Shown here piece by piece: positions 1 through 64,000 of a stretch of DNA of 64,000 bases. This DNA comes from Archaeoglobus sp. Its GTDB lineage: Archaea; Halobacteriota; Archaeoglobi; Archaeoglobales; Archaeoglobaceae. The stretch spans positions 1 through 64,000 of the forward strand of contig NZ_JACDNT010000007.1 in the NCBI RefSeq assembly GCF_017656475.1. Reading direction: 5' to 3'. The stretch's first letter is position 1, and each line of letters starts with the position of its first letter. The notes below the pieces were generated by a model that saw only the letters and a program-made list of their open reading frames with translations, did no database searches and was not told the origin of the DNA. The translations under genes and the position numbers were made by a program.

Positions 1-27
1 CCCATGCAGCTGGTCTGTTATTTTTGG

Positions 28-36
28 TATAAATAG
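28..36 (+). promoter_or_regulatory. box A (TATA) for the HTH/ligand-binding regulator
   Basis: TATAAATAG is a near-perfect archaeal box A. Transcription should begin about 25 bases downstream of its centre, near position 57. That makes the TTG at 39 an unlikely start and favours the ATG at 117. Confidence 0.6.
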
Positions 37-116
37 TTTTGCTCAGAACCATAATCAAAATTCGACTCGAAAAATCAAAGATAATTCTAAAATATCATCT
101 GCCACACCTAACTAAA

Positions 117-1055
117 ATGCATGCGAGTGAAAAGATAAAGCGGGTTCTGGAAAAAGCCGGAGAAGAGGGGACTTTACAGAGCGAAATTCCCGGTCTTACT
201 GGTCTGTCCAAATCAACAGTTTCAGAAATTCTTTCGGTGCTTGAGGAGGAGAAGGAGATTGTGAGAAAGAAAGTTTCAGGAAAGTCCTACAGAGTTTGGC
301 TGATCAAATACTCCCCTGAACCTGTAAAAGGTGTGGCAAGAGTCGGAATTTTGAGGGCTAGTGAGTATCCGAGAGTGGTAAGAGCTTCAAGAAAGCTGAA
401 CGCCTACATAAGAGTTTACGGGAGCAGCATTGAGCTCACCAAAGACCTCGTTCACAGTATTGTGGATATAGCTGCTTCTCCGTTCATAACACAGGCTTTC
501 TTTGGCATACTCATGAAAAACATCACGATTGTAAGAAAGGTTGCCCTGAATGGTGGAGGACTTGTTTTTTCTGGTGTCGAGTCAGATTACTGGGGGTGTT
601 CTGAATTTTCGACGATGGAAAGAAACCTGAGAAAGTATTTCGAGCTGAAAGGGCTGAAGGGAAAGATTAGGTACTTCAGAAGTCCCGAGAGTATGATTAA
701 GTCTCTTGCAGAGCTAAAGGCAATAGCTATATGGGAGCCTTATTTCACCATGCTTGAGGGAAGAAAGGAGTTATTCAGCGAGCAAATAGGTGATTACCTC
801 TGCTGCACCCTTGCAGTGAACAACAGCTTTGTCGAGCAAAACCCGGATTTGCTGGAGAGCTTCCTCGAAGAGTTTGACAGGGCAAAGGTGGGGAAGAAAG
901 ACGGAGAAGTTCTTGCAGAGATGATTGGATTTTCTGAAGAAATCATTACAAAATCATTCCAGAATTACGATTTCTATCCTGAGCAGGAGTTTAAAAGAGA
1001 AGAGCTTGAAGAGCTAAGATTCGGTGGACTGGAGGGAGTCATACGCCTTGATTAA
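117..1055 (+). CDS. HTH regulator fused to a periplasmic-binding-protein-like sensor domain
   Basis: A 312-residue protein. Residues 1-65 form a winged helix-turn-helix of the MarR/IclR kind (a run reading SEIPGLTGLSKSTVSEILSV). From about residue 75 on, the sequence looks like a type 2 substrate-binding protein of the NMT1/SsuA sort: an early strand-helix (VGILRASEYP), a middle segment with small-residue turns, and late helices (NPDLLESFLEEFDRA) typical of that fold. There is no signal peptide, so it should act in the cytoplasm as a one-component ligand sensor. The ligand is unknown. The reading frame opens at TTG 39, but the box A at 28-36 points to ATG 117. Its 3' end overlaps convergent pyrE by 42 bases. 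The domain call is by pattern only. Confidence 0.6.
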   Translation: MHASEKIKRVLEKAGEEGTLQSEIPGLTGLSKSTVSEILSVLEEEKEIVRKKVSGKSYRVWLIKYSPEPVKGVARVGILRASEYPRVVRASRKLNAYIRVYGSSIELTKDLVHSIVDIAASPFITQAFFGILMKNITIVRKVALNGGGLVFSGVESDYWGCSEFSTMERNLRKYFELKGLKGKIRYFRSPESMIKSLAELKAIAIWEPYFTMLEGRKELFSEQIGDYLCCTLAVNNSFVEQNPDLLESFLEEFDRAKVGKKDGEVLAEMIGFSEEIITKSFQNYDFYPEQEFKREELEELRFGGLEGVIRLD

Positions 1056-1550
1056 GTCACTGAGCTTCAATATGCTCATGAACTCTTTTCCCGACTCCTC
1101 TCTGTCAACCACTGCAATTATTCCAACAACGACTGCTCCACTTTCCTCCACCCTCCTTGCTGCTGAGAGTGCAGAACCACCAGTGGTTATGACGTCTTCA
1201 ACAACCACCACTTTTTCGCCCTCCCTCACCTCTCCTATTCTGTCCCCTTTGACGCCATAGTCTTTTTTCTCCTTTCTGAAGATTACGAGTGGTTTCTTCA
1301 TCTTCAGCGAGAGCGCAACTGCAATTGGCACTCCTCCGAGCTCAACGCATGCTATTCTGTTGAACTCCAAATCCCTAAGCCTGGCCGCCATGCTTTCTGC
1401 AATCATCTCAAGAATGTCGGGGAATGTGGAGGCAAGCTTCACGTCAACATAAACCTTGCTTCTCTTGCCTGAAGACAGCACGAAGTCGCCGAATTTTAGT
1501 GCACCTGTTTCAATCATTCTCCTGACCAGAGCATCAACCGACATCACCAC
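1014..1550 (-). CDS. pyrE: orotate phosphoribosyltransferase
   Basis: Converts orotate and PRPP to OMP in pyrimidine synthesis. The PRPP-binding signature VVVVEDVITTGGSA lies near residues 113-126, and the N-terminal GDFVLSSGKRSKVYVD loop is typical of PyrE. Length 178 residues is normal for the short archaeal form. GTG 1550, GTG 1547 and ATG 1544 are all in frame behind an AAGGAGGTG ribosome site at 1552-1560, so the exact start is unsure. It overlaps the end of carS by a few bases, so the two are co-transcribed. carB/carA and pyrH, of the same pathway, lie elsewhere in the window. Confidence 0.95.
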   Translation of the reverse strand: MVMSVDALVRRMIETGALKFGDFVLSSGKRSKVYVDVKLASTFPDILEMIAESMAARLRDLEFNRIACVELGGVPIAVALSLKMKKPLVIFRKEKKDYGVKGDRIGEVREGEKVVVVEDVITTGGSALSAARRVEESGAVVVGIIAVVDREESGKEFMSILKLSDLIKAYDSLQSTES

Positions 1551-2083
1551 GGCACCTCCTTAAGATTTAGCCTGTAGGCAATATAGTTTATTCCGAGGTG
1601 GAGAGCAGGGGTTATGACTATGGCCAGAGCGATGATTTCAATTGTAAAGAGCTTCCAGAAGGGAGGGTAAAGGGAAGCTATGAGCAGGGCTATTATGAGA
1701 AACGTGAGCTGGTCGAGGATTAGAAGTCTCGCACCCCTTTCGTAACCGAGTCTTCTCTTTATGAAACTTCCGCAGAGGTCTCCAAACATCGCTCCAAAGG
1801 CCAGCAAAAACGTAAGGGTGAAGAATTCGTTAAATGGGAGAGACGAGTAGAGGGCAACACCTGAAAGCTTTTCAATAGCAAACTGAATGTTGGCGGTGAA
1901 AACACCTCCTGCAACACCTCCTACAAACCCCCTCCAGGTTTTACCATCCCCAAGTATCCTTTTTCCATCATAGAATGTTCTTCCAAAATCTATTGGTGTT
2001 CCACCACCAACAAGAACAGCGAAGTTGTTGGGTGTGTAGCAGGGGAGGAGGAGCCAGATTGTTTTCAGAATTAAATCGAGCAT
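1544..2083 (-). CDS. carS: CDP-archaeol synthase
   Basis: Integral membrane CTP transferase that activates unsaturated archaetidic acid (DGGGP) to CDP-archaeol, the precursor of archaeal polar lipids. Recognised by the family pattern LGDGKTWRGFVGGVAGG (residues 44-60) and FGDLCGSFIKRRLG around residue 105. The 179 residues carry about five hydrophobic segments. The product would feed the archaetidylserine synthase at 59170-59835. It lies directly upstream of pyrE with overlapping ends. Confidence 0.92.
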   Translation of the reverse strand: MLDLILKTIWLLLPCYTPNNFAVLVGGGTPIDFGRTFYDGKRILGDGKTWRGFVGGVAGGVFTANIQFAIEKLSGVALYSSLPFNEFFTLTFLLAFGAMFGDLCGSFIKRRLGYERGARLLILDQLTFLIIALLIASLYPPFWKLFTIEIIALAIVITPALHLGINYIAYRLNLKEVPW

Positions 2084-2184
2084 GCCTGCTGTTGGAGTCA
2101 GATTTTAAAATTTTTTCACAATTGGAGCAGATTGATGGCTGTGAATTCCCACCAAAAATGGCAAAATAAAAATACCAGAAAAAT

Positions 2185-3333
2185 TCACTTCTTAACCTTC
2201 CCCATCAGGCTTCTCGCTATTACGATCCTCTGAGCCTCGCTTGTACCTTCGTATATCGTCCCAACTCTCGCATCCCTGTAGTAGCGCTCGATGTCGTACT
2301 CCTTGCTGTACCCGTAGCCGCCAAATATCTGCAATGCATCGTAGGTAACCCTTACCGCAGCCTCGCTGGCAAAGAGCTTAGCAGCAGAACTTAAAGCTGG
2401 ATTTGCCTTACCTTGGTCAATGAGCCAAGCTGCTTTGTAAACGAGAAGCCTCGCAGCCTCTATGTCCTTCCACATGTCTGCAAGCTTGAACTGAATCGCT
2501 TGGTGCTCTATTAACGGCTTCCCAAACGCCGTCCTCTGCTTCGCGTACTCTAAAGCCCTCTCGTAAGCCCCCACGGCCATTCCAAGGTGCAAGGCGGCAA
2601 TCTTAACCCTGCTCTCGTTGAAGAACTCCATAAGCTGGTAAAATCCCCTGTTCTCCTCCCCCAGCAAATTTTCAGAAGGAACTCTAACGTTTTTCAGAGT
2701 TATCTCGGCGGTATCGTGGCAGTTCAGCCCCATCTTTTCTATTCTCCTCGCCTCATATCCATCAGTTGACGGCTCAACGATGAAGGCGGATATCCCTCTG
2801 TGGGGTGGATCAACTTCAGCAGTCTTTGCGAGGATAATCGTATGGCCTGCAACACTCCCGTTGGTGATGAAGGTCTTGGAGCCGTTTATCATCCACTCCT
2901 CTCCCTCTCTGACAGCCTTTGTTCTCATAGCAGCAACATCCGTTCCGCAGTCTGGCTCTGTTATAGCTATTGCCGAAGGAGCTTTTCCCTTTACGACAGG
3001 TGGAATGTACTTCTCCTTCTGCTCCTCGCTTCCGTACCGCAGTATCATTGGAACTCCGAGAATTGCCAAATCTACAGCAGTGCCGATGCTGCTGTCCGCC
3101 CTTGTCAGCTCCTCGCTGATAATAGCCTCTCCGAGATAATCCATCCCCGCTCCCCCATACTCCTCAGGCACACTCGCCCCAACGTAGCCGAGCTTTGCAG
3201 CCTTCCTGAAAATCTCCATCGGATACTCCTTTTTTTCGTCATACTCCTTGCCGTATGGCATTATTTCCTTCTCAGCAAACTCCCTAACTGCACTCTGGAG
3301 CATTCTGTGTTCTTCATCAAGCTCGAAGTTCAT
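2185..3333 (-). CDS. acd: acyl-CoA dehydrogenase
   Basis: FAD enzyme that introduces the alpha,beta double bond into acyl-CoA. Family marks are ITEPDCGTDVAAM for FAD/substrate binding near residue 125, the FGKPLIEHQAIQFKLADM segment, and the C-terminal IYEGTSEAQRIVIAR signature whose Glu is the usual catalytic base. The 382 residues are full length. It is the last gene of the mutase/thiolase operon and its start codon overlaps the stop of the DUF35 gene. A paralogue lies at 49169-50323. The chain-length or branched-chain preference cannot be read here; context suggests short or branched acyl-CoA. Confidence 0.95.
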   Translation of the reverse strand: MNFELDEEHRMLQSAVREFAEKEIMPYGKEYDEKKEYPMEIFRKAAKLGYVGASVPEEYGGAGMDYLGEAIISEELTRADSSIGTAVDLAILGVPMILRYGSEEQKEKYIPPVVKGKAPSAIAITEPDCGTDVAAMRTKAVREGEEWMINGSKTFITNGSVAGHTIILAKTAEVDPPHRGISAFIVEPSTDGYEARRIEKMGLNCHDTAEITLKNVRVPSENLLGEENRGFYQLMEFFNESRVKIAALHLGMAVGAYERALEYAKQRTAFGKPLIEHQAIQFKLADMWKDIEAARLLVYKAAWLIDQGKANPALSSAAKLFASEAAVRVTYDALQIFGGYGYSKEYDIERYYRDARVGTIYEGTSEAQRIVIARSLMGKVKK

Positions 3334-3746
3334 TTCAACCCCTCCACCTTGAACATCGGAACAACTCTTCTCTTCTTGTCCGGATAGAACGGTTCAGTGG
3401 GGAATTCTTTGCCGTAAATACTGACCCTTGCCCCTATTAAGTCCTGCCCTAGCTTCTCAATCTCCTCGTTTGGCAAATCAATCCTTCCGACAATCCATGG
3501 CCCCTCATCGAGCTCCACCATTGCGACCGTGTAGGGAGCCTCTTCAGTGTAGCCTGATGGAGCTACGTAGGTTGTGGTGAATGTTCTTACCACTCCCTTC
3601 CCGCTCAGCTCTACAGCTTCGAGATTTCTGCTCGCGCAGTTGTCACACGTGGCTTTTGGTGGACAGGTGTAACTGCCACAATCCAAGCATTTCTGGCCTA
3701 TAACCTTCCCCTCCAGCAGGGCGTTGAAGAAGTCAGCGAACCTCAC
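3330..3746 (-). CDS. DUF35 zinc-ribbon/OB-fold protein, thiolase partner
   Basis: The 138-residue protein has an N-terminal rubredoxin-like zinc ribbon (CLDCGSYTCPPKATCDNC, residues about 20-37) followed by an OB-fold region (VVRTFTTTYVAPSGY). This family forms complexes with SCP2-type thiolases and is required for acyl-CoA condensation or cleavage in archaea. Its place between the thiolase (4 bases upstream) and acyl-CoA dehydrogenase (overlapping) supports that. GTG start at 3746 sits behind GGAGGTGA. Confidence 0.9.
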   Translation of the reverse strand: MRFADFFNALLEGKVIGQKCLDCGSYTCPPKATCDNCASRNLEAVELSGKGVVRTFTTTYVAPSGYTEEAPYTVAMVELDEGPWIVGRIDLPNEEIEKLGQDLIGARVSIYGKEFPTEPFYPDKKRRVVPMFKVEGLK

Positions 3747-3750
3747 TCTC

Positions 3751-4938
3751 TCACCTCCTGTGAATGCTCAAAATCATGTTCACCAGCGTTCCGAAATCCC
3801 CTCCGAGCGTGTCGGTCATCCCTGTCTCAGCGTTCTTAACGGGATTCTCCCTGAACTCGCCTCTCAGCTGCTTAACCACAGAATAAACCTGAGAAACTCC
3901 GGTAGCTCCGACTGGATGTCCCTTTCCGATCAACCCGCCGTCAGGATTGACTGGCAGGTCGCCATCAATGCTCGTAACCCCATCCCTTACAGCGTAGCAT
4001 CCCTGACCGTATTCAAAGAACCCCATGGCCTCGGTCGCTATGATTTCTGCGATGGTGAAGCAGTCGTGAATCTCAACAAAGTCTATATCTTCGGGAGTCA
4101 TCTTCGCTTCCTTGAACGCCATCTCCGCAGCCTTTTTTCTCGGTATGGCCCTGATTATATCCTCTTTCTGCCTGAAAAGCCCTCCAGCAGAAGACTGACC
4201 TGTCCCTCTGACGTAAACGGGCGTATCAACCAGATCCTCAGCTATATCAGCCGCAGCGATTATAGCAGCACTCCCTCCGTCGGTCATCGGACAGCAGTCG
4301 AGCAGTGTTAGAGGAGAGCTGATCATTCTGGAATTGAGCACGTCCTCAACCTTCAGATCACCAAGCTTCCCGTAAAACTGAGCCTTTGGATTTATCGCGC
4401 CATATTTATGGTTCTTGACTGAAACCATCGCCATCATTTCTCTCAGCTCTTCCAGAGGTATTTCGTAGGTCTTGGCGTAGAGTCTCGCAGCAAGGGCGAA
4501 AACTCCGGGGAATGTCAGGCCAGCGGCAATCTCGTAAACCCCATCAACGGCTGTTGCCAGAGCCCTCGTTCCTATCTCTGTTCCAGCCGTGTAGAGCCTT
4601 TCGCTCCCTCCAACAGCAACAATGTCGTAGTAGTCCGCGGAAACAGCCTTCACTGCCTCCCTGAAGGCCACGCTTGATGATGCACATGCCCCCTCATACC
4701 TAATCGCGGGAATCCCCCTCAAACCTATCTCATCGGCCATGAAGCCAGAGAGGTTCCCAGAGCCATCCGTCATCTCACCAACAAAGTTGCCGTAGTATAG
4801 GGCCTGAATGTCCTTAAGCTCGATGTTTGACTCTTCAAAGGCCTCAAAAAAGGCCTCGGCAAACAAATCAACAAGAGATTTATCGGGATGCTTCCCGAAT
4901 TTCGTCATTCCTACTCCTAAAACAGCTACATCTCTCAA
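3751..4938 (-). CDS. thiolase (acetyl-CoA C-acyltransferase, SCP2/archaeal type)
   Basis: Catalyses thiolytic cleavage or condensation of acetyl-CoA units. The nucleophilic Cys lies in EGACASSSVAF (about residue 85), with HDCFTIAE and the C-terminal GGLIGKGHPVGATG motif. I chose TTG 4938 as start: the protein then begins LRDVAVLGVGMTKFGKH as family members do, and GGAGGTG sits 6 bases upstream. A GTG at 4947 would overlap that ribosome site. 395 residues. It works with the DUF35 protein just downstream and could perform the last step of beta-oxidation or make acetoacetyl-CoA for the mevalonate pathway. Confidence 0.93.
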   Translation of the reverse strand: MRDVAVLGVGMTKFGKHPDKSLVDLFAEAFFEAFEESNIELKDIQALYYGNFVGEMTDGSGNLSGFMADEIGLRGIPAIRYEGACASSSVAFREAVKAVSADYYDIVAVGGSERLYTAGTEIGTRALATAVDGVYEIAAGLTFPGVFALAARLYAKTYEIPLEELREMMAMVSVKNHKYGAINPKAQFYGKLGDLKVEDVLNSRMISSPLTLLDCCPMTDGGSAAIIAAADIAEDLVDTPVYVRGTGQSSAGGLFRQKEDIIRAIPRKKAAEMAFKEAKMTPEDIDFVEIHDCFTIAEIIATEAMGFFEYGQGCYAVRDGVTSIDGDLPVNPDGGLIGKGHPVGATGVSQVYSVVKQLRGEFRENPVKNAETGMTDTLGGDFGTLVNMILSIHRR

Positions 4939-4962
4939 GGTTAGCACCTCCTGAATTTTTAA

Positions 4963-5451
4963 TCAAACCTCCTCAAATTCCCCTTCACCTTCCTTCAGGA
5001 TCATGAGGTAAAGCAGGTAGCTGAGTTTGTTCAGCCACTCAACTGTGAGAAGCCTCACCTTTCCCTCTCTGTAAAGCCTCACAGCCTCCCTCTCAGCTCT
5101 CCTCACAACAGCCCTTGCAACGCTTAGAAAAGCTGTAGCTTCATCTTTTTCAAGGATTATGAAGCGATTTGGCTTTTTCACAGCATTTTCAAACTCCTCA
5201 ACCTTTTTCAGAAGCCACTCTAAGTCCTCTTCTTCCAGCTTTTGGTGAGAGGGCTCAGCTCCAACTGCAAAAAGCCTTTTTTGCACCTCTAGGAGCGTTT
5301 CTTTAACTTTTTCATCATTTGAAAAAACTCTCGCAAGCCCTATGAAAGAGTTTGCCTCATCAACTGTCCCAACGTACCAAGTAAAGCTGGAGTCCTTGTC
5401 AACAACCTCTCCTTTCCCCGTCCTCGTTAAGGAGCTATCCTTTGCCAGCAT
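4963..5451 (-). CDS. ATP:cob(I)alamin adenosyltransferase, PduO type
   Basis: Makes adenosylcobalamin, the cofactor of the mutase two genes upstream. PduO-family marks are [15 protein letters not shown] (residues about 28-42), the [11 protein letters not shown] helix carrying the conserved Arg/Glu, and [11 protein letters not shown] near the C-terminus. The TRTGKG phosphate-binding start is present. ATG 5451 is preferred over the upstream 5469 codon because GGAGGT lies 8 bases before it. Its start overlaps the end of meaB. The [12 protein letters not shown] stretch departs from the usual FILPGG form, so the family member is divergent. Confidence 0.85.
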
Positions 5452-6475
5452 TGTGAATGACCTCCTCAACTATCTGCTCTGCAGCGGTGTAGGGGTCCGT
5501 CTCACCTTTAAGAAGCTTCATAATCAGGTCTCTGTAGTTGGTTTTCTCCTTCACGAGTTTTATCACGTCGTTCATCACGATTTCAAAGAGTTCCCTCTTA
5601 ACTCTCTCCCTTCTCCTCTTCTCAATCAGCCCGGATTTTTTCATGTATTCGAAGTGTTCTTCAATTGCGTCTGCAAGCTCCTTTATCCCCTCTCCTCTGT
5701 CAGCGACGGTTTTTATAACTGGCGGACTCCACCCCTTCCTCCTTTCAAAGAATTCGCCACTCGCCACTTTTGCTTCATCGGCGTGAGTCATCTGAGAGAG
5801 CATCTGCACGCTTTCCTCGTCTAGGGAGAGCATGTACTTCAGCCATCTCTCCACCTTCTCCGCTCCACCGAGATCAGCCTTATTTACTACGTAAATGTCT
5901 CCTATCTCCAGAATTCCGGCCTTGTTCACCTGAATTTCGTCTCCCGTCTCCGGCATCATCACAACAACTGAAGTGTCTGCAACCTCTATGATGTCAACCT
6001 CACTCTGGCCAGCTCCGACTGTTTCGACAAGAATGACATCAAAGCCGAACGCGTCGAGCAGCCTTACGACGTCTCCCGTCTTTGCAGCCAGACCTCCTGC
6101 TCTCCCCCTTGAGCTCATGCTCCTGAAGAAAATTCCCGGATCGGTCCAAAGTGCCTTTCTCGAATCCATCCCGTCCAGCCTGAGCCTGTCTCCGAGCAGA
6201 GCACCCCCTGTGAAGGGAGATCCGGGGTCTATTGCTATGATCCCCACCTTCTTCCCTCTTCTTCTGAACTCCTCGGTTAGCTTGCTTACAAGAGTGCTCT
6301 TACCCACTCCCGGAAAGCCTGTCAAGCCGACGACGTGAGCCTTTCCTGTCTTTGGAAAAATATGCTTCATTATTTCCTTTGACTCTGGATACTCGTTTTC
6401 GACGTAGGTTATTGCCCTCGCCAATGCTCTTCTGTTGCCGGAAAGCAAACCTTCCACAACTTCTTCAGCGTTCAT
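5435..6475 (-). CDS. meaB: MeaB/ArgK-type G protein chaperone of B12 mutase
   Basis: GTPase that guards cofactor loading and repair of adenosylcobalamin-dependent acyl-CoA mutases. The P-loop [12 protein letters not shown] lies at about residues 50-61, and [18 protein letters not shown] and [11 protein letters not shown] are the diagnostic SIMIBI/MeaB motifs; NKAD gives guanine specificity. 346 residues, full length. Its start overlaps the stop of the mutase small subunit, and its end overlaps the adenosyltransferase, so cofactor delivery proteins are translated with their client. Confidence 0.95.
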
Positions 6476-6888
6476 TTCTTCTTCCTCTTTTCAGGCAGTT
6501 TTTTCTTTATAAACTCCACAATTTCGGAAATAGGGGTTCCGGGGATGAAAACCTCGTCCACACCCATCTTCTTAAGCTCAACAATATCGTCCGTCGGAAT
6601 GACGCCTCCAACAAGAATGAGCATCTCGTCCGGATTCCCTCCATATTCCCTGATGTAGTTGATTACCTTTGGCACCAAGGCAAGATGAGCACCGCTGTGC
6701 AGGCTTATTCCGACTACATCAACATCCTCATCCACAGCAGCCATCGCAACCTCTTGAGGTGTGCGGTGAAGGCCGGTGTAAATGACTTCAAAACCTGAAT
6801 CCCTCAGAAATCTCGCCAGAACTTTTGCCCCTCGGTCGTGCCCATCAAGCCCTACCTTCGCCACAAGGACTCTGATCTTCTTCTCCAT
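6472..6888 (-). CDS. acyl-CoA mutase small subunit (B12-binding)
   Basis: Free-standing cobalamin-binding domain, 138 residues. DGHDRG at residues 15-20 is the DxHxxG motif whose His17 is the lower axial cobalt ligand; GISLHSG and LVGGVIP supply the SxL and GG parts of the site. It is the only such subunit in the window, while two large subunits are present (6898-8586 and 60866-62512). Being directly downstream of the first, it should pair with it; whether it also serves the second is open. Confidence 0.95.
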
Positions 6889-6897
6889 TTCACCACC

Positions 6898-8586
6898 TCA
6901 GATGATTATTGGCTTTTTGTATGTGCCGTAAACTTCCTTAAGCACACCCATTATCTCTCCAATCGATGCGTAGCACTTCACAGCCTCCATTATCGGAGGC
7001 ATGACGTTCTCATCGTTTTCAGCAGCACTTCTCAGCCAGTCAAGGGCCACCTTTACTGCCTCGTTGTCTCTCTCAGCCTTAACCTTTCTCAGTCTTTCAA
7101 TCTGCCTTCTCTGCACTTCGGGGTCGACCTTCAGTATGGGGATCTTCAGCTCCTCCTCAATCGTGAACTTGTTCACGCCAACGACTATTCTCTTGCCCTC
7201 CTCAATCTCCCTCTGGTATCTTGCCGCAGCATCCGAAATCTCTCTGACGAAGAAGCCGTTTTCTATTCCTCTCAGCACGCCTCTGAGCATGCTCCCGTCA
7301 CCCATCTTTCTGATGTCCTCGATGTACTTCCATGCGAGCTTTTCCATCTTGTCCGTAAGCCATTCAACGTAGTAGCTTCCAGCGAGCGGGTCAACAACGT
7401 TTGGAATACCACTCTCGTAGGCTATAATCTGCTGCGTTCTCAGAGCTACTCTCACAGCCTCCTCGCTTGGCAGTGCCCAGGCTTCATCAAAGCTGTTTGT
7501 GTGCAGAGACTGCGTTCCACCAAGTACAGCAGCCATAGCCTGAATTGTGGTCCTCACCACGTTGTTCAGAGGTTGCTGGGCGGTGAGAGAGCAACCGGCG
7601 GTTTGGGTGTGAAACTTCAGCCACCATGAGCGCGGGTTCTTTGCCCCATACTCATCCCTCATTATCTTGGCCCACATTCTTCTCGCAGCTCTGAACTTTG
7701 CAATCTCCTCGAAGAAGTCATTATGGGAGTTGAAGAAGAAGCTCAGCTGGGGAGCAAGGCGATCAATATCTATTCCCCTCTCCATTGCAGCCTCCACATA
7801 TGCCATTCCGTCAGCGATGGTGAAGGCAAGCTCCTGAACCGCTGTTGAACCGGCCTCTCTTATGTGATAGCCAGAGATGCTTATCAGGTTGAACTTGGGA
7901 ACGTGCTCAATACCCCACTCAAAGATGTCAACGATTATCTTAAGAGATGGCTCGGGAGGCAACACCAAGGTGTTCTGGGCATGAAACTCCTTCAGCATGT
8001 CGTTCTGAATTGTTCCCCTTATCTTTTCCTTTGGCACACCCTGCTTTTCGGCAATGGCAACGTACATGGCCAGTATTATCCCGGCCGGTGGATTTATTGT
8101 GAAGGAAGTTGAAACCTGGTCGAGAGGGATGCCATCAAAAAGGATTTCGAAGTCCTTTAAGGTATCAACGGCAACACCAACCTTCCCCACTTCCCCGTCT
8201 GCAAGGGGGTCATCGCTGTCCACACCCATCAAGGTAGGAAAGTCGAAGGCGGTGCTCAATCCTGTCTCTCCTTCCTCAAGCAGCATCTTCCACCTTCTGT
8301 TTGTATCCTCTGCAGTGCCATAGCCTGAGAACTGTCTCATCGTCCAAAGCCTTCCGCGGTACATGTTCGGATAAACTCCTCTTGTGTATGGGAACTCCCC
8401 AGGATAGCCTATGTCCTTTATAAAGTCAATATGCTCTATGTCCACAGGATCATAAACAGTCTTGACTTCTATCCCAGAAAGAGTTTCGAACTTTTCCTCC
8501 CTCTGCCCAGCCTTTTGCAGCCAAGGTTTCAGACATTTCTCTTCCCATTCTTTTCTCTTCTCATTAATATTCGTCATTGTCCACAT
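6898..8586 (-). CDS. B12-dependent acyl-CoA mutase large subunit, isobutyryl-CoA-mutase-like
   Basis: TIM-barrel substrate subunit, 562 residues, without a B12 domain. The family core [20 protein letters not shown] starts near residue 75, and SISGYHIREAGST carries the conserved His241. The two residues that decide substrate are unlike methylmalonyl-CoA mutase: Phe86 stands where that enzyme has Tyr89, and Gln204 (FHAQN) where it has Arg207. This Phe/Gln pair is known from isobutyryl-CoA mutase. I therefore predict interconversion of isobutyryl- and n-butyryl-CoA. First gene of the operon with small subunit, MeaB and adenosyltransferase. ATG 8577 is an alternative start. Confidence 0.88.
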   Translation of the reverse strand: MWTMTNINEKRKEWEEKCLKPWLQKAGQREEKFETLSGIEVKTVYDPVDIEHIDFIKDIGYPGEFPYTRGVYPNMYRGRLWTMRQFSGYGTAEDTNRRWKMLLEEGETGLSTAFDFPTLMGVDSDDPLADGEVGKVGVAVDTLKDFEILFDGIPLDQVSTSFTINPPAGIILAMYVAIAEKQGVPKEKIRGTIQNDMLKEFHAQNTLVLPPEPSLKIIVDIFEWGIEHVPKFNLISISGYHIREAGSTAVQELAFTIADGMAYVEAAMERGIDIDRLAPQLSFFFNSHNDFFEEIAKFRAARRMWAKIMRDEYGAKNPRSWWLKFHTQTAGCSLTAQQPLNNVVRTTIQAMAAVLGGTQSLHTNSFDEAWALPSEEAVRVALRTQQIIAYESGIPNVVDPLAGSYYVEWLTDKMEKLAWKYIEDIRKMGDGSMLRGVLRGIENGFFVREISDAAARYQREIEEGKRIVVGVNKFTIEEELKIPILKVDPEVQRRQIERLRKVKAERDNEAVKVALDWLRSAAENDENVMPPIMEAVKCYASIGEIMGVLKEVYGTYKKPIII

Positions 8587-8640
8587 GTATCTGTTCTGAA
8601 AACTTAAAACTTTTCATTTAATCCAATTCGAATCAAAATT

Positions 8641-8650
8641 CTTAAATACT
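8641..8650 (+). promoter_or_regulatory. box A for the acyl-CoA synthetase gene
   Basis: CTTAAATACT lies about 50 bases before the start codon at 8695, giving a predicted leader of roughly 25 bases that contains the GGGAGG ribosome site at 8684-8689. The 108-base gap also has to hold the divergent promoter of the mutase operon; I could not place that one with confidence. Confidence 0.5.
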
Positions 8651-8694
8651 ATGTAAAAGAATGGTGATTAAAAATGTAGGTAAGGGAGGTTGTT

Positions 8695-10452
8695 ATGAAG
8701 ATGGAGGAAGTGTATAGAGAGTTTATGGAATTAACGAAGCTTCCGGACAACGAAACGAAAGAAAAGGGCATGGAGGAATTCTTTAAGAAGCTGAACACGA
8801 TGCAGATGCCAGAGTACTTCAACTGGGCTGAGGAAATATTTGAGGGAGTTCATGTCAAAGACAGAGGAGACCAGAAGGCTTTGATCTGGTCGAACATTGA
8901 GACGGGAGAGAAAAAAGAGTACACATACGAGCAGTTTGCTGCTGAAGGGAACAAGATTGTGAACTTTTTGAGAGGGCACGGAGTGGAGAAGGGAGACAGC
9001 TTCTACATGATGATCCCCCTCTTGCCTCAAATCTGGTTTGCAACCTTTGCGACAGTTAAGGGAGGGTTCATAGGTGTTCCCACAGCAACAACGATGACTG
9101 TCAGGGACTTAGAGTACAGGTTCAAGGTTTATCCACCAGTTGCGATTATGGCTGATGAGAACTCTGCTAAAACGATTGACGAAGCTTTAAACAACGTTGG
9201 TGTAGAGCCAAAGGTCAAAATAGTCCTCGGAGACAGGAGTGGATGGGAGAGCTACGACTCTTTGAGCAAAGAAGCTTCGGAGGCAGATGCTGCAAAGACA
9301 AAGTGGGATGACATAGTATTCAGCTTCTTCACCTCAGGCACAACGGGGTTGCCAAAGAGAGTGGCTCATACAGCCACCTCATATCCAGTTGGTCACCTCA
9401 TGACGGCCTGCATCATAAACGTGCAGCCGGGAGATGTTCACAACAACCTTAGTGCTCCGGGATGGGCGAAATACGCATGGAGCACATTCTTCGCTCCTCT
9501 GAACGTTGGAGCGACAGCAACCGGATTTTACTACACCAGGCTAAATGGAGACCTCTACCTCCAAGCTGTTTCTGAGTTCAAGGTCAACACCTTCTGCGCC
9601 CCTCCTACAGCGTGGAGGCTCTTCATGTTCTCAGATATCGGAAAATACGACTACTCTTTAAGAGATGTTGTCAGTGCTGGTGAGCCTCTTAACCCTGAGC
9701 TTTACGAGCAGTGGTTGAAGTACACCGAAACAGAAATCAGAGACTTCTACGGCCAGACGGAGAGCACAGCTATGATCGGCAACCCACCATGGTACAAGGG
9801 AGGAAAGATAATTCCTGGATCTTTCGGCAGACCGACTTTCATGTACGATGTTACTCTGGTTGATGACGAGGGCAATGAGATTACAAAGCCCAACGAAGTG
9901 GGACATATTGTGGTCAGACTTGATCGCTGGAGACCAATCGGTCTGTTCAAGGAATATATGGGAGATCCTGAGAAAACTGCGAAGGTCTTCGTTGGTAACT
10001 ACTACTACACCGGAGATAAGGCATTCTTCGACGAAAAGGGATACTGGTGGTTCGTTGGAAGAGCAGATGACGTCATAAAGACCTCCGACTATCGTGTCGG
10101 GCCGTTTGAAGTAGAGAGTGCTTTGATTGAACATCCTGCAGTTGCTGAAGCTGCAGTCGTTGGAAGTCCGCACCCCATAAGATACCAGCTTGTCAAAGCC
10201 TTCGTGATTCTCGCCCCAGGTTACGAGCCATCGAGAGAACTGGCTCTGGAGCTATTCATGCACTGCAAGAAGATCCTCGCAAGGTACAAGATTCCGAGAA
10301 TAATCGAGTTTGTACCGGAGCTGCCGAAAACAATCAGCGGAAAGATAAGGAGAATCGAGCTGAGACAAATTGAGGAGGAGAAGAGGAAGAAGGGGGAGAA
10401 GGGAGAGCACGAGTACTTCTACGACGACTTCCCGGAGCTAAAATCCTCTTAA
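8695..10452 (+). CDS. AMP-forming acyl-CoA synthetase (medium-chain/ACSM-like)
   Basis: Activates a carboxylic acid to its CoA ester through an acyl-adenylate. Motif A3 is FFTSGTTGLPKRVAHT (about residue 210), A5 is YGQTES, A8 is GRADDVIKTSDYRVGPFEVE, and A10 PKTISGKIRR holds the catalytic Lys near the C-terminus. YGQTES and the overall order fit the medium-chain branch rather than acetyl-CoA synthetase proper. 585 residues. GGGAGG precedes ATG 8695. It is divergent from the mutase operon and followed 9 bases on by an HDAC-like gene, which hints at control by lysine deacylation. Confidence 0.92.
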   Translation: MKMEEVYREFMELTKLPDNETKEKGMEEFFKKLNTMQMPEYFNWAEEIFEGVHVKDRGDQKALIWSNIETGEKKEYTYEQFAAEGNKIVNFLRGHGVEKGDSFYMMIPLLPQIWFATFATVKGGFIGVPTATTMTVRDLEYRFKVYPPVAIMADENSAKTIDEALNNVGVEPKVKIVLGDRSGWESYDSLSKEASEADAAKTKWDDIVFSFFTSGTTGLPKRVAHTATSYPVGHLMTACIINVQPGDVHNNLSAPGWAKYAWSTFFAPLNVGATATGFYYTRLNGDLYLQAVSEFKVNTFCAPPTAWRLFMFSDIGKYDYSLRDVVSAGEPLNPELYEQWLKYTETEIRDFYGQTESTAMIGNPPWYKGGKIIPGSFGRPTFMYDVTLVDDEGNEITKPNEVGHIVVRLDRWRPIGLFKEYMGDPEKTAKVFVGNYYYTGDKAFFDEKGYWWFVGRADDVIKTSDYRVGPFEVESALIEHPAVAEAAVVGSPHPIRYQLVKAFVILAPGYEPSRELALELFMHCKKILARYKIPRIIEFVPELPKTISGKIRRIELRQIEEEKRKKGEKGEHEYFYDDFPELKSS

Positions 10453-10461
10453 ATTTTTATT

Positions 10462-11283
10462 ATGGTTAGTGGTGTTTTTTATCACCCTTCTTTCAGCAGA
10501 AGAAGCTATCTGACTCAAGGAACAAGGTTGAAGGATTTTCCCGATACTTTTGCTGAGATTGAAAGTCCAAAATTGAGAATTTTTGAATCACCGCCGGTTG
10601 ATGAAGAGTTGATACTGAAAGTTCATACTGAAGAGCATATCGAGGGCGTTAAAAAAGACCCCCTCTGCTCGACAGCCTGGCATTCTGCTGGTGGAGTCGT
10701 AAAGGCGGCAGAAATGGTTTATGCCGGAGAGCTGAGAAATGCATTCTGCTACATTGGAGCTGGAGGGCACCATGCTGGTAGAGACTACTTCTGGGGATAC
10801 TGCTGTTTCAATGACGTTATATTGGCGATTCAGAACCTCTACGATAAGTATGGGGAGGTAAAGGTGGCCATAATAGACACTGATGCACATCATGGAGATG
10901 GAACGAGGGAGCTTCTTGAGCTGCTCGACTTTAAGGTGCTGCATTTCTGTATCTGCAGCAGGAATTACGTCTCGGAAGATGGGCTAAAAATCGACGTGAG
11001 TTATTTTGATTACTCTTACAATGATGCCGTTGAACTCTTCTGCGAGAAATGCGTAAACTTCCAGCCTGAGCTCATTTTCTGGTATTTCGGACATGACACG
11101 CATGTCGGGGATTATGGGGATGCTGGCCTTACGGTGGAGGATTACGTGGAAATGGCGGTCAAAATAAAACAGCTTTCCGAAGAGGTGTCTGATGGAAAGC
11201 TTGTTGTGGTTCTTGGGGGTGGGAGTGACCCTGAGATAGCCAGAACCTCGACATTGGCAGTTATTAGAGTTCTGCTGAATTGA
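10462..11283 (+). CDS. histone-deacetylase/acetylpolyamine-amidohydrolase family protein
   Basis: Zinc hydrolase of the arginase-deacetylase fold, 273 residues. GAGGHHAG supplies the His103-His104 charge-relay pair; IIDTDAHHGDGT supplies zinc ligands Asp141 and His143; GHDTHVGDYG supplies Asp212. The usual catalytic Tyr after the C-terminal glycine loop is not seen: the loop reads LGGGSDP. That may lower or alter activity. Directly behind the acyl-CoA synthetase gene, as acuC sits by acsA in Bacillus, so a role in deacylating that synthetase is likely but unproven. Confidence 0.85.
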   Translation: MVSGVFYHPSFSRRSYLTQGTRLKDFPDTFAEIESPKLRIFESPPVDEELILKVHTEEHIEGVKKDPLCSTAWHSAGGVVKAAEMVYAGELRNAFCYIGAGGHHAGRDYFWGYCCFNDVILAIQNLYDKYGEVKVAIIDTDAHHGDGTRELLELLDFKVLHFCICSRNYVSEDGLKIDVSYFDYSYNDAVELFCEKCVNFQPELIFWYFGHDTHVGDYGDAGLTVEDYVEMAVKIKQLSEEVSDGKLVVVLGGGSDPEIARTSTLAVIRVLLN

Positions 11284-11325
11284 CGATAAAAAGACATATT
11301 AAGCAGAGGGGCAAATATTGTTTGA

Positions 11326-12384
11326 ATGGCAAAAAGGGAAACGGCAGAATTGAGGTACCTGATAGTTCGCCCCTTAGGTTATCCGCTGAAGGCGAGCTAT
11401 CATGAATACCCTCAGGTTGACAATCCAAAGGTCTTTGACATTTACGCCAAAGACCAGTGGAAGGGGGAATTTGTCCACAAGGACAAGCTAATTTTCGACA
11501 TGAGGATGTTTCCCGACTTTGCCTTCGAAGTTGTCGATTGCGATCCACCCTCAGGCTACATTTCAGATTCTACGATAATTCTCGTAGAAAGTGATCCAAG
11601 AGTTATTGAGACCGAAATCGTGAGAGATGTCACGCTAGAAGATGTTGTTGGTCAGGAAGAGGCGAAGAGAAAGGCCAAGGTCATTCTGGAGTACCTGAAG
11701 AACCCCGAAAAGTTCGGAAAGTGGGCTCCAAAGAATGTTCTTTTCTACGGCCCACCCGGAACAGGAAAGACCATGATGGCAAAAGCCCTCTCTAATGAGG
11801 CAAAAACCCCTTTTTTGTCGGTAAAATCGACGAAGCTTATCGGCGAACATGTTGGTGATGGAGCAAGGAGAGTTCACGAGTTGTATGAGAGGGCGAAGCA
11901 GCTTGCCCCATGTGTGGTCTTCTTGGATGAGTTCGACGCCATCGCTCTTGACAGGGGTTATCAGGAGATAAGAGGGGATGTATCGGAAATCGTGAACGCC
12001 CTGCTGACAGAACTTGACGGCACTAATAGCAACGAAGGAATATGCACAATTGCTGCAACAAACAGAGTTGAGCTGCTTGATGCCTCAATAAGGAGCAGGT
12101 TTGAGGAAGAGATAGAGTTCAGGCTGCCAAGCTACGAGGAAAGGTTAGAGATTCTCAGGAAGAACCTTGAAGAATTTCCCATTCCCGTTAAGGCAAGGCT
12201 TGAACTGGTAGCAGCAGCATCAGAAGGATTCAGTGGAAGAGATTTGGTTGAAAAGGTAATAAAATCGTCCTTACACAAGGCGATTGCGGATGGAAAGGAT
12301 AAAATTGAAACCGAAGACTTGCTGAATGCTGCTGAGAAGGTTAAGATGCCATCAAGGCAGCCGCCAAGGCAGATGTTCATCTAA
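11326..12384 (+). CDS. AMA-type AAA ATPase
   Basis: An AAA protein of the group found in methanogens and Archaeoglobus (AMA). Residues 1-95 form a beta-rich N-domain of the kind that hexamerises in that group; the AAA module follows, with GPPGTGKT (near residue 145), VVFLDEFDAIALD as Walker B, and ATNRVELLDASIRSRF as sensor 1/arginine-finger region. A C-terminal helical lid ends in a basic Gln/Pro-rich tail. Related proteins act as protein-remodelling chaperones. 352 residues, cytoplasmic. It begins 42 bases after the HDAC-like gene on the same strand. Confidence 0.88.
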   Translation: MAKRETAELRYLIVRPLGYPLKASYHEYPQVDNPKVFDIYAKDQWKGEFVHKDKLIFDMRMFPDFAFEVVDCDPPSGYISDSTIILVESDPRVIETEIVRDVTLEDVVGQEEAKRKAKVILEYLKNPEKFGKWAPKNVLFYGPPGTGKTMMAKALSNEAKTPFLSVKSTKLIGEHVGDGARRVHELYERAKQLAPCVVFLDEFDAIALDRGYQEIRGDVSEIVNALLTELDGTNSNEGICTIAATNRVELLDASIRSRFEEEIEFRLPSYEERLEILRKNLEEFPIPVKARLELVAAASEGFSGRDLVEKVIKSSLHKAIADGKDKIETEDLLNAAEKVKMPSRQPPRQMFI

Positions 12385-12789
12385 CTAAAGATTTCTCTGT
12401 ATCCATCTCTTCAGCTCGCTTTTCGGCATCGCTCCGACTATCTGGTCTACTGGCTTCCCCCTCTTGAAGAAGATCATCGTTGGTATTGCTGAAATTCCAT
12501 ATCTTGTCGCGATGGTTGGATTCTCATCTGTGTTCAGCTTCCCGAAGACGACCTTTCCCGCATACTCCTTTGCCAGCTCTTCTACAACGGGTGCAATCAT
12601 CCTGCACGGCATGCACCACTCAGCCCAGAAGTCTACAACCACGTTCTCGTTGCTTTTGAGCGTTTCGTCGAAGTTCGACGAGTTCAGGTTTACAGGAGAG
12701 CTCACAACCTTTTTAGCCTTCTCCTCCCCACTCATTTTCTGCACCATCTCCCTGATTTTTTTCTGCCTGATTAACTCTAACTCGTCCAT
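12385..12789 (-). CDS. thioredoxin with N-terminal helical extension
   Basis: Thiol-disulfide oxidoreductase. The active site WCMPC is at residues 58-62 and the cis-Pro loop is ISAIPTM. The first 25 residues are an added charged helix (MDELELIRQKKIREM) not needed for the thioredoxin fold; it resembles the N-terminus of the PDCD5-like protein encoded at 42907-43233. No signal peptide, so cytoplasmic. Convergent with the AMA gene with no gap between their ends. Confidence 0.93.
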   Translation of the reverse strand: MDELELIRQKKIREMVQKMSGEEKAKKVVSSPVNLNSSNFDETLKSNENVVVDFWAEWCMPCRMIAPVVEELAKEYAGKVVFGKLNTDENPTIATRYGISAIPTMIFFKRGKPVDQIVGAMPKSELKRWIQRNL

Positions 12790-12850
12790 GATTTAGACTT
12801 TTTGATTTCTTGTTAAATGACTTTTGCGGTTTTGACCAAATCTGTAAAAC

Positions 12851-13153
12851 TCACGTTCCGAACACAGCAGCCCTCAATATCTCCAGAATGTTGATCCCAC
12901 TTGCCTGCAGAAACAGATTCAGCACGGCACCGATTATTGCCCCAACAATCAGAGCTGAAAGCACTCTCACCTTTATTATCAAAATCAGCGCTATGACCAG
13001 CATTACGAGTGTTGAGGCCATGCCAAGCTGCGAAAGCTGAGTCTGAGCGTCGCTGACAACATCACTCATAAGGCTGAGAAGTGTCGCTATACCACTGAGA
13101 CCGAACAACAACCCCACAACAAGGCCAATCAGAGTTACGCTTGTCTCACCCAT
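12851..13153 (-). CDS. small membrane protein, three hydrophobic segments
   Basis: Unrecognised protein of about 100 residues with hydrophobic segments near residues 4-24, 45-62 and 65-85. ATG 13153 is my preferred start; a TTG at 13171 would add six residues. Neither has a clear ribosome site. It follows the helical-repeat protein gene by a very short gap and is probably translated with it. Confidence 0.65.
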   Translation of the reverse strand: MGETSVTLIGLVVGLLFGLSGIATLLSLMSDVVSDAQTQLSQLGMASTLVMLVIALILIIKVRVLSALIVGAIIGAVLNLFLQASGINILEILRAAVFGT

Positions 13154-13174
13154 GGAAGGAGTTGCTTTCAAGAA

Positions 13175-13747
13175 TTAATATTTTTTCTCCAACATCTCCT
13201 CAAGTCTCCTCCTCATTGCAGAATTCTTCACCTGTCCTACTGCCGAAACTATCTCCTCCTTGAGGTCAACCTTCTCCCTCTCAGCAAGCTCCATGAGAGC
13301 CAGAGCCCTGTAGTAGGGGTCTGGAATCATCCTTGCAATTCTGAGGCTCTCAGGATAGAGCTTTTTGAGAGCTAGTCTTTTTAGTGATGCAGAGAGCAAC
13401 CTTGCATCCGAGATTTTGGCAGCAAAATTCATGTCTCCCGTTTTTTCAAGAATTATACAGTAGGCTATGTCTCTCCTGTAGGGGCTATTGATCATCTCTG
13501 CCACCTCCGGAAGGGGGGTTTTGCTGCGTTCAACTATTAGCAGAAGCTCCTCATCACTCTCAGCAGTTTCTACTGCACTTTTCAGGTACTCCAGACTCTC
13601 CGTGATGTTGTGAAGGACAACAAATCCGAAAATTCTTGCTTCTCTATCCTCAAGACTTCTAACTACTTTCTCTGCAAGCTCAACATCCTTTTCTGCTATT
13701 TTCTCCACCTTCTCGGCGAGCTGCAAATCCCTGAGTTTCCTCTCCAC
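13175..13747 (-). CDS. helical-repeat protein of unknown function
   Basis: The 190-residue sequence is nearly all helix, with repeated patterns of the form A..I.D...R..AL..L (for example ARMIPDPYYRALALMELAER near residue 150 and similar runs at about 45 and 95). This suggests a HEAT- or TPR-like right-handed solenoid that binds another protein. No catalytic motif or membrane segment is visible. GTG start at 13747. The next gene downstream encodes a small membrane protein, a possible partner. Confidence 0.7.
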   Translation of the reverse strand: MERKLRDLQLAEKVEKIAEKDVELAEKVVRSLEDREARIFGFVVLHNITESLEYLKSAVETAESDEELLLIVERSKTPLPEVAEMINSPYRRDIAYCIILEKTGDMNFAAKISDARLLSASLKRLALKKLYPESLRIARMIPDPYYRALALMELAEREKVDLKEEIVSAVGQVKNSAMRRRLEEMLEKKY

Positions 13748-13793
13748 ATGTACGGTTGGAAAAAGGTAAATATTAGGTTTTTGAGCTATTGTT

Positions 13794-14300
13794 ATGAAGG
13801 TGCTTATACTCGTGGAAAACGATTTTGAGGATCTTGAACTTTTCTATCCGCTCTACAGGCTCAGGGAAGAGGGTTATGGAGTAGATGTTGCCTCATCTTC
13901 GCTCGATGTCAGGGTGGGAAAGAAGGGCTACCAGATTAAGCCAGATTTGAGCTACGAGGATGTCAGAGTGGAGGAGTACGCTGCACTGGTTATTCCCGGT
14001 GGAAAGGCGCCTGAAAGGATCAGGATAAATGAGAAGGCTGTGGAAATAGTCAGGAGATTTCTGGATCTCGGAGAGCCTGTAGCTGCAATCTGCCACGGCC
14101 CACAGCTTTTGATATCTGCCGGAGCTGTCAAAGGTAGAAGGATGACGTCCTGGATTGGTATAAGAGATGACTTGATAGCTGCAGGGGCGGAGTATGTTGA
14201 TGCCGAGGTTGTTGTTGATGGCAACATAATAACCTCCCGCATGCCCGATGACCTGCCAGCTTTCTGCAGGGAACTCATTAAAATGCTGAAGCGATACTGA
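13794..14300 (+). CDS. DJ-1/PfpI family protein
   Basis: Class I glutamine-amidotransferase-like fold of the PfpI group, 168 residues. The nucleophile elbow AAICHGPQ holds the reactive Cys near residue 100; EDLE near residue 12 supplies the conserved Glu. Homologues are described as intracellular proteases or glyoxal-adduct deglycases; which applies here cannot be told from sequence. Divergent from the helical-repeat gene and followed by tRNA-Arg. Confidence 0.9.
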   Translation: MKVLILVENDFEDLELFYPLYRLREEGYGVDVASSSLDVRVGKKGYQIKPDLSYEDVRVEEYAALVIPGGKAPERIRINEKAVEIVRRFLDLGEPVAAICHGPQLLISAGAVKGRRMTSWIGIRDDLIAAGAEYVDAEVVVDGNIITSRMPDDLPAFCRELIKMLKRY

Positions 14301-14307
14301 TATAAAC
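14301..14307 (+). promoter_or_regulatory. box A for tRNA-Arg
   Basis: TATAAAC is centred 26 bases before the first base of the tRNA at 14330, the normal archaeal spacing. It overlaps the end of the preceding gene. Confidence 0.6.
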
Positions 14308-14329
14308 ACAAATACACCATTAAATCCAA

Positions 14330-14404
14330 GGGCCCGTGGCTCAGCATGGATAGAGCGACGGCCTTCTAAGCCGTAGATCGCGGGTTCAAATCCCGCCGGG
14401 TCCG
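14330..14404 (+). tRNA. tRNA-Arg (anticodon UCU)
   Basis: A full cloverleaf can be folded: acceptor GGGCCCG pairs with CGGGTCC, D stem GCTC with GAGC, anticodon stem ACGGC with GCCGT around loop CTTCTAA, and T stem GCGGG with CCCGC around TTCAAAT. The anticodon TCT reads AGA. No intron, and the CCA end is not encoded. argB begins 96 bases downstream. Confidence 0.95.
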
Positions 14405-14405
14405 C

Positions 14406-14423
14406 TTTTTGGTTTGATTTTTT
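14406..14423 (+). terminator. T-rich terminator after tRNA-Arg
   Basis: Two T runs (five and six T) directly follow the mature 3' end, as archaeal RNA polymerase terminators do. No hairpin is needed. Confidence 0.5.
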
Positions 14424-14500
14424 GAATGGGGGGCCCGCACCTCAATGCTTAGCCATACAATCTGATAATCCTTAAGTACCCCAACCTGAATTCTGAGGAC

Positions 14501-15373
14501 ATGGAGAACGTGGAACTGCTGATAGAAGCTCTTCCATACATAAAGGATTTTCACTCTACGACGATGGTAATCAAGATTGGCGGTCATGCGATGGTTAACG
14601 ACACAATTCTTGAAGATACGATCAAAGATATAGTTCTCCTTTACTTCGTTGGTATAAAGCCCGTTGTCGTTCACGGCGGGGGGCCTGAGATTTCCGAAAA
14701 AATGGAAAAATTTGGTCTGAAACCCAAATTTGTTGAGGGGCTGAGAGTGACGGATAAAGAGACAATGGAAGTCGTTGAGATGGTTCTTGATGGAAAGGTA
14801 AACTCCAAGATCGTAACAACCTTCATAAGAAATGGCGGTAAAGCTGTTGGGTTGAGCGGAAAGGATGGATTGCTGATAGTGGCCAGGAAAAAAGAAATGA
14901 GGATGAAGAAGGGTGAGGAGGAGGTAATTGTTGATCTCGGCTTTGTCGGTGAAACTGAGTTAGTAAATCCTGAAATAATAAGAATTCTGCTGGATAACGG
15001 ATTCATCCCAGTCGTATCTCCCGTAGCGACTGATCTCAGCGGTAACACTTACAACCTCAACGCAGATGTTGTTGCCGGAGATATTGCCGCTGCTCTGAAG
15101 GCCAAGAAGCTCATCATGCTAACTGACGTTCCTGGACTTCTCAAAAATCCAGAGGACAAGTCAACGCTAATCTCGAGAATCAGCCTTTCAGAGCTTGAGG
15201 AGATGAGAATTAAAGGTGTTCTTAAAGGTGGAATGATACCCAAGATTGATGCCATCATCAAAGCCCTTAAAAGCGGTGTTGAAAAAGCCCACATCATCGA
15301 TGGTTCCCGCCCCCACTCTATACTTCTCGAGCTTTTCACCAAAGAAGGAGTAGGGACGATGGTGGAACCGTGA
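14501..15373 (+). CDS. argB: acetylglutamate kinase
   Basis: Phosphorylates N-acetylglutamate in arginine/ornithine synthesis. Amino-acid-kinase motifs: VIKIGGHAM at residues 23-31, VVVHGGGPEI near 55, LNADVVAGDIAAAL near 188, and KGGMIPKI near 244. 290 residues, normal length. A box A-like CTTAAGTA at about 14470-14477 lies 25-30 bases before the ATG, so the leader is very short. Its TGA overlaps the GTG of the next gene. Confidence 0.97.
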   Translation: MENVELLIEALPYIKDFHSTTMVIKIGGHAMVNDTILEDTIKDIVLLYFVGIKPVVVHGGGPEISEKMEKFGLKPKFVEGLRVTDKETMEVVEMVLDGKVNSKIVTTFIRNGGKAVGLSGKDGLLIVARKKEMRMKKGEEEVIVDLGFVGETELVNPEIIRILLDNGFIPVVSPVATDLSGNTYNLNADVVAGDIAAALKAKKLIMLTDVPGLLKNPEDKSTLISRISLSELEEMRIKGVLKGGMIPKIDAIIKALKSGVEKAHIIDGSRPHSILLELFTKEGVGTMVEP

Positions 15374-16140
15374 TATCGGCGAAGCTCGGAATGCAACCAG
15401 ACGTAAGGCATTCACCAAAAGATGCTTTTGAGTTTGCCGCAAACAATGGGTTTAGCCATGTAGAAATTCTCATGGATCACCCCTTCTACTCTGTCGAGAA
15501 CCTGAGCTTCGCTGAGGTGATTGAGCTTAAATGGAGCTACGACCTCGATCTTCTAATTCATGCCCCTGCAACGAGCACGAACTTCATTTCGATAAGCGAG
15601 GAGATGAGAAAGGCGAGTTACAAGGAAATGAGCAAGGTTTGCTACTTCGCAGATAAGTGCGGGGCAGAGGTTGTGACCTTCCACATCGGCTGGAATCCGG
15701 CTTTCATCAACAACGGAGAGTTTTACTTTAACAAGGAGCTGTTTGACAGGCACAATGAGAGTGTTTTGTTGAACGAATTTCTTTCCTTCATTAAAGCCTG
15801 CCCGGTACAGCTCGCTCTGGAAAACACGATTATGATAGAGGACGGACTGGAGAGGGCTTTGAATGAAATAATTAGAACAACAACTCTTGGTTTGACCATA
15901 GATGTTGGCCACTATAACATTCGTGAAAACCCATTTTTCCTCAAAAACTTTGACAGAGTGGTTAACATGCACCTCCACGACAATGACGGAAAATCAGACT
16001 TACACCTCGCTTTGGGCAGGGGCAGTGTTGACCTAAAGAGGTTTAACCTTAACAAATACACAGGTTTTTTAACCATCGAGACGAGAGAGGAAAAGTCCAT
16101 ACTTGAAAGCAGGGACTACCTGCTGAAGGTGATTCTATGA
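15370..16140 (+). CDS. TIM-barrel protein of the AP-endonuclease-2/xylose-isomerase-like family
   Basis: 256 residues. Metal-ligand positions of the endonuclease IV fold are present: LIHAPA, VTFHIGW, LALENT, LTIDVGHYN and MHLHDNDGKSDLHLALGRG. It lacks the length and DNA-intercalation loops of true endonuclease IV, so a sugar- or keto-acid-isomerase or a minimal nuclease are both possible. GTG start overlaps the argB stop; its own stop overlaps the next start, so it is in the argB operon. Function not assigned. Confidence 0.8.
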   Translation: MISAKLGMQPDVRHSPKDAFEFAANNGFSHVEILMDHPFYSVENLSFAEVIELKWSYDLDLLIHAPATSTNFISISEEMRKASYKEMSKVCYFADKCGAEVVTFHIGWNPAFINNGEFYFNKELFDRHNESVLLNEFLSFIKACPVQLALENTIMIEDGLERALNEIIRTTTLGLTIDVGHYNIRENPFFLKNFDRVVNMHLHDNDGKSDLHLALGRGSVDLKRFNLNKYTGFLTIETREEKSILESRDYLLKVIL

Positions 16141-17360
16141 AGGCGCGGGAAGTTGAGTTTGAAGGCCATTTGATCGATTCAATGATATTTACCAAGGCAC
16201 TTGACATAATACTCGACCTTGAGGGCGAGTTCGAAATTCTGGAGTTCAGAGTTGGTAAAAAGAAGGATGATCCAAGCTATGCGAGAATGATAGTCTTTGG
16301 GAGGGATGATGACCATCTTGAGCAGATTCTGAAGGAGCTTCACAAAATCGGTGCCAGAATCCCCGACGTTGAGGAGGTTGAGCTTGCTGAAGCTCCTTCT
16401 GACAAAGTTCTTCCTGAAGGCTTTTACGTTACAACCAACCATCCCACCTTTGTCAGATACCATGGAGAGTGGCTTGAAGTACAGGACATCAGCATGGACA
16501 GGGTTATAGTCATAAGGGATGGAAAAGCTTACTGCATTGCGATTGATGAGGTGGTCAAGGGAGACAAGGTGGTTGTTGGCGAGAAGGGTGTAAGGGTTGT
16601 CCCACCAGAGAGACCGAGGAAATCCACCGTCTTCGAGTTCATGGGAGGGAGAATTTCCTCCGAAAGACCGACTGAGAGAATGATAGAAGCGATTGCGAGG
16701 GAGATACACGAACTGAAACTAAAGGGAGGAAAGATCGCAGTCGTAGCCGGTCCGGCAGTCGACCACACCTCCGCCAGAAATGCCCTTGCAGCCCTGATAA
16801 GGGATGGTTATGTCGATTTACTCCTGTCAGGGAACGCTCTGGCTGTGCACGACATAGAAATATCAATCTTCGGCACTTCTCTCGGAATGGACATCTGCAA
16901 AGGCAGACCCGTGCCTGGAGGGAACAGGCACCACCTCTACACCATCAGCAAAGTTATAGCTGCCGGAGGAATTGCAAAGGCGATAGAGAATGGCATAATA
17001 AAAGATGGAATCATGTACGAGTGTGTTAAGAACAACATTCCCTTCATCCTTGCCGGCTCAATCAGAGATGATGGACCCTTGCCTGAGGTCATCACAGATG
17101 TGATGGAGGCAAAGAAGAAGATGAAGGAAGCTCTCAGGGGAATAGACATGGTTATCATGCTGGCAACGATGCTCCACAGCATTGCCGTCGGCAATCTCCT
17201 CCCATCTTACGTCAAAACCATCTGCGTCGACATGAACCCTGCCACCGTCACGAAGCTTATGGACAGGGGGACGCATCAGGCCATCGGAGTTGTTACAGAC
17301 GTCGGCCTCTTCCTGCCACTGCTCTACCAGAAGATAAAGGAGCTTGAAACTAAAGAGTGA
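16137..17360 (+). CDS. TIGR00300-type LOR/SDH-domain protein, probable archaeal ornithine cyclodeaminase
   Basis: 407 residues. The N-terminal 100 residues match the LOR/SDH conserved region (EFEGHLIDSMIFTKALDII...), and the rest is a Rossmann-like domain with IAVVAGPAVDHTSARNALAAL and AAGGIAKAIENGIIKDGIMYE. A Methanococcus member of this family has been reported to turn ornithine into proline and ammonia. Archaea of this type lack the usual glutamate route to proline. The operon with argB, which leads to ornithine, fits that role well. The substrate is inferred from family and context. Confidence 0.78.
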   Translation: MKAREVEFEGHLIDSMIFTKALDIILDLEGEFEILEFRVGKKKDDPSYARMIVFGRDDDHLEQILKELHKIGARIPDVEEVELAEAPSDKVLPEGFYVTTNHPTFVRYHGEWLEVQDISMDRVIVIRDGKAYCIAIDEVVKGDKVVVGEKGVRVVPPERPRKSTVFEFMGGRISSERPTERMIEAIAREIHELKLKGGKIAVVAGPAVDHTSARNALAALIRDGYVDLLLSGNALAVHDIEISIFGTSLGMDICKGRPVPGGNRHHLYTISKVIAAGGIAKAIENGIIKDGIMYECVKNNIPFILAGSIRDDGPLPEVITDVMEAKKKMKEALRGIDMVIMLATMLHSIAVGNLLPSYVKTICVDMNPATVTKLMDRGTHQAIGVVTDVGLFLPLLYQKIKELETKE

Positions 17361-17991
17361 AGAAGAACTCGACGAATTTTTTGCAAAGCTCGTTATGAGC
17401 TTTTATCTTTTCCCTGCTTTCTTCTATAATCTTCCTTTTCTCGTCCTCACTCAACGTTTTCTCTCTCGAAACCCATTTTTCGATGAGTTCAAAGGTCATC
17501 TCGATGTGGAACTGCATCGCAAAAGCCTTATCTACGATGAAACACTGGTTTCTCACCTCTTCTCCCTCATAAATCAACCTCGCATTCTCCGGCAGGTCGA
17601 AGGTGTCTCCATGCCACTGAAAAACCTCAATCTCTTCTGGCAGAGGTACATCAGCTATTCTCCTTACTTTCCTCCACCCTACTTCCCTGATGTAAGGATA
17701 AACTCTCGCTCCCAAGGCTGCGGCGATTAGCTGTGCACCAAGGCATATGCCAAAAACGGGTTTATCTCTGTACATCTTTCTGACTAACTCCATCTCCCAC
17801 TTCAAAAACGGATACTTCTCCGCCTCGTAAACCCCCATAGGACCCCCAAGAATTACAAGCGCATCAAAATCCGCAATTTTTGGATTTGAATAGGCTTCGA
17901 CGTAATAGAACTCAACTCCTTCCTTGCTGAAAATTTCTTCAAGGTATCCGAGACCTTCTGCCGGATGGTTCTTAATGGCGGCAATTATCAT
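17350..17991 (-). CDS. class I glutamine amidotransferase (GMP-synthase-like)
   Basis: 213 residues. The nucleophile motif FGICLGAQLIA carries the Cys, and MQFHIEMT supplies the catalytic His-Glu pair. ILGGPMGVYE is the oxyanion-loop region. No synthetase domain is attached, so it resembles free-standing GATase1 proteins used with unknown acceptors or acting as gamma-glutamyl hydrolases. A reading frame extends to 18066, but ATG 17991 (MIIAAIKNHPAEGLG) begins the fold and the extension is out of character. Its end overlaps the preceding convergent gene by 11 bases. Confidence 0.85.
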   Translation of the reverse strand: MIIAAIKNHPAEGLGYLEEIFSKEGVEFYYVEAYSNPKIADFDALVILGGPMGVYEAEKYPFLKWEMELVRKMYRDKPVFGICLGAQLIAAALGARVYPYIREVGWRKVRRIADVPLPEEIEVFQWHGDTFDLPENARLIYEGEEVRNQCFIVDKAFAMQFHIEMTFELIEKWVSREKTLSEDEKRKIIEESREKIKAHNELCKKFVEFFFTL

Positions 17992-18052
17992 GAAGCAGTA
18001 AATGCAAAATTGAAAGTAAAGTTTTTGTTTTGCTTTAGCAATTAGATGTTGC

Positions 18053-18346
18053 ATGCGTTCAGCCATTGCGATACTGCTCTTAGCACTAATAGGACTCGCA
18101 TCCTACCACACGGTTATGAGCCAGGTAAATATTCAGGACAATCAGGTTAAATCGGTGAACCTCGTGGATAAAAAGCTCACACTGAAAGGATTCGACAATC
18201 CAACGGTAAGGATTGGAGGATGCGGTGAGGAAGTTGTAATAAAAGGAAGCTTTGTTGAGATTCCTTTAAATTGCAGCAACGTGAGTATTGAAGTTTATTC
18301 GAACGGTAAGCTAGCCTTCACCGGCACCTTTTCTCTTAACCCTTGA
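18053..18346 (+). CDS. small exported or membrane-anchored protein, unknown
   Basis: 97 residues. Residues 2-20 are a hydrophobic signal/anchor (AIAILLLALIGLASYH). The rest is a beta-rich domain with two Cys (in RIGGCGEEV and PLNCSNVS) that could form a disulfide outside the cell, and one NxS glycosylation site. No lipobox Cys. Its 3' end overlaps convergent larB by 36 bases. No family recognised. Confidence 0.6.
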   Translation: MRSAIAILLLALIGLASYHTVMSQVNIQDNQVKSVNLVDKKLTLKGFDNPTVRIGGCGEEVVIKGSFVEIPLNCSNVSIEVYSNGKLAFTGTFSLNP

Positions 18347-19000
18347 AATCAGCGAGGCAAAAACCGCCGCACCAAATCCGTTGTCTATGTTCACCACTGC
18401 AACACCTGAAGAGCAGCTCTGAAGCATCGCAAAAAGTGTTGTTATCCCACCCAAGTTGACTCCATACCCCACTGATGTTGGAACCGCTATTACCGGCACA
18501 TCAACGAGGCCTGCTATAACTGACGGCAGAGCACCTTCCATTCCCGCAACAACGATTGTGCTGTCCACATTCTCCTCCCTGATTGCCTTGACAGGCTCAA
18601 GGATTCTGTGCAGCCCTGCAACGCCTACGTCGTAAAATCTCAGAACCTCAAGGCCTAAAAACTCAGCCGTTACTGCTGCTTCTTCAGCCACCGGAATGTC
18701 AGAAGTTCCCGCGGTTAGAATTGCAACCTTTCCCGTTTCAGCAGCAATTGGCTCACCGACTATGGCTATTCTTCCTCTTTCGTTTATCTTTACCTCCTTG
18801 AAGCTTTTTAAGGCATCAATCTGTTCCTCTGTTAATCTGGTAACAAGAGTCGACTTTCCCTCCTCAATGAAGCGCCTTACTATCTTCACCAGATCGTCGA
18901 CACTCTTTCTCTCTGCGAAAACTGCCTCCGGCTTTCCAGCCCTGCTCAGTCTGTCAAAGTCCAGATTTGCCAGATTCTCCAAATCGTCAGCTCTCCTCAT
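18311..19000 (-). CDS. larB: LarB-like pyridinium biscarboxylate mononucleotide synthase / AIR-carboxylase homologue
   Basis: 229 residues. The C-terminal half is PurE-like, with [13 protein letters not shown] near residue 96, [20 protein letters not shown] and PTSVGYG. LarB carboxylates and hydrolyses nicotinic acid adenine dinucleotide in making the nickel-pincer cofactor. larA, larC and larE are not in this window. It overlaps the 3' end of carB by 14 bases and is the last gene of the purE-purC-carA-carB operon, so a nucleotide-linked role is also conceivable. Confidence 0.87.
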
Positions 19001-22000
19001 GGTACTCCTGTATCGACTTTACAACCATCTTTTTCGACTTTACAGCCTCAATTGCCCTCACTGCCGCCAAAGCACCTGCCATCGTCGTGATATGGGCTAT
19101 GCCGTAATCCACCGCCGCCCTCCTTATCATGTAGCCCTCAGTCCTGCCCCTCTTGCCGGAAGGTGTGTTGATGATGAGATCAACCTGCCTGTTGACTATC
19201 GTATCCAGAATGTTTGGTCTGCCCTGGCTGATTTTGAGGACGAGTTCTGCTTCAATACCATTCGCCACCAGATAGTCTCTTGTGCCGTCAGTTGCGATTA
19301 TTCTGAATCCAAGCTCCTTGAACTTCTTTGCAAGGTATATTAGCTTTTCGTTCTTGTCCTTTCTCCTCACGCTTATAAACACGGTCCCCTCCAAGGGTAG
19401 CTTCATTCCCGCAGCAAGCTCGGCTTTGTAGAACGCAAGCCCAAAGTCGTAGTCTATGCCCATAACCTCTCCGGTAGACTTCATCTCCGGACCAAGAACC
19501 GGGTCAACTCCGGGAAGCTTTATGAATGGAAACACTGCCTCCTTCACCGCCACATGCTTGAGTTTAAGCTTTTCCTTAACTCCAAGCTCCCTGAGCTTCT
19601 TGCCCATCATAAGCTTTGCCGCAATCTTTGCCAGCGGGATACCGGTAGCCTTGCTTACGAACGGAACGGTCCTGCTTGCCCTCGGATTAGCTTCGAGAAC
19701 GTAAACCTTTCCGTCCTTCACGGCATACTGAATGTTTATTAGCCCAACAACGTTCAGTTCGAGGGCCATTTTCCTCGTGTAGTCAACTATGGTGCTGAGT
19801 GTTTCCTCATCCAGCGACACGGGTGGAAGAACACATGCCGAATCGCCGCTGTGCACTCCAGCCTCCTCTATGTGCTCCATTATACCCCCAATCACAACAT
19901 CCTCACCATCGCAAAGCGCGTCCACCTCAACCTCAATTGCATCCTCAAGGAACTTGTCGATGAGAATGGGCTTTTCAGGGCTGACCTCCAGAGCCTCTGT
20001 AATGTACCTCTCAAGCGTTTCCTCATCATATACAATTTCCATCGCCCTCCCGCCAAGAACGTAGCTCGGCCTCACCAATACGGGGAAACCAATCTTTCTG
20101 GCTATCTCCTTTGCCTCCTCAAGACTGTGGGCTATGCCGTTTTCGGGCTGTGGAATGTTGAGCTTCTCAAGCAGCGCAGCAAACCTCTCCCTGTCCTCTG
20201 CGATGTCGATGGAATCAACTGAAGTGCCCAGGATTCTCGCCCCACTCCCTTCAAGCTCCCTCGCGATATTGAGAGGGGTCTGACCGCCAAACTGCACTAT
20301 GACTCCTTCAGGCCGCTCGTTTTCGTAGATATTCATCACGTCCTCGTGTGTAATCGGCTCAAAGTACAGCCTGTCAGAAGTGTCGTAGTCTGTTGAAACT
20401 GTCTCAGGATTGCAGTTTACCATAATCGTCTCGTATCCGTCATCCTTCAGGCTGAATACTGCATGAACACAGCAGTAGTCAAACTCTATGCCCTGCCCAA
20501 TTCTGTTCGGCCCGGCACCGAGAATCATCACCTTTTTCCTGTCGCTCCTTAAAGCTTCGTTCTCGTCTTCGTAAGTGGAGTAGTAATAGGGTGTCTTTGC
20601 CTCAAATTCCGCCGCACAAGTATCGACCATCTTGTAAACCGCCCTCAGCCCCTTCTCTTTCCTCACCTTTCTGACTTCTTTTTCTGTTGTGTTGAAAATT
20701 GTGGCAAGCTGTCTGTCTGAGTAGCCGAGCTCCTTGGCTTTCTTCAGAATTTCTTTCGGAACCTCGTTTATTTTCATTCTCTCTGCAATCTGCTTCAGCT
20801 TTTCCTCAAACTCCACGAGGTTCTTTATCTTCTCTATGAACCACGGGTCAATCTTCGTCAGCTCGTAAATCTCCTCAACACTCATCCCCCTCTGCAGAGC
20901 GTAGCGGATGTAAAAGACTCTGTTAGCATTTGGATACCTCAACCCATTTCTTATCTCTTCCATTGTAACTTCCCTGTCTTTTCCATCACAACCCAGCCCG
21001 TATCTTCCGATTTCGAGGCTCCTTATTGCCTTCTGCAGCGCCTCTTCGAAGGTTCTGCCAATGGCCATAACCTCTCCCACGCTCTTCATCTGGCTGCCCA
21101 GAACGGGGTCGGCAGTCGGGAATTTATCGAACGCGAACCGCGGAATCTTAACCACAACGTAATCGATTGTGGGTTCAAAGCTTGCAGGCGTTTCCTTCGT
21201 TATATCATTTGGTATTTCATCGAGTGTATAACCAATAGCCAGCTTTGCCGCTATCTTGGCTATTGGGAATCCAGTAGCTTTCGAGGCTAAAGCTGAAGAC
21301 CTACTGACTCTCGGATTCATCTCGATCGCAACAACCCTGCCGTTTTCGGGATGGACGGCAAACTGGATGTTGCTACCCCCCGTCTCGACTCCAATCTCCC
21401 TGATTATCTTGATGGCCGCATCTCTTAGATACTGATATTCAACATCCGTCAGGGTTTGGGCTGGGGCGACTGTGATGCTATCCCCCGTATGAACACCCAT
21501 CGGGTCGAAGTTCTCGATTGAACAGATTATGACGACGTTGTCCGCAAGGTCTCTCATAACCTCAAGCTCGAACTCCTTCCAGCCCAGAACCCCTTCTTCA
21601 ATCAGTACCTGGTTTATCATTGACAGCTTAAGCCCCTTTGACGCAATCTCCTTAAGCTCCTCCCTGTTGTAGGCTATCCCACCGCCAGTACCTCCGAGAG
21701 TGAACGCCGGCCTGACAACCACTGGATAGCCAATCTTGTCCGCAATGGAGAGTGCTTCAGCAACATCGCTGGCCACATCGCTCTTCGGCACTTCTAAGCC
21801 AATCTTTCTCATCGACTCTTTGAAGAGCTCTCTGTCTTCTGCCTTCTTTATCGCCTCAAACTTGGCTCCGATCAGTTCGACACCATACTTTTCCAGAACT
21901 CCCATTTCGGTGAGCTGGACGGCAAGGTTGAGTGCTGTCTGCCCACCGAGAGTTGGGAGGAGGGCGTCGGGAGTTTCTCTTTCAATTATTTTCGCCAAAA

Positions 22001-22217
22001 TTTCTGCATCAAGCGGTTCGATGTAAACTCTGTCCGCCATCTCCGGGTCGGTCATGATGGTCGCGGGATTGGAGTTGACAAGCACAACCTCATAACCCTC
22101 CTCCCTCAAGGCCTTGCAGGCCTGACTTCCTGAGTAGTCAAACTCGGCAGCCTGGCCTATCACAATCGGGCCGCTTCCTATGACCATGATTTTCTTAATA
22201 TCCTCTCTTTTCGGCAT
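18987..22217 (-). CDS. carB: carbamoyl-phosphate synthase large subunit
   Basis: 1076 residues, full length. Two homologous ATP-grasp halves begin with [22 protein letters not shown] and [21 protein letters not shown], and a C-terminal methylglyoxal-synthase-like regulatory domain ends the protein. It makes carbamoyl phosphate from bicarbonate, ammonia from CarA, and two ATP, for both pyrimidines and arginine. carA is 6 bases upstream. The rest of its operon is purine genes, so the enzyme is tied to nucleotide supply here. Confidence 0.98.
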
Positions 22218-22223
22218 TAACCA

Positions 22224-23300
22224 TCACCTGTACTGCCTGAGCATTTCCACATACCTGTCGAAGAAGAAGTATGTGTCGTGAGGCCCCGGCCCCGCTTCGG
22301 GGTGATACTGGACGGTTATGAGTGGAAAGTCCCTGTGAACCATTCCTTCAACTGTATTGTCGTTCAGGTTGATCTGAGTGACTTCAAACTCCTTTGGCAG
22401 GGTTTTGGTGTCAACAGCGAAGTTGTGGTTCTGGCTGGATATGAACACCCTTCCCGTCTCGAAATCCTTTACCGGCTGATTGCTGCCGTGATGCCCGAAT
22501 TTAAGCTTGAAAGTTTTTGCTCCGAGAGCTAAAGCCGTGAGCTGATGACCAAGGCAGATGCCCGCCATCGGTATCTGTCCTGCGAGCTTTCTTATCGTCT
22601 CAATCGTCGGCTTTACTCTTGCCGGGTCTCCAGGGCCGTTGGATATGAACACACCGTCAGGATTCATTTCCTTAATTTTCTCAGCCGGGAAATCGTAGGG
22701 TACGACTGTGAGATTTAGGCCCCTCTTCAGAAGCTGCCTTATTATGCTCATCTTGACCCCACAGTCAACCAGAACGACCTCAAGATTACCCTCAGATTCA
22801 AACCTCTTTGGCTCTTTCACGCAGACCTTGTCCACAAGGTCGATGTCGCTTATGAATGGCTGCTCTACAGCCTTTTTCACCAGCTTCTCCTTCTCAACAT
22901 CTCCGATGCCTATCGCCGCCTTCATCGAGCCGTAAATCCTTATCTTCCTCGTCAGCATTCTCGTGTCAACACCTTCAATGCCGGGAACGTCGTATTCTTT
23001 CAGCAGTTCGTCAACACTCATCTCACTTCTCCAGTTGCTCGGCTTTTTGCAAAGCTCTTTGACAACGAATCCTTCCACCTTAACACCATCGCTCTCGAAG
23101 TCCTCTCTATTCACTCCATAATTTCCGATGAGTGGATATGTCATCATCAAAATCTGCCCCTTGTAGCTTGGATCTGTCAAGGCTTCAACATATCCGGTCA
23201 TGGAGGTGCAGAAGACTATCTCTCCCAAACCGTCTCTCTCTGCACCGAATGCTTTCCCCTCAAGGTAGGTTCCGTCTTCAAGAGCTAACGCTGCCTTCAT
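22224..23300 (-). CDS. carA: carbamoyl-phosphate synthase small subunit
   Basis: 358 residues. Glutaminase subunit: CarA-specific N-terminal domain, then class I amidotransferase with nucleophile loop AGICLGHQLTALALGAKT and the His-Glu pair in VQYHPEAGPGPHDT. The start codon overlaps the stop of purC (ATGA joint). Confidence 0.98.
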   Translation of the reverse strand: MKAALALEDGTYLEGKAFGAERDGLGEIVFCTSMTGYVEALTDPSYKGQILMMTYPLIGNYGVNREDFESDGVKVEGFVVKELCKKPSNWRSEMSVDELLKEYDVPGIEGVDTRMLTRKIRIYGSMKAAIGIGDVEKEKLVKKAVEQPFISDIDLVDKVCVKEPKRFESEGNLEVVLVDCGVKMSIIRQLLKRGLNLTVVPYDFPAEKIKEMNPDGVFISNGPGDPARVKPTIETIRKLAGQIPMAGICLGHQLTALALGAKTFKLKFGHHGSNQPVKDFETGRVFISSQNHNFAVDTKTLPKEFEVTQINLNDNTVEGMVHRDFPLITVQYHPEAGPGPHDTYFFFDRYVEMLRQYR

Positions 23301-24292
23301 TCCAGCACCTCTTTGAGATGAGAAATAACCTCTTTAAGCCTGGGAGCGTCGAAAAGTCTTTTACCCACAATCTCGTTGCAAAAGGCCTTGTACAGGTTGG
23401 AAATTCCCTCTTTAACCTCTTCAGGCAGAGATGGGGGTTTTCCAACGGCTTCTCTCCATCCTTCCTTTCCCTTAAGCTGCTTGACCTTCTCATACCACTC
23501 AGTTTTACGGTAGTACTTCCTTAAAAGCTCCTTGCTGACCTCGAACCCATCCATGCTGAACCTGCACTCGTCAGGTGTTCCAACGGCATCAACGACCATC
23601 AAATTCCTTTCCTCATCTAACGCGACCTCTATCTTTCCATCCTCGTTTGTTAGGCCAGCTTTCCCAACTTCCCTTGTTATAATCTCATTAACCCTAACTA
23701 CAAGCTCCTTGAGAGCTTCAAACTCATCATCAGTCAGTCCAGAAATCTCCTTCGCCTCTGCATGGCTGAGGTAGCGGTCAACATCCTCAAGCTTTGTGCT
23801 GAAGTCGATGATGGGCTTTTCAAGCCTCATTCCGGCTTCAATCTTGCTTAAACCAAAATCTTCAGGCTTTACTTCTCCCCTTTCAATTCTTCTCAGCAGA
23901 GATGAGCCTTCAGGAATGCTGTTGCGGTAGATAATTTCGAGGGGGATGAGGAAGTTTCCCTTTAACTTTTTGAAAATGGAGTAACCGCTTTCAGGCTTTA
24001 CAACCCTGACAAGCTTTATCTCCATCTCGTTAACCGCACTACCCACCTCATCAAAACTCTTAACCTTTCCATCCTCAACCAGACCGACGTAGTGCGTCTT
24101 TATCCCCTCTTCCTCAAGCTTCTCAAAGAAGAAGGCTGAGACCATGCACAGGGCCTTTCCCTTACCCTCGATTTTATCAGGCATCTCCCCGTAGTCGAAA
24201 ACAGAATATCGGTCAGAAAAGATGAATCTTCCGAGTCCAGGCTTATCAGTGGGCTCCCTGAGAACTATTAAGTCCTTAACACTTCCCATCAA
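23297..24292 (-). CDS. purC: phosphoribosylaminoimidazole-succinocarboxamide synthase
   Basis: 331 residues, the longer archaeal form. Marks are FSDRYSVFDYGEMPDKIEGKG near the N-terminus, RNSIPEGSSLLRR, and GKIEVALDEERNLMVVDAVGTPDE, which holds the catalytic metal-binding region. Joins aspartate to CAIR in purine synthesis, directly after the PurE reaction encoded upstream. Stop of purE and start of purC nearly touch. Confidence 0.96.
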   Translation of the reverse strand: MMGSVKDLIVLREPTDKPGLGRFIFSDRYSVFDYGEMPDKIEGKGKALCMVSAFFFEKLEEEGIKTHYVGLVEDGKVKSFDEVGSAVNEMEIKLVRVVKPESGYSIFKKLKGNFLIPLEIIYRNSIPEGSSLLRRIERGEVKPEDFGLSKIEAGMRLEKPIIDFSTKLEDVDRYLSHAEAKEISGLTDDEFEALKELVVRVNEIITREVGKAGLTNEDGKIEVALDEERNLMVVDAVGTPDECRFSMDGFEVSKELLRKYYRKTEWYEKVKQLKGKEGWREAVGKPPSLPEEVKEGISNLYKAFCNEIVGKRLFDAPRLKEVISHLKEVLE

Positions 24293-24293
24293 A

Positions 24294-24758
24294 TCACCTC
24301 ATCTCATCATCCGCTTTATAAATTTCCTCCCTCTTCTCCTCTTGGAACTGGATTACTTTCTCCCTCATCATCTCATTCTTCATCGCGAAAATCTTGGCAA
24401 CTGCCAGTGCGGTGTTCTCAGCTTCGAGAACGAGCATTGGAGCCACTCCTGAAGGCATCCTGATGCTTGAGAAAATATCAGCCCCACCAAACTTATCGCT
24501 GTAAGGCGGGGAGGCTATGACGGGCTTGTGAGTGTTTGCATCCACAAAACCGCTTAGAGCGTTACTCCTCCCTGCAACGGTTACAAAAACAACATCATCC
24601 TTCTCGTGCTCTCTTATGATTTCAAGGACTTTTTCAGGTGTTTTGTGTGCCGAGGCAACTCTCAAAACACATTCTATTCCAAACTGCGTTATCTTCTCGG
24701 CTATCTTCTTGCAGTAATCCAGATCAGACTTTGAGCCCATAATTATTACGGCCTTCAT
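24294..24758 (-). CDS. purE: AIR carboxylase, class II PurE type
   Basis: 154 residues. MGSKSDLDYCKKI, RVASAHKTPEKV, FVTVAGRSNALSG and SSIRMPSGVAPMLVLEAENTA match the metazoan-type (class II) PurE, which carboxylates AIR with CO2 directly, better than class I N5-CAIR mutase. No purK is present beside it. A longer reading frame runs to 24926, but ATG 24758 follows a GAGGTGAGA ribosome site and starts at the conserved strand. It lies 4 bases after the HTH regulator gene. Confidence 0.92.
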   Translation of the reverse strand: MKAVIIMGSKSDLDYCKKIAEKITQFGIECVLRVASAHKTPEKVLEIIREHEKDDVVFVTVAGRSNALSGFVDANTHKPVIASPPYSDKFGGADIFSSIRMPSGVAPMLVLEAENTALAVAKIFAMKNEMMREKVIQFQEEKREEIYKADDEMR

Positions 24759-24762
24759 ATTC

Positions 24763-25041
24763 TCACCTCTTCGATATGGCCTCAACAACTTTGTCATAGG
24801 CTTCAAGCAATTCCCTAATCTCAGGAACTGTAACACGATATAACTTTCTCGGTGGGTCTTCCTTAACATCAACAAGACCCAAATCGTAAAGCAGTTTGAG
24901 ATGCTTGGAAGCACTGTACTTTCCAATTCCTAGCTTTTTGGAAATCTCAGTAACGCTCAACTCGCCTGAATCAATTATCGTCTTCAAAATTCTCCTCCTT
25001 ATCCTCGCTCTCAACGCTCTCGCAAGCTTCTCATCCGGCAT
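24763..25041 (-). CDS. ArsR-like winged-helix regulator heading the nucleotide operon
   Basis: 92 residues. The winged helix spans about residues 12-75: SVTEISKKLGIGKYSASKHLKLL is the recognition helix region and PPRKLYRVTV the wing. No metal-binding Cys or ligand domain is visible, so it may respond through dimer contacts or protein partners. ATG 25041 is chosen because a box A and inverted repeat lie just upstream, and the longer frame to 25143 would run through them. It is first in the purE-purC-carA-carB-larB operon, so it probably autoregulates that operon. Confidence 0.82.
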   Translation of the reverse strand: MPDEKLARALRARIRRRILKTIIDSGELSVTEISKKLGIGKYSASKHLKLLYDLGLVDVKEDPPRKLYRVTVPEIRELLEAYDKVVEAISKR

Positions 25042-25047
25042 TGTTCG

Positions 25048-25065
25048 GTTGCGCAATAGGGCAAC
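25048..25065. promoter_or_regulatory. inverted repeat, candidate operator
   Basis: GTTGC, 8 bases, GCAAC, with a perfect TTGCGCAA palindrome at 25049-25056 inside it. It lies between the minus-strand box A at 25065-25073 and the start of the HTH gene, covering the expected transcription start, a classic position for repression. Confidence 0.45.
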
Positions 25066-25073
25066 ATTTAAGG
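25065..25073 (-). promoter_or_regulatory. box A for the HTH-purE-purC-carAB-larB operon
   Basis: On the minus strand this reads CCTTAAATG, centred about 28 bases before the ATG at 25041. The transcript should have little or no leader. Confidence 0.5.
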
Positions 25074-25155
25074 CTTTTGGAATGCCTTTTAGAGAAAGTA
25101 TTCTCAAGCCATTCAAACAAAAAACCAAATTAAACATCCCCACAAAAGTCGTTTA

Positions 25156-26262
25156 ATGTTCCTTAGACTGAGAGAGGAGATTGCAAAAAGCCTCAAAAGT
25201 TCGGGGATTAGAGTAGTCTCCCCCTACAAGGTTGGCATTGGGTGGGTTGATCTGGCTATTCCAAGGAAAAGAGTTGGTGTAGATATCCTCGATGGTAGCT
25301 ACGAATCATGCGTGGAAAGGCTTACATCCCATCCATTCAGAGATGTAAGGATTATTGACGAAAACTCACTGGATGAATTCTGCAGGGAGTTTGGTGTTTC
25401 CATAAAAGTGGATGAGGAGAGGCTGGATTCCCCAACAGCCTACGTAAAAGCAATCGAGGATGCTCTCGCTTACCTATACATCACTGGTGAGGTTTACGAG
25501 AAGGAGATTGATTACAGGCCTTTAAACACAACGCTGCCAGACCTGAAAAGGTTCGGGTATGCCATTTCTCATTCAAAGCCGAAGCTGAACCCGGAAATGT
25601 TTGTCTGCCTGACTCATGAGGGATACGCAGCCGCAAAAAAGGTGGTATTGCGGAGAGTGGAGATGTTTGAAAAAAGAATTAGAAAGCTTTCAGGTCCAGA
25701 AAGCTACATAATCGCTCTCGGAATGTCAGCGGGTCTGAAAGTCTCTAAAGCAGCCGAGCTAAATGACTACGACCTCAAATCCCTCCTGAGCTTCATGAGA
25801 GTATTGAACGAAGAAAAAATCAAAATTGACACCTCTTTACACCCAAAAGTTGCTTTTTGCAGATTTCTTATTGACACAGCCCTGAACGGAAAAGCGGTAA
25901 AGCTCGCAAAGACTCTGAACAGGCTCGGTTTAGCCTTCAAGGTAAGGAATTACTCCCCTTTTGGTCATTACCTGGGTGAGGAGTATAGAATCGCAAGAGA
26001 AGCTGTTGAGGCTCTGTTAAAGTTCAGCTATGCAGAAATTCCGGAAAACTGCCTGAAAGAATTTATTGCCCTAACCTATCCTCTCAGCCATTCTGACATT
26101 TACTCAATCATGAGTTACTCAGGAGAATTTCTCAGAAACGCTGAAAAAAGCAGAGTATGCTGGCTTGATGGTTCAAAAATTGTCTTAACCGACAAGTTCA
26201 TCGATTACGCAAAGGTTAGACTTGCGATGCTGGTTGAGAAAGTTATAGGAAGTCTTTCTTAA
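25156..26262 (+). CDS. protein of unknown function, possible degenerate nuclease-like N-terminus
   Basis: 368 residues, not recognised. Residues 1-70 (helix, then GIRVVSPYKVGIGWVDLAIP, then RVGVDILD) recall the start of a PD-(D/E)xK fold, but the expected ExK is DIL, so activity is doubtful. The remaining 300 residues are helical, with several long amphipathic segments, no membrane spans and scattered Cys. A CAAATTAAAC box A at 25126-25135 gives a leaderless start. It diverges from the nucleotide operon regulator, so the two promoters share a 114-base gap. Confidence 0.7.
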   Translation: MFLRLREEIAKSLKSSGIRVVSPYKVGIGWVDLAIPRKRVGVDILDGSYESCVERLTSHPFRDVRIIDENSLDEFCREFGVSIKVDEERLDSPTAYVKAIEDALAYLYITGEVYEKEIDYRPLNTTLPDLKRFGYAISHSKPKLNPEMFVCLTHEGYAAAKKVVLRRVEMFEKRIRKLSGPESYIIALGMSAGLKVSKAAELNDYDLKSLLSFMRVLNEEKIKIDTSLHPKVAFCRFLIDTALNGKAVKLAKTLNRLGLAFKVRNYSPFGHYLGEEYRIAREAVEALLKFSYAEIPENCLKEFIALTYPLSHSDIYSIMSYSGEFLRNAEKSRVCWLDGSKIVLTDKFIDYAKVRLAMLVEKVIGSLS

Positions 26263-27451
26263 CCTGCTCGGCAACCTCATAACCCGCCCTGACACTTCCG
26301 TTCATACTCCTCTCAGGATAATTTGGTCTTGACGTCATTCCTGCTATGTAGAACCCATCCGCCACCCTGTAAGGTGTAATTTTCCTTCTGTATCCCCTCT
26401 CGTATATCGGACCGCTGTATTTCGCCTTGAAAATCTTCATCCATTTTATGCTATCTGTGTTGAACCCCAGCTTTTTGAGGTCGGAGAGGAATAGCCTCTC
26501 TATCTCCTTATCACTCAAATTGAAGAGATAACCGTCTGGAGTGGAGTAGCTTGCGAGGTAAATGAGGTGGATGCCGTAATCCTCGTAAAGCATGAAGTTC
26601 GTGTGCTCGATGACAGCACCAAAGCTCATTCTGTCAACTATGTTTGTCCAGTAGATGTTCTCCGTTAAAGTCTCCTCTGCTCCAACCAAAGCACATACAG
26701 AGCTCTGATACCTGATTTCCGAAATTCCGAGCTTCTCGCCTAGCTCACCAAGCTCTGGAAGGGGTGCTGTGTAGATTACAGCGTCAAACTGCTCTCCGTT
26801 AACCTCCCACTTTGCATTCTTCCTTATCCTAGCCCTCTCTTTTCTTATCTCCAGACCTTCAGCCATCTTATCAACAAGCTGCTGGAATCCATGCCTTATG
26901 TATCCAATCTCCTCACCAGAATACTTTCTGTTGCTCCTTATAGCCACCCTGCCTAGCAACCACGCATAGCTAACCTCTTCTGCATTCTCACCAAACTTCG
27001 ACCTCAGCAGTGGCATGAAAAAGCGCTCAAGCAAACCCTCTCCAAGCTCCCTCCTTATCCCTTCGATAACACCAATATCGTCGAAATTCTCGTAGTTAAG
27101 CTTCCTGCTTTTAAGCGTAAACCTTGCAAGCCTGATTTTTTCACCAAAGGTGAGAAGAGGATAGCGAAGAATTTCAAATGGTGTGTTAAGAGGATATATT
27201 TTTCCGTTTGCAGCAAAGCCCGTCTTGGCAATTCTCCAGACAAGCTTTGAATTAAGCCCACTCCTCTTTATCTCTTCCAGCAAAAAATCATCATCTCTGA
27301 AGCAGTGATGGTAGAATTTTTCAACGCCTTCGTAGCTTGCAACAAGCCCTCCGATGTCTTCAGGCTCAAACACCACAACACTGGCATACTCCGACAGCTC
27401 CTTCGCCGCCTTGAGCCCTGTGAGTCCTGCTCCGACTACAGCAATTTTCAT
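26243..27451 (-). CDS. FAD-dependent amine-oxidase/protoporphyrinogen-oxidase-like flavoprotein
   Basis: 402 residues. N-terminal dinucleotide-binding motif VVGAGLTGLKAAKELS (residues 4-19), then EDIGGLVASYEG, and the C-terminal FAD-contact segment FYIAGMTSRPNYPERSMNGSVRAG. The family includes phytoene desaturases, protoporphyrinogen oxidases and UDP-galactopyranose mutase relatives; the YHHCFRDDDFLL stretch near residue 46 favours the UDP-galactopyranose-mutase/HemG-like group. Substrate not assigned. Its end overlaps the preceding convergent gene by 20 bases; hmgA is divergent. Confidence 0.83.
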   Translation of the reverse strand: MKIAVVGAGLTGLKAAKELSEYASVVVFEPEDIGGLVASYEGVEKFYHHCFRDDDFLLEEIKRSGLNSKLVWRIAKTGFAANGKIYPLNTPFEILRYPLLTFGEKIRLARFTLKSRKLNYENFDDIGVIEGIRRELGEGLLERFFMPLLRSKFGENAEEVSYAWLLGRVAIRSNRKYSGEEIGYIRHGFQQLVDKMAEGLEIRKERARIRKNAKWEVNGEQFDAVIYTAPLPELGELGEKLGISEIRYQSSVCALVGAEETLTENIYWTNIVDRMSFGAVIEHTNFMLYEDYGIHLIYLASYSTPDGYLFNLSDKEIERLFLSDLKKLGFNTDSIKWMKIFKAKYSGPIYERGYRRKITPYRVADGFYIAGMTSRPNYPERSMNGSVRAGYEVAEQVKKDFL

Positions 27452-27512
27452 TGCTTTGCGATGTTTTTCAGATTATATTAAAACTTCCTTGAAAGCTCCT
27501 CAACCGAAGACA

Positions 27513-27520
27513 TTATAAAT
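27513..27520 (+). promoter_or_regulatory. box A for hmgA (leaderless transcript likely)
   Basis: TTATAAAT is centred about 25 bases before the ATG at 27541, so transcription should begin at or near the start codon. Confidence 0.55.
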
Positions 27521-27540
27521 CAGGGAAGATTAGGAGAGCC

Positions 27541-28794
27541 ATGAGCTCTCGCATTCCTGGATTTTACAAGCTCAGCGTCGAGGAGAGAATAAAGAAGGTT
27601 GCCGAGCTCGCAGGATTAAGCGATGAAGAGGTTAAAGCAGTTTTATCTCAGGGTTTGCCTCTTGATGTTGCTGACAGGATGATTGAAAATGTCATCGGCA
27701 CTTTCGAGCTGCCTCTTGGTATAGCCACAAACTTCCTGATTGATGGCAAGGATTACCTCATTCCGATGGCGATTGAAGAGCCAAGCGTTGTGGCTGCTGC
27801 GAGCAATGCAGCGAGGATGGCGAGGGAGAGTGGGGGGTTCAGGACTGACTACACCGGCTCCCTGATGATAGGACAGATTCAGGTTACGAAGCTTCCCAAC
27901 CCTCAAGCAGCTAGGTTTGAGGTTCTGAGCAACAAAGAGGAGATTATTGAGAAGGCAAACGAGTGCGACCCCATGCTGGTCAAGCTCGGTGGGGGTTGCA
28001 GGGATGTTGAGGCGAGAGTAATCGACACGATAATGGGCAAAATGCTCATCGTTCATCTGATAGTTGACGTTTTGGATGCGATGGGGGCCAATGCTGTAAA
28101 CACGATGTGTGAGAGTGTCGCGCCCTTCATTGAGAGAATTACGGGCGGGAAGGTTTATCTCAGAATAATCTCCAATCTTGCAAAATACAGGCTTGCAAGG
28201 GCGAAAGCGGTGTTTGACAAAGATGTTATTGGCGGTGAGGAGGTTGTTGAGGGGATAATGCTTGCCTACGCCTTTGCTGCTGTGGATCCATTCAGGTGTG
28301 CCACGCACAACAAGGGGATTATGAACGGCATCTCTGCACTGATGGTGGCTACTGGCAACGACTTCAGGGCTATTGAGGCTGGAGCGCACAGCTATGCTTC
28401 AATTGGTGGTTACAAACCCCTCACAACCTACGAGGTGGACAAGAAGGGGAACTTGGTTGGAACAATAGAGGTTCCGATGGCTGCAGGAGTGATAGGAGGG
28501 GCGACGAAGGTAAACCCGCTGGCAAAAATTTCGCTGAAGATTCTCGGAGTTGATACTGCAGAGGAGCTGGCAAGAGTTGCCGCAGCTCTAGGTTTAGCTC
28601 AGAACTTCGCTGCACTGAGGGCACTTGCTACGGAGGGCATACAGAGGGGGCATATGGAGCTGCATGCGAGAAATCTGGCAATAATGGCCGGTGCTGTTGG
28701 AGACGAGGTTGACAGAGTGGTTGAAATTATGGTTAGAGACAGAAAAATAAGGCTCGACTACGCAAAGGAGATTCTGGAAAAAATAAGGGGCTAG
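27541..28794 (+). CDS. hmgA: HMG-CoA reductase, class II (bacterial type)
   Basis: Makes mevalonate for isoprenoid lipids. 417 residues. Class II marks are ENVIGTFELPLGIATNF near residue 50, DAMGANAVNTMCE near 178, GVIGGATKVNPLAK near 315, and the C-terminal catalytic-His stretch EGIQRGHMELHARN. The arrangement is like the Pseudomonas mevalonii enzyme, not the class I enzyme of most archaea; Archaeoglobales are known for this replacement. Base composition does not stand out now. Its end overlaps the convergent ABC-2 gene by 4 bases. Confidence 0.96.
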   Translation: MSSRIPGFYKLSVEERIKKVAELAGLSDEEVKAVLSQGLPLDVADRMIENVIGTFELPLGIATNFLIDGKDYLIPMAIEEPSVVAAASNAARMARESGGFRTDYTGSLMIGQIQVTKLPNPQAARFEVLSNKEEIIEKANECDPMLVKLGGGCRDVEARVIDTIMGKMLIVHLIVDVLDAMGANAVNTMCESVAPFIERITGGKVYLRIISNLAKYRLARAKAVFDKDVIGGEEVVEGIMLAYAFAAVDPFRCATHNKGIMNGISALMVATGNDFRAIEAGAHSYASIGGYKPLTTYEVDKKGNLVGTIEVPMAAGVIGGATKVNPLAKISLKILGVDTAEELARVAAALGLAQNFAALRALATEGIQRGHMELHARNLAIMAGAVGDEVDRVVEIMVRDRKIRLDYAKEILEKIRG

Positions 28795-29795
28795 ATTAAA
28801 TTTTTATCTATTTTTACAATAAAAGGAGAAAATGCGAGGAGCGCAAAGGAGGCAGCAGAGAAAACTGCGGCGATGGTAAAGTCTATTTCAGCACCTGCAG
28901 CAGCTCTACCAACCATCAATGCGGGGCTTGCGTATTTTGTGACCATCAGTGGCAAAGAGCCGGCTGCGAGGATTGAGAAAAGGAGCTGAGCACTCTCTCT
29001 GTCCCTGAATTTCGCGGCCATGAGGTAGCCGAGCGAAACGAAAAAGGCAGTAATTGAGACTGATACTGCAAAGGCCAGCAATGGATTTGCCACATCCACT
29101 TTGTTGAGAGCTAGGAGGAGAAGCCACAGTGCGGTTAAGAGGGACGAGAATATCATGGGGGTTGCAACCTTGCTGACGGAAATCTTAAAAGGTGTAAGGG
29201 GCGTGGAGAGCAGCACCTCTATCGACCTGCTCTGTATCTCCTCACATACAGAGTCAATTGTCATTCCTGCAGCAACAACTGCTGTGGTGATGCTTAGGAG
29301 GGGGATAAGGATCAGATATATGAACTTGAAAACCGTTGAGGAGCCTGAGGGAATTTCTATCTCTCTGCCTCCTGAGTAAACCTTCAGCTCAAGATTCGGC
29401 ACACCATAAACGTTTCTGAGCTTCTCTTCATACTCAGTGAGCAGTTTTTTGACGTAACTCAGAATCTGAGCCGCTTTTATTTCATCATCTGGCACGATGA
29501 CGTCAACATACTTAATCCCGTCCACATCGGATACAATCAGCACGGCATCAACTTTTCCGCTTTTGAAAAGCTCCATAGCAGTTTCCTCATCGTAACAGCT
29601 TTCTATAAAGCACTCTCCAACGACGGCAACTTTCGAGCTACCATAAAAGCCGAGATAGTCCGGGTTATACAGCATGATCAGTCCGAAAGTCACAACTGAG
29701 GATATTCCTGCAACGAACACTATCAGAAAGACTATGCTGACAAAGGTTCTTTCCCTAAACATAAGCTTCATGTCCTTCTTTACTATTTCAAACAA
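28791..29795 (-). CDS. ABC-2 type membrane permease (NatB-like)
   Basis: 334 residues. A first membrane span near residues 18-40, an extracytoplasmic segment of about 120 residues, then five spans from residue 160 onwards with the ABC-2 pattern SRSIEVLLSTPLTPFKISVSK on the cytoplasmic side. Permeases of this kind work with a separate ATPase, but none is encoded beside it. It overlaps the upstream gene for a second ABC-2-like protein by 8 bases, so the two probably form a heterodimeric channel. Confidence 0.85.
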   Translation of the reverse strand: MFEIVKKDMKLMFRERTFVSIVFLIVFVAGISSVVTFGLIMLYNPDYLGFYGSSKVAVVGECFIESCYDEETAMELFKSGKVDAVLIVSDVDGIKYVDVIVPDDEIKAAQILSYVKKLLTEYEEKLRNVYGVPNLELKVYSGGREIEIPSGSSTVFKFIYLILIPLLSITTAVVAAGMTIDSVCEEIQSRSIEVLLSTPLTPFKISVSKVATPMIFSSLLTALWLLLLALNKVDVANPLLAFAVSVSITAFFVSLGYLMAAKFRDRESAQLLFSILAAGSLPLMVTKYASPALMVGRAAAGAEIDFTIAAVFSAASFALLAFSPFIVKIDKNLI

Positions 29796-31431
29796 GGAGC
29801 ATCACCACCGTATAGTCATATACAGCATGCAAGGCGATTGCTAATCCCAACGCCTTTCCGTATCCCTTTTTTGCCATAAGGGCTATGGTTATGGCCGTTG
29901 CAGTATGCAGAATTAACGGAAGGACGAGAAACTGACTGAGAAAGGCTATGCTGTATTCATGCAGGACATTAAATAGGATGAGAATCTTTTCTCCCAAGAA
30001 GAATCCGATAGCGGTAAAAATTCCTCTGCTTAGCGTTGGAGAGGAGAATATGATGATTCCTTTGATAAACTCCTCAACCACAGCAACGCAGATCAGCAAG
30101 GCCGGAACCATCAGATGCTGGGGAAGGATGAAAACCGCGAGTATTGCGAAGAGTTCGGCCATGAAGGCAAACGATATAGAAAGGAAGGCGAAAATGAAAG
30201 CTGCGCAATCGCTGGTTACACTTAGCCTTGAAATCTCAATAAGTTTCTGAAAAATTTCTTTGCCGTGGGAAATATCGGGATTCAGAGCTTTCATGCCGAA
30301 GTAAAACAGCATAAAAGCCATTATGAGGTAGTGGGCGAATGAAAGAGCCAGATCGCTAACAGCAAGCTCTTCTCCCTGAATGTAAGCAAGGAGGAGTGTA
30401 ATGGGTGAAATTTTGGATAGGGGAATAGCGGTTGAGAAAACTGCCGGAATGAAGGCGTAAATGGTTATCAGAAGTGAAACAACAAGCAGGAGAAAAGTTG
30501 CTTCTCTGTAGCTTCTCGAAATCATTACAACAAACGTCTGAGCTGAGAACAGCAGGAGAACGACAGGGATGGCGAACAAGAACGCCAGAAAACTGTTCAG
30601 ATAAATTGAGACGGCAAGGGCTGAAAGCAAGGATAACAGGAAGTAGGGAAGCATCTTTCCGAAAATGAGCTCTGGTCTGCTTATTGCTGATAGTAGCACT
30701 TCAAGCCTTCTAAGGAGCTTATCCTCGAGAAGGGAAGACGAGAATACCTGAACGGTGAAGTAGGACGGGATGACGAAAAGAAACGCTAAAACCATTCTGT
30801 CAACAAGACCCGGAGTTTTGATGTCCTCAGGAGGGACGTAAGTAGCGTTTGATTCGGGAGTTGCGGGCGTAGTTTCTTCAACAGCTGTTGTAGTTGTAGT
30901 GGTTTTGACTGCTGTGGTTGTGGTAACCGCGGTTGTTGTTTTTAAGGCAGAACCGCTGGACGACTTATTACCAACTGATTCGGACACCTTTCCGCCTGTC
31001 TCCGGCGGCTTTTCTTTTTCCTCAACCACTCTCTCTGGCGGCGTGATTCCAGAAGGTTCAAGGTAAACAACGCTCACCCTCACAGGATGTGCCATCTCCC
31101 CAAACTCCTTCTCTATCCTCTTCCTGTGCTCTTCTTTGAGGTATTTCAAAAGCTCATCCGCTGCCGCAAGACTTTTGTCACTCCGCTCTACAAACAGCTT
31201 GCCATCAAATAAAACAACGTCTGGACTGCTGGAAGTTGTGAGAGTTTTCAGGTTAACTTTGACATTGGTCGTGTAGATGCCTCTGTCCGAGTCAATTCCG
31301 GTTATGATGGAAGCATAACCCAGTGAAGCTGAAACCGCAACAGCGAGGATGATAAGGAGTAAGCTGCCACCCCCGTACCTCTTTCTTGACTTTTTAATCT
31401 CGAACTTAGCCACTTTAAGCACAGAATTCAT
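29788..31431 (-). CDS. ABC-2 permease-like protein fused to a PrsW/CPBP-like intramembrane protease domain
   Basis: 547 residues. Span at about 22-46; extracytoplasmic region to residue 208 that includes a Thr-rich linker (about 163-192, repeats of TTTAV); then an ABC-2-like membrane block (residues 209-380, RRLEVLLSAISRPELIFGK). The last 130 residues form another membrane block with VVEEFIKG (Glu453, Glu454, Lys457), GFFLGEK (Glu481), LILHTAT (His509) and LHAVYD (His535), resembling the EExxK...E...H...H pattern of PrsW-type proteases. The fusion is unusual. Followed by a second permease; no ATPase nearby. Confidence 0.72.
   Translation of the reverse strand: MNSVLKVAKFEIKKSRKRYGGGSLLLIILAVAVSASLGYASIITGIDSDRGIYTTNVKVNLKTLTTSSSPDVVLFDGKLFVERSDKSLAAADELLKYLKEEHRKRIEKEFGEMAHPVRVSVVYLEPSGITPPERVVEEKEKPPETGGKVSESVGNKSSSGSALKTTTAVTTTTAVKTTTTTTAVEETTPATPESNATYVPPEDIKTPGLVDRMVLAFLFVIPSYFTVQVFSSSLLEDKLLRRLEVLLSAISRPELIFGKMLPYFLLSLLSALAVSIYLNSFLAFLFAIPVVLLLFSAQTFVVMISRSYREATFLLLVVSLLITIYAFIPAVFSTAIPLSKISPITLLLAYIQGEELAVSDLALSFAHYLIMAFMLFYFGMKALNPDISHGKEIFQKLIEISRLSVTSDCAAFIFAFLSISFAFMAELFAILAVFILPQHLMVPALLICVAVVEEFIKGIIIFSSPTLSRGIFTAIGFFLGEKILILFNVLHEYSIAFLSQFLVLPLILHTATAITIALMAKKGYGKALGLAIALHAVYDYTVVMLLV
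30856..30939 (-). repeat. Thr-codon-rich repeat tract within the permease fusion
   Basis: Encodes a run of TTTAV-type repeats (residues about 165-192), predicted outside the membrane and probably glycosylated. On the plus strand it shows as repeated GTTGTAGTT-like units. Confidence 0.7.
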
Positions 31432-31494
31432 TTTTAAATATCTGGAATTTAACGTTTGGGGAAATTAGATAAAGCTTCGCACCAACATTCAGCT

Positions 31495-31680
31495 ATGTGT
31501 GAATCAAAGGTTTACTTAGCAGGCAAAGATGAACCACTTATGGAGGATGTAGTGAGAATTGTTGTGGAAGGAGAAAAAGTAAAAATGTGGGACATTCTTG
31601 GTGAGTACAAGGAAATTAAGGGTAGGGTTGCGGAGATGGATTTGATTGGGCACAAAATAATACTGGAGGGAGAGTTATGA
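31495..31680 (+). CDS. CooT-family small nickel-binding protein
   Basis: 61 residues. The start MCESKVYL, then LMEDVVRIVVEGEKVKMWDILGE and a C-terminal MDLIGHKIILE match the CooT family. Cys2 is the metal ligand in studied CooT proteins. An upstream frame from 31456 exists but would hide the N-terminal MC. Its stop overlaps the start of gap. In CO-oxidisers CooT helps nickel delivery to CO dehydrogenase; Archaeoglobales carry that enzyme, though not in this window. Confidence 0.85.
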   Translation: MCESKVYLAGKDEPLMEDVVRIVVEGEKVKMWDILGEYKEIKGRVAEMDLIGHKIILEGEL

Positions 31681-32696
31681 AGGTAAAGGTGGCGATAAAT
31701 GGTTATGGAACCATCGGAAAGAGAGTGGCTGATGCCGTAAGCCTTCAGGATGACATGGAGGTTGTAGGAGTCACAAAAACTCGCCCCGACTTCGAGGCGA
31801 AACTTGCTGCCAAGAGATACCCACTTTACGTTGCCAAGCCTGAAAACGTCGAACTGTTCGAGAAGGCGGGAATTGAAATTCAGGGCACAATCGAAGATTT
31901 GCTACCAAAAGCTGACATTGTGGTTGACTGCAGCCCTAACAAGGTTGGAGCTGAGAATAAGGCCAAATATTACGAAAAAGCTGGTATAAAGGCGATATTT
32001 CAGGGTGGGGAAAAGAAGGACGTTGCTGAAGTTTCATTCAATGCCCTCGCCAACTATGACGAGGCCAAGGGGAAAAACTATGTCAGAGTGGTGAGCTGCA
32101 ACACCACAGGTTTAACAAGGCTCATATACATGCTTAAAACGAACTTCAAGATCGGTAGAGTGAGGGCAACGATGCTCAGGAGAGTTGTTGACCCGAAAGA
32201 GGACAAGAAAGGACTCGTCAACGGAATTATGCCCGATCCTGTCTCCATTCCATCACACCACGGGCCTGACGTCAAAACCGTTCTGCCGGACGTTGATATT
32301 GTAACAACCGCCTTCAAACTCCCCACAACGCTCATGCACGTCCACGCACTCAATGTAGAGATGAAGGAAGCGGTTAAACCTGAAAACGTCATCAGCGTTC
32401 TTGATCAGGAGCCGAGGATAATGCTTGTTTCTGCAGAGGATGGCTTTACCTCAACCGCAAAGGTCATAGAGTTTGCCAGAGAGCTGAGACTCAGATACGA
32501 CCTATATGAGAACGTAGTATGGAAGGAATCGATTGGCGTTGACGGAAACGATCTCTTCGTCACCCAAGCAATCCACCAGGAGGCAATCGTCGTTCCTGAG
32601 AACATCGACGCCATAAGAGCTATGCTTGAGCTTGCAGAGAGGGACGAGAGCATTAGGAAGACGAACGAAACCCTCGGAATTCAGAAAGTTTTTTAA
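31677..32696 (+). CDS. gap: glyceraldehyde-3-phosphate dehydrogenase, archaeal type II
   Basis: 339 residues. NAD(P) fold starts AINGYGTIGKRVADA; the catalytic Cys is in VVSCNTTGLTRL near residue 141; PSHHGPDVKTVLP follows. Phosphorylating enzyme of archaeal gluconeogenesis/glycolysis. ATGA overlap with cooT. Confidence 0.97.
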   Translation: MKVKVAINGYGTIGKRVADAVSLQDDMEVVGVTKTRPDFEAKLAAKRYPLYVAKPENVELFEKAGIEIQGTIEDLLPKADIVVDCSPNKVGAENKAKYYEKAGIKAIFQGGEKKDVAEVSFNALANYDEAKGKNYVRVVSCNTTGLTRLIYMLKTNFKIGRVRATMLRRVVDPKEDKKGLVNGIMPDPVSIPSHHGPDVKTVLPDVDIVTTAFKLPTTLMHVHALNVEMKEAVKPENVISVLDQEPRIMLVSAEDGFTSTAKVIEFARELRLRYDLYENVVWKESIGVDGNDLFVTQAIHQEAIVVPENIDAIRAMLELAERDESIRKTNETLGIQKVF

Positions 32697-32717
32697 AAAT
32701 TTTAACTCATTTTTGCC

Positions 32718-33029
32718 ATGGATATACAGACCAGAAAGTCCATACTCTGGGATGCTTTTGAAGAGCTGAAAACGAGATGGGGGGCAGACGAGAAGTTTCT
32801 TGAGAAAGCTGATGAGGAGGAGCTTACAGTGGACGGTCTGCCAGAAAGCAAAGTCAAGGACTTGCTGGATTTGAGGGAGAAGTATCAGCTCGACGAGCTT
32901 GAGTTTCTTTTCATCGTTGGAACGGCTGTAGGCCTCTATCAGGGGCAGAAGCAGGTGAAGGAAATCCTGCTGAGGAGAATGAGCGCCCTTAACGAGTTCG
33001 TCTCATCCCTCATCGGGAGAGAACTGTAA
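32718..33029 (+). CDS. small helical protein of unknown function
   Basis: 103 residues, charged and almost wholly helical (FEELKTRWGADEKFLEKADEEEL, then VKEILLRRMSALNEFVSSL). No motif recognised, no membrane segment. Its stop and the truA start overlap by one base (TAATG), so it is translated with truA and may be a conserved partner in this lineage. Confidence 0.75.
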   Translation: MDIQTRKSILWDAFEELKTRWGADEKFLEKADEEELTVDGLPESKVKDLLDLREKYQLDELEFLFIVGTAVGLYQGQKQVKEILLRRMSALNEFVSSLIGREL

Positions 33030-33823
33030 TGAAGTTTGCGTTCAAGATAGCATACTTCGGCGAGAACTTCCACGGAAGCCAGTTTCAGCCCGACCAGAGG
33101 ACAGTAGAGGGGGAGATAATCAACGCACTCAGAAGGCTTGGAGTTGAAAATCCAAGGCTGAGGAGTGCTGGAAGGACTGATGCCGGCGTTCATGCCTATG
33201 GGCAGGTAATCTCCTTTTATTCCGACGAAACAATCTTTCCAAGAATGCTAAACGCCGAGCTTCCAGAAGATATCACTGCATGGGCATGGGCAAAAGTTCC
33301 AGAGGACTTTGACCCCAGAAAGGCAAAGAGCAGAGTTTACACCTATGTTATGTATGGCTCCGACTACGACATCTCAGCGATGAGGAAGGCAGTTAAGGAG
33401 CTTATCGGCGTTCACGACTTCTCCAATTTTACGAAGAAGTTTGGAGAAGGGGAAAGCTGCGTAAGGGAGATCATAAGGGCGGACATAAGGGCGGACAGAG
33501 AGTTCATAATTTTTGAGATAGAGGGAAATGCCTTCACATGGAACATGGTCAGATGCATAGTGACAGCGATAATGGAAATCGGCAAGCAGCACAGAAGCAT
33601 AGAATGGTTTAGAGAGCTTTTGAACCCGGAAAAGCACAAGGAGAGGGTTGAGCCCGCTCCCTCATATGGATTGATTCTGAAGGACGTTAAGTACGATGAT
33701 TTGGAGTTTGAAGTTGACGACTACGCTTTGAAAACACTTCAGTCAAGAATAGAAAGCAGGATAGCACATCACGGAACGATTTTCAAGCTTTTCTCACTTT
33801 TCAGGCAAAGCGGAATTTCCTGA
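33029..33823 (+). CDS. truA: tRNA pseudouridine synthase A
   Basis: 264 residues. The catalytic Asp is in RSAGRTDAGVHAYGQV near residue 50; FHGSQFQPDQRTVEGE and the later FEIEGNAFTWNMVRCIV are also family marks. Forms pseudouridine in the tRNA anticodon arm. Near residue 150 the sequence contains a tandem IRADIRAD from a 12-base duplication. Its last 23 bases overlap the convergent FtsZ-like gene. Confidence 0.96.
   Translation: MKFAFKIAYFGENFHGSQFQPDQRTVEGEIINALRRLGVENPRLRSAGRTDAGVHAYGQVISFYSDETIFPRMLNAELPEDITAWAWAKVPEDFDPRKAKSRVYTYVMYGSDYDISAMRKAVKELIGVHDFSNFTKKFGEGESCVREIIRADIRADREFIIFEIEGNAFTWNMVRCIVTAIMEIGKQHRSIEWFRELLNPEKHKERVEPAPSYGLILKDVKYDDLEFEVDDYALKTLQSRIESRIAHHGTIFKLFSLFRQSGIS
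33473..33496 (+). repeat. 12-base tandem duplication in truA
   Basis: ATAAGGGCGGAC occurs twice in direct succession, giving IRADIRAD in the protein. In frame, so it does not disrupt the gene. Confidence 0.85.
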
Positions 33824-34733
33824 TTCCTGAGAATATCAGAACAGCGGAAACCTTTCTTGAACCGGGAATTGGATAGTCGCCGTACCTTACAACAATATCT
33901 CTATTTATGTTCTCTACCATCGCTATGGAGGAGAACAGGCCCTCCATCGTGAGCTCATCCGGCTTACCGGCGAAAAGGAGCAAAGCCGACTTGGCATCCT
34001 CAATGTCTCCGTTTATGCTTACATTCTGCAATGCCTCCTCCGTCAGCTCAAGCATTCTTTTCGTTCTTATCGCCTTCAGTTCACTGTTCCTTCTGAAAAG
34101 GATGTTCTTTATGTTAAATGGTATTTTCCTTTCCGCTATACCAGCGATGGCAAATCCGTCAGACTTTAAGGCATTGAACACATCAGATGTGTCAACAACA
34201 ACTTCTCCAGCCACCCTCTTTTTAAGGTCAATTTCACCGGCAAGAGCAACGAGGTTCATAACTTCCAGAATCTTTCTCTCTACACCAACCTCGCCCTCAA
34301 AAAGGATAAGAACATCCGACACTTCTCTTAAACTTCGAATTCGTTTCTTTATCTCTCCAATGCTTGAAGTGTCAAGCTGTGGAACTAACGCAAGTGAGAT
34401 TACAACATCTTCAGTAACCTTTCTGAGCTTTTTACAGAGTTCAAGAGACGTTATGTAGCCAAAGTCATCTTCCAAAGAAGTTAAGACGAGGCTTCCTTCA
34501 AATATTTCGTAGAGAGACGTAATCTGGTTTACAAAACCGCTGACGTCTCCTTTCAGACCATGGACGTAGTACTTCCTGTCGTCTCCCAACGAAACATTTC
34601 TCAAGTGCTCTTCATTGTTCAAAACTGCAAAACATTTAAACAGAGGAACTCGATTGACTTTCACACCTTTTTTGTGCATAATTTCCGCAATCTTGGCACC
34701 TCGCAGCCCTGATCCTATTGTTAGTAATCTCAT
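33801..34733 (-). CDS. FtsZ/tubulin-superfamily protein with degenerate GTP-binding motif
   Basis: 310 residues. IGSGLRGAKIAEIMHKKG (6-23) resembles the tubulin T1 loop and CFAVLNNEEHLRNV (34-47) the strand after it. VVVDTSDVFNALKSDGFAIAG (178-198) resembles the FtsZ T7 catalytic loop and helix, keeping Asp181 and Asp184 but not the Asn. DAKSALLLFAGKPDELTMEGLF (246-267), then VVRYGDYPIPGSRKVSAVLIFSGI, matches the FtsZ C-terminal domain. The signature GGGTGTG loop is missing: that place reads SLEDDFGYIT (86-95). It may not hydrolyse GTP. Likely cytoskeletal or regulatory; fold assignment is mine and unverified. Confidence 0.7.
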   Translation of the reverse strand: MRLLTIGSGLRGAKIAEIMHKKGVKVNRVPLFKCFAVLNNEEHLRNVSLGDDRKYYVHGLKGDVSGFVNQITSLYEIFEGSLVLTSLEDDFGYITSLELCKKLRKVTEDVVISLALVPQLDTSSIGEIKKRIRSLREVSDVLILFEGEVGVERKILEVMNLVALAGEIDLKKRVAGEVVVDTSDVFNALKSDGFAIAGIAERKIPFNIKNILFRRNSELKAIRTKRMLELTEEALQNVSINGDIEDAKSALLLFAGKPDELTMEGLFSSIAMVENINRDIVVRYGDYPIPGSRKVSAVLIFSGIRKFRFA

Positions 34734-34787
34734 TTAATTAAAATCGAAATGGCGTTTAAAATATTTTCTTTAAAGCCAACTTAAAGG

Positions 34788-35858
34788 TCAAACAAGACTC
34801 TCATACAACTCCACGAGCGAGTTCGCCACAACCTCCCAGCTGTACTTTTCTCTTACAACCCTTTTTCCCTTTTCTCCAATCAACCTTACCTCACCTTCAT
34901 CGCTTAGAAGCTCGTTTATTATTTCACTCAGCCTTATGTAGTCCCCAGGTGGAAAAACGAAGCCAGCCTCTCTTGCAACATCCCTAACCCCGGGAATGTC
35001 GGAGGCGGCAACGGGGGTTCCGCACGCCATAGCCTCGAGAAGAACTATTCCAAAAGCCTCCAGCCTCGATAAAGAGGGAAGAGCGAGGAGAGATGCTCTT
35101 GCAAGATACTCAATAACCTTTCTTCTTGGAAGGAACCCTGTAAACTCGGCGTTGACATTAAGCTTCCTTGCGAGTCTCTCAAGCGAGTTTCTCTCCTCTC
35201 CATCACCTATAATCACACACCTTGCCTCGACATCAACGTGCTTCATGGCCCTAAGCAAAACGTCAACTCCCTTGGTTGCGGCAAGCCTGCCGAGAAATAG
35301 CACCATAGGCTCTTTTTCCGCTTCGACTCCCTCAAACTCGCTCAGCTCTATGCCATTGGGAATTACATGGTAGTTTCTCCCTTTCAAAAGTCTTGAAGTT
35401 TCGGCGTAGCTTTTTGTTGTTGCGATAATCGCATCAGCCCTGTCAAGAGCTTCTGAGAGCATATCATCGCTCTTCTTAATTATCAACCTTGAAATAGCTC
35501 TGGGTATCGGAACCTTCCCGTACCTCTCAGGGATCTCAATGTCGCAGTGATAGGTTATGACGTGAGGTGATCTTTTGAGGGAACAGGAGAAGAAGGGCGG
35601 TGGTGTGTGCGAGTGGAATACATCACCATCTAAGTTTTCCAAAAACCTTCCAAGGAAAGGTGTAATTGGGGAGTAAGGAATAGGAATGCTGGGGATGTAT
35701 TTAACCTCAAATGGAAATTCAGCACTGCCGGATGCGCTGGATGTCACGACAACAACTTCAAAACCCCTTTTGTGAAGGTGGTGGGCAAGTCTTTCAACAT
35801 GAACCTCAACTCCTCCGACGTGGGGTGGAAAGTACGAGGTTAAAAGCACTACCCTCAT
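34788..35858 (-). CDS. GT4-type glycosyltransferase
   Basis: 356 residues. N-terminal SYFPPHVGGVEVHVERLAHHL acceptor-domain start, VLFLGRLAATKGVDVLLRA nucleotide-sugar domain, and the EAFGIVLLEAMACGTPVAAS signature with the paired Glu. Retaining transferase for lipid- or protein-linked sugars at the inner membrane face. Same strand as, and 54 bases upstream of, the FtsZ-like gene; a flippase-like gene is divergent. Confidence 0.94.
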   Translation of the reverse strand: MRVVLLTSYFPPHVGGVEVHVERLAHHLHKRGFEVVVVTSSASGSAEFPFEVKYIPSIPIPYSPITPFLGRFLENLDGDVFHSHTPPPFFSCSLKRSPHVITYHCDIEIPERYGKVPIPRAISRLIIKKSDDMLSEALDRADAIIATTKSYAETSRLLKGRNYHVIPNGIELSEFEGVEAEKEPMVLFLGRLAATKGVDVLLRAMKHVDVEARCVIIGDGEERNSLERLARKLNVNAEFTGFLPRRKVIEYLARASLLALPSLSRLEAFGIVLLEAMACGTPVAASDIPGVRDVAREAGFVFPPGDYIRLSEIINELLSDEGEVRLIGEKGKRVVREKYSWEVVANSLVELYESLV

Positions 35859-35922
35859 GTGCGATTCGGTGAGGTTGGATACAAATAAATTTAACCATCA
35901 AAGGAAAGAAATACGAAAATGG

Positions 35923-35930
35923 TTTATATA
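35923..35930 (+). promoter_or_regulatory. box A for the flippase-like gene
   Basis: TTTATATA centred about 34 bases before TTG 35961. It places the transcript start near 35952, after the TTG at 35937, supporting TTG 35961 as start. Confidence 0.6.
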
Positions 35931-35960
35931 CGTTAATTGTATGGAGCACCGGGGGGAAAA

Positions 35961-36971
35961 TTGAGTTCGACGCTAAGGGCAGCAGTGATGGGGATTCTTG
36001 TAAGCATCATTGTAACAGCAATAATATTCAAGTACACCGAGTCTGAGTTAACCTGGAGTGTCATTAAGAGGGCTAACTGGCTCTTGCTGTTTGCAGCCTT
36101 CCTTATGCAGGTGTCTTTCTGGCTTCTGTGGGCGTTCCGCATGAAACTCCTGTCCAATTATCTGGGCTATCGCATTTCTTTCCCCCACTCTCTTGAGATA
36201 ACCATGGCCAGCATGTTTACAGCCTCTATAACACCCTCCTCCGCTGGTGGAGAGCCTGTCAGAGTTAAGATGCTGTCAGACAGAGGTGTAGAAGTTGGTA
36301 CATCTGCCTTCATCGTCCTTGCTGAGAGAATCCTCGACTCAATGTACTTTTCAACAGCCCTGCCCGTCTTTCTGATTGCCACAGGTTTTTCGACAAGTTT
36401 TGGATTCAAAATAGCCATAATTTTCATTTCACTCCTCATCGTTTTTCTGTACGTTCTTTACAGGATATTCAGAAACGAGTCCAGCATCGACAAATTTGCA
36501 GAGCTTCTATACAAAGCTGTCCGGAAATTCAACGAAAAAAAAGCTGAGAAATACTCTTCAGCATTCTCAAGAGAGCTCAGGAGTTTTAGAGAAGCAACGA
36601 TAAAAATGCTTTCCGACTCCCTTTCCGGTATACTCATGCTCTACATCGTCACACTCGTCATGTGGAGTGCAAGCTTTACAATTCCTTCAATAATCCTCGT
36701 TGCCCTCGGTTACGATGCCTATTTCCTATACTCTTACGCAGCACAGCTAATAATAGTGATTGTCTCTCTTGTCCCGCTCACTCCCGGAAGCAGCGGAATT
36801 GCAGAGGTGAGCATGGCCTACCTCTACTCAAACTTCGTCCCTACAAACATACTCGGAGTTCTCGTAGGGCTGTGGAGATTAATAACCTACCACACAAACA
36901 TCTTTTTCGGGGCAATATTCGTCAACTACAGCCTGATAAAATCAAAATTTGTGAAGAATCAGCTCACGTAA
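35961..36971 (+). CDS. flippase-like integral membrane protein (UPF0104/LPG-synthase-TM family)
   Basis: 336 residues with about eight membrane spans. SITPSSAGGEPVRVKML near residue 85 and LVPLTPGSSGIAEVSMAYL near residue 275 are the paired glycine/proline motifs of the YbhN/AglD/MprF-TM family, whose members move lipid-linked sugars or other lipids. TTG start at 35961 behind a run of six G. Divergent from the GT4 gene; together they suggest an envelope glycan step. Confidence 0.87.
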   Translation: MSSTLRAAVMGILVSIIVTAIIFKYTESELTWSVIKRANWLLLFAAFLMQVSFWLLWAFRMKLLSNYLGYRISFPHSLEITMASMFTASITPSSAGGEPVRVKMLSDRGVEVGTSAFIVLAERILDSMYFSTALPVFLIATGFSTSFGFKIAIIFISLLIVFLYVLYRIFRNESSIDKFAELLYKAVRKFNEKKAEKYSSAFSRELRSFREATIKMLSDSLSGILMLYIVTLVMWSASFTIPSIILVALGYDAYFLYSYAAQLIIVIVSLVPLTPGSSGIAEVSMAYLYSNFVPTNILGVLVGLWRLITYHTNIFFGAIFVNYSLIKSKFVKNQLT

Positions 36972-37225
36972 CTCTCATCATCCTCAAAACCGTAGCTCAT
37001 GTCCTGAAGCATTTTCGTTGCCAGACCAACAAGAACCTTATCCTCACCAACAATTTCTTTTATTAGCATTAGTGAAGCAGACTCCTTCAGTTCAAAGCTT
37101 TTGATTTCATCCAGCAGCTTGAGGAGCTTGGATGCCAGCTTGTAAATTTCAGCAAGTTTTACGTCATCCTCACCCTCAATCTCTTCCTCTTCATCCTCAA
37201 ATATCGCATACTCAAATTCATCCAT
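36959..37225 (-). CDS. small acidic helical protein, unknown
   Basis: 88 residues, strongly acidic at the N-terminus (FEDEEEEIEGEDD) and helical in the middle (AEIYKLASKLLKLLDEI). ATG 37225 preferred over TTG 37243. No family recognised. It overlaps the flippase end by 13 bases. Confidence 0.6.
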   Translation of the reverse strand: MDEFEYAIFEDEEEEIEGEDDVKLAEIYKLASKLLKLLDEIKSFELKESASLMLIKEIVGEDKVLVGLATKMLQDMSYGFEDDESYVS

Positions 37226-37299
37226 GCTAATGCTTAACCTCAAAGCTTAATTTAAGGTTTTCTGTAAAAGCCTAAATTACAGTAGTGAAACTTTCGCTA

Positions 37300-38655
37300 A
37301 TGGACATTCCGAGAGTTGTAATAGCAGGGACGAGCAGCAAGGTTGGAAAAACGATGATTTCCATTGGCCTGATGAGACTGCTCGTTAGCAGAGGTTACAA
37401 GGTTCAGCCGTACAAGGTAGGGCCAGATTTCATCGACCCAGGCTTTCACCACCTTGCGACTGGAAGGTATTCGCGGAATCTCGACAGCTTTATGCTGAGC
37501 AGACAAGCAATCCTTGAAACCTTCGTCAGAAACTTTAAGGGGGCGGATATAGCAATAATTGAGGGGAAGACAGGCCTTTACGACTCATCGGATGCGATAA
37601 ATGAGAAGGGAAGCGTGGCCGAGGTTAGTAAGATTTTAAAGGCTCCAGTTGTGCTCGTTGCCAACGTGGAGAGGCTCAACAGGACTGCTGCTGCAATAAT
37701 GCTTGGCTACAAGCTCTTTGACCCAGATGTAAGGCTTGAGGGGGCGATTTTGAACAGAGTTGGTAGCGAGAGGCATGCAGGGAAAGTTAAGAAAGCTGTA
37801 GAGAAACTTGCTGGCATCAGAGTTCTCGGGGTGGTGCCGAGAAAAAAGGTGAAAATGCCGTATCGCCATCTCGGCCTTGTAACTGCCTACGAAAGAGAAG
37901 ATATGGACGAGCTGCTTGACAGCATTGCCGAGATTGTGGAGAAGCATGTCGACGTTGATGCAATTCTTGAAATAGCCGAAAAAGCGCCTCCGCTTGATGC
38001 TGTATTGGATGAAAGCGAACCGGAGAAAAAGAAGCATGTGAGGATTGGTGTGTTCAGAGATCAGGTCTTTTCGTTCTACTACCAGGACAACCTCGATGAG
38101 CTGTCGAAATATGCGGAGCTCGTCTTTTTGAACTCTCTGGAGGATAAAAAGCTCCCTGATGTGGATGCGCTCTACATCGGTGGTGGTTTTCCAGAGGTTT
38201 ATGCAAATGAGCTTGAGAAAAACAAAAAGCTCAGGGGAGAAATTTACGAATTCTGCCAGTCCGGCAAACCAGTTTATGCTGAATGTGGTGGACTAATGTA
38301 CCTCGGAGAGTCTCTTGAAACCTCCGAAGGGGAGTTTGAGATGGTGGGCTTTCTTCCGCTCAAAACAAAGATGTATGAAAAGTTTCAGGCGCAGGGATAT
38401 TCAATTTACAGGGCATCGAAGCCTTGCATAATTGCCAGGAGAAACCAGAAGATAGTGGGGCACGAGTTCCACTACTCCAAGCCCACGCTTACCGGAAAAG
38501 CTGATTTTGCATTTAGGGTTGAGAGGGGGTTTGGAATTGATGGCGGCAGAGATGGCATAATGAAGGAAAATACGATTGGATGCTACATTCACGTTCACTT
38601 CCTCTCTGACAGAAGTATTGCAAGAAGATTTGTCAAAAAAGCGAAGAAAAAATAA
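37300..38655 (+). CDS. CbiA/CfbB/DsrN-family glutamine-dependent a,c-diamide synthase
   Basis: 451 residues. ATP-binding N-terminal domain (IAGTSSKVGKTMISIGLM, PYKVGPDFIDPGFH) and C-terminal glutaminase with YAECGGLMYLGE nucleophile Cys and the closing HVHF. Members amidate the a and c carboxylates of cobyrinate, Ni-sirohydrochlorin, or siroheme (DsrN). The convergent neighbour 2 bases away is dsrC, so siroheme amidation for dissimilatory sulfite reductase is a strong possibility; cobalamin synthesis for the mutases is the alternative. A GTG at 37285 could be the start instead of ATG 37300. Confidence 0.9.
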   Translation: MDIPRVVIAGTSSKVGKTMISIGLMRLLVSRGYKVQPYKVGPDFIDPGFHHLATGRYSRNLDSFMLSRQAILETFVRNFKGADIAIIEGKTGLYDSSDAINEKGSVAEVSKILKAPVVLVANVERLNRTAAAIMLGYKLFDPDVRLEGAILNRVGSERHAGKVKKAVEKLAGIRVLGVVPRKKVKMPYRHLGLVTAYEREDMDELLDSIAEIVEKHVDVDAILEIAEKAPPLDAVLDESEPEKKKHVRIGVFRDQVFSFYYQDNLDELSKYAELVFLNSLEDKKLPDVDALYIGGGFPEVYANELEKNKKLRGEIYEFCQSGKPVYAECGGLMYLGESLETSEGEFEMVGFLPLKTKMYEKFQAQGYSIYRASKPCIIARRNQKIVGHEFHYSKPTLTGKADFAFRVERGFGIDGGRDGIMKENTIGCYIHVHFLSDRSIARRFVKKAKKK

Positions 38656-38657
38656 GA

Positions 38658-39005
38658 TTAGACACAGCCAGTTGGCTTTGGAAGTCCGGCAATTCTACAA
38701 GCATCCTTTGCAGGTCCCTGCGGGAAGAGCTTGTAGATGTACTGAAGGTTGCAGTCTGGCTTTACCTCTTTCTTGCAGTGTTTCACAAGCATTCTAACAG
38801 GTGGAGCAACACCGTATTTGATAAAGTAGTCTCTCAGATACTTTATAATCTTCCAGTGCTCCTCCGTCAGTTCTATTGGCTGCGGGCTGAAGCGAGTGTC
38901 CTTCGCAAGAGCCTCTGCAACCTCCTCATCCCACTCTTCCCAATCCTGCAGAAAACCGTCCTCGTCAAGTCTGAGCTTCTTTCCTTTAACCTCTAACTCT
39001 GGCAT
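38658..39005 (-). CDS. dsrC: DsrC, sulfur-carrier protein of dissimilatory sulfite reductase
   Basis: 115 residues. The C-terminal arm DACRIAGLPKPTGCV carries the two redox Cys, 103 and 114, ten residues apart, which mark a true DsrC that carries sulfite-derived sulfur as a trisulfide. Two further Cys lie at 77 and 85. A strong box A (39043-39051) and a perfect GGAGGTGA ribosome site point to high expression. dsrAB is not in the window, so dsrC is a separate unit. Confidence 0.97.
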   Translation of the reverse strand: MPELEVKGKKLRLDEDGFLQDWEEWDEEVAEALAKDTRFSPQPIELTEEHWKIIKYLRDYFIKYGVAPPVRMLVKHCKKEVKPDCNLQYIYKLFPQGPAKDACRIAGLPKPTGCV

Positions 39006-39009
39006 GAAG

Positions 39010-39017
39010 TCACCTCC
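39010..39017 (-). promoter_or_regulatory. strong ribosome-binding site of dsrC
   Basis: GGAGGTGA on the minus strand, four bases before the ATG at 39005. Confidence 0.8.
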
Positions 39018-39042
39018 GTCTTAGAGTGCCTTTTCATCTACG

Positions 39043-39051
39043 CATATATAA
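39043..39051 (-). promoter_or_regulatory. box A of dsrC
   Basis: Minus-strand TTATATATG, about 42 bases before the start codon, giving a leader of roughly 17 bases that includes the ribosome site. Confidence 0.65.
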
Positions 39052-39101
39052 TTTACGGAATTGCCCCAATGAGGGTTCAGAATTTTAGAAATAGCAAAAG
39101 C

Positions 39102-39110
39102 CTTTAAAAA
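39102..39110 (+). promoter_or_regulatory. box A for tRNA-Pro
   Basis: CTTTAAAAA centred 28 bases before the first tRNA base at 39134. Confidence 0.55.
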
Positions 39111-39133
39111 CCATCCTCCAATTTATCACTGCT

Positions 39134-39206
39134 GGGGCCGTGGGGTAGCCTGGTAGCCTCTCGGCCTGGGGCGCCGGTGACCCGAGTTCAAATCTCGGCG
39201 GCCCCA
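39134..39206 (+). tRNA. tRNA-Pro (anticodon GGG)
   Basis: Acceptor GGGGCCG pairs with CGGCCCC; anticodon stem TCGGC with GCCGG around loop CTGGGGC; T stem CCGAG with CTCGG around TTCAAAT. Discriminator A, no encoded CCA, no intron. The DNA downstream is A+T-rich and carries restriction-modification genes, so this tRNA may mark an integration site, though I found no copy of its 3' end further along. Confidence 0.95.
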
Positions 39207-39428
39207 CTCTAAATCTGCCGCTAGAGGGTGCTGGACGTAAGATAAGAACTCCAGGAACTTTGGCTTGATTTTGAAAATAGAATTTATCACTCTTCGTATT
39301 TCAATCATATTAAATCCCACCTCGAGAGGCACATAAACGGCTAAAGTTTATGTTTTTATCTATGCGATATAATTTTAATCATCCAGCAAAAACATTTTTC
39401 CTTCGTGAATTCTGGATTTTACCTCTAT
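39207..39428. other. A+T-rich stretch without a gene
   Basis: 222 bases between tRNA-Pro and the small protein gene. No reading frame with coding character, no repeat array and no second tRNA fragment seen. The first 40 bases (CCGCTAGAGGGTGCTGG) are less A+T-rich than the rest. Confidence 0.5.
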
Positions 39429-39620
39429 TCAGATGACGTTCTTAAAATTCGTGTTAAACACACATTTATTGGTATTTAAAAATTCTTCAAAAGCTTCCTC
39501 TTCTGTGGAACCTTCTGCCAATCCAAGAACTTGGAAATTATCAACATCCGGGTAAATATTCCCACATGAGGAGTATGTCACCCCATCAGGTGTTAAAAAC
39601 ATGAAAAGCCTCTTTTTCAT
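39429..39620 (-). CDS. small protein downstream of the nuclease gene
   Basis: 63 residues, no catalytic motif. The pattern [10 protein letters not shown]...[23 protein letters not shown] looks like a conserved small soluble protein family whose role I do not know. It overlaps the nuclease gene by an ATGA joint, so it travels with it. Confidence 0.65.
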
Positions 39621-40591
39621 ACCATCACCTCCAAATGAAGCAATTTCAGGAGATTTTCGTAGGTGTATTCACTCTCTACATCTAAATTATCAAAGGAGTA
39701 CTTAACATGCAACACTTGAGACTCTTGACGCACTTTCTTTGGAAATTCCTTTGCTATTAAAACTCCACCAACAACTTCATTCCCCAATTCTCTCATGTAA
39801 TCACGAAGTTGGTCTATGTCTTTTCGCTGTGTTTTCCCCGTTTTTACCTCAACAAGCAAGTATTTGTTAGATCCTACTGGGTGTTTTAATTTTATGAAGA
39901 TATCCACATAACCTTCAGGAAGCGCCTTTTCTCCTAGTATTTCAAAATCTGAGGAGTTATAATTTACTTTGAAATGCTCAAGAATTTCCTCAAACACTGT
40001 ATTTGAAAGCTTTTTGCGAACTAACGATTGAAGTATCAGTTCCCTAAAATAGAATTTTTCCGGAATTTTTTGTTTTTCTTTCTTAAATACAATTTTTGGT
40101 TCAAACGTTTCTGCATCAATATCCAGACTTTCATTATTACTGTAATACGGCTCGCCCATTCCGGAAACGTTATAGAAGGTAACAGTGTCTGCCTGAAAAT
40201 GCGTTTTTCTGTATCCACCTCTTAAAAGCAAATTCTCAGCTACATAAGAAAATTCAGGCCTAACCATTGGTTCATTTAAACTACGTTCTTGTTTTAGAAT
40301 AAACCTAAAGGGAAAATGATAAGTTTTGCCTGATGTTTTGAATGTTATTGGTGGCCACGGAGGAATTTTGTCAGCATTTTTATAAGCCACCTTTTTGACA
40401 ACTCTGTAGAGATTTCTGACCCTCGCACCGTAGAGAAAAGATACAAAATCTCCTTCTTCAATGTCTAAAAACGTCCAGAGTCCATTTATACTGTTTGTGA
40501 ATCCTGCTAATGCGTACTTTATACACAATTCAAGATTTTCGCGTGTTGATACTGAAATTAAAAAGTAGTTTGGTGTTTTATCGTTTCCCAT
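39617..40591 (-). CDS. PUA/EVE-like domain plus PD-(D/E)xK endonuclease (restriction type)
   Basis: 324 residues. Residues 8-140 resemble an EVE/PUA-like nucleic-acid reader ([23 protein letters not shown], aromatic-rich). Residues 180-320 form a PD-(D/E)xK nuclease: Asp230 in EGYVDIFI, Glu248-x-Lys250 in LLVEVKTGK, and Gln261. Readers of this kind often recognise modified bases, so a modification-dependent restriction enzyme is possible; alternatively it is the partner of the broken adenine methylase just upstream. Composition is much more A+T-rich than surrounding genes, suggesting transfer. ATG 40591 follows GGGGGT. Confidence 0.75.
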
Positions 40592-40592
40592 T

Positions 40593-40670
40593 TCAACCCC
40601 CAAACTTACTTAAAAGTTCCGATAGAAGCTGCCTCTTTCCTCCTGCCCATTTTACCAGTGGTTTTAACAT
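40593..40670 (-). pseudogene. N-terminal remnant of a Dam/DpnM-type DNA adenine methyltransferase
   Basis: Only 25 codons remain. MLKPLVKWAGGKRQLLSELL is the S-adenosylmethionine-binding start (motif I region) of alpha-class adenine methylases, but TGA follows at once and the nuclease gene begins two bases later. The catalytic DPPY and the rest of some 250 residues are gone. A deletion seems to have joined the methylase start to the nuclease start. Confidence 0.75.
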
Positions 40671-40821
40671 CAACCAATGTTCGGAACATGTACTATAAGA
40701 GCTTTCTCTTGAGTAAACAATCCGTTTCCGTCTATGTTGGAAATCGCTAATTGTTTGGCACTTTAGGTCTGTTGGGTTTCTGCTCCTCTGATACTGCATT
40801 ATCTGTACTCCGCCAAAAATA
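40671..40821. other. gene-free stretch upstream of the methylase remnant
   Basis: About 150 bases with no convincing gene. It includes the edge between A+T-rich DNA and the normal composition of the DUF167 gene. Confidence 0.45.
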
Positions 40822-41118
40822 TCATCCGATTAACTCCCTTAACCTCTCAACAACGCTATCTTTATCCCCCTTAACCTTCAAAACTTTGCTCCTCGATTTC
40901 TCACCGCTCACTATTTCAGCTTCTCCGAAAATCTCCTTGAATATGTTCAGTAGCTCCCTGTTAGCCTTACCCTCCTTTGCAGGGCTCTTTAATTTGACCT
41001 CAATTGCCTTCCTCCATTCATCGTAGCCGAAAGAAACATCCTTCGAGCCGGGTGATACGTGCAGTGATATGAGAACGCCATCCTTAACTTCTTTTATTGC
41101 ATCCTCTATTTTTGACAT
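40822..41118 (-). CDS. DUF167/YggU family protein
   Basis: 98 residues. Family marks are ISLHVSPGSKD, EVKLKSPAKEGKANRELL and the final basic GEKSRSKVLKVKG. Widely conserved small alpha/beta protein of unknown function, with a possible nucleic-acid role. Divergent from argC. Confidence 0.9.
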   Translation of the reverse strand: MSKIEDAIKEVKDGVLISLHVSPGSKDVSFGYDEWRKAIEVKLKSPAKEGKANRELLNIFKEIFGEAEIVSGEKSRSKVLKVKGDKDSVVERLRELIG

Positions 41119-41130
41119 CTCAGTAAACTC

Positions 41131-41138
41131 TTTATTTT
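41131..41138 (+). promoter_or_regulatory. box A for argC (leaderless transcript likely)
   Basis: TTTATTTT centred about 24 bases before ATG 41158, and no ribosome site is present before the ATG, as expected for a leaderless message. Confidence 0.5.
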
Positions 41139-41157
41139 GCCTCTTAACTCTTTCCTC

Positions 41158-42156
41158 ATGAAGGTCGGAATTATAGGGGCAAGCGGATACACTGGCTCAG
41201 AACTGCTCAGAATCCTCGCTAACCACCCTGAAGCTGAGGTAATCGCAGCATCATCAAGAAGATACGAGGGTCAGAAAATCTGGAAGATTCACCGTTTTTT
41301 GAAGGGATTTTACGACCTGGAGTTCTGCAGCCCTGACTTAAGTAACTTCATGGATTGCGATGTCGTTTTCACAGCAGTTCCTCATGGACAGGCGATGAAG
41401 TATGTCCCAGAGCTTCTAAACAGCGGGATGAAAGTTGTTGACATCTCTGCCGACTACAGGCTGGACAGGGAAACCTACGAGAGAGTTTACGGCAAAAAGC
41501 ATGAAGGTTACGTTGATGCTGTTTACGGTCTGACCGAGCTTCACAGAGATGAAATAAAAAAGGCAAACCTTGTCGCCAATCCGGGCTGTTACCCTACAAG
41601 CACGATTCTCGCCGCAGCACCGCTTGCAAGTCTTGAGCTGATTGAAAGGGTGGTTTTCGACAGCAAGAGCGGTATTACGGGAGCGGGAGAATCTCCGTCT
41701 CCATTCACACACTACCCCAATTTGCACGAGTCGATAGTGCCATACAAGATCACAGAGCATCGCCACTACTACGAGATGGTTCAGGAGCTTGGCAAGTTCC
41801 AGCAGGACATTAAAATCTCCTTCACTCCTCAGGTTTTCCCGGGTTCGAGAGGGATCCTGACAAATGCACACATCTTCTTACGGGGAGAGCTTACGAAGGA
41901 TGAGCTTTACCAGATTTACGAGGACTTCTACAAGGACTGCTTCTTTGTCAGAATTCAGGAGAGTGTCTCTCTAAGTGAGGTTAGGGGAAGCAACTTCTGT
42001 GACATCTCCATCCATCCCGGAGAAAACAGAGTTGTGGTTGTTTCAGCCATAGACAACCTCGTGAAAGGGGCATCGGGACAGGCGGTTCAGAACATGAACC
42101 TTATGATGGGCTTTGACGAAACTCTCGGACTTAGAACTCCACCACTCTTCCCATGA
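41158..42156 (+). CDS. argC: N-acetyl-gamma-glutamyl-phosphate reductase
   Basis: 332 residues. NADP fold VGIIGASGYTGSELLR at the N-terminus, catalytic Cys in LVANPGCYPTST near residue 143, and VVVSAIDNLVKGASGQAVQN near the end. Acts after ArgB in arginine synthesis, though argB lies 26 kb away. An upstream in-frame start at 41137 would precede the likely transcript start. Confidence 0.96.
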   Translation: MKVGIIGASGYTGSELLRILANHPEAEVIAASSRRYEGQKIWKIHRFLKGFYDLEFCSPDLSNFMDCDVVFTAVPHGQAMKYVPELLNSGMKVVDISADYRLDRETYERVYGKKHEGYVDAVYGLTELHRDEIKKANLVANPGCYPTSTILAAAPLASLELIERVVFDSKSGITGAGESPSPFTHYPNLHESIVPYKITEHRHYYEMVQELGKFQQDIKISFTPQVFPGSRGILTNAHIFLRGELTKDELYQIYEDFYKDCFFVRIQESVSLSEVRGSNFCDISIHPGENRVVVVSAIDNLVKGASGQAVQNMNLMMGFDETLGLRTPPLFP

Positions 42157-42216
42157 AAAATTTTTTAGACAGCCCGATCATAAGAGTTCGGTAGGGCAGG
42201 TATCGGTGGTAGGAGC

Positions 42217-42447
42217 ATGGTGAAGGACGTGGTAACTATAAATGTTGGAAAAAACGGTGTGACGGAAAGCTTAATAAACGAGATAAATTTCCTGCTTGAG
42301 AAGCGCGGGGCAGTTAAGGTTAGAATGCTCCGCAATTTCAGAGAGTCATCTGGCAAGGATAAAAAGGAGCTTGCCCGGGAGATAGCCTCAAGAGTTAAGG
42401 GCAGGCTCGTTGATTTCAGAGGGTTCGTGCTAACCTTCGAGAGGTGA
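42217..42447 (+). CDS. YhbY/CRM-domain RNA-binding protein
   Basis: 76 residues, essentially one CRM domain: [29 protein letters not shown] and a [13 protein letters not shown] end with the GxxG-like loop. Bacterial YhbY associates with pre-50S ribosomes. First gene of the translation cluster that follows, with GGTAGGAGC before its ATG. Confidence 0.87.
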
Positions 42448-42451
42448 AGAT

Positions 42452-42895
42452 ATGGCGACAGTGTATGATGTTCCGGCGGATTTACTAATTCAGAGGGTTG
42501 CCGAGAAGCTGAAGGGTATGGTTGCTCCTCCTGACTGGGCGAAGTACGTGAAGACAGGCGTTCACAAAGAGAGGAGCCCAGAGCAGGATGACTGGTGGTA
42601 TATAAGGCTCGCCTCGATATTCAGAAGAGTTTACATTGACGGCCCTGTTGGTATCGAGAGGTTGAGAACGTTCTACGGCGGGAGAAAGAGGAGAGGGTCG
42701 AAGCCAGCGAAGTTCAGAAAGGGAAGCGGAGCGATAGTGAGAAATGCGCTCCATCAGCTCGAACAGCTCGGCTTCGTGAAGAGGACAAGGGAGGGCAGAG
42801 TTGTAACTCCGATGGGGAGGTCTTTCCTCGACAAAGTTGCAACAGAACTCAAATCTGAACTTGTTTCCGAGATTCCTGCCCTCGAAAAGTACTGA
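42452..42895 (+). CDS. rps19e: ribosomal protein S19e
   Basis: 147 residues. Recognised by [36 protein letters not shown] and the basic [19 protein letters not shown]. Small-subunit protein of the archaeal/eukaryotic set. Four bases after the YhbY-like gene. Confidence 0.96.
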
Positions 42896-42906
42896 GGGTG
42901 GTTTTT

Positions 42907-43233
42907 ATGGATGATCTTGAGGAGATCAGGCGAAGGAAGCTGATGGAGTTGCAGAAGCAGAAGGAGCTTGAGGAGTTGCAGAAGGAGGAGATGAGGAGAC
43001 AGGTTGAAGCTCAGAAAAAGGCCATTCTGAGGGCAATTCTTGAACCTGAGGCAAAGGAAAGGCTTTCACGTTTAAAATTGGCTCATCCCGAAATTGCTGA
43101 AGCGGTTGAGAACCAGCTTATCTATCTGGCACAGTCAGGTAGGATTCAGAGCAGGATAACCGACAAAATGCTCGTTGAGATTTTGAAAAGAGCTCAGCCC
43201 AAGAAGAGAGAAACCAGAATCATAAGGAAGTGA
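42907..43233 (+). CDS. PDCD5-like DNA-binding protein
   Basis: 108 residues. Starts [18 protein letters not shown], with a long charged helix, then [30 protein letters not shown] typical of the family. ATG 42907 is preferred to GTG 42898, which lies within the GAGGGTGG ribosome site. Constant member of this ribosomal cluster in archaea; role not settled. Confidence 0.93.
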
Positions 43234-43237
43234 TATT

Positions 43238-43390
43238 ATGGGGAAAAAGACGGTTGGTGTTAAAAAGAGACTGGCGAAAGCCTGTAAGCAGAACAGAAGG
43301 GCTCCTGTCTGGATTACCGTGAAGACAAAGAGGAGTGTGTTCGGAAGCCCGAAGAGGAGACACTGGAGAAGGAGCAAGTTAAAGGTGTGA
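43238..43390 (+). CDS. rpl39e: ribosomal protein L39e
   Basis: Only 50 residues, very basic: [20 protein letters not shown], and near the end [12 protein letters not shown]. Matches the tiny L39e that lines the ribosomal exit tunnel. ATG 43238 begins five bases after the PDCD5 stop; TGA at 43388. Confidence 0.95.
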
Positions 43391-43400
43391 GGTGAAGGCG

Positions 43401-43667
43401 ATGGCAAAGGTCGTCTTAGAGAGGGTTTACTCGATAAGGCTCAGGCACAAGATGAAAAGGTATCCGAGATGGCTTAGGGCAAAGAAGGCTGCAAAGTATG
43501 TCAGGAAGTTTCTCAGCAGGCACATGAAGGTTGAACCTGAGAACGTGAAAATCGACACTGCTGTGAACGAGAAAATCTGGGAAAGAGGGGCTGAAAAACC
43601 ACCGACAAAGATAAGAGTGAGGGCTGTGAAGTTCGACGATGGAATAGTGGAAGTCGAGTTAGCGTGA
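43401..43667 (+). CDS. rpl31e: ribosomal protein L31e
   Basis: 88 residues. [22 protein letters not shown], then [15 protein letters not shown] and [11 protein letters not shown] 43401 follows GAGGTGAAGG; GTG 43392 overlaps that site. Its TGA lies immediately before the aIF6 start. Confidence 0.95.
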
Positions 43668-44315
43668 ATGAAAGTTGCTGTTAACGGCAATCCTCTGATT
43701 GGACTCTACGCAAAGGTTTCCGAAGACTACGCGGTGGTTGGGGTAAACCACAAACCACTCATTGAGGCAATTGAGAACAAACTTGAGGTGGAGGTTATTG
43801 TAACAAAAATAGCCGGTTCAGAGCTTGTCGGCGCGATGATGGCTTTGAACAGCAGAGGGGCTGTGGTGAGCGACCGTATTCTTTCAAACGAGCTTAAAGA
43901 ACTTGAAAGAAGACTCGACGTATTGGTTGTCGAAACTCCCATGACGTGCTTCGGAAACAACCTGCTTGTAAACGACAGGGGTGGAATTGCAAATCCCGAA
44001 ATGGACAGCAGCATTTTGGAAAAAGTAGCTGATTTTATGGACATAGAGCTCGTCAAGGGGACTGTTGGCGGTATAAAAACAGTCGGCATGGCCGCTGTTA
44101 TAACAAATAAAGGGGGACTGGCAAATCCCAACATCAATGAGTGGGAAGCGAAGAAGCTTGAAGAAGTCGCGGGAGTGGAGGTTCTGACCGGAACCGTTAA
44201 TTTTGGAACCGACATGGTAGGTTCCGGAGTTGTTGCGAACTCAAAAGGATATGTGGTGGGAAGAGACACCACAGGATTTGAGCTGGGAATAGTTGAGGAA
44301 GCCCTTTTTCCGTGA
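43668..44315 (+). CDS. eif6: translation initiation factor aIF6
   Basis: 215 residues in five pseudo-repeats (pentein fold), seen as recurring NxxGxxxxP and G-rich turns such as VNDRGGIANPEMD, TNKGGLANPNINE and VANSKGYVVGRDTTG. Binds the large subunit and prevents premature joining. Confidence 0.96.
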   Translation: MKVAVNGNPLIGLYAKVSEDYAVVGVNHKPLIEAIENKLEVEVIVTKIAGSELVGAMMALNSRGAVVSDRILSNELKELERRLDVLVVETPMTCFGNNLLVNDRGGIANPEMDSSILEKVADFMDIELVKGTVGGIKTVGMAAVITNKGGLANPNINEWEAKKLEEVAGVEVLTGTVNFGTDMVGSGVVANSKGYVVGRDTTGFELGIVEEALFP

Positions 44316-44324
44316 GGTGATGGT

Positions 44325-44498
44325 ATGAGGTTTGAGGTTAGAGGATCGTTCAAAACACAGGAAGGCTGGCAGAGGTTCACGAAAGTCGTGGAAGCGAACA
44401 ACGAGAAGTATGCTGTTGAAAAGGTATACTCTTTGGTGGGAAGCAACCACAAAGTTAAAAGAAATCTTATAAAAATTGAGGAAGTGAAGCAGGCATGA
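44325..44498 (+). CDS. rpl18a: ribosomal protein L18ae (LX)
   Basis: 57 residues: MRFEVRGSFKTQEGWQRFTK, then NNEKYAVEKVYSLVGSNHKVKR. Short archaeal LX form. ATG 44325 sits behind GAGGTGATGGT, and its TGA overlaps the prefoldin start. Confidence 0.94.
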   Translation: MRFEVRGSFKTQEGWQRFTKVVEANNEKYAVEKVYSLVGSNHKVKRNLIKIEEVKQA

Positions 44499-44905
44499 GT
44501 TCTGAGAAGGAAATTCAGGAGAAAATTGCAACTCTGCAAATACTTCAGGAGGAGGCGGAAGCACTTCAGAGAAGAATTGTGGAGATGGAAATTCTGGAAA
44601 ACGAGTACAGAAAAACGCTTGAAACACTGGAGTTTTTTGAATCCATAGAAAATGATGTTGAGGCGCTGATGAACCTTGGAGGGGGAGTTTTTGCCTACGT
44701 TGACGTGAAGAACAGCAAGAAAATGCTCGTCGACATCGGCAGCGGAGTTGTTGTGGAGAGAGAAGTAGGAGAGGCAATCGAATTTATCAAAAAGAGGATA
44801 AAAAGAATTGAGGAAAATCAGGAGAAAATGACTTCGATGCTCCAGCAAATTTTAGCCCAGGTTCAAAAAATCCAGCAGGAGATTGCGGCAAAACAGCAGG
44901 AGTGA
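44495..44905 (+). CDS. pfdA: prefoldin alpha subunit
   Basis: 136 residues: N- and C-terminal coiled coils (KEIQEKIATLQILQEEAEALQ and FIKKRIKRIEENQEKMTSMLQ) joined by a beta hairpin with VDVKNSKKMLVDIGSGVVVE. Chaperone that passes nascent chains to the thermosome. Confidence 0.94.
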   Translation: MSSEKEIQEKIATLQILQEEAEALQRRIVEMEILENEYRKTLETLEFFESIENDVEALMNLGGGVFAYVDVKNSKKMLVDIGSGVVVEREVGEAIEFIKKRIKRIEENQEKMTSMLQQILAQVQKIQQEIAAKQQE

Positions 44906-44911
44906 ATCAGA

Positions 44912-45967
44912 ATGTTCAAGGCTCTCAAGGAGAAATTAAGTGGTTTAAGAAAGAAGATAGAGGAAAAGGAGAAGAAGGAAATTGAGGAAATAGAAATAGA
45001 AAAGGCTGAGGTTGAAAGAGAGCACCCAGAGAAGGTACAAACGAAGGAGGAAACAAAAACTGAAAAGCGGAAAGTTGGGCTGAAAGACAAGGTTGCGGCT
45101 CTTGTTGTAAGCCGAGAAGTTGTCATCGACGAAAAGAAGATAGAAGACATCCTTGAAGAACTGGAAATAATCCTCCTTGAGAGCGATGTTGCTTTTGAGG
45201 TTGTTGATGCAATATCTGAAGCTCTAAAGAGCAGGTTGGTTGGAAGAAGGAAGAAGCTGACTGAAAAACTTTCTGACATTATTATGGAAGAGCTCAAGTC
45301 AATAATACTTGAAATTCTTGACGAAAACAGGTTCGATTTTGATGAATTTGTAAAGGAGAAACTGATGGAGAAGAAGCCTTTAGTGATTGCCTTTGTTGGC
45401 GTTAACGGCACGGGAAAGACAACCACTATCGCCAAGGTGGCAAACAGGCTGATGAAGCAGGGCTATTCAGTAGTGCTGGCTGCTGGAGATACTTTCAGAG
45501 CGGGAGCTATAGAGCAGCTTGAAGAACACGCGAAAAAGCTTGGAGTTAAGCTGATAAAGCACAAGCATGGTTCTGACCCGGCAGCGGTTATTTACGATGC
45601 GATAAAGCATGCGGAGAGCAAGGGAATTGATGTCGTGCTTGCAGACACCGCTGGAAGAATGCACACCAAAAAGAACCTTCTCGACCAGCTTGAAAAGATA
45701 AAGAGGGTGACAAAGCCAGACCTGATAATATTCGTGGACGAGAGCATTGCCGGAAACGATGCGGTGGAGAGGGCGAGAATGTTCGCAGAAACTGTGGGGA
45801 TCGACGGAAGCATTTTGACGAAGCTCGACGCTGACCCCAAGGGAGGTTCTGCGATTTCCATCAGCTATGTTACTAAGAAACCGGTGTTGTTCTTTGGAGT
45901 TGGACAGGAGTACGACGACCTCGTGAAGTTTGACTCGAAATGGTTGATTGAAAGAATCTTTTCATGA
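44912..45967 (+). CDS. ftsY: signal recognition particle receptor FtsY
   Basis: 351 residues. Charged N-terminal helix (residues 1-60), NG domain with GVNGTGKTTTIAKVANRL, AAGDTFRAGAIEQLE, DTAGRMHTKKNL and TKLDADPKGGSAISI. Targets SRP-ribosome complexes to the membrane. Its stop overlaps cofC. Confidence 0.97.
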   Translation: MFKALKEKLSGLRKKIEEKEKKEIEEIEIEKAEVEREHPEKVQTKEETKTEKRKVGLKDKVAALVVSREVVIDEKKIEDILEELEIILLESDVAFEVVDAISEALKSRLVGRRKKLTEKLSDIIMEELKSIILEILDENRFDFDEFVKEKLMEKKPLVIAFVGVNGTGKTTTIAKVANRLMKQGYSVVLAAGDTFRAGAIEQLEEHAKKLGVKLIKHKHGSDPAAVIYDAIKHAESKGIDVVLADTAGRMHTKKNLLDQLEKIKRVTKPDLIIFVDESIAGNDAVERARMFAETVGIDGSILTKLDADPKGGSAISISYVTKKPVLFFGVGQEYDDLVKFDSKWLIERIFS

Positions 45968-46584
45968 AGATTATCATCCCTTTTAAGGCAAACAATCCCA
46001 AATCGAGGCTTTCCTCACTTCTCAGCGAGGAGGAGAGGAGGGAGCTTGCAAGGTTAATGCTCCTCGATGTTATTGATGCTGCAAAACCCTTCGGGGATGT
46101 TTTAGTTTTGTGCCCTGCAGAAGTCGAACTGGAAGGTGTTGAGGTTGTTGTTGACACCTCTGATTTGAACACAGCTATTAACAAGCTAATTGATCAGGTT
46201 CCAGTGGCGGTGATAATGTCAGATCTTCCTCTCCTCAATGAAGAGGTTTTGAGGGGGTTCTTTGAAACGGAAGGTGATGTGGTCATTGCTCCCGGAAGGA
46301 AAGGGGGAACCAACATGCTTCTCGTGAGAAAAAGAGGGTTCAGAGTTTCTTATCACTACGGAAGTTTCTTCAAACACCTCGAAATAGCTCTGAAATCGGG
46401 AATGAAAGCGGAAATTTTCGATTCCTTCTTCTCATCTGTCGACATCGATGACGAGAACGACCTTCTTGAGCTCATGATGCACGGGGAGGGGAAGAGGTCT
46501 CAAAAGTTTTTGAAGGATATCGGTTTCTCTGTGAGTTTTGAGAAAACACCCAGACTTGAACGTAGAGTTTTTATGCAACCATAA
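45964..46584 (+). CDS. cofC: 2-phospho-L-lactate guanylyltransferase
   Basis: 206 residues. Nucleotidyltransferase fold: IIPFKANNPKSRLSSLLSEEER, VAVIMSDLPLLNEEVL, VVIAPGRKGGTNMLLVR and FSSVDIDDENDLLEL. Makes the activated lactyl (or phosphoenolpyruvyl) guanosine for coenzyme F420. Fused into the ftsY operon by an ATGA overlap. Confidence 0.92.
   Translation: MKIIIPFKANNPKSRLSSLLSEEERRELARLMLLDVIDAAKPFGDVLVLCPAEVELEGVEVVVDTSDLNTAINKLIDQVPVAVIMSDLPLLNEEVLRGFFETEGDVVIAPGRKGGTNMLLVRKRGFRVSYHYGSFFKHLEIALKSGMKAEIFDSFFSSVDIDDENDLLELMMHGEGKRSQKFLKDIGFSVSFEKTPRLERRVFMQP
46567..46576 (+). promoter_or_regulatory. possible box A for rfcS
   Basis: A GTTTTTATGC stretch in the end of cofC lies about 26 bases before ATG 46598, which lacks a ribosome site. 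rfcS may therefore have its own leaderless promoter within the operon. Confidence 0.35.
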
Positions 46585-46597
46585 TTAAAAAACTTTG

Positions 46598-47557
46598 ATG
46601 GAGAACTTCGAAATCTGGGTTGAAAAATACCGCCCCCGCACTCTTGACGAGGTTGTGGGACAGGACGAGGTAATTCAGAGGCTTAAGGGATACGTTGAAA
46701 GGAAGAACATACCTCATCTCCTCTTTTCAGGCCCACCCGGAACAGGGAAGACAGCAACGGCAATAGCTCTTGCGAGGGATTTGTTCGGAGAGAACTGGAG
46801 GGACAACTTTATCGAGATGAATGCGAGTGATGAGAGGGGAATTGATGTTGTCAGGCACAAGATCAAGGATTTCGCGAGAACTGCTCCTATTGGGGATGCT
46901 CCCTTCAAGATAATCTTTCTCGATGAGGCTGATGCCCTCACTGCTGATGCTCAGGCTGCTTTGAGGAGAACGATGGAGATGTACTCGAAGTCATGCAGGT
47001 TCATACTGAGCTGCAACTACGTGAGCAGGATAATCGAGCCCATTCAGAGCAGGTGTGCCGTTTTCAAGTTTAGGCCCGTACCCAAGGAGGCAATGAAGAG
47101 GAGACTGATGGAAATATGCGAAAAAGAGGGTGTGAAGATAACAGAAGACGGTCTTGAGGCTTTGATATACATTTCTGGAGGAGACTTCAGAAAAGCCATC
47201 AATGCCCTTCAGGGTGCTGCTGCACTTGGAGAGGTCGTGGATGCTGAAACAATTTACCAGATAACCGCAACAGCAAGACCTGAGGAGATGTCAGAGTTGA
47301 TTCAAACCGCGTTAAAGGGCAACTTCATGGAGGCGAGAGAAATACTGGACAGGTTGATGGTGGAATACGGGATGAGCGGGGAGGATATAGTATCACAGCT
47401 ATTCAGGGAAATTATCTCGATGCCAGTGGAGGACAGTTTGAAAGTTCAGCTAATCGACAAGCTTGGAGAGATTGACTTCAGGCTGACTGAGGGTGCGAAT
47501 GAGAGAATTCAGCTTGATGCTTATCTGGCATACCTTTCCACTCTTGCCAAGAAGTGA
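46598..47557 (+). CDS. rfcS: replication factor C small subunit
   Basis: 319 residues. Clamp loader ATPase: WVEKYRPRTLDEVVGQ, GPPGTGKTATAIALARD, IFLDEADALTADAQAALRRTME and the SRC motif in EPIQSRCAVFKF. C-terminal collar domain present. The large subunit is not in the window. Stop overlaps taw3. Confidence 0.97.
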   Translation: MENFEIWVEKYRPRTLDEVVGQDEVIQRLKGYVERKNIPHLLFSGPPGTGKTATAIALARDLFGENWRDNFIEMNASDERGIDVVRHKIKDFARTAPIGDAPFKIIFLDEADALTADAQAALRRTMEMYSKSCRFILSCNYVSRIIEPIQSRCAVFKFRPVPKEAMKRRLMEICEKEGVKITEDGLEALIYISGGDFRKAINALQGAAALGEVVDAETIYQITATARPEEMSELIQTALKGNFMEAREILDRLMVEYGMSGEDIVSQLFREIISMPVEDSLKVQLIDKLGEIDFRLTEGANERIQLDAYLAYLSTLAKK

Positions 47558-48144
47558 TGTGGGAGCGTTTCAGAGAGAAGAGGTATAGAGGCTATCTTGA
47601 AGCAAAAGCTAAGGGGAAAGTCGATGAAGATATAGTCTATTTGCTTGACCTCATCAACAAATTTGACTGCTTTGTCACCCTTTCAAGCTGCAGTGGAAGG
47701 ATAGCAGTTGTCGATCTTAAAAAGCCGGGGGATAAGGTTAACTCAGAGTTTTTGGGCAAGTGGCATGGAGGTGCAGAGGCAAAAGATATCAAGATGGCAG
47801 CAATGAGGTGCAGAAACACCGCTTGGCTTATCCAGTATCCACCCATCATTCATGTTGCATGCAGGGATATTGACGCTGCAAAAATTTTGATGAACATTGC
47901 AAACCAGGCCGGTTTCAGGAGAAGCGGTATTATATCCTTAAACCATTATGTGGTTGAAATAGCCTCTCTTGAGAGAGTCGAACTTCCTATTGCTGAAGGC
48001 TACAAAATGCTCATCGACGATGAGTACCTTGAGTATGCTGTTAAATGTGCGAACGAGAAACTCTTCAAGGGAAAGGAAAAATTGAGGAGGCTGTATGCTG
48101 TTTTAGAGTCTCTTCAGCGTGAAAACACCTATTGCGGCGATTAG
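47557..48144 (+). CDS. taw3: tRNA(Phe) wybutosine-type methyltransferase Taw3
   Basis: 195 residues. TYW3 family: TLSSCSGRIAVVDL, LGKWHGGAEAKDI and SGIISLNHYVVEIAS. Methylates the tricyclic guanosine at position 37. ATG 47557 uses the last base of the rfcS stop. Its final 42 bases overlap the convergent DUF373 gene. Confidence 0.9.
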   Translation: MWERFREKRYRGYLEAKAKGKVDEDIVYLLDLINKFDCFVTLSSCSGRIAVVDLKKPGDKVNSEFLGKWHGGAEAKDIKMAAMRCRNTAWLIQYPPIIHVACRDIDAAKILMNIANQAGFRRSGIISLNHYVVEIASLERVELPIAEGYKMLIDDEYLEYAVKCANEKLFKGKEKLRRLYAVLESLQRENTYCGD

Positions 48145-49137
48145 TATTGCCCCCACAATTGATCCTGCGAGGCTCTGAAGGGCGTTCGGGGATTCAGGGT
48201 TGAGTACGTAAGCAGCCGAGGCCCAGACAATCAGACCAAAGGCTATCAGCAGAAAGATTATTGTGAAGTACTTTGAAACTCTTCTGTTTTCTGCGTAAGC
48301 ATCAGCGGCTCTTGCCAGCATTGCGAATATTCCGGAAAGCACGAACCACCAGGTACTGTAGAAAACGAAGCTTGAAATTGCTTCCGTTGCTTCTGGAACG
48401 TTAACAGAAGCGTTGAATCCATTCACAATGCTGATTATGAGCAATATGGCTGAGGTTACGTAGAAGATAAACGAGAGTCTTCCCTCCACCAGCGATACGC
48501 GAACGGCATCCAGAAGGTTTGCTATGTTCTGCTCCCAGCCGTACGCTTTTACCATGAAATAAACACCGAGGAAAAATATTATTCCACCAAGCCCCCATTC
48601 GGGATGCTGCATAACGAGAAAGATTGAATAAACGAGGAATATCATTCCAAGAGGAGCAAGAGTGATTCTTGCGATCTTCGGGTCGTTCAGCATTCTTCTT
48701 ATAAGAAAATAGGTGCTTTCAATCGTTCTGCTTTGCCTCACAACGACTCTTTGAACCGAGTCTATCTTAACTCTTGAGGAGATAATCGGAAGAACGAACT
48801 CATCCTCTGATCCGTCAGTAACGAGTATTGCACTTGATGGTCTTAAGTTCAAGACCGCCCTGTCAAGCTGCTCCGCAATTTTTGAGTCAGAAACAACACC
48901 AACGCTCTTGTCCCCACAAATTACGACAACTTCAACGTCTTCTCCCTTCTCTTTAAGGTCATCGTAGATTTTTATCGCTGCGAACATTGCATTGACGTCT
49001 GAATCTTCTGGATCTGCTGTACCGAGCCTTACCGCAGCGGAAACGACGTTATCTCTTCCGATAACAGGTGATGAAATACCTGCCTTCTGCCCTAAGTCAT
49101 CATCCCTGTCAATCACAAGCACAAGCTTTTTTGCCAT
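48103..49137 (-). CDS. DUF373 membrane protein
   Basis: 344 residues. The N-terminal ~145 residues form a soluble alpha/beta domain (LVLVIDRDDDLGQKAGISSPVIGRD), followed by seven or so membrane spans to the C-terminus. The family is archaeal and its function is unknown. The phosphate-like RDDDLG turn suggests nucleotide or metal binding. Confidence 0.88.
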   Translation of the reverse strand: MAKKLVLVIDRDDDLGQKAGISSPVIGRDNVVSAAVRLGTADPEDSDVNAMFAAIKIYDDLKEKGEDVEVVVICGDKSVGVVSDSKIAEQLDRAVLNLRPSSAILVTDGSEDEFVLPIISSRVKIDSVQRVVVRQSRTIESTYFLIRRMLNDPKIARITLAPLGMIFLVYSIFLVMQHPEWGLGGIIFFLGVYFMVKAYGWEQNIANLLDAVRVSLVEGRLSFIFYVTSAILLIISIVNGFNASVNVPEATEAISSFVFYSTWWFVLSGIFAMLARAADAYAENRRVSKYFTIIFLLIAFGLIVWASAAYVLNPESPNALQSLAGSIVGAILIAAIGVFTLKRL

Positions 49138-49168
49138 TAAAAAAATGTGGGAGGAAATATATAAAAAA

Positions 49169-50323
49169 CTATCTGAACTTGCCGAGAATGTCCCTCGCTA
49201 TGGTGTTGAGCTGAACCTCCTTCGTCCCCTCGTAAATTTCGGTAATCTTTGCATCTCTGAAGAATCTCTCCACCTCATACTCAGCTATGTAGCCGTAACC
49301 TCCGTGCATCTGCACAGCTTCATCACATATTTTGACAGCAAGCTTTCCTGCGTAATATTTGGCCATCGAAGTCAGCCCGGGATCAATCCTGCCCTGATCG
49401 TAGTTCCAAGCTGCCTTGTATATCAGCAATCTTGCCGCTTCAAGCTGTGTTTTTAGGTCAGCAATTCTGTGCTGTAAAGCCTGAAAAGCTCCTATCGGCT
49501 GTCCGAACTGCTTCCTCTGCTTTACATAGTTAACAAGCCTATCAAAAGCACCCTGAGCAATTCCCAAAGCCTGAGCAGCGATCTCAATTCTGCTCTCGTC
49601 AAAGAACTCCAGAACCTGATAAAAGCCTCTGTTAAGCTCTCCAATAACTGCAGACTCGTCAACCCTCACATCTTTGAAAACGACTTCGGCAGTTGGAGAG
49701 GCCCTTATGCCGAGCTTACCCCCGATCTTGGTTGTCTTCAGTCCAGGAGTGCCTTTCTTCACGAGGAAAGTGGAGAACCCCCTGTAGCGTGGCTGTGCAT
49801 CGGGGTTGGTGACAGCAAGGACTACGTAGTAGTCTGCGATTGTTCCATTTGTGATGAATGTCTTTGATCCATTGATGACCCACTCATCTCCATCCTTCTC
49901 GGCTTTCGTTTTTATCGCCGTCAAATCGCTGCCAGCTTCGGGCTCTGTGTAGCAGCCTGCAGTGATTGCCTCACCGCCAGCCACCTTTGGCAGAACCTCT
50001 TTTTTCTGCTCCTCGCTGCCGAACCTCATCACCACTTCAGAGGAGAAGTCTGAAAGGAGTAAGGCACTTCCAATTGTGCTGTCAGCTCTACAAAACTCCT
50101 CGACGATGAGTATGTTCTCAAGCACACCCATTCCCGCTCCGCCGTACTCCTCAGGAAAATGCACGCCGATGAAACCAAGCTCACACGCCTTTTTCCATAA
50201 ATCAAAGGGGAACTCTTCATTTCTGTCGTACTCCTCAGCCCTCTCCTTTGTGAACTCGTTTACGGCGAACTCTCTGGCAGCGTTTTTAATATCCTTTTGG
50301 TCTTGAGTAAGCTCGAAGTCCAT
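49169..50323 (-). CDS. acd: acyl-CoA dehydrogenase
   Basis: 384 residues. TEPEAGSDLTAIKTKAE near residue 125, ESRIEIAAQALGIAQGAF, FGQPIGAFQALQHRIADL and the C-terminal ITEIYEGTKEVQLNTIARDIL carry the family pattern, with the usual base Glu in YEGT. Paralogue of 2185-3333; the active-site neighbourhood differs (EGTKE versus EGTSE). Alone in its unit. Confidence 0.95.
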   Translation of the reverse strand: MDFELTQDQKDIKNAAREFAVNEFTKERAEEYDRNEEFPFDLWKKACELGFIGVHFPEEYGGAGMGVLENILIVEEFCRADSTIGSALLLSDFSSEVVMRFGSEEQKKEVLPKVAGGEAITAGCYTEPEAGSDLTAIKTKAEKDGDEWVINGSKTFITNGTIADYYVVLAVTNPDAQPRYRGFSTFLVKKGTPGLKTTKIGGKLGIRASPTAEVVFKDVRVDESAVIGELNRGFYQVLEFFDESRIEIAAQALGIAQGAFDRLVNYVKQRKQFGQPIGAFQALQHRIADLKTQLEAARLLIYKAAWNYDQGRIDPGLTSMAKYYAGKLAVKICDEAVQMHGGYGYIAEYEVERFFRDAKITEIYEGTKEVQLNTIARDILGKFR

Positions 50324-50448
50324 AACGCTTCTCCAACAAAAAACATTTAATATTTTGCCTTTTCAACTTTATTTTCACTTTATATTTGCTGTTGCCTACG
50401 AAGTCCAAAACACCAAAATCTTATATTTTCTTAAGGTTAGGTGGAGTG

Positions 50449-50787
50449 ATGAATCTGGTGTACATGCAGATATTGCCGGGTGGGCAGGAATGGTTGCTGA
50501 TACTGCTGGTAATATTTCTGCTATTTGGAGCAAGCAAGCTGCCAGAAGTTGCAAGAAGTCTTGGGAGGAGCATGGGTGAGTTCAAGAAAGCCCAGAGAGA
50601 GGCAGAAATGGAGCTAAGGCAGTTCGAAAGGGAGTTAAGAGAGGGGAAATATACCAGAGATGAGAAAAGGGCAAGGCTTGAAAAAATAGCGAGAGACTTG
50701 GGAATAGATCCGGAAGGAAAAAGTGACGACGAATTGCTCGAGGAAATAAACAAAGCTCTTCCCAAGAGGGAAAAGGCAGAACCGTAA
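50449..50787 (+). CDS. tatA: twin-arginine translocase TatA-family protein
   Basis: 112 residues. One span, EWLLILLVIFLLFGASKLPEV, then the amphipathic helix RSLGRSMGEFKKAQRE, and a charged C-terminal tail longer than in many TatA proteins. Pore component for folded protein export. ATG 50449 follows AGGTGG; ATG 50464 is also possible. tatC is not nearby. Confidence 0.9.
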   Translation: MNLVYMQILPGGQEWLLILLVIFLLFGASKLPEVARSLGRSMGEFKKAQREAEMELRQFERELREGKYTRDEKRARLEKIARDLGIDPEGKSDDELLEEINKALPKREKAEP

Positions 50788-50790
50788 ATT

Positions 50791-50798
50791 TTTATATC
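50791..50798 (+). promoter_or_regulatory. box A for the 2-oxoacid oxidoreductase operon
   Basis: TTTATATC centred 26 bases before ATG 50820, so the first gene is probably read from a leaderless message. Confidence 0.55.
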
Positions 50799-50819
50799 TG
50801 TTACCGTTCTGAATGCAGT

Positions 50820-51344
50820 ATGTTTTTGGAGATTTCAATATACTGCAGGGGAGGCCAGGGAGGAGTGACAACAGCCAGGATTTTAGCTGCTGCAGCAATG
50901 CTTCAGGGTTATTTCAGCCAGTCCATGCCACAGTTTGGCCCTGAGAGGAGAGGGGCTGAGGTGAGGGCATTTTTAAGAATTTCAGATAATGAGATTAGGA
51001 GAAAATGTGCTGTTACAGACCCAGATGTTGTGATTCTTTTTGACCAGAGGCTTGGTTATGATGGGGATCCTGAAACCGTTGTGGTTAACTGCAATTCAAA
51101 ACCATTTAACCAGATTGGACAGACCAAGGTTTGCCAGGTTGACGCTACAGAGATTGCTGTGAGGCATGGCCTCGTAAGTGCGGGCTGGCCAATACTCGGC
51201 CCTGCAATGGGAGGCGCTGCAGCGAAGATTTTGGATATCGATTACAGATGTCTTATGGAGGCAATAAAGATGGAACTCGGTGATAAGGCTGAAAAGAGTA
51301 TGAAAGCTGCAGAGGAGGCTTACAAGGTGGTTAAATGCGTTTAG
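50820..51344 (+). CDS. 2-oxoacid:ferredoxin oxidoreductase, gamma subunit
   Basis: 174 residues. EISIYCRGGQGGVTTARILA and MPQFGPERRGAEVRA mark the gamma subunit of the pyruvate/2-ketoisovalerate group. It overlaps the delta subunit gene. Order gamma, delta, alpha, beta is the classical archaeal one. Confidence 0.93.
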   Translation: MFLEISIYCRGGQGGVTTARILAAAAMLQGYFSQSMPQFGPERRGAEVRAFLRISDNEIRRKCAVTDPDVVILFDQRLGYDGDPETVVVNCNSKPFNQIGQTKVCQVDATEIAVRHGLVSAGWPILGPAMGGAAAKILDIDYRCLMEAIKMELGDKAEKSMKAAEEAYKVVKCV

Positions 51345-51583
51345 ACCCTTTATTCTCCAAAGCAACTGCTGGATCTGCGGGCGAAACAGGAAGCTGGCGA
51401 AACTTCAGACCTGTTGTTGATTTAAAAAAGTGTTCGGGGTGTAAGGAGTGCTTTTATTACTGCCCGGAGGGAGTGATTGAGGTAAAAGGTGTTGCCAGAA
51501 TTGATTACAGGTTTTGCAAGGGGTGTGGAGTTTGTCGGGAAGTATGCATGCAGAAAGCGATTGTGATGGTACAAGAGGAATGA
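51335..51583 (+). CDS. 2-oxoacid:ferredoxin oxidoreductase, delta (ferredoxin) subunit
   Basis: 82 residues. Two 4Fe-4S motifs, CSGCKECFYYCPEG and CKGCGVCREVCMQKA, pass electrons from the TPP site to ferredoxin. Confidence 0.94.
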   Translation: MRLDPLFSKATAGSAGETGSWRNFRPVVDLKKCSGCKECFYYCPEGVIEVKGVARIDYRFCKGCGVCREVCMQKAIVMVQEE

Positions 51584-52644
51584 GAAAGCTTCTGACAAGC
51601 AATGAAGCTGTAGCAGAAGCTGTGAAGCTGGCGAAACCTGACGTCATAGCAGCTTATCCAATAACCCCCCAATCACCCATCGTCGAGAAGCTTTCGGAGA
51701 TGGTTGAGAATGGGGAGCTTGATTCAAGATTTGTGAGGGTTGAGTCGGAGCACTCTGCAATGGGTGTTGTTATCGGTGCGGCAACAGCAGGAGCGAGAGT
51801 TTTTACCGCAACTTCAAGCCACGGTCTTGCGTACATGTACGAGATGTGCTGGTGGGCTGCTGGATCAAGATTGCCAATAGTGATGGCCTTGGCAGCGCGT
51901 TCAATAGGTGCGCCATGGAACATCCACGGTGATCACCTTGATCTAATTACCCTGCGCGATCTGGGATGGATAATCAGCGTTGCTGAGAACGCTCAGGAAG
52001 CATTTGACATGACCCTGAACGCATTTCTGCTGAGCGAAGAAGTCAATATCCCCGTTGCCGTTGCCATAGACGGCTTCACAATGAGTCATACCGCTGAGGT
52101 CGTTAACGTAAGGCAGGTTGATATCCCGCTGAGAAAACAGGCTTACAGAATACTGCCGGAGATGGAGGTTGCTTTGAACGCGGTAGCATTTGGCGATGCA
52201 AGAATGTTGGCGCGTTACGATCTCGCCAAAGATCTGGAAGAGTCAGCGAGTTCGATAGAGGAGAAATATGGTGGTCTGGTTGAGAGATACAGGCTTGAAG
52301 ATGCGGAGTACGCTGTTGTTGTGACAGGTGGATTGAGCGGAGATGTGAAAGATGCGGTTGACATGCTGAGAAAAGAGGGTGTTAAGATAGGTGTTATGAG
52401 GCTCAGGTTCATCAGACCCTTCCCCAGGAAAGCTGTTAAGGAACTCCCATCTCAGGTTCTGGTTGTAGATAGAGCAAATACGGATTTGAGGGGAGTCCTG
52501 TCGGTAGAGGTGGCTGCATGTGGAGTAGAGAACAAAAATGTTGTTGCGGGGATTGGAGGAAAATATCCGACGGTTGACGAGCTTTACTCATGCCTGAAAA
52601 GGTTTGTTGATGGTAAGCTTTCAGATGTGGAGTGGTTGATATGA
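51580..52644 (+). CDS. 2-oxoacid:ferredoxin oxidoreductase, alpha subunit
   Basis: 354 residues. AAYPITPQSPIVEKL near residue 22, RVESEHSAMGVVIGAATAG, and FIRPFPRKAV near the C-terminus. ATG 51580 overlaps the delta stop; a frame open from 51514 lacks family support. The sequence between these motifs departs from both classic pyruvate and 2-ketoisovalerate enzymes, so the substrate is not fixed. With the isobutyryl-type mutase in the window, a branched 2-oxoacid is attractive. Confidence 0.92.
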   Translation: MRKLLTSNEAVAEAVKLAKPDVIAAYPITPQSPIVEKLSEMVENGELDSRFVRVESEHSAMGVVIGAATAGARVFTATSSHGLAYMYEMCWWAAGSRLPIVMALAARSIGAPWNIHGDHLDLITLRDLGWIISVAENAQEAFDMTLNAFLLSEEVNIPVAVAIDGFTMSHTAEVVNVRQVDIPLRKQAYRILPEMEVALNAVAFGDARMLARYDLAKDLEESASSIEEKYGGLVERYRLEDAEYAVVVTGGLSGDVKDAVDMLRKEGVKIGVMRLRFIRPFPRKAVKELPSQVLVVDRANTDLRGVLSVEVAACGVENKNVVAGIGGKYPTVDELYSCLKRFVDGKLSDVEWLI

Positions 52645-53477
52645 TTCTGCCGGGAAACACAAGCTGTCAGGGATGCCCGATAGCGATGGCGATGAGATGC
52701 CTTGATGAAATTGAGAATCCAGTCCTAGTAATTCCTGCAGGCTGCTCTACAGTGATCGCAGGACTTCATCCGAAGTCTGCGATGAAATGTCCAGTTGTGC
52801 ACGTCCCTTTCGCCTCAACCCACTCAGTTGCATGCGGACTGAGTGAGGCTTACAGAAAGCTTGGTGTTGATACCACAGTCGTGGCGTGGATGGGTGATGG
52901 TGCTGCAGATATTGGCTTTGCGACTCTCAGCGCATCGGCAACGAGGAGAGATGACATTCTGACGGTTGTTGTTGACAACGAAGCTTACATGAACACCGGC
53001 ACCCAGGCGAGTCTAAGCACCTTCTGGAAAGCAAAGACAACAACCTCACCAAGAGGGAAGACTGAAGAAAAGAGGAATCTCGCGCTCGTGATGCTGGCAC
53101 ACAAGGTAGATTACGTGGCAACGGCTTCAGTTGGATACATTCGCGATTTGAGGAGGAAGTTCAGGACAGCAGGTAAAAAAGACGGTTTCAGGTTTATCCA
53201 CGTCCACACCCCATGTCCTCCGGGATGGAGATTTCCGAGCGAGAAAACGATTGAAGTTGCCAGAAAAGCAGTGATGAGCGGGGCATGGATACTCTGGGAA
53301 TACGACGGAAAGCTTAGAATTTCACCACCGAGCGAGAAGTACGCTGACAAGTCAAAGAGAATCCCGCTGAAGGATTACCTCAACCAGGGAAGATTCGCAC
53401 ATCTCAGCGAAGAAGACATACAGGAAATCGAGAGGAAGATAGACAAGGAGTGGGATTTGCTACTCAAATTTTCCTAA
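52641..53477 (+). CDS. 2-oxoacid:ferredoxin oxidoreductase, beta (TPP) subunit
   Basis: 278 residues. TPP/Mg motif WMGDGAADIG...VVDNEAYMNTGTQ, with SCQGCP and AGCSTV Cys for the proximal 4Fe-4S cluster. ATG 52641 overlaps the alpha stop. The 3' end overlaps convergent rlmE by 18 bases. Confidence 0.94.
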   Translation: MILPGNTSCQGCPIAMAMRCLDEIENPVLVIPAGCSTVIAGLHPKSAMKCPVVHVPFASTHSVACGLSEAYRKLGVDTTVVAWMGDGAADIGFATLSASATRRDDILTVVVDNEAYMNTGTQASLSTFWKAKTTTSPRGKTEEKRNLALVMLAHKVDYVATASVGYIRDLRRKFRTAGKKDGFRFIHVHTPCPPGWRFPSEKTIEVARKAVMSGAWILWEYDGKLRISPPSEKYADKSKRIPLKDYLNQGRFAHLSEEDIQEIERKIDKEWDLLLKFS

Positions 53478-54050
53478 ATTTTTCCTGAACCTTTTTCCAA
53501 TGAAATAAACTTCAGCACTCCTCTTTCTTGAAGCCTGGGGGCTATGGAACTTTTTGAACCTGAAATACGGTTTTAGTTCGTTGAAGAATCTCTGAATCTC
53601 CTCTCCCTGAAAAACCTTGACCACGAAATTTCCTCCAGGCTTTAAAACCTCCTTTGCAATATTGAAGCTTGCTCTGGCTAAGTCAATAGACCTCAGGTGG
53701 TCAATCGTCCACTTCCCGCTGATTTTCGGCGAGGCGTCGCTCATCACCACGTCATAGCTTGGAGATATTTCCCTTATTTTCTCAAGAGTTTCCGGGAGTG
53801 TTATGTCTCCGCGGATGAAGGATACGTTTTCAATAGGCTTCATAGGATTGAGGTCAACCGCAACAACGCTTGCACCAAGTAAGGCAGCAACCTGACTCCA
53901 CCCGCCCGGAGTAGCTCCGAGGTCAAGAACCAAATCCCCCTCTCTGATTAGCTTGAAGGTTCTGTTCATCTGGAGCAGCTTGTATGCTGCCCTGCTCCTG
54001 TATCCTTCCTTCTTGGCTCTCCAATAGTAGTAATCCTGTCTGTCCTTCAT
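53460..54050 (-). CDS. rlmE: rRNA 2'-O-ribose methyltransferase RlmE/FtsJ
   Basis: 196 residues. SAM site VLDLGATPGGWSQVAA and the K-D-K-E tetrad (Lys in RSRAAYKL, Asp in MSDASPK, Lys in VVKVFQG, Glu in SAEVYFI). Methylates 23S rRNA of the peptidyl-transferase centre in bacteria. Start overlaps the stop of the YjbQ gene. Confidence 0.95.
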   Translation of the reverse strand: MKDRQDYYYWRAKKEGYRSRAAYKLLQMNRTFKLIREGDLVLDLGATPGGWSQVAALLGASVVAVDLNPMKPIENVSFIRGDITLPETLEKIREISPSYDVVMSDASPKISGKWTIDHLRSIDLARASFNIAKEVLKPGGNFVVKVFQGEEIQRFFNELKPYFRFKKFHSPQASRKRSAEVYFIGKRFRKNLGKFE

Positions 54051-54424
54051 ATTGTCTTCACAACCACTCTCCTTGTTCTTGGCCCATCAAACTCCACAAA
54101 AAGAATCTTTTGCCAAGTTCCGAGAGCCAGCCTTCCGTTCTCGATGGGGATTACAGCAGAATTGCCGAGAATCGTGGCCTTGAGGTGAGCATCCGCATTG
54201 CTGTCTATTCTGTCATGCTTATACCCTTTCCCGAACGGTACCAGCTTTTCCATAAGCTGGAGAATATCTTCAAGCAAGCCCGATTCACCTTCATTTATAA
54301 CCAGAGAGGTTGTTGTGTGGGGCGTGTAGACTACAGCTAAATCCCCACCTTCAATACACTTCTCAACCTCTTTAGTTATGTCGATTATCTCAACTCTCCT
54401 AGTTGTTTTCAGAGTTATTTCCAT
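54047..54424 (-). CDS. YjbQ/UPF0047 family protein
   Basis: 125 residues. VVYTPHTTTSLVINEGE, HLKATILGNSAVIPIENGRLALGTWQKI and FVEFDGPRTRRVVV are diagnostic. Small trimeric beta protein; weak thiamin-phosphate-synthase activity is reported for relatives. Six bases downstream of the kinase gene. Confidence 0.92.
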   Translation of the reverse strand: MEITLKTTRRVEIIDITKEVEKCIEGGDLAVVYTPHTTTSLVINEGESGLLEDILQLMEKLVPFGKGYKHDRIDSNADAHLKATILGNSAVIPIENGRLALGTWQKILFVEFDGPRTRRVVVKTI

Positions 54425-54430
54425 ACCTAA

Positions 54431-55567
54431 TCACGGAAGTCTCAACATATATTCCTTCCCTTGCCCAATTCCGAACTCACCAAGAGCGATTCTGTCAAAG
54501 TCGGTGTGTCTGGTTTCAATCACTAATCCGTCTTCCCTCAAATCCTTCACGACACCCAGTCCGAGGTACCTTTCCTCTTTGTAAACTCCAACCACTAGCC
54601 CTCTAATCTCCTCTTCAGAAACCAGATAGATGTCCTCAACCTCGTAGAGCATCTTTAAAGATTTGAGTATGCTGCTGTCAACTTCAGCCTTCTCCTCTGT
54701 TATTATGACCAGAAAGTCGTCTCCCCTTCTTACCTCTTTAACCCTCACTTCGAGCACTTCCTCTATGAAATCCTTGACAATGCGCTTTCCGCTGAAGAAT
54801 CTCCCTGAAACCTTTGACCTGCCAACCACAACGACTTTAGAGCCTTCAAGTTCTTTCTTGTACTTTTCCATCCTTATTTTAGCCCTCTCCTCCCTGCTTC
54901 TCTCCACAACTTCCCCACTCTCGACCCTGTATACATCCCAGCCTTCCGGCTTTGTCTCATCAAAGGAAGCAACTATGTCCGGGCTGATTATCTCAAGTTT
55001 GGCGAGCTTGTAGTCCAAAGCCCTCTCTCCCCTTACCCACCCGGTTGTGTTCACTATCTTCCTTCCCTCGAGCTTTTTCAGCTCTTTCCAGAGCCTTGCA
55101 ACTCCCCTAATGCATTTAGCCTCCCTTCCCATCGGCGAAATAACTCCAACAAAGTAGCCGTTGACGTACTCTGCCTGCGAGAGATTCACGCAGTTTTTGG
55201 CAAACCCGTATCCCATCGCTCCTGGATGTAGAAGCTCGGACTGGCCGATGTCAAGGTCGAGGATGTAGCATCCTCCTGCCTTATTTGCCAGAAATGTCGC
55301 CAGAGTGCTCTTTCCCACATCCACTCCACCGTAGAGGAAAAGAACCTCCCAGTCCATTTTTGCAAGCTTCTTCCATGATTCTGGAATTGTGCAACCCTCA
55401 ACTACTCTGTAATCACCCTCAACAGCAATCTCGCAGTCCTCCAGACAGTAAATCGGAACGAACTTTTCAGTAAAAAATTCGGAAATGGAGGCTCCGCAGA
55501 CCTCCGCTTTCCCTTTTATCCTTACCTTTCCCTTAGCTATTACAGTTTTGCCCTTCTCAACCCTCAT
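54431..55567 (-). CDS. Clp1/Grc3-type polynucleotide 5'-hydroxyl kinase
   Basis: 378 residues. N-terminal beta domain, P-loop LYGGVDVGKSTLATFLAN near residue 78, LDLDIGQSELLHPGAMG, and VNTTGWVRGERALDY. Phosphorylates RNA (or DNA) 5' ends; archaeal homologues of human Clp1 act on RNA. Operon with RlmE fits an RNA-processing role. Confidence 0.9.
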   Translation of the reverse strand: MRVEKGKTVIAKGKVRIKGKAEVCGASISEFFTEKFVPIYCLEDCEIAVEGDYRVVEGCTIPESWKKLAKMDWEVLFLYGGVDVGKSTLATFLANKAGGCYILDLDIGQSELLHPGAMGYGFAKNCVNLSQAEYVNGYFVGVISPMGREAKCIRGVARLWKELKKLEGRKIVNTTGWVRGERALDYKLAKLEIISPDIVASFDETKPEGWDVYRVESGEVVERSREERAKIRMEKYKKELEGSKVVVVGRSKVSGRFFSGKRIVKDFIEEVLEVRVKEVRRGDDFLVIITEEKAEVDSSILKSLKMLYEVEDIYLVSEEEIRGLVVGVYKEERYLGLGVVKDLREDGLVIETRHTDFDRIALGEFGIGQGKEYMLRLP

Positions 55568-56480
55568 TCTCAGTTGTGTTGAAGGATATCTGCCATGTTA
55601 GAATGTTTGGCCTTGCATTAACAACCCTCGTGAAGTCCTTGTCCTCCATTATTGCAATACTCAGCCCATCTCCGAAGTTGTGAACTTTGTAGTACTCAAA
55701 GTTCTTCTCCGACTCATTCATTCCCCCGAAGAAGTAGTTGCCCTCGAAGTGCATGGCCCAGACCTTCTCGTAGCTGCTGTTGTTGAAGTTGTACCTATAT
55801 CCCTCAAAGAAGAAGTCTGCCGGGCTCTCGTTTCCGATTTTTATCCACTGCTTCACAACATCTCCGTATGCGAAAAATGCGTAGGCGAAGCTTCCATTTA
55901 TGCGGGATAGGTAGCTGTAACTCCTGTTTCCAAAGCTCGGATATTTCCCCTCCACCGTATCAACGGCCTTCTCCACAATGGGTTTGTAGCCAACCACCAG
56001 AGGAGAGAGCTCGCCCACAAGGGCAATTCCGGGCTTTCTGAGCTTCAAGGTAAAGTTCCCGTGCTGAATTTCATCTTCCTCAGCAAAATAAATCTTACTC
56101 ATTCTTGCATCCACAAAGTAAAGGGGCACAGCTTCCCCAAAATCAGCTATCATCACCTGTGAAATCCCTCCAGTAACCTCAAGAACCTGTCTGCTGAATA
56201 TGGCTGGAATCAGCAGCTTATTAAGGTCGGAAGTTACCATCTTCGCAATAGGGTCGTCTTTCCCCAGCTTGGAGGTGTAGGAGAGGTTGTAATACTGAAT
56301 GTAAACCGCGTCGGCAGGAGTCCAGTTTACGTACTCTCGAAAGTCATCGAGTCTGTAAACAACCTCTCTCTGCTCTGCACTCCCACCACGAAGCATGTAC
56401 GCAAATACCGATCCGATCATGATCAGAGCGAGAAGTAAAGCGAGCAGTCTTGCTGATTTTCTTTCCATCTGTTTGGCCAT
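55557..56480 (-). CDS. membrane-anchored extracellular glycoprotein, unknown
   Basis: About 307 residues. One N-terminal span, ARLLALLLALIMIGSVFAYML, then an entirely extracytoplasmic domain with many NxS/T sites (NLS, NFT, NRS, NGS, NSS, NES, NTT), typical of an archaeal envelope glycoprotein. No sorting signal at the C-terminus. ATG 56480 preferred over 56519. It overlaps the kinase start by 11 bases. Confidence 0.75.
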   Translation of the reverse strand: MAKQMERKSARLLALLLALIMIGSVFAYMLRGGSAEQREVVYRLDDFREYVNWTPADAVYIQYYNLSYTSKLGKDDPIAKMVTSDLNKLLIPAIFSRQVLEVTGGISQVMIADFGEAVPLYFVDARMSKIYFAEEDEIQHGNFTLKLRKPGIALVGELSPLVVGYKPIVEKAVDTVEGKYPSFGNRSYSYLSRINGSFAYAFFAYGDVVKQWIKIGNESPADFFFEGYRYNFNNSSYEKVWAMHFEGNYFFGGMNESEKNFEYYKVHNFGDGLSIAIMEDKDFTRVVNARPNILTWQISFNTTENEG

Positions 56481-56555
56481 GCAAAAACGTTTCAGTATGG
56501 CAGATAAAACTTTCTTCACAACAACTTTTTTAACATCTCCAGAAAACGAAATCTA

Positions 56556-57836
56556 ATGATTCTTACGAGGAATCCAGAAGAAGCAAAGGAAATGCTCGTT
56601 TCCAAGGTTATTGACGGGAAAACCTGCAGCTCAAGGTTTGGCGATTACAGACTGGCAAGGCCGACAATGGTTGTGGTTGAAGAGCCTAATCCATTCGGTT
56701 TTGAGTTCGATTACGATGTCTGTGGGGAGAAGTATAGCGAAAGACTGTCAATGAGCATAGAAAACGCAGCTGAGAAGCTTAGAAAGTCTCCCCACACAAG
56801 GAGAGTCTCCATACCGCTCTGGTATCCGAAAGACCATCTCTGCAGGAATCCCGCAGCAATTACGGAAATCTCATTCATTTTCCATGAGAAGCTCCACCTC
56901 ACAGCCTTTGTCAGGTCAATGGAGTGTCTGAGCTATTTCGAGCACAACTTTGACTTCCTTGTTGAAACTCTCGAAAAGCTCTCGAAGAAAACTGGTTTGG
57001 AGGAGGGAAGTGTCGGAATGCTGATAACCATCCCCCACTTCTACGAGAGGGATTTAGACAAGGCCTCATCTTTTGCCGGAAAGTTAAAGGAGTTTTACGG
57101 TTATCATGAGTTGGGAGCGCACCTTGTAGAAGACTACATTTCTTCAGCATGGCATTTAGCACTTGAGACAATTTACAATAAAGGCAAGAAAAAGAGAACT
57201 GAATGGGGAGATATTTTTGAGGGGCAGCAGGAAAGTCTTTTCGTTCACAGGCTTTTTATTGAGGTGCAAAATCCTGAAGAAAACAAGCTTCACGACAAAG
57301 CCCCTTTCACGGAAAAATACGGGATTGAGTACGCCCACGATTACATAATGTACGCCGCAAAGCTTGATGGAGAGGTTAGGGAGAGAATTCTGAAGGAAGG
57401 GGAGGAGTACACCTATGCAGAGAGAGCGAGGTACTGCGAGAGGGATGATGTGAAGGTAGACCAGTTGTTCAAAGTTATCGAGAAGCTGAAAGAGAACTCT
57501 TGCAGGAGGGACTGCTACGTTGGAATTTCCAGGCCGTGGGATTTGCTTGGCGATGAACCACCGTGTTTGAGAGGTTATCAGTTCTCGAAGTACGGAAATG
57601 ACCTGATAGGGACGTTCTACATGAGGTCCAACGATGCCTATGGTGCGATGCATGCGAATATGTACGCATTCGCCTTGCTGACGAAGTACGTTGCTGAGCT
57701 GACAGGCTTTGAATCTTACAGGTACAACCACTTCGCACTCGATGCCCATATATATGCCGAATTCATCGATGCGGTTAGAGAGATACTCTATCCGGAATCT
57801 CCAAGCTATCTAGACAAGGTTTCGGGGAAGGGTTAA
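56556..57836 (+). CDS. thymidylate-synthase-like protein with tandem ThyA folds
   Basis: 426 residues. The C-terminal half (about 285-410) has the ThyA order: VDQLFKVIEKLKENSCRR, SRPWDLLGDEPPCLRGYQF with catalytic-type Cys337, FYMRSND (like YQRSAD), HANMYAFALLTKYVAELTG and DAHIY. The usual PPCH His is Leu. The N-terminal half (about 55-165) repeats the pattern: LRKSPHTRRVSIPLWYPKD, NPAAITEISFIF (Cys lost), AFVRSMECL, ETLEKLSKKTGLEEG. It looks like an internal duplication with one decayed site. Could be the cell's dTMP synthase or a related methyl/hydroxymethyl transferase. First gene of the archaeosortase operon. Confidence 0.75.
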   Translation: MILTRNPEEAKEMLVSKVIDGKTCSSRFGDYRLARPTMVVVEEPNPFGFEFDYDVCGEKYSERLSMSIENAAEKLRKSPHTRRVSIPLWYPKDHLCRNPAAITEISFIFHEKLHLTAFVRSMECLSYFEHNFDFLVETLEKLSKKTGLEEGSVGMLITIPHFYERDLDKASSFAGKLKEFYGYHELGAHLVEDYISSAWHLALETIYNKGKKKRTEWGDIFEGQQESLFVHRLFIEVQNPEENKLHDKAPFTEKYGIEYAHDYIMYAAKLDGEVRERILKEGEEYTYAERARYCERDDVKVDQLFKVIEKLKENSCRRDCYVGISRPWDLLGDEPPCLRGYQFSKYGNDLIGTFYMRSNDAYGAMHANMYAFALLTKYVAELTGFESYRYNHFALDAHIYAEFIDAVREILYPESPSYLDKVSGKG

Positions 57837-57861
57837 AAACAGCAGGAATGCGGGAGAAACA

Positions 57862-58608
57862 ATGCTCGCGGAATTGATTTCAGCGGTATCTCTGATTCCA
57901 ATGCTCGTTTACGTGAAAACACGCAGAAGTTTTGCCGGCTTTCTGGGCTGGACACTCTTTTCCATTGCCTGCCTCGTAAAGGTTCCTGACTACCTGTCTT
58001 CAGCGGATTACTACAACACGACCATTTTCTTTCTGGCCTACGTCTTTTTCCTCTACATGTCAATCAGAATTCTGATGGCAAATTCCCAAACGTTTGTTGA
58101 CGTTACAGCCTTCTCAGCTCTCGCGTTCATCGTTTACTTCCCCTTCGCCTTCACACCTCTCGGAGATGTGCTGATTGACCTAACTGCATTTTTAACTGCC
58201 TCTCTCGCAAATTTGCTCGGTTACGGCATTGCGAAAGACGGTGCCAATTTATGTCTGAACGGAAAGAGTGTACAAATCATTCTCGCCTGCACAGCAATCG
58301 AGAGCATGGCTCTTTTTACAGGCGCAACGCTGGGCATAAGAGCAGACATTTCGAGGAAAATCAAGGCTTTTCTGATATCCGTTCCAGTCATTTATGTCCT
58401 CAATCTATTCAGAAATGTTTTTGTGACAGTTTCATTCGCTTACAACTGGTTTGGGGATAACAGCTTTTACATAGCCCACAACGTCATATCGAAGATAGGA
58501 TCAACTATGGCTCTGGTTCTCATCGCCTACGGTGTTTTCAAGCTGCTCCCAGAACTGGCAGACTTAATATACTCTCTCAAAGACGAACTTGCAGGTGGTG
58601 GCAGATGA
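57862..58608 (+). CDS. artA: archaeosortase
   Basis: 248 residues, about seven membrane spans. The exosortase/archaeosortase triad is visible: Cys143 in ILACTAIESMA, Arg184 in NLFRNVFVT and His206 in YIAHNVISK. Removes C-terminal sorting tails (PGF-CTERM type) and passes proteins to a lipid anchor. The next two genes make archaetidylserine and archaetidylethanolamine, matching the link shown in Haloferax. No PGF-CTERM substrate was found in the window. Confidence 0.9.
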   Translation: MLAELISAVSLIPMLVYVKTRRSFAGFLGWTLFSIACLVKVPDYLSSADYYNTTIFFLAYVFFLYMSIRILMANSQTFVDVTAFSALAFIVYFPFAFTPLGDVLIDLTAFLTASLANLLGYGIAKDGANLCLNGKSVQIILACTAIESMALFTGATLGIRADISRKIKAFLISVPVIYVLNLFRNVFVTVSFAYNWFGDNSFYIAHNVISKIGSTMALVLIAYGVFKLLPELADLIYSLKDELAGGGR

Positions 58609-59201
58609 TAGAGAGAAGCGGGTATGGTATCATCGTTGCATCTCTACTTTTGTCAGCGGCATCCTATCTGCTCCACCCAATAATCTCGGCTTTCTTCATC
58701 GCATTCGCACTCTTCACCGCTTACTTTTTCAGAGATCCTGAGAGAAAAGTAGGTGAGGGGGTTGTTTCTCCGGCTGACGGGAAGATAGATTTCATTGAGG
58801 AAAGGAGGCTGGAGATATTCATGTCCCCCTTCGACTGTCACGTAAACAGGGCGCCATGGAACGGTAGGATTTTGTCAGTCAAGTTCATTGAAGGAAGCAC
58901 ACCTCCGGCATTCATCAGGAAAAGAGGAGTTAGAACCAATGAGATACTGATTGAATCGGAAGATGGTGTGTTCAGGGTTCTGCAGATGGCAGGAATATTT
59001 GCGAGAAGGATCGTTAGCTACGTCAAAGAGGGGGATGAGGTGATGAAGGGGCAGAAAATAGGGATGATAAGATTCGGTTCGAGAGTTGTTCTTGAAATTC
59101 CGGAAGGATTTCGGTTTGTCAGAAAGGTTGGCGAAAAGGTTAAAGCTGGTGAAACCGTTGCCTTGAAGGATGAGAGTATTCAAAGAAGTCAGCCTCGCTG
59201 A
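58605..59201 (+). CDS. archaetidylserine decarboxylase (PSD-A type)
   Basis: 198 residues. Two N-terminal spans, then FFRDPERKVGEGVVSPADGKI, IFMSPFDCHVNRAPWNG and AGIFARRIVSYV; self-cleavage to a pyruvoyl enzyme is expected at the Ser of IRFGSRV near residue 160. Makes archaetidylethanolamine. Start overlaps artA, end overlaps the synthase gene by 32 bases. Confidence 0.9.
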   Translation: MIERSGYGIIVASLLLSAASYLLHPIISAFFIAFALFTAYFFRDPERKVGEGVVSPADGKIDFIEERRLEIFMSPFDCHVNRAPWNGRILSVKFIEGSTPPAFIRKRGVRTNEILIESEDGVFRVLQMAGIFARRIVSYVKEGDEVMKGQKIGMIRFGSRVVLEIPEGFRFVRKVGEKVKAGETVALKDESIQRSQPR

Positions 59202-59835
59202 CTCACTTTCAGTGCTCAATGCTCTCTTTGGCTTTACTGCCGTCACCTACCTGCTTCTTTACGGTATAAGAATTGAGGCCTTCGTCATGTTTTACATCTC
59301 AACCTTTGCAGATGGGATGGATGGTTTCGTGGCGAAAAAGACCGAGAAGAGCCCTTTTGGTAAGGAGCTTGACTCTCTTGCAGACTCCATCTCCTTTGGT
59401 CTGTTTCCTGCAGCCCTTCTTGTCAAGTATGACTCGAACCTTTTTCCCTATGCCTCCCTTTTTCTCGCCTTTTCCCTACTCAGGCTCGCAAGGTTCAACG
59501 TGCTGAACGTGAGTGATTTTCTTGGCGTTCCAACACTGGTCAGCGCACTTGTGGTGACATCACTCGTGAGGGTTGACGCAAACATCACTCTTGTAATCTT
59601 CATTACAATTCTTCTGTCCTTTCTGATGATATGCGATGTCAGGTATCCGAGAGTAAAGGATGCTCTGGCTTTGGCTGTTGTTGGTTTGGTGCTGATCTCA
59701 GCAATCTTTTTCACGGAAATGTGCTACGCCATTCTTCTTTTGAGTGCGGTTTATATTATATTGCCGATACTAAATGAGGGGGTGAGATTCTGGAGGGAAA
59801 GGAGATTGAAGAAGCTGCTTTCGAAGCAGGAATAA
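59170..59835 (+). CDS. archaetidylserine synthase (CDP-alcohol phosphatidyltransferase)
   Basis: 221 residues, six or so spans. The CDP-alcohol transferase signature is FADGMDGFVAKKTEKSPFGK with ELDSLADS following. Condenses CDP-archaeol (from CarS at 1544-2083) with serine. Part of the artA operon. Confidence 0.92.
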   Translation: MRVFKEVSLADSLSVLNALFGFTAVTYLLLYGIRIEAFVMFYISTFADGMDGFVAKKTEKSPFGKELDSLADSISFGLFPAALLVKYDSNLFPYASLFLAFSLLRLARFNVLNVSDFLGVPTLVSALVVTSLVRVDANITLVIFITILLSFLMICDVRYPRVKDALALAVVGLVLISAIFFTEMCYAILLLSAVYIILPILNEGVRFWRERRLKKLLSKQE

Positions 59836-60125
59836 AGCTGGGAGCCCTCTTCCACCAATTCATAGGTGCTCCAGTTGCGGAGAGGAATGCGGAAATCCTT
59901 GAGAAAGCCATTCAGAGCTGCGTTCTTCTCCAGCCTTATGTTGTCGATGCTGAAGTTAGGATAGATCGGGAGAAGCTGAAAAATGTGTCGGCTTTCGGCT
60001 ACACATCTCTAATGCCAGACATGCTTTTCGCGAGGGTGAGGGTTAGAGTTGAAAATGCGGAGGTCGTGGCTGTTCTGGAGTGGGATGAGGAGCTTGGCTA
60101 TCCGCTCATGAGGCTTGAGCGATAA
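59787..60125 (+). CDS. mptD: archaeal dihydroneopterin aldolase MptD, non-canonical start
   Basis: 112 residues, missed by ATG/GTG/TTG rules. The protein reads LEGKEIEEAAFEAGIKLGAL, FHQFIGAP, LEKAIQSCVLLQPYVVDAEV and ends ELGYPLMRLER, as in archaeal MptD (about 115 residues). In frame after the upstream TGA the only early candidate starts are ATT 59787 and CTG 59790, behind GGGGGTGAG. It overlaps the synthase gene by 49 bases in another frame. MptD forms the 6-hydroxymethyl pterin for tetrahydromethanopterin. A frameshifted assembly error is the alternative explanation. Confidence 0.82.
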   Translation: MLEGKEIEEAAFEAGIKLGALFHQFIGAPVAERNAEILEKAIQSCVLLQPYVVDAEVRIDREKLKNVSAFGYTSLMPDMLFARVRVRVENAEVVAVLEWDEELGYPLMRLER

Positions 60126-60128
60126 AGC

Positions 60129-60788
60129 TTACACTATGACTGTCCCAACAGCCTCCCCTCTAACAGCCTTCTGTATGTTCTCAGGTGTGCCGAGGATGAC
60201 GTAAGTCTTTATTCCGCTCCTCTCGATTATTTTTGCAGCAAGCAGGTCTATAACGACGTTTGTGCCGGCTCTGGCGGAATTTTTGCTAACAATTTCGACG
60301 AGCTGCTGAGGGGAGAGCCTGTCGTATTTTACTGCGTTCGGGTCTGCTTTGGGGTCCGCAGAATAGACACCATCCACGTTCGTTGCGTTTATAAACATAT
60401 CCGCCTTCACGAATTCCGCCAGCAGAGCGGCTGTTGCATCTGTTGTGTGGCCAGGAAAGGTTCCTCCCATCACAACGACCTTGTATAGCTTCGAAAGTTT
60501 CTCAGCCTCAATGAAGTCCTCAGGAACCTTTTTGGCCGCTGAATGTAGAGCGGAGATCAGGAGCATCGCGTTCATCCTCGTTGCAGCTATTCCTATGTAG
60601 TCGCAGAAGGTCTCAGTTGATCCGAGTTCTCTCGCCCACTGTATGTACTCCCTCGCCAGCTTTCCTCCACCGACCACCACGAACACCTGATTTTCCTGAG
60701 AAATCGTTTCTATTGCTTTCGCGAACTCCTTTATTTTTTCTGCTTCTCCTGAGAAAACTGAACCGCCGAGCGATAGCACGACTTTCAT
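60129..60788 (-). CDS. pyrH: UMP kinase
   Basis: 219 residues. Archaeal amino-acid-kinase-fold form: VVLSLGGSVFSGE, VFVVVGGGKLAREYIQ, INATNVDGVYSADPK. Makes UDP. Convergent with mptD with a 3-base gap. Confidence 0.96.
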   Translation of the reverse strand: MKVVLSLGGSVFSGEAEKIKEFAKAIETISQENQVFVVVGGGKLAREYIQWARELGSTETFCDYIGIAATRMNAMLLISALHSAAKKVPEDFIEAEKLSKLYKVVVMGGTFPGHTTDATAALLAEFVKADMFINATNVDGVYSADPKADPNAVKYDRLSPQQLVEIVSKNSARAGTNVVIDLLAAKIIERSGIKTYVILGTPENIQKAVRGEAVGTVIV

Positions 60789-60865
60789 TGTTGGGTATTG
60801 GTGGTCGGGGTTTTTATAGTCTTAGATTGATTTAGGCAGAGGTTATCAAACACGCAAAAAAGAAA

Positions 60866-62512
60866 TTAAAAGATCTCGGGAGCTCTGAACTCCCCGAACA
60901 CGTCTCTCAGGGCGTCGGTCATCTCTCCAAGCGTTGCCCTTGCTTTCACTGCCTCAAGAACGTAGGGCATCAGATTCTCGTCTTCCTTCTCAGCGGCCTT
61001 TCTTAGCCTGTCAAGCGCCTCTTCCACCCTCTTCACATCTCTGTTCTTCCTGAACTCCTGCAGCCTCTTGATCTGCCTTTCCACCACTGCCTTGTCCACT
61101 CTCAGAAGCTCGATCTGGATTTCCTCCTCAATCTGGTACTTGTTCACACCAACAACCGTAATCTCTCCCTCGTCAATGGCCTTCTGCTTCTCATAGGCGG
61201 ATTTCTGTATCTCCCTCTGCACGTAACCGCTCTCAATCGCCTTGATCATTCCACCCATCTCATCTATCTTCTCTATGTATTTCATTGCCTCCTCCTCTAT
61301 TCTGTCCGTCAGCCACTCCACGTAGTAGCTCCCACCCAGAGGATCAACCACATCAGCAACTCCACTCTCCTCAGCGATTATCTGCTGAGTTCTAAGAGCG
61401 ATTCTAACAGCCTTCTCAGTCGGCAGGCAGAGGGCTTCATCGTAGCTGTTTGTGTGCAATGACTGGCAGCCGCCAAGAACAGCAGCGAGAGCCTGCAATG
61501 CAACTCTGACAATGTTGTTCTCAGGCTGCTGTGCGGTTAAAGTGCATCCAGCAGTCTGAACGTGGAAGCGGAGCATCATAGACCTCGGATTCTTTGCGTT
61601 GAACCTCTCCTTCATTATCCTTGCCCATAACCTGCGAGCGGCCCTGAACTTTGCGATCTCCTCCAAAAAGTTGTTTCCTGCGGCAAAGAAGAAGCTAAGT
61701 CTTGGAGCGAAGCTGTCAACGTCCATTCCCCTTTCAATGACCTTCTCAACATAGGTTATTCCGTCTGCAAGGGTAAAAGCCACCTCTTGGACCGGCGTTG
61801 CTCCAGCCTCCTCCATGTGGTAGCCTGAGATGCTAATGGAGTTCCACTTGGGCATTTCCTTTGCACAATACATGATAATGTCTGTTGCAAGCCTCAAAGA
61901 TGGATCTGGTGGGAAGATATAGGTTCCACGAGCGATGTACTCCTTCAGCATGTCGTTCTGAACCGTTCCTCTGAGATTTGACTTCTCAACTCCCTGCTTT
62001 TCCGCAACAGCAATGTACATGCTGAGAATCTGAGCGCATGTTGAGTTGATGGTCATTGAGGTCGAGACCTTTCCCAAGGGAATTCCACTGAAAAGAATCT
62101 CCATATCCTGTAATGTGTCAATTGCCACTCCAACTTTACCGACCTCTCCAAGAGCCATCGGATGATCAGAATCGTAGCCGATTTGAGTTGGAAGGTCAAA
62201 TGCAACGCTCAACCCAGTCTGCCCCTGCTCAAGGAGATACCTGTACCTCTTGTTCGTCTCCTCGGCAGTGCCAAAACCTGCATACTGTCTCATCGTCCAG
62301 AGCCTTCCGCGGTACATTGTCGGATAAACCCCTCTTGTGAAGGGATAAACTCCCGGATATCCGAGTTTCTCCTCATAGTCAATTTCAACATCCTCTGGCG
62401 TGTAAAGTCTGTCAACAACTATTCCAGAAGAGGTCTTAAACTCCTTCTTCCTTTCAGGCGACTTTTCGAGGAGGGGTTTTACGTATTTTTCCTCCCACTC
62501 CTTCTTGTTCAT
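60866..62512 (-). CDS. methylmalonyl-CoA mutase large subunit
   Basis: 548 residues, no B12 domain. The core reads [20 protein letters not shown]. Tyr77 and Arg195 (EYIARGT) match Tyr89 and Arg207 of methylmalonyl-CoA mutase, unlike the paralogue at 6898-8586. [13 protein letters not shown] carries the catalytic His. With the biotin carrier and carboxyltransferase directly upstream, it completes propionyl-CoA to succinyl-CoA. No small subunit gene beside it. ATG 62512 follows GGTGG; GTG 62521 is the other candidate. Confidence 0.92.
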
Positions 62513-62524
62513 ACAAACCACCTA

Positions 62525-62950
62525 CTACTTAAGGTAAACAAGCACATCTCCACTCCCTACCTTGTCCCCTTCATTAACAACAATCTCGGCAATCTCCCCA
62601 TCTTCAGGAGAGGTTATTGGGTTCTCCATCTTCATCGCTTCAATAATAAGCACCGTCTCGCCAGCCTTGACCTTATCTCCAACTTTCTTGAGGATTTCTG
62701 TCACAACTCCAGCCATTGGGGCGGTAATTGCCTTTCCTGTTGTCTTAACCGTTTCTGCCTTTCCTTCAGCCCTCTCTTCGGCAAATCTCCTCTCCTTAAT
62801 CTCAGCTTTCTCAAACTCCTTAAACTCGAATTTTTTCTCCACCTCAATCACTGCTTTCTTTCCGTTAACCTCGACTTCAAATACCATCGGAGAGATTTCC
62901 TCCACTTCCACTTCGTACTTTTTGCCCTGAACCTTTACCTCATACTTCAT
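62525..62950 (-). CDS. biotin carboxyl carrier protein
   Basis: 141 residues. The biotinylation site IIEAMKMENPI holds the Lys, near residue 107, within a lipoyl-like domain (MAGVVTEILKKVGDKVKAGE). The N-terminal 60 residues are an acidic/basic linker domain. Carrier of the acyl-CoA carboxylase encoded upstream. Confidence 0.95.
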   Translation of the reverse strand: MKYEVKVQGKKYEVEVEEISPMVFEVEVNGKKAVIEVEKKFEFKEFEKAEIKERRFAEERAEGKAETVKTTGKAITAPMAGVVTEILKKVGDKVKAGETVLIIEAMKMENPITSPEDGEIAEIVVNEGDKVGSGDVLVYLK

Positions 62951-63072
62951 TCTCTCAACCTCGCTGCCATTTTCCAGTTTCTCGGAAAGTCCTTTACCTC
63001 AATCACCCCTTCCCTTTCCTTCATGTAGCGGTTTATTGCTGCAATCGCGGCAAGAAACTCCTCTGGCGTCAT
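62947..63072 (-). CDS. tiny acyl-CoA carboxylase-associated (epsilon-like) protein
   Basis: 41 residues, too short for usual gene finders: MTPEEFLAAIAAINRYMKER, then VIEVKDFPRNWKMAARLRE. A helix followed by a W-x-x-A-x-R end resembles the small epsilon-type subunits between carboxyltransferase and biotin carrier genes. GGTGG lies just before ATG 63072, and its TGA overlaps the carrier start (ATGA). Strong translational coupling argues that it is real. Confidence 0.72.
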   Translation of the reverse strand: MTPEEFLAAIAAINRYMKEREGVIEVKDFPRNWKMAARLRE

Positions 63073-63081
63073 ACAACCACC

Positions 63082-64000
63082 TCAGAGCGGAATGTTGCCG
63101 TGCTTCTTTGGCGGTAGCTTCTCCCTCTTGCTTTCAAGAACTCTCAACGCTGAAACAATCTTCACTCTGGTGTACTTGGGGTCAATCACGTCGTCAATGT
63201 AGCCCCTTGCAGCAGCTCTGTACGGGTTGGCGAATTTCTCCCTGTACTCTCTTATTTTCTCCTCCCTCATCGCCTTCGGGTCTTCAGCAGCCTTAATCTC
63301 CTTCCTGAAGACTATCTCCGCCGCTCCTTCAGGCCCCATAACCGCTATCTCGGCAGTTGGATATGCATAGACAATATCTGCCCCTAAGTGCTTGCTCCCC
63401 ATTGCGAGATAAGCTCCGCCGTAAGCTTTTCTCAGGATGATTGTAACAAGCGGGACTGTGGCTTCGCTGTAGGCGAAGAGCACCTTTGCTCCGTGCCTTA
63501 TTATTCCTCCATACTCCTGCTGCACTCCCGGCAGGTAGCCGGGAACATCGACGAATGTGATGATCGGGATGTTGAAGGCATCGCAGAACCTCACGAATCT
63601 GGCAATCTTATCGCTGCTGTCAACGTCTAAGCAGCCAGCAAAGTGCCTCGGGTTGTTCGCCACTATACCGACACTTCTCCCATCAACCCTCGCAAATCCA
63701 ACAACCGCGTTGGGAGCGTAGTAGGGGTGAATCTCCAGAAACTCACCGTTGTCAACCACGGCCCTTATCACATCCCTCACGTCGTACGGCTTCTGCGGGT
63801 CGTCGGGCAGAACATCGTAAATCTCAGGTGTTGGGCGCGCGGGATCATCACCAGTCTTTATTACGGGCGGGTCTTCCATGTTGTTGAGGGGGAGGTAGCT
63901 TAGAAGCTTCCTTACAAGCATCATCGCATCTCTATCATCTTCAGCAACAAGATGGCAGTTTCCGCTCTTCATCGCGTGAGCCTGCCAGCCACCGAGGTCG
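63082..64000 (-). CDS. acyl-CoA carboxylase carboxyltransferase subunit (propionyl-CoA type), 5' end cut by window
   Basis: The C-terminal 305 residues are visible. LGGWQAHAMKSGNCHLVAEDD, the acyl-CoA pocket DVPGYLPGVQQEYGGIIRHGAK, and YLAMGSKHLGADIVYAYPTAEIAVMGPEGA match PccB/MmdA. It ends in RAAARGYIDDVIDPKYTR, as in that family. The reading frame stays open to base 64000. It could act as propionyl-CoA carboxylase or, in reverse, as methylmalonyl-CoA decarboxylase. Confidence 0.94.
   Translation of the reverse strand, partial: DLGGWQAHAMKSGNCHLVAEDDRDAMMLVRKLLSYLPLNNMEDPPVIKTGDDPARPTPEIYDVLPDDPQKPYDVRDVIRAVVDNGEFLEIHPYYAPNAVVGFARVDGRSVGIVANNPRHFAGCLDVDSSDKIARFVRFCDAFNIPIITFVDVPGYLPGVQQEYGGIIRHGAKVLFAYSEATVPLVTIILRKAYGGAYLAMGSKHLGADIVYAYPTAEIAVMGPEGAAEIVFRKEIKAAEDPKAMREEKIREYREKFANPYRAAARGYIDDVIDPKYTRVKIVSALRVLESKREKLPPKKHGNIPL

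Follow-up and report, generated by a model that had tools for sequence, protein, structure and literature searches.

The window, the whole 64,000-nucleotide stretch of DNA analyzed here, belongs to a 2.04-Mb draft genome and carries, at positions 33801–34733 on the minus strand, an open reading frame of 310 amino acids (ATG at 34733, stop at 33801–33803). Read on the plus strand, this interval is broken by many stops. The gene and the parts of its product are listed below.

33801..34733, minus strand: CetZ-derived paralog without a nucleotide pocket (the D protein), 310 amino acids (open reading frame, Pfam CetZ_C, AF2 model, Foldseek, orthologs)
33816..34283, minus strand: CetZ_C domain (PF21011), residues 151–306 (Pfam search)
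33870..33890, minus strand: S9-S10 motif VRYGDYP, residues 282–288 (alignment, 36 orthologs)
34173..34208, minus strand: T7 loop, residues 176–187 GEVVVDTSDVFN, with invariant catalytic acids D181 and D184 (alignment, entropy)
34455..34478, minus strand: former T4 phosphate loop, residues 86–93 SLEDDFGY (canonical GLGGGTGS; alignment, 36 orthologs)
34692..34715, minus strand: eroded T1 loop, residues 7–14 GSGLRGAK (canonical GFGQAGGK; alignment)

Gene neighborhood

In the window genus, 54 bp separate the paralog from a glycosyltransferase gene upstream of it on the same strand, and its 3′ end overlaps that of truA tail to tail; in the window, truA (plus) and the paralog (minus) share 23 bases (33801–33823). 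Within 34788–36971, adjoining the paralog, a GT4 glycosyltransferase gene (minus) diverges from a gene for a TIGR00374 flippase-like membrane protein (plus). Directly upstream of truA, positions 32718–33029 (plus) encode a 103-amino-acid protein with no match in Pfam or NCBIfam, and its adjacency to truA is kept in six loci. Elsewhere in the window, an ABC-2 type permease is encoded beside a 547-amino-acid protein without a Pfam match (28791–31431, minus); this pair adjoins GAPDH and is kept within the genus.

No conserved operon partner of the paralog was found across the Archaeoglobaceae neighborhoods. Two settings are common, both tail to tail, with truA in the window genus and its relatives and with two M24 peptidase genes elsewhere. 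Tandem arrangement with cetZ is known from one genome (G037, L065:4990–7305) of the two-genome family f2, where the paralog directly precedes the canonical cetZ, in the same orientation and about 150 bp away.

Identity and fold

The Pfam model CetZ_C (PF21011; curated cut-off, 21.6 bits) matched the window protein at 76.4 bits (E = 2.4e-21) and was matched by 36 of 36 orthologs, and the FtsZ_C model (PF12327) gave a single match among the 36 members (E = 0.07). The GTPase model PF00091 had no match in the window protein and was matched by two of the 36 orthologs, presumably the two f2 proteins. Haloferax volcanii CetZ1 was found as a PDB sequence match at 1e-14 with the single sequence and at 2e-35 with the family profile. 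The AlphaFold (AF2) model (pLDDT, 88.8; pTM, 0.88) has a tubulin-type fold, for which the top solved structures in Foldseek were CetZ1 (4b46, 1.1e-19) and CetZ2 (4b45, 1.3e-18), followed by FtsZs; T7 is of low confidence in this model, with residues 170–173 below a pLDDT of 50. Identity to the CetZ of the same genome is 25% over the aligned part.

The protein is a member of the tubulin superfamily and sits with CetZ, not with FtsZ. Membership in FtsZ was rejected because the C-terminal domain is of the CetZ type (PF21011, not PF12327); the T7 motif reads VVDTSD (compare CetZ VVDSSE), not the NxDFxD of FtsZ. An earlier sequence-only reading had proposed a non-canonical tubulin/FtsZ protein, which profile searches and predicted structure both bear out, but the FtsZ-like C-terminal domain that it described belongs to CetZ instead.

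A lost nucleotide pocket and a retained T7 face

Orthologs (n = 36) were aligned against 31 canonical CetZs. T3 (KGHGVGTDN) is deleted and T4 (GLGGGTGSGG) is lost in all 36, none of which has the GGGTG[ST]G signature. Canonical positions 108 to 110 are mostly acidic in the orthologs (EDD, EDE, DDE, or similar), and, because a glycine phosphate loop has become mostly acidic, it should repel the triphosphate. The Archaeoglobaceae orthologs additionally lack T1 (QAGGK), T2, T5 (EEG), T6 (DNxxW), and the guanine-binding H7 Asn; the f2 orthologs retain T1 as GGAGCN or GGAGST, DND at T2, and the H7 Asn. The canonical C-terminal tail (DxxPLF or PLI) is missing in the orthologs. Two earlier observations can be placed here. 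The T1-like start was correctly recognized, since GSGLRGAK aligns with the CetZ T1 GFGQAGGK, the glycines being the main residues retained. The replacement of the GTP signature loop by SLEDDFGYI also stands, this segment aligning with GLGGGTGSG of the genome's own CetZ, but the loss is wider than T4, taking in T3, T2, T5, T6, and the H7 Asn.

T7 was kept. The loop GEVVVDTSDVFN of the window protein pairs with GEMVVDSSEVVN in the alignment and reads EVV[VI]DTSD in 36 of 36 orthologs, with the two acids of the CetZ type (VVD[ST]S[ED]). The two aspartates noted earlier in this T7-like loop are indeed its catalytic acids, D181 and D184; in H. volcanii CetZ1 the aligned residues are D215 and E218. 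T7 is the 12-residue stretch of lowest entropy (mean, 0.27 bits versus 1.55 bits for the whole protein) among orthologs whose mean identity is just 46%. Almost no variation is seen at the start of H10 or in the S9-S10 motif R.GD.P, in which R283, G285, D286, and P288 are invariant. By analogy with FtsZ and tubulin structures, T7, the H10 start, and S9-S10 are expected at the T7-side longitudinal interface.

The asymmetry extends over the whole chain, as residues fixed in canonical CetZs survive at 3 of 79 positions in residues 1 to 200 versus 15 of 43 in residues 201 to 345 (Fisher P = 8.6e-6). Ortholog entropy at T1, T2, T4, T5, T6, and H7 is 1.6 to 2.4 bits, and the former top face shows little conservation (T2, T5, T6, and H7, 2.0 to 2.4 bits); in the canonical CetZs of these families, every loop is fixed to much the same degree (0.00 to 0.19 bits). 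Some conserved residues, such as L31, F32, and E79, are specific to the orthologs.

Distribution and selection

The distribution rests on a search of 394 genomes of the phylum with the family profile, not on a pattern scan of genome contigs, which returned two MAG copies alone ("Archaeoglobi archaeon," 96 to 98% identical). The profile gave 53 orthologs at 369 to 488 bits, the next matches being canonical CetZs at no more than 150 bits. Orthologs were present in 51 of 55 sampled genomes of the window genome's own family (f1, presumed to be Archaeoglobaceae) and in both genomes of f2, the second family of the order; none was found in four f1 drafts (G005, G031, G304, and G317; completeness, 68 to 96%; contamination of G317, 9%). 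All 53 frames are open, and dN/dS between the window gene and three close relatives is 0.018 to 0.032 (unsaturated comparisons, the most distant of which has a dS of 1.4). A pseudogene was rejected on both counts, and the gene is a conserved CetZ-derived paralog under purifying selection across Archaeoglobales.

A canonical CetZ accompanied the paralog in every genome of the first survey except one draft (G036). Exactly two CetZ_C proteins were counted in G004 and most relatives, and complete genomes of the family also have two FtsZs. In G011 (C1:1063011–1063427; L104), a 401-amino-acid frame has a weak extra CetZ_C match (19.5 bits, below the cut-off) and is possibly another divergent tubulin-family paralog.

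Related group N and origin

Another non-canonical group of CetZs (N) was found in families f6, f13, f16, f23, f24, and f25 of the phylum, with 20 strong matches (at least 416 bits) in a 130-genome sample. By comparison with a published survey (PMC9856176), these are probably Methanomicrobiales. Examples are as follows.

L094:491–2263, group N
L095:726–1913, group N
L096:1647–3803, group N
L097:2240–4525, group N

T3 and GTGSG are absent in group N; GLGG, GGAG of T1, EG of T5, DN of T6, and the H7 Asn are retained, which suggests a milder stage of pocket loss than in group D. Most members carry a long, repeat-like C-terminal extension that ends in DDLFWI or a similar sequence, with frames of 390 to 990 amino acids.

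A tree of the C-terminal half placed D and N together opposite all canonical CetZs (support, 93/94; long branches are involved), and joining D with the canonical CetZs of Archaeoglobales was rejected by the AU test for that half (P = 0.025). Subject to those long branches, the same two results speak against a recent origin by duplication of the canonical CetZ of Archaeoglobales. The full-length tree, which also has long branches, resolved neither the base nor the relation of D and N; a common origin of the two groups is therefore likely and falls short of proof.

In the main text of Brown and Duggin (2023; PMC9856176), each Archaeoglobales genome is given two CetZs: a Halobacteria-like one, whose M-loop is long, and a deeper-branching one, whose M-loop is short. 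The deep-branching second CetZ is found in Archaeoglobales and Methanomicrobiales. This second CetZ is almost certainly the family of the window protein, because each genome has only one canonical CetZ and one protein of the window type, and the M-loop stretch is 26 to 34 residues in canonical CetZ versus 21 to 28 in the window family (Archaeoglobales). In that main text, both are treated as CetZs, and no statement of a missing nucleotide pocket was found there; published surveys thus appear to count the paralog as an ordinary second CetZ. Archaeal FtsZ paralogs without key motifs were noted in general by Makarova and Koonin (2010; PMC2875224), so this kind of protein was foreshadowed. In the literature searched, neither the restriction of conservation to one side nor its extent across the order appears to have been described.

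Proposed function

We tentatively infer, at somewhat under an even chance, a one-faced CetZ subunit that caps the GTP-bearing end of the canonical CetZ filament and promotes hydrolysis there. Subunits of this superfamily hold GTP between them, the nucleotide being bound by the top face of one and the attacking water positioned by the T7 acids of the next. In FtsZ, such a composite active site is established, the T7 acids of one subunit holding the precatalytic water at the nucleotide of its neighbor (PMC8936486). With its T7 face, the paralog would bind a canonical CetZ protofilament at the exposed end that bears GTP and so complete the active site. It would offer no nucleotide face to a further subunit, and would be monovalent along the filament because its T7 face is invariant and its nucleotide site absent. 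Since T7 would complete the site while nothing could bind beyond it, the end would be capped and the terminal GTP triggered, limiting filament length or promoting disassembly. That a regulator of this kind can exist is seen in ARC3, which binds chloroplast FtsZ, inhibits its assembly, and enhances its GTPase activity (PMC5855766).

The CetZ fold, the conservation of T7 above all other parts, the lost pocket, the co-presence of canonical CetZ, and the tandem in G037 would all fit a one-faced subunit. Against it stand the occurrence of that tandem in one genome, the lack of an Archaeoglobaceae operon, and the low confidence of T7 in the model; activation may also be weaker with D in place of E as the catalytic residue. 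Held more loosely still, at roughly one chance in three, is the fuller proposition of a functionally split subunit, with nucleotide binding discarded and T7 kept, that would serve as a dedicated CetZ end cap and GTPase activator throughout Archaeoglobales, with an intermediate in group N.

T7 and the C-terminal domain might instead be conserved for another partner. In one version, the protein would no longer have to do with filaments: its fold would serve for scaffolding or binding, and the T7 region would have an unrelated function. The absence of operon conservation within the family and the loss of the entire nucleotide face together with the conserved C-terminal tail motif would suit such reuse, but what was retained (T7, the H10 start, and S9-S10) is what a T7-side longitudinal interface, as placed above, would be expected to need, and we consider it unlikely. 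A regulatory role in division, by capping protofilaments of FtsZ1 or FtsZ2 rather than those of CetZ, is more doubtful again: the family's complete genomes do offer two FtsZs, and the Asp-Asp pair of T7 is like that of NxDFxD, but the T7 flanks, the C-terminal domain, and the fold matches are all CetZ-like, and the sole informative neighborhood pairs the paralog with cetZ, not ftsZ.

Self-polymerization without nucleotide, or nucleation in the manner of gamma-tubulin, seems quite improbable; one longitudinal face is intact and the ortholog-specific residues L31, F32, and E79 could make a new one, but the former top face is poorly conserved and gamma-tubulin-like nucleation would require that opposite, nucleotide-bearing face. 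Least credible, and by our estimate close to dismissal, is the reading, based on the earlier suggestion, that GTP is bound without being hydrolyzed and that the protein copolymerizes, for which the partly retained T1 glycines, the T1, partial T2, and H7 Asn of both f2 orthologs, and the two PF00091 matches speak, against T3 deleted and T4 mostly acidic in 36 of 36 and T5, T6, and the H7 Asn lost in Archaeoglobaceae. What the alignment points to is nearly the opposite of binding without hydrolysis, all pocket loops being gone and the T7 face invariant; the role of assembly partner proposed alongside it is plausible.

Significance and comparison with known systems

Among the tubulin-like families of the archaeal cytoskeleton, CetZ is a main one. 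A conserved natural paralog with the T7 half of the GTPase site alone is a built-in separation-of-function mutant, and allows a direct test of which end of the filament is dynamic and what regulates it. Counts of "CetZ GTPases" in Archaeoglobales and group N take in proteins that are probably unable to bind GTP, and this affects trees and functional inferences.

The paralog shares with canonical CetZ (CetZ1 and CetZ2 of H. volcanii) the fold, the C-terminal domain, the type of T7, and the S9-S10 RxGDYP, but, unlike it, has no PF00091 match, GGGTGSG, T3, or PLF/PLI tail. By functional analogy, it is likened to ARC3, an FtsZ-related plant chloroplast division regulator that carries an FtsZ-like domain. 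ARC3 differs in being multidomain with a MORN region, in having FtsZ as its target, and in its independent origin. The FtsZ assembly inhibitors MciZ and SulA, which are unrelated small proteins, obstruct a tubulin-family subunit on one of its longitudinal faces, as the paralog may do; they bind the T7 side, whereas the paralog would present its own. Gamma-tubulin is a paralog specialized for a filament end, as the window protein may be, but it keeps a nucleotide pocket and nucleates.
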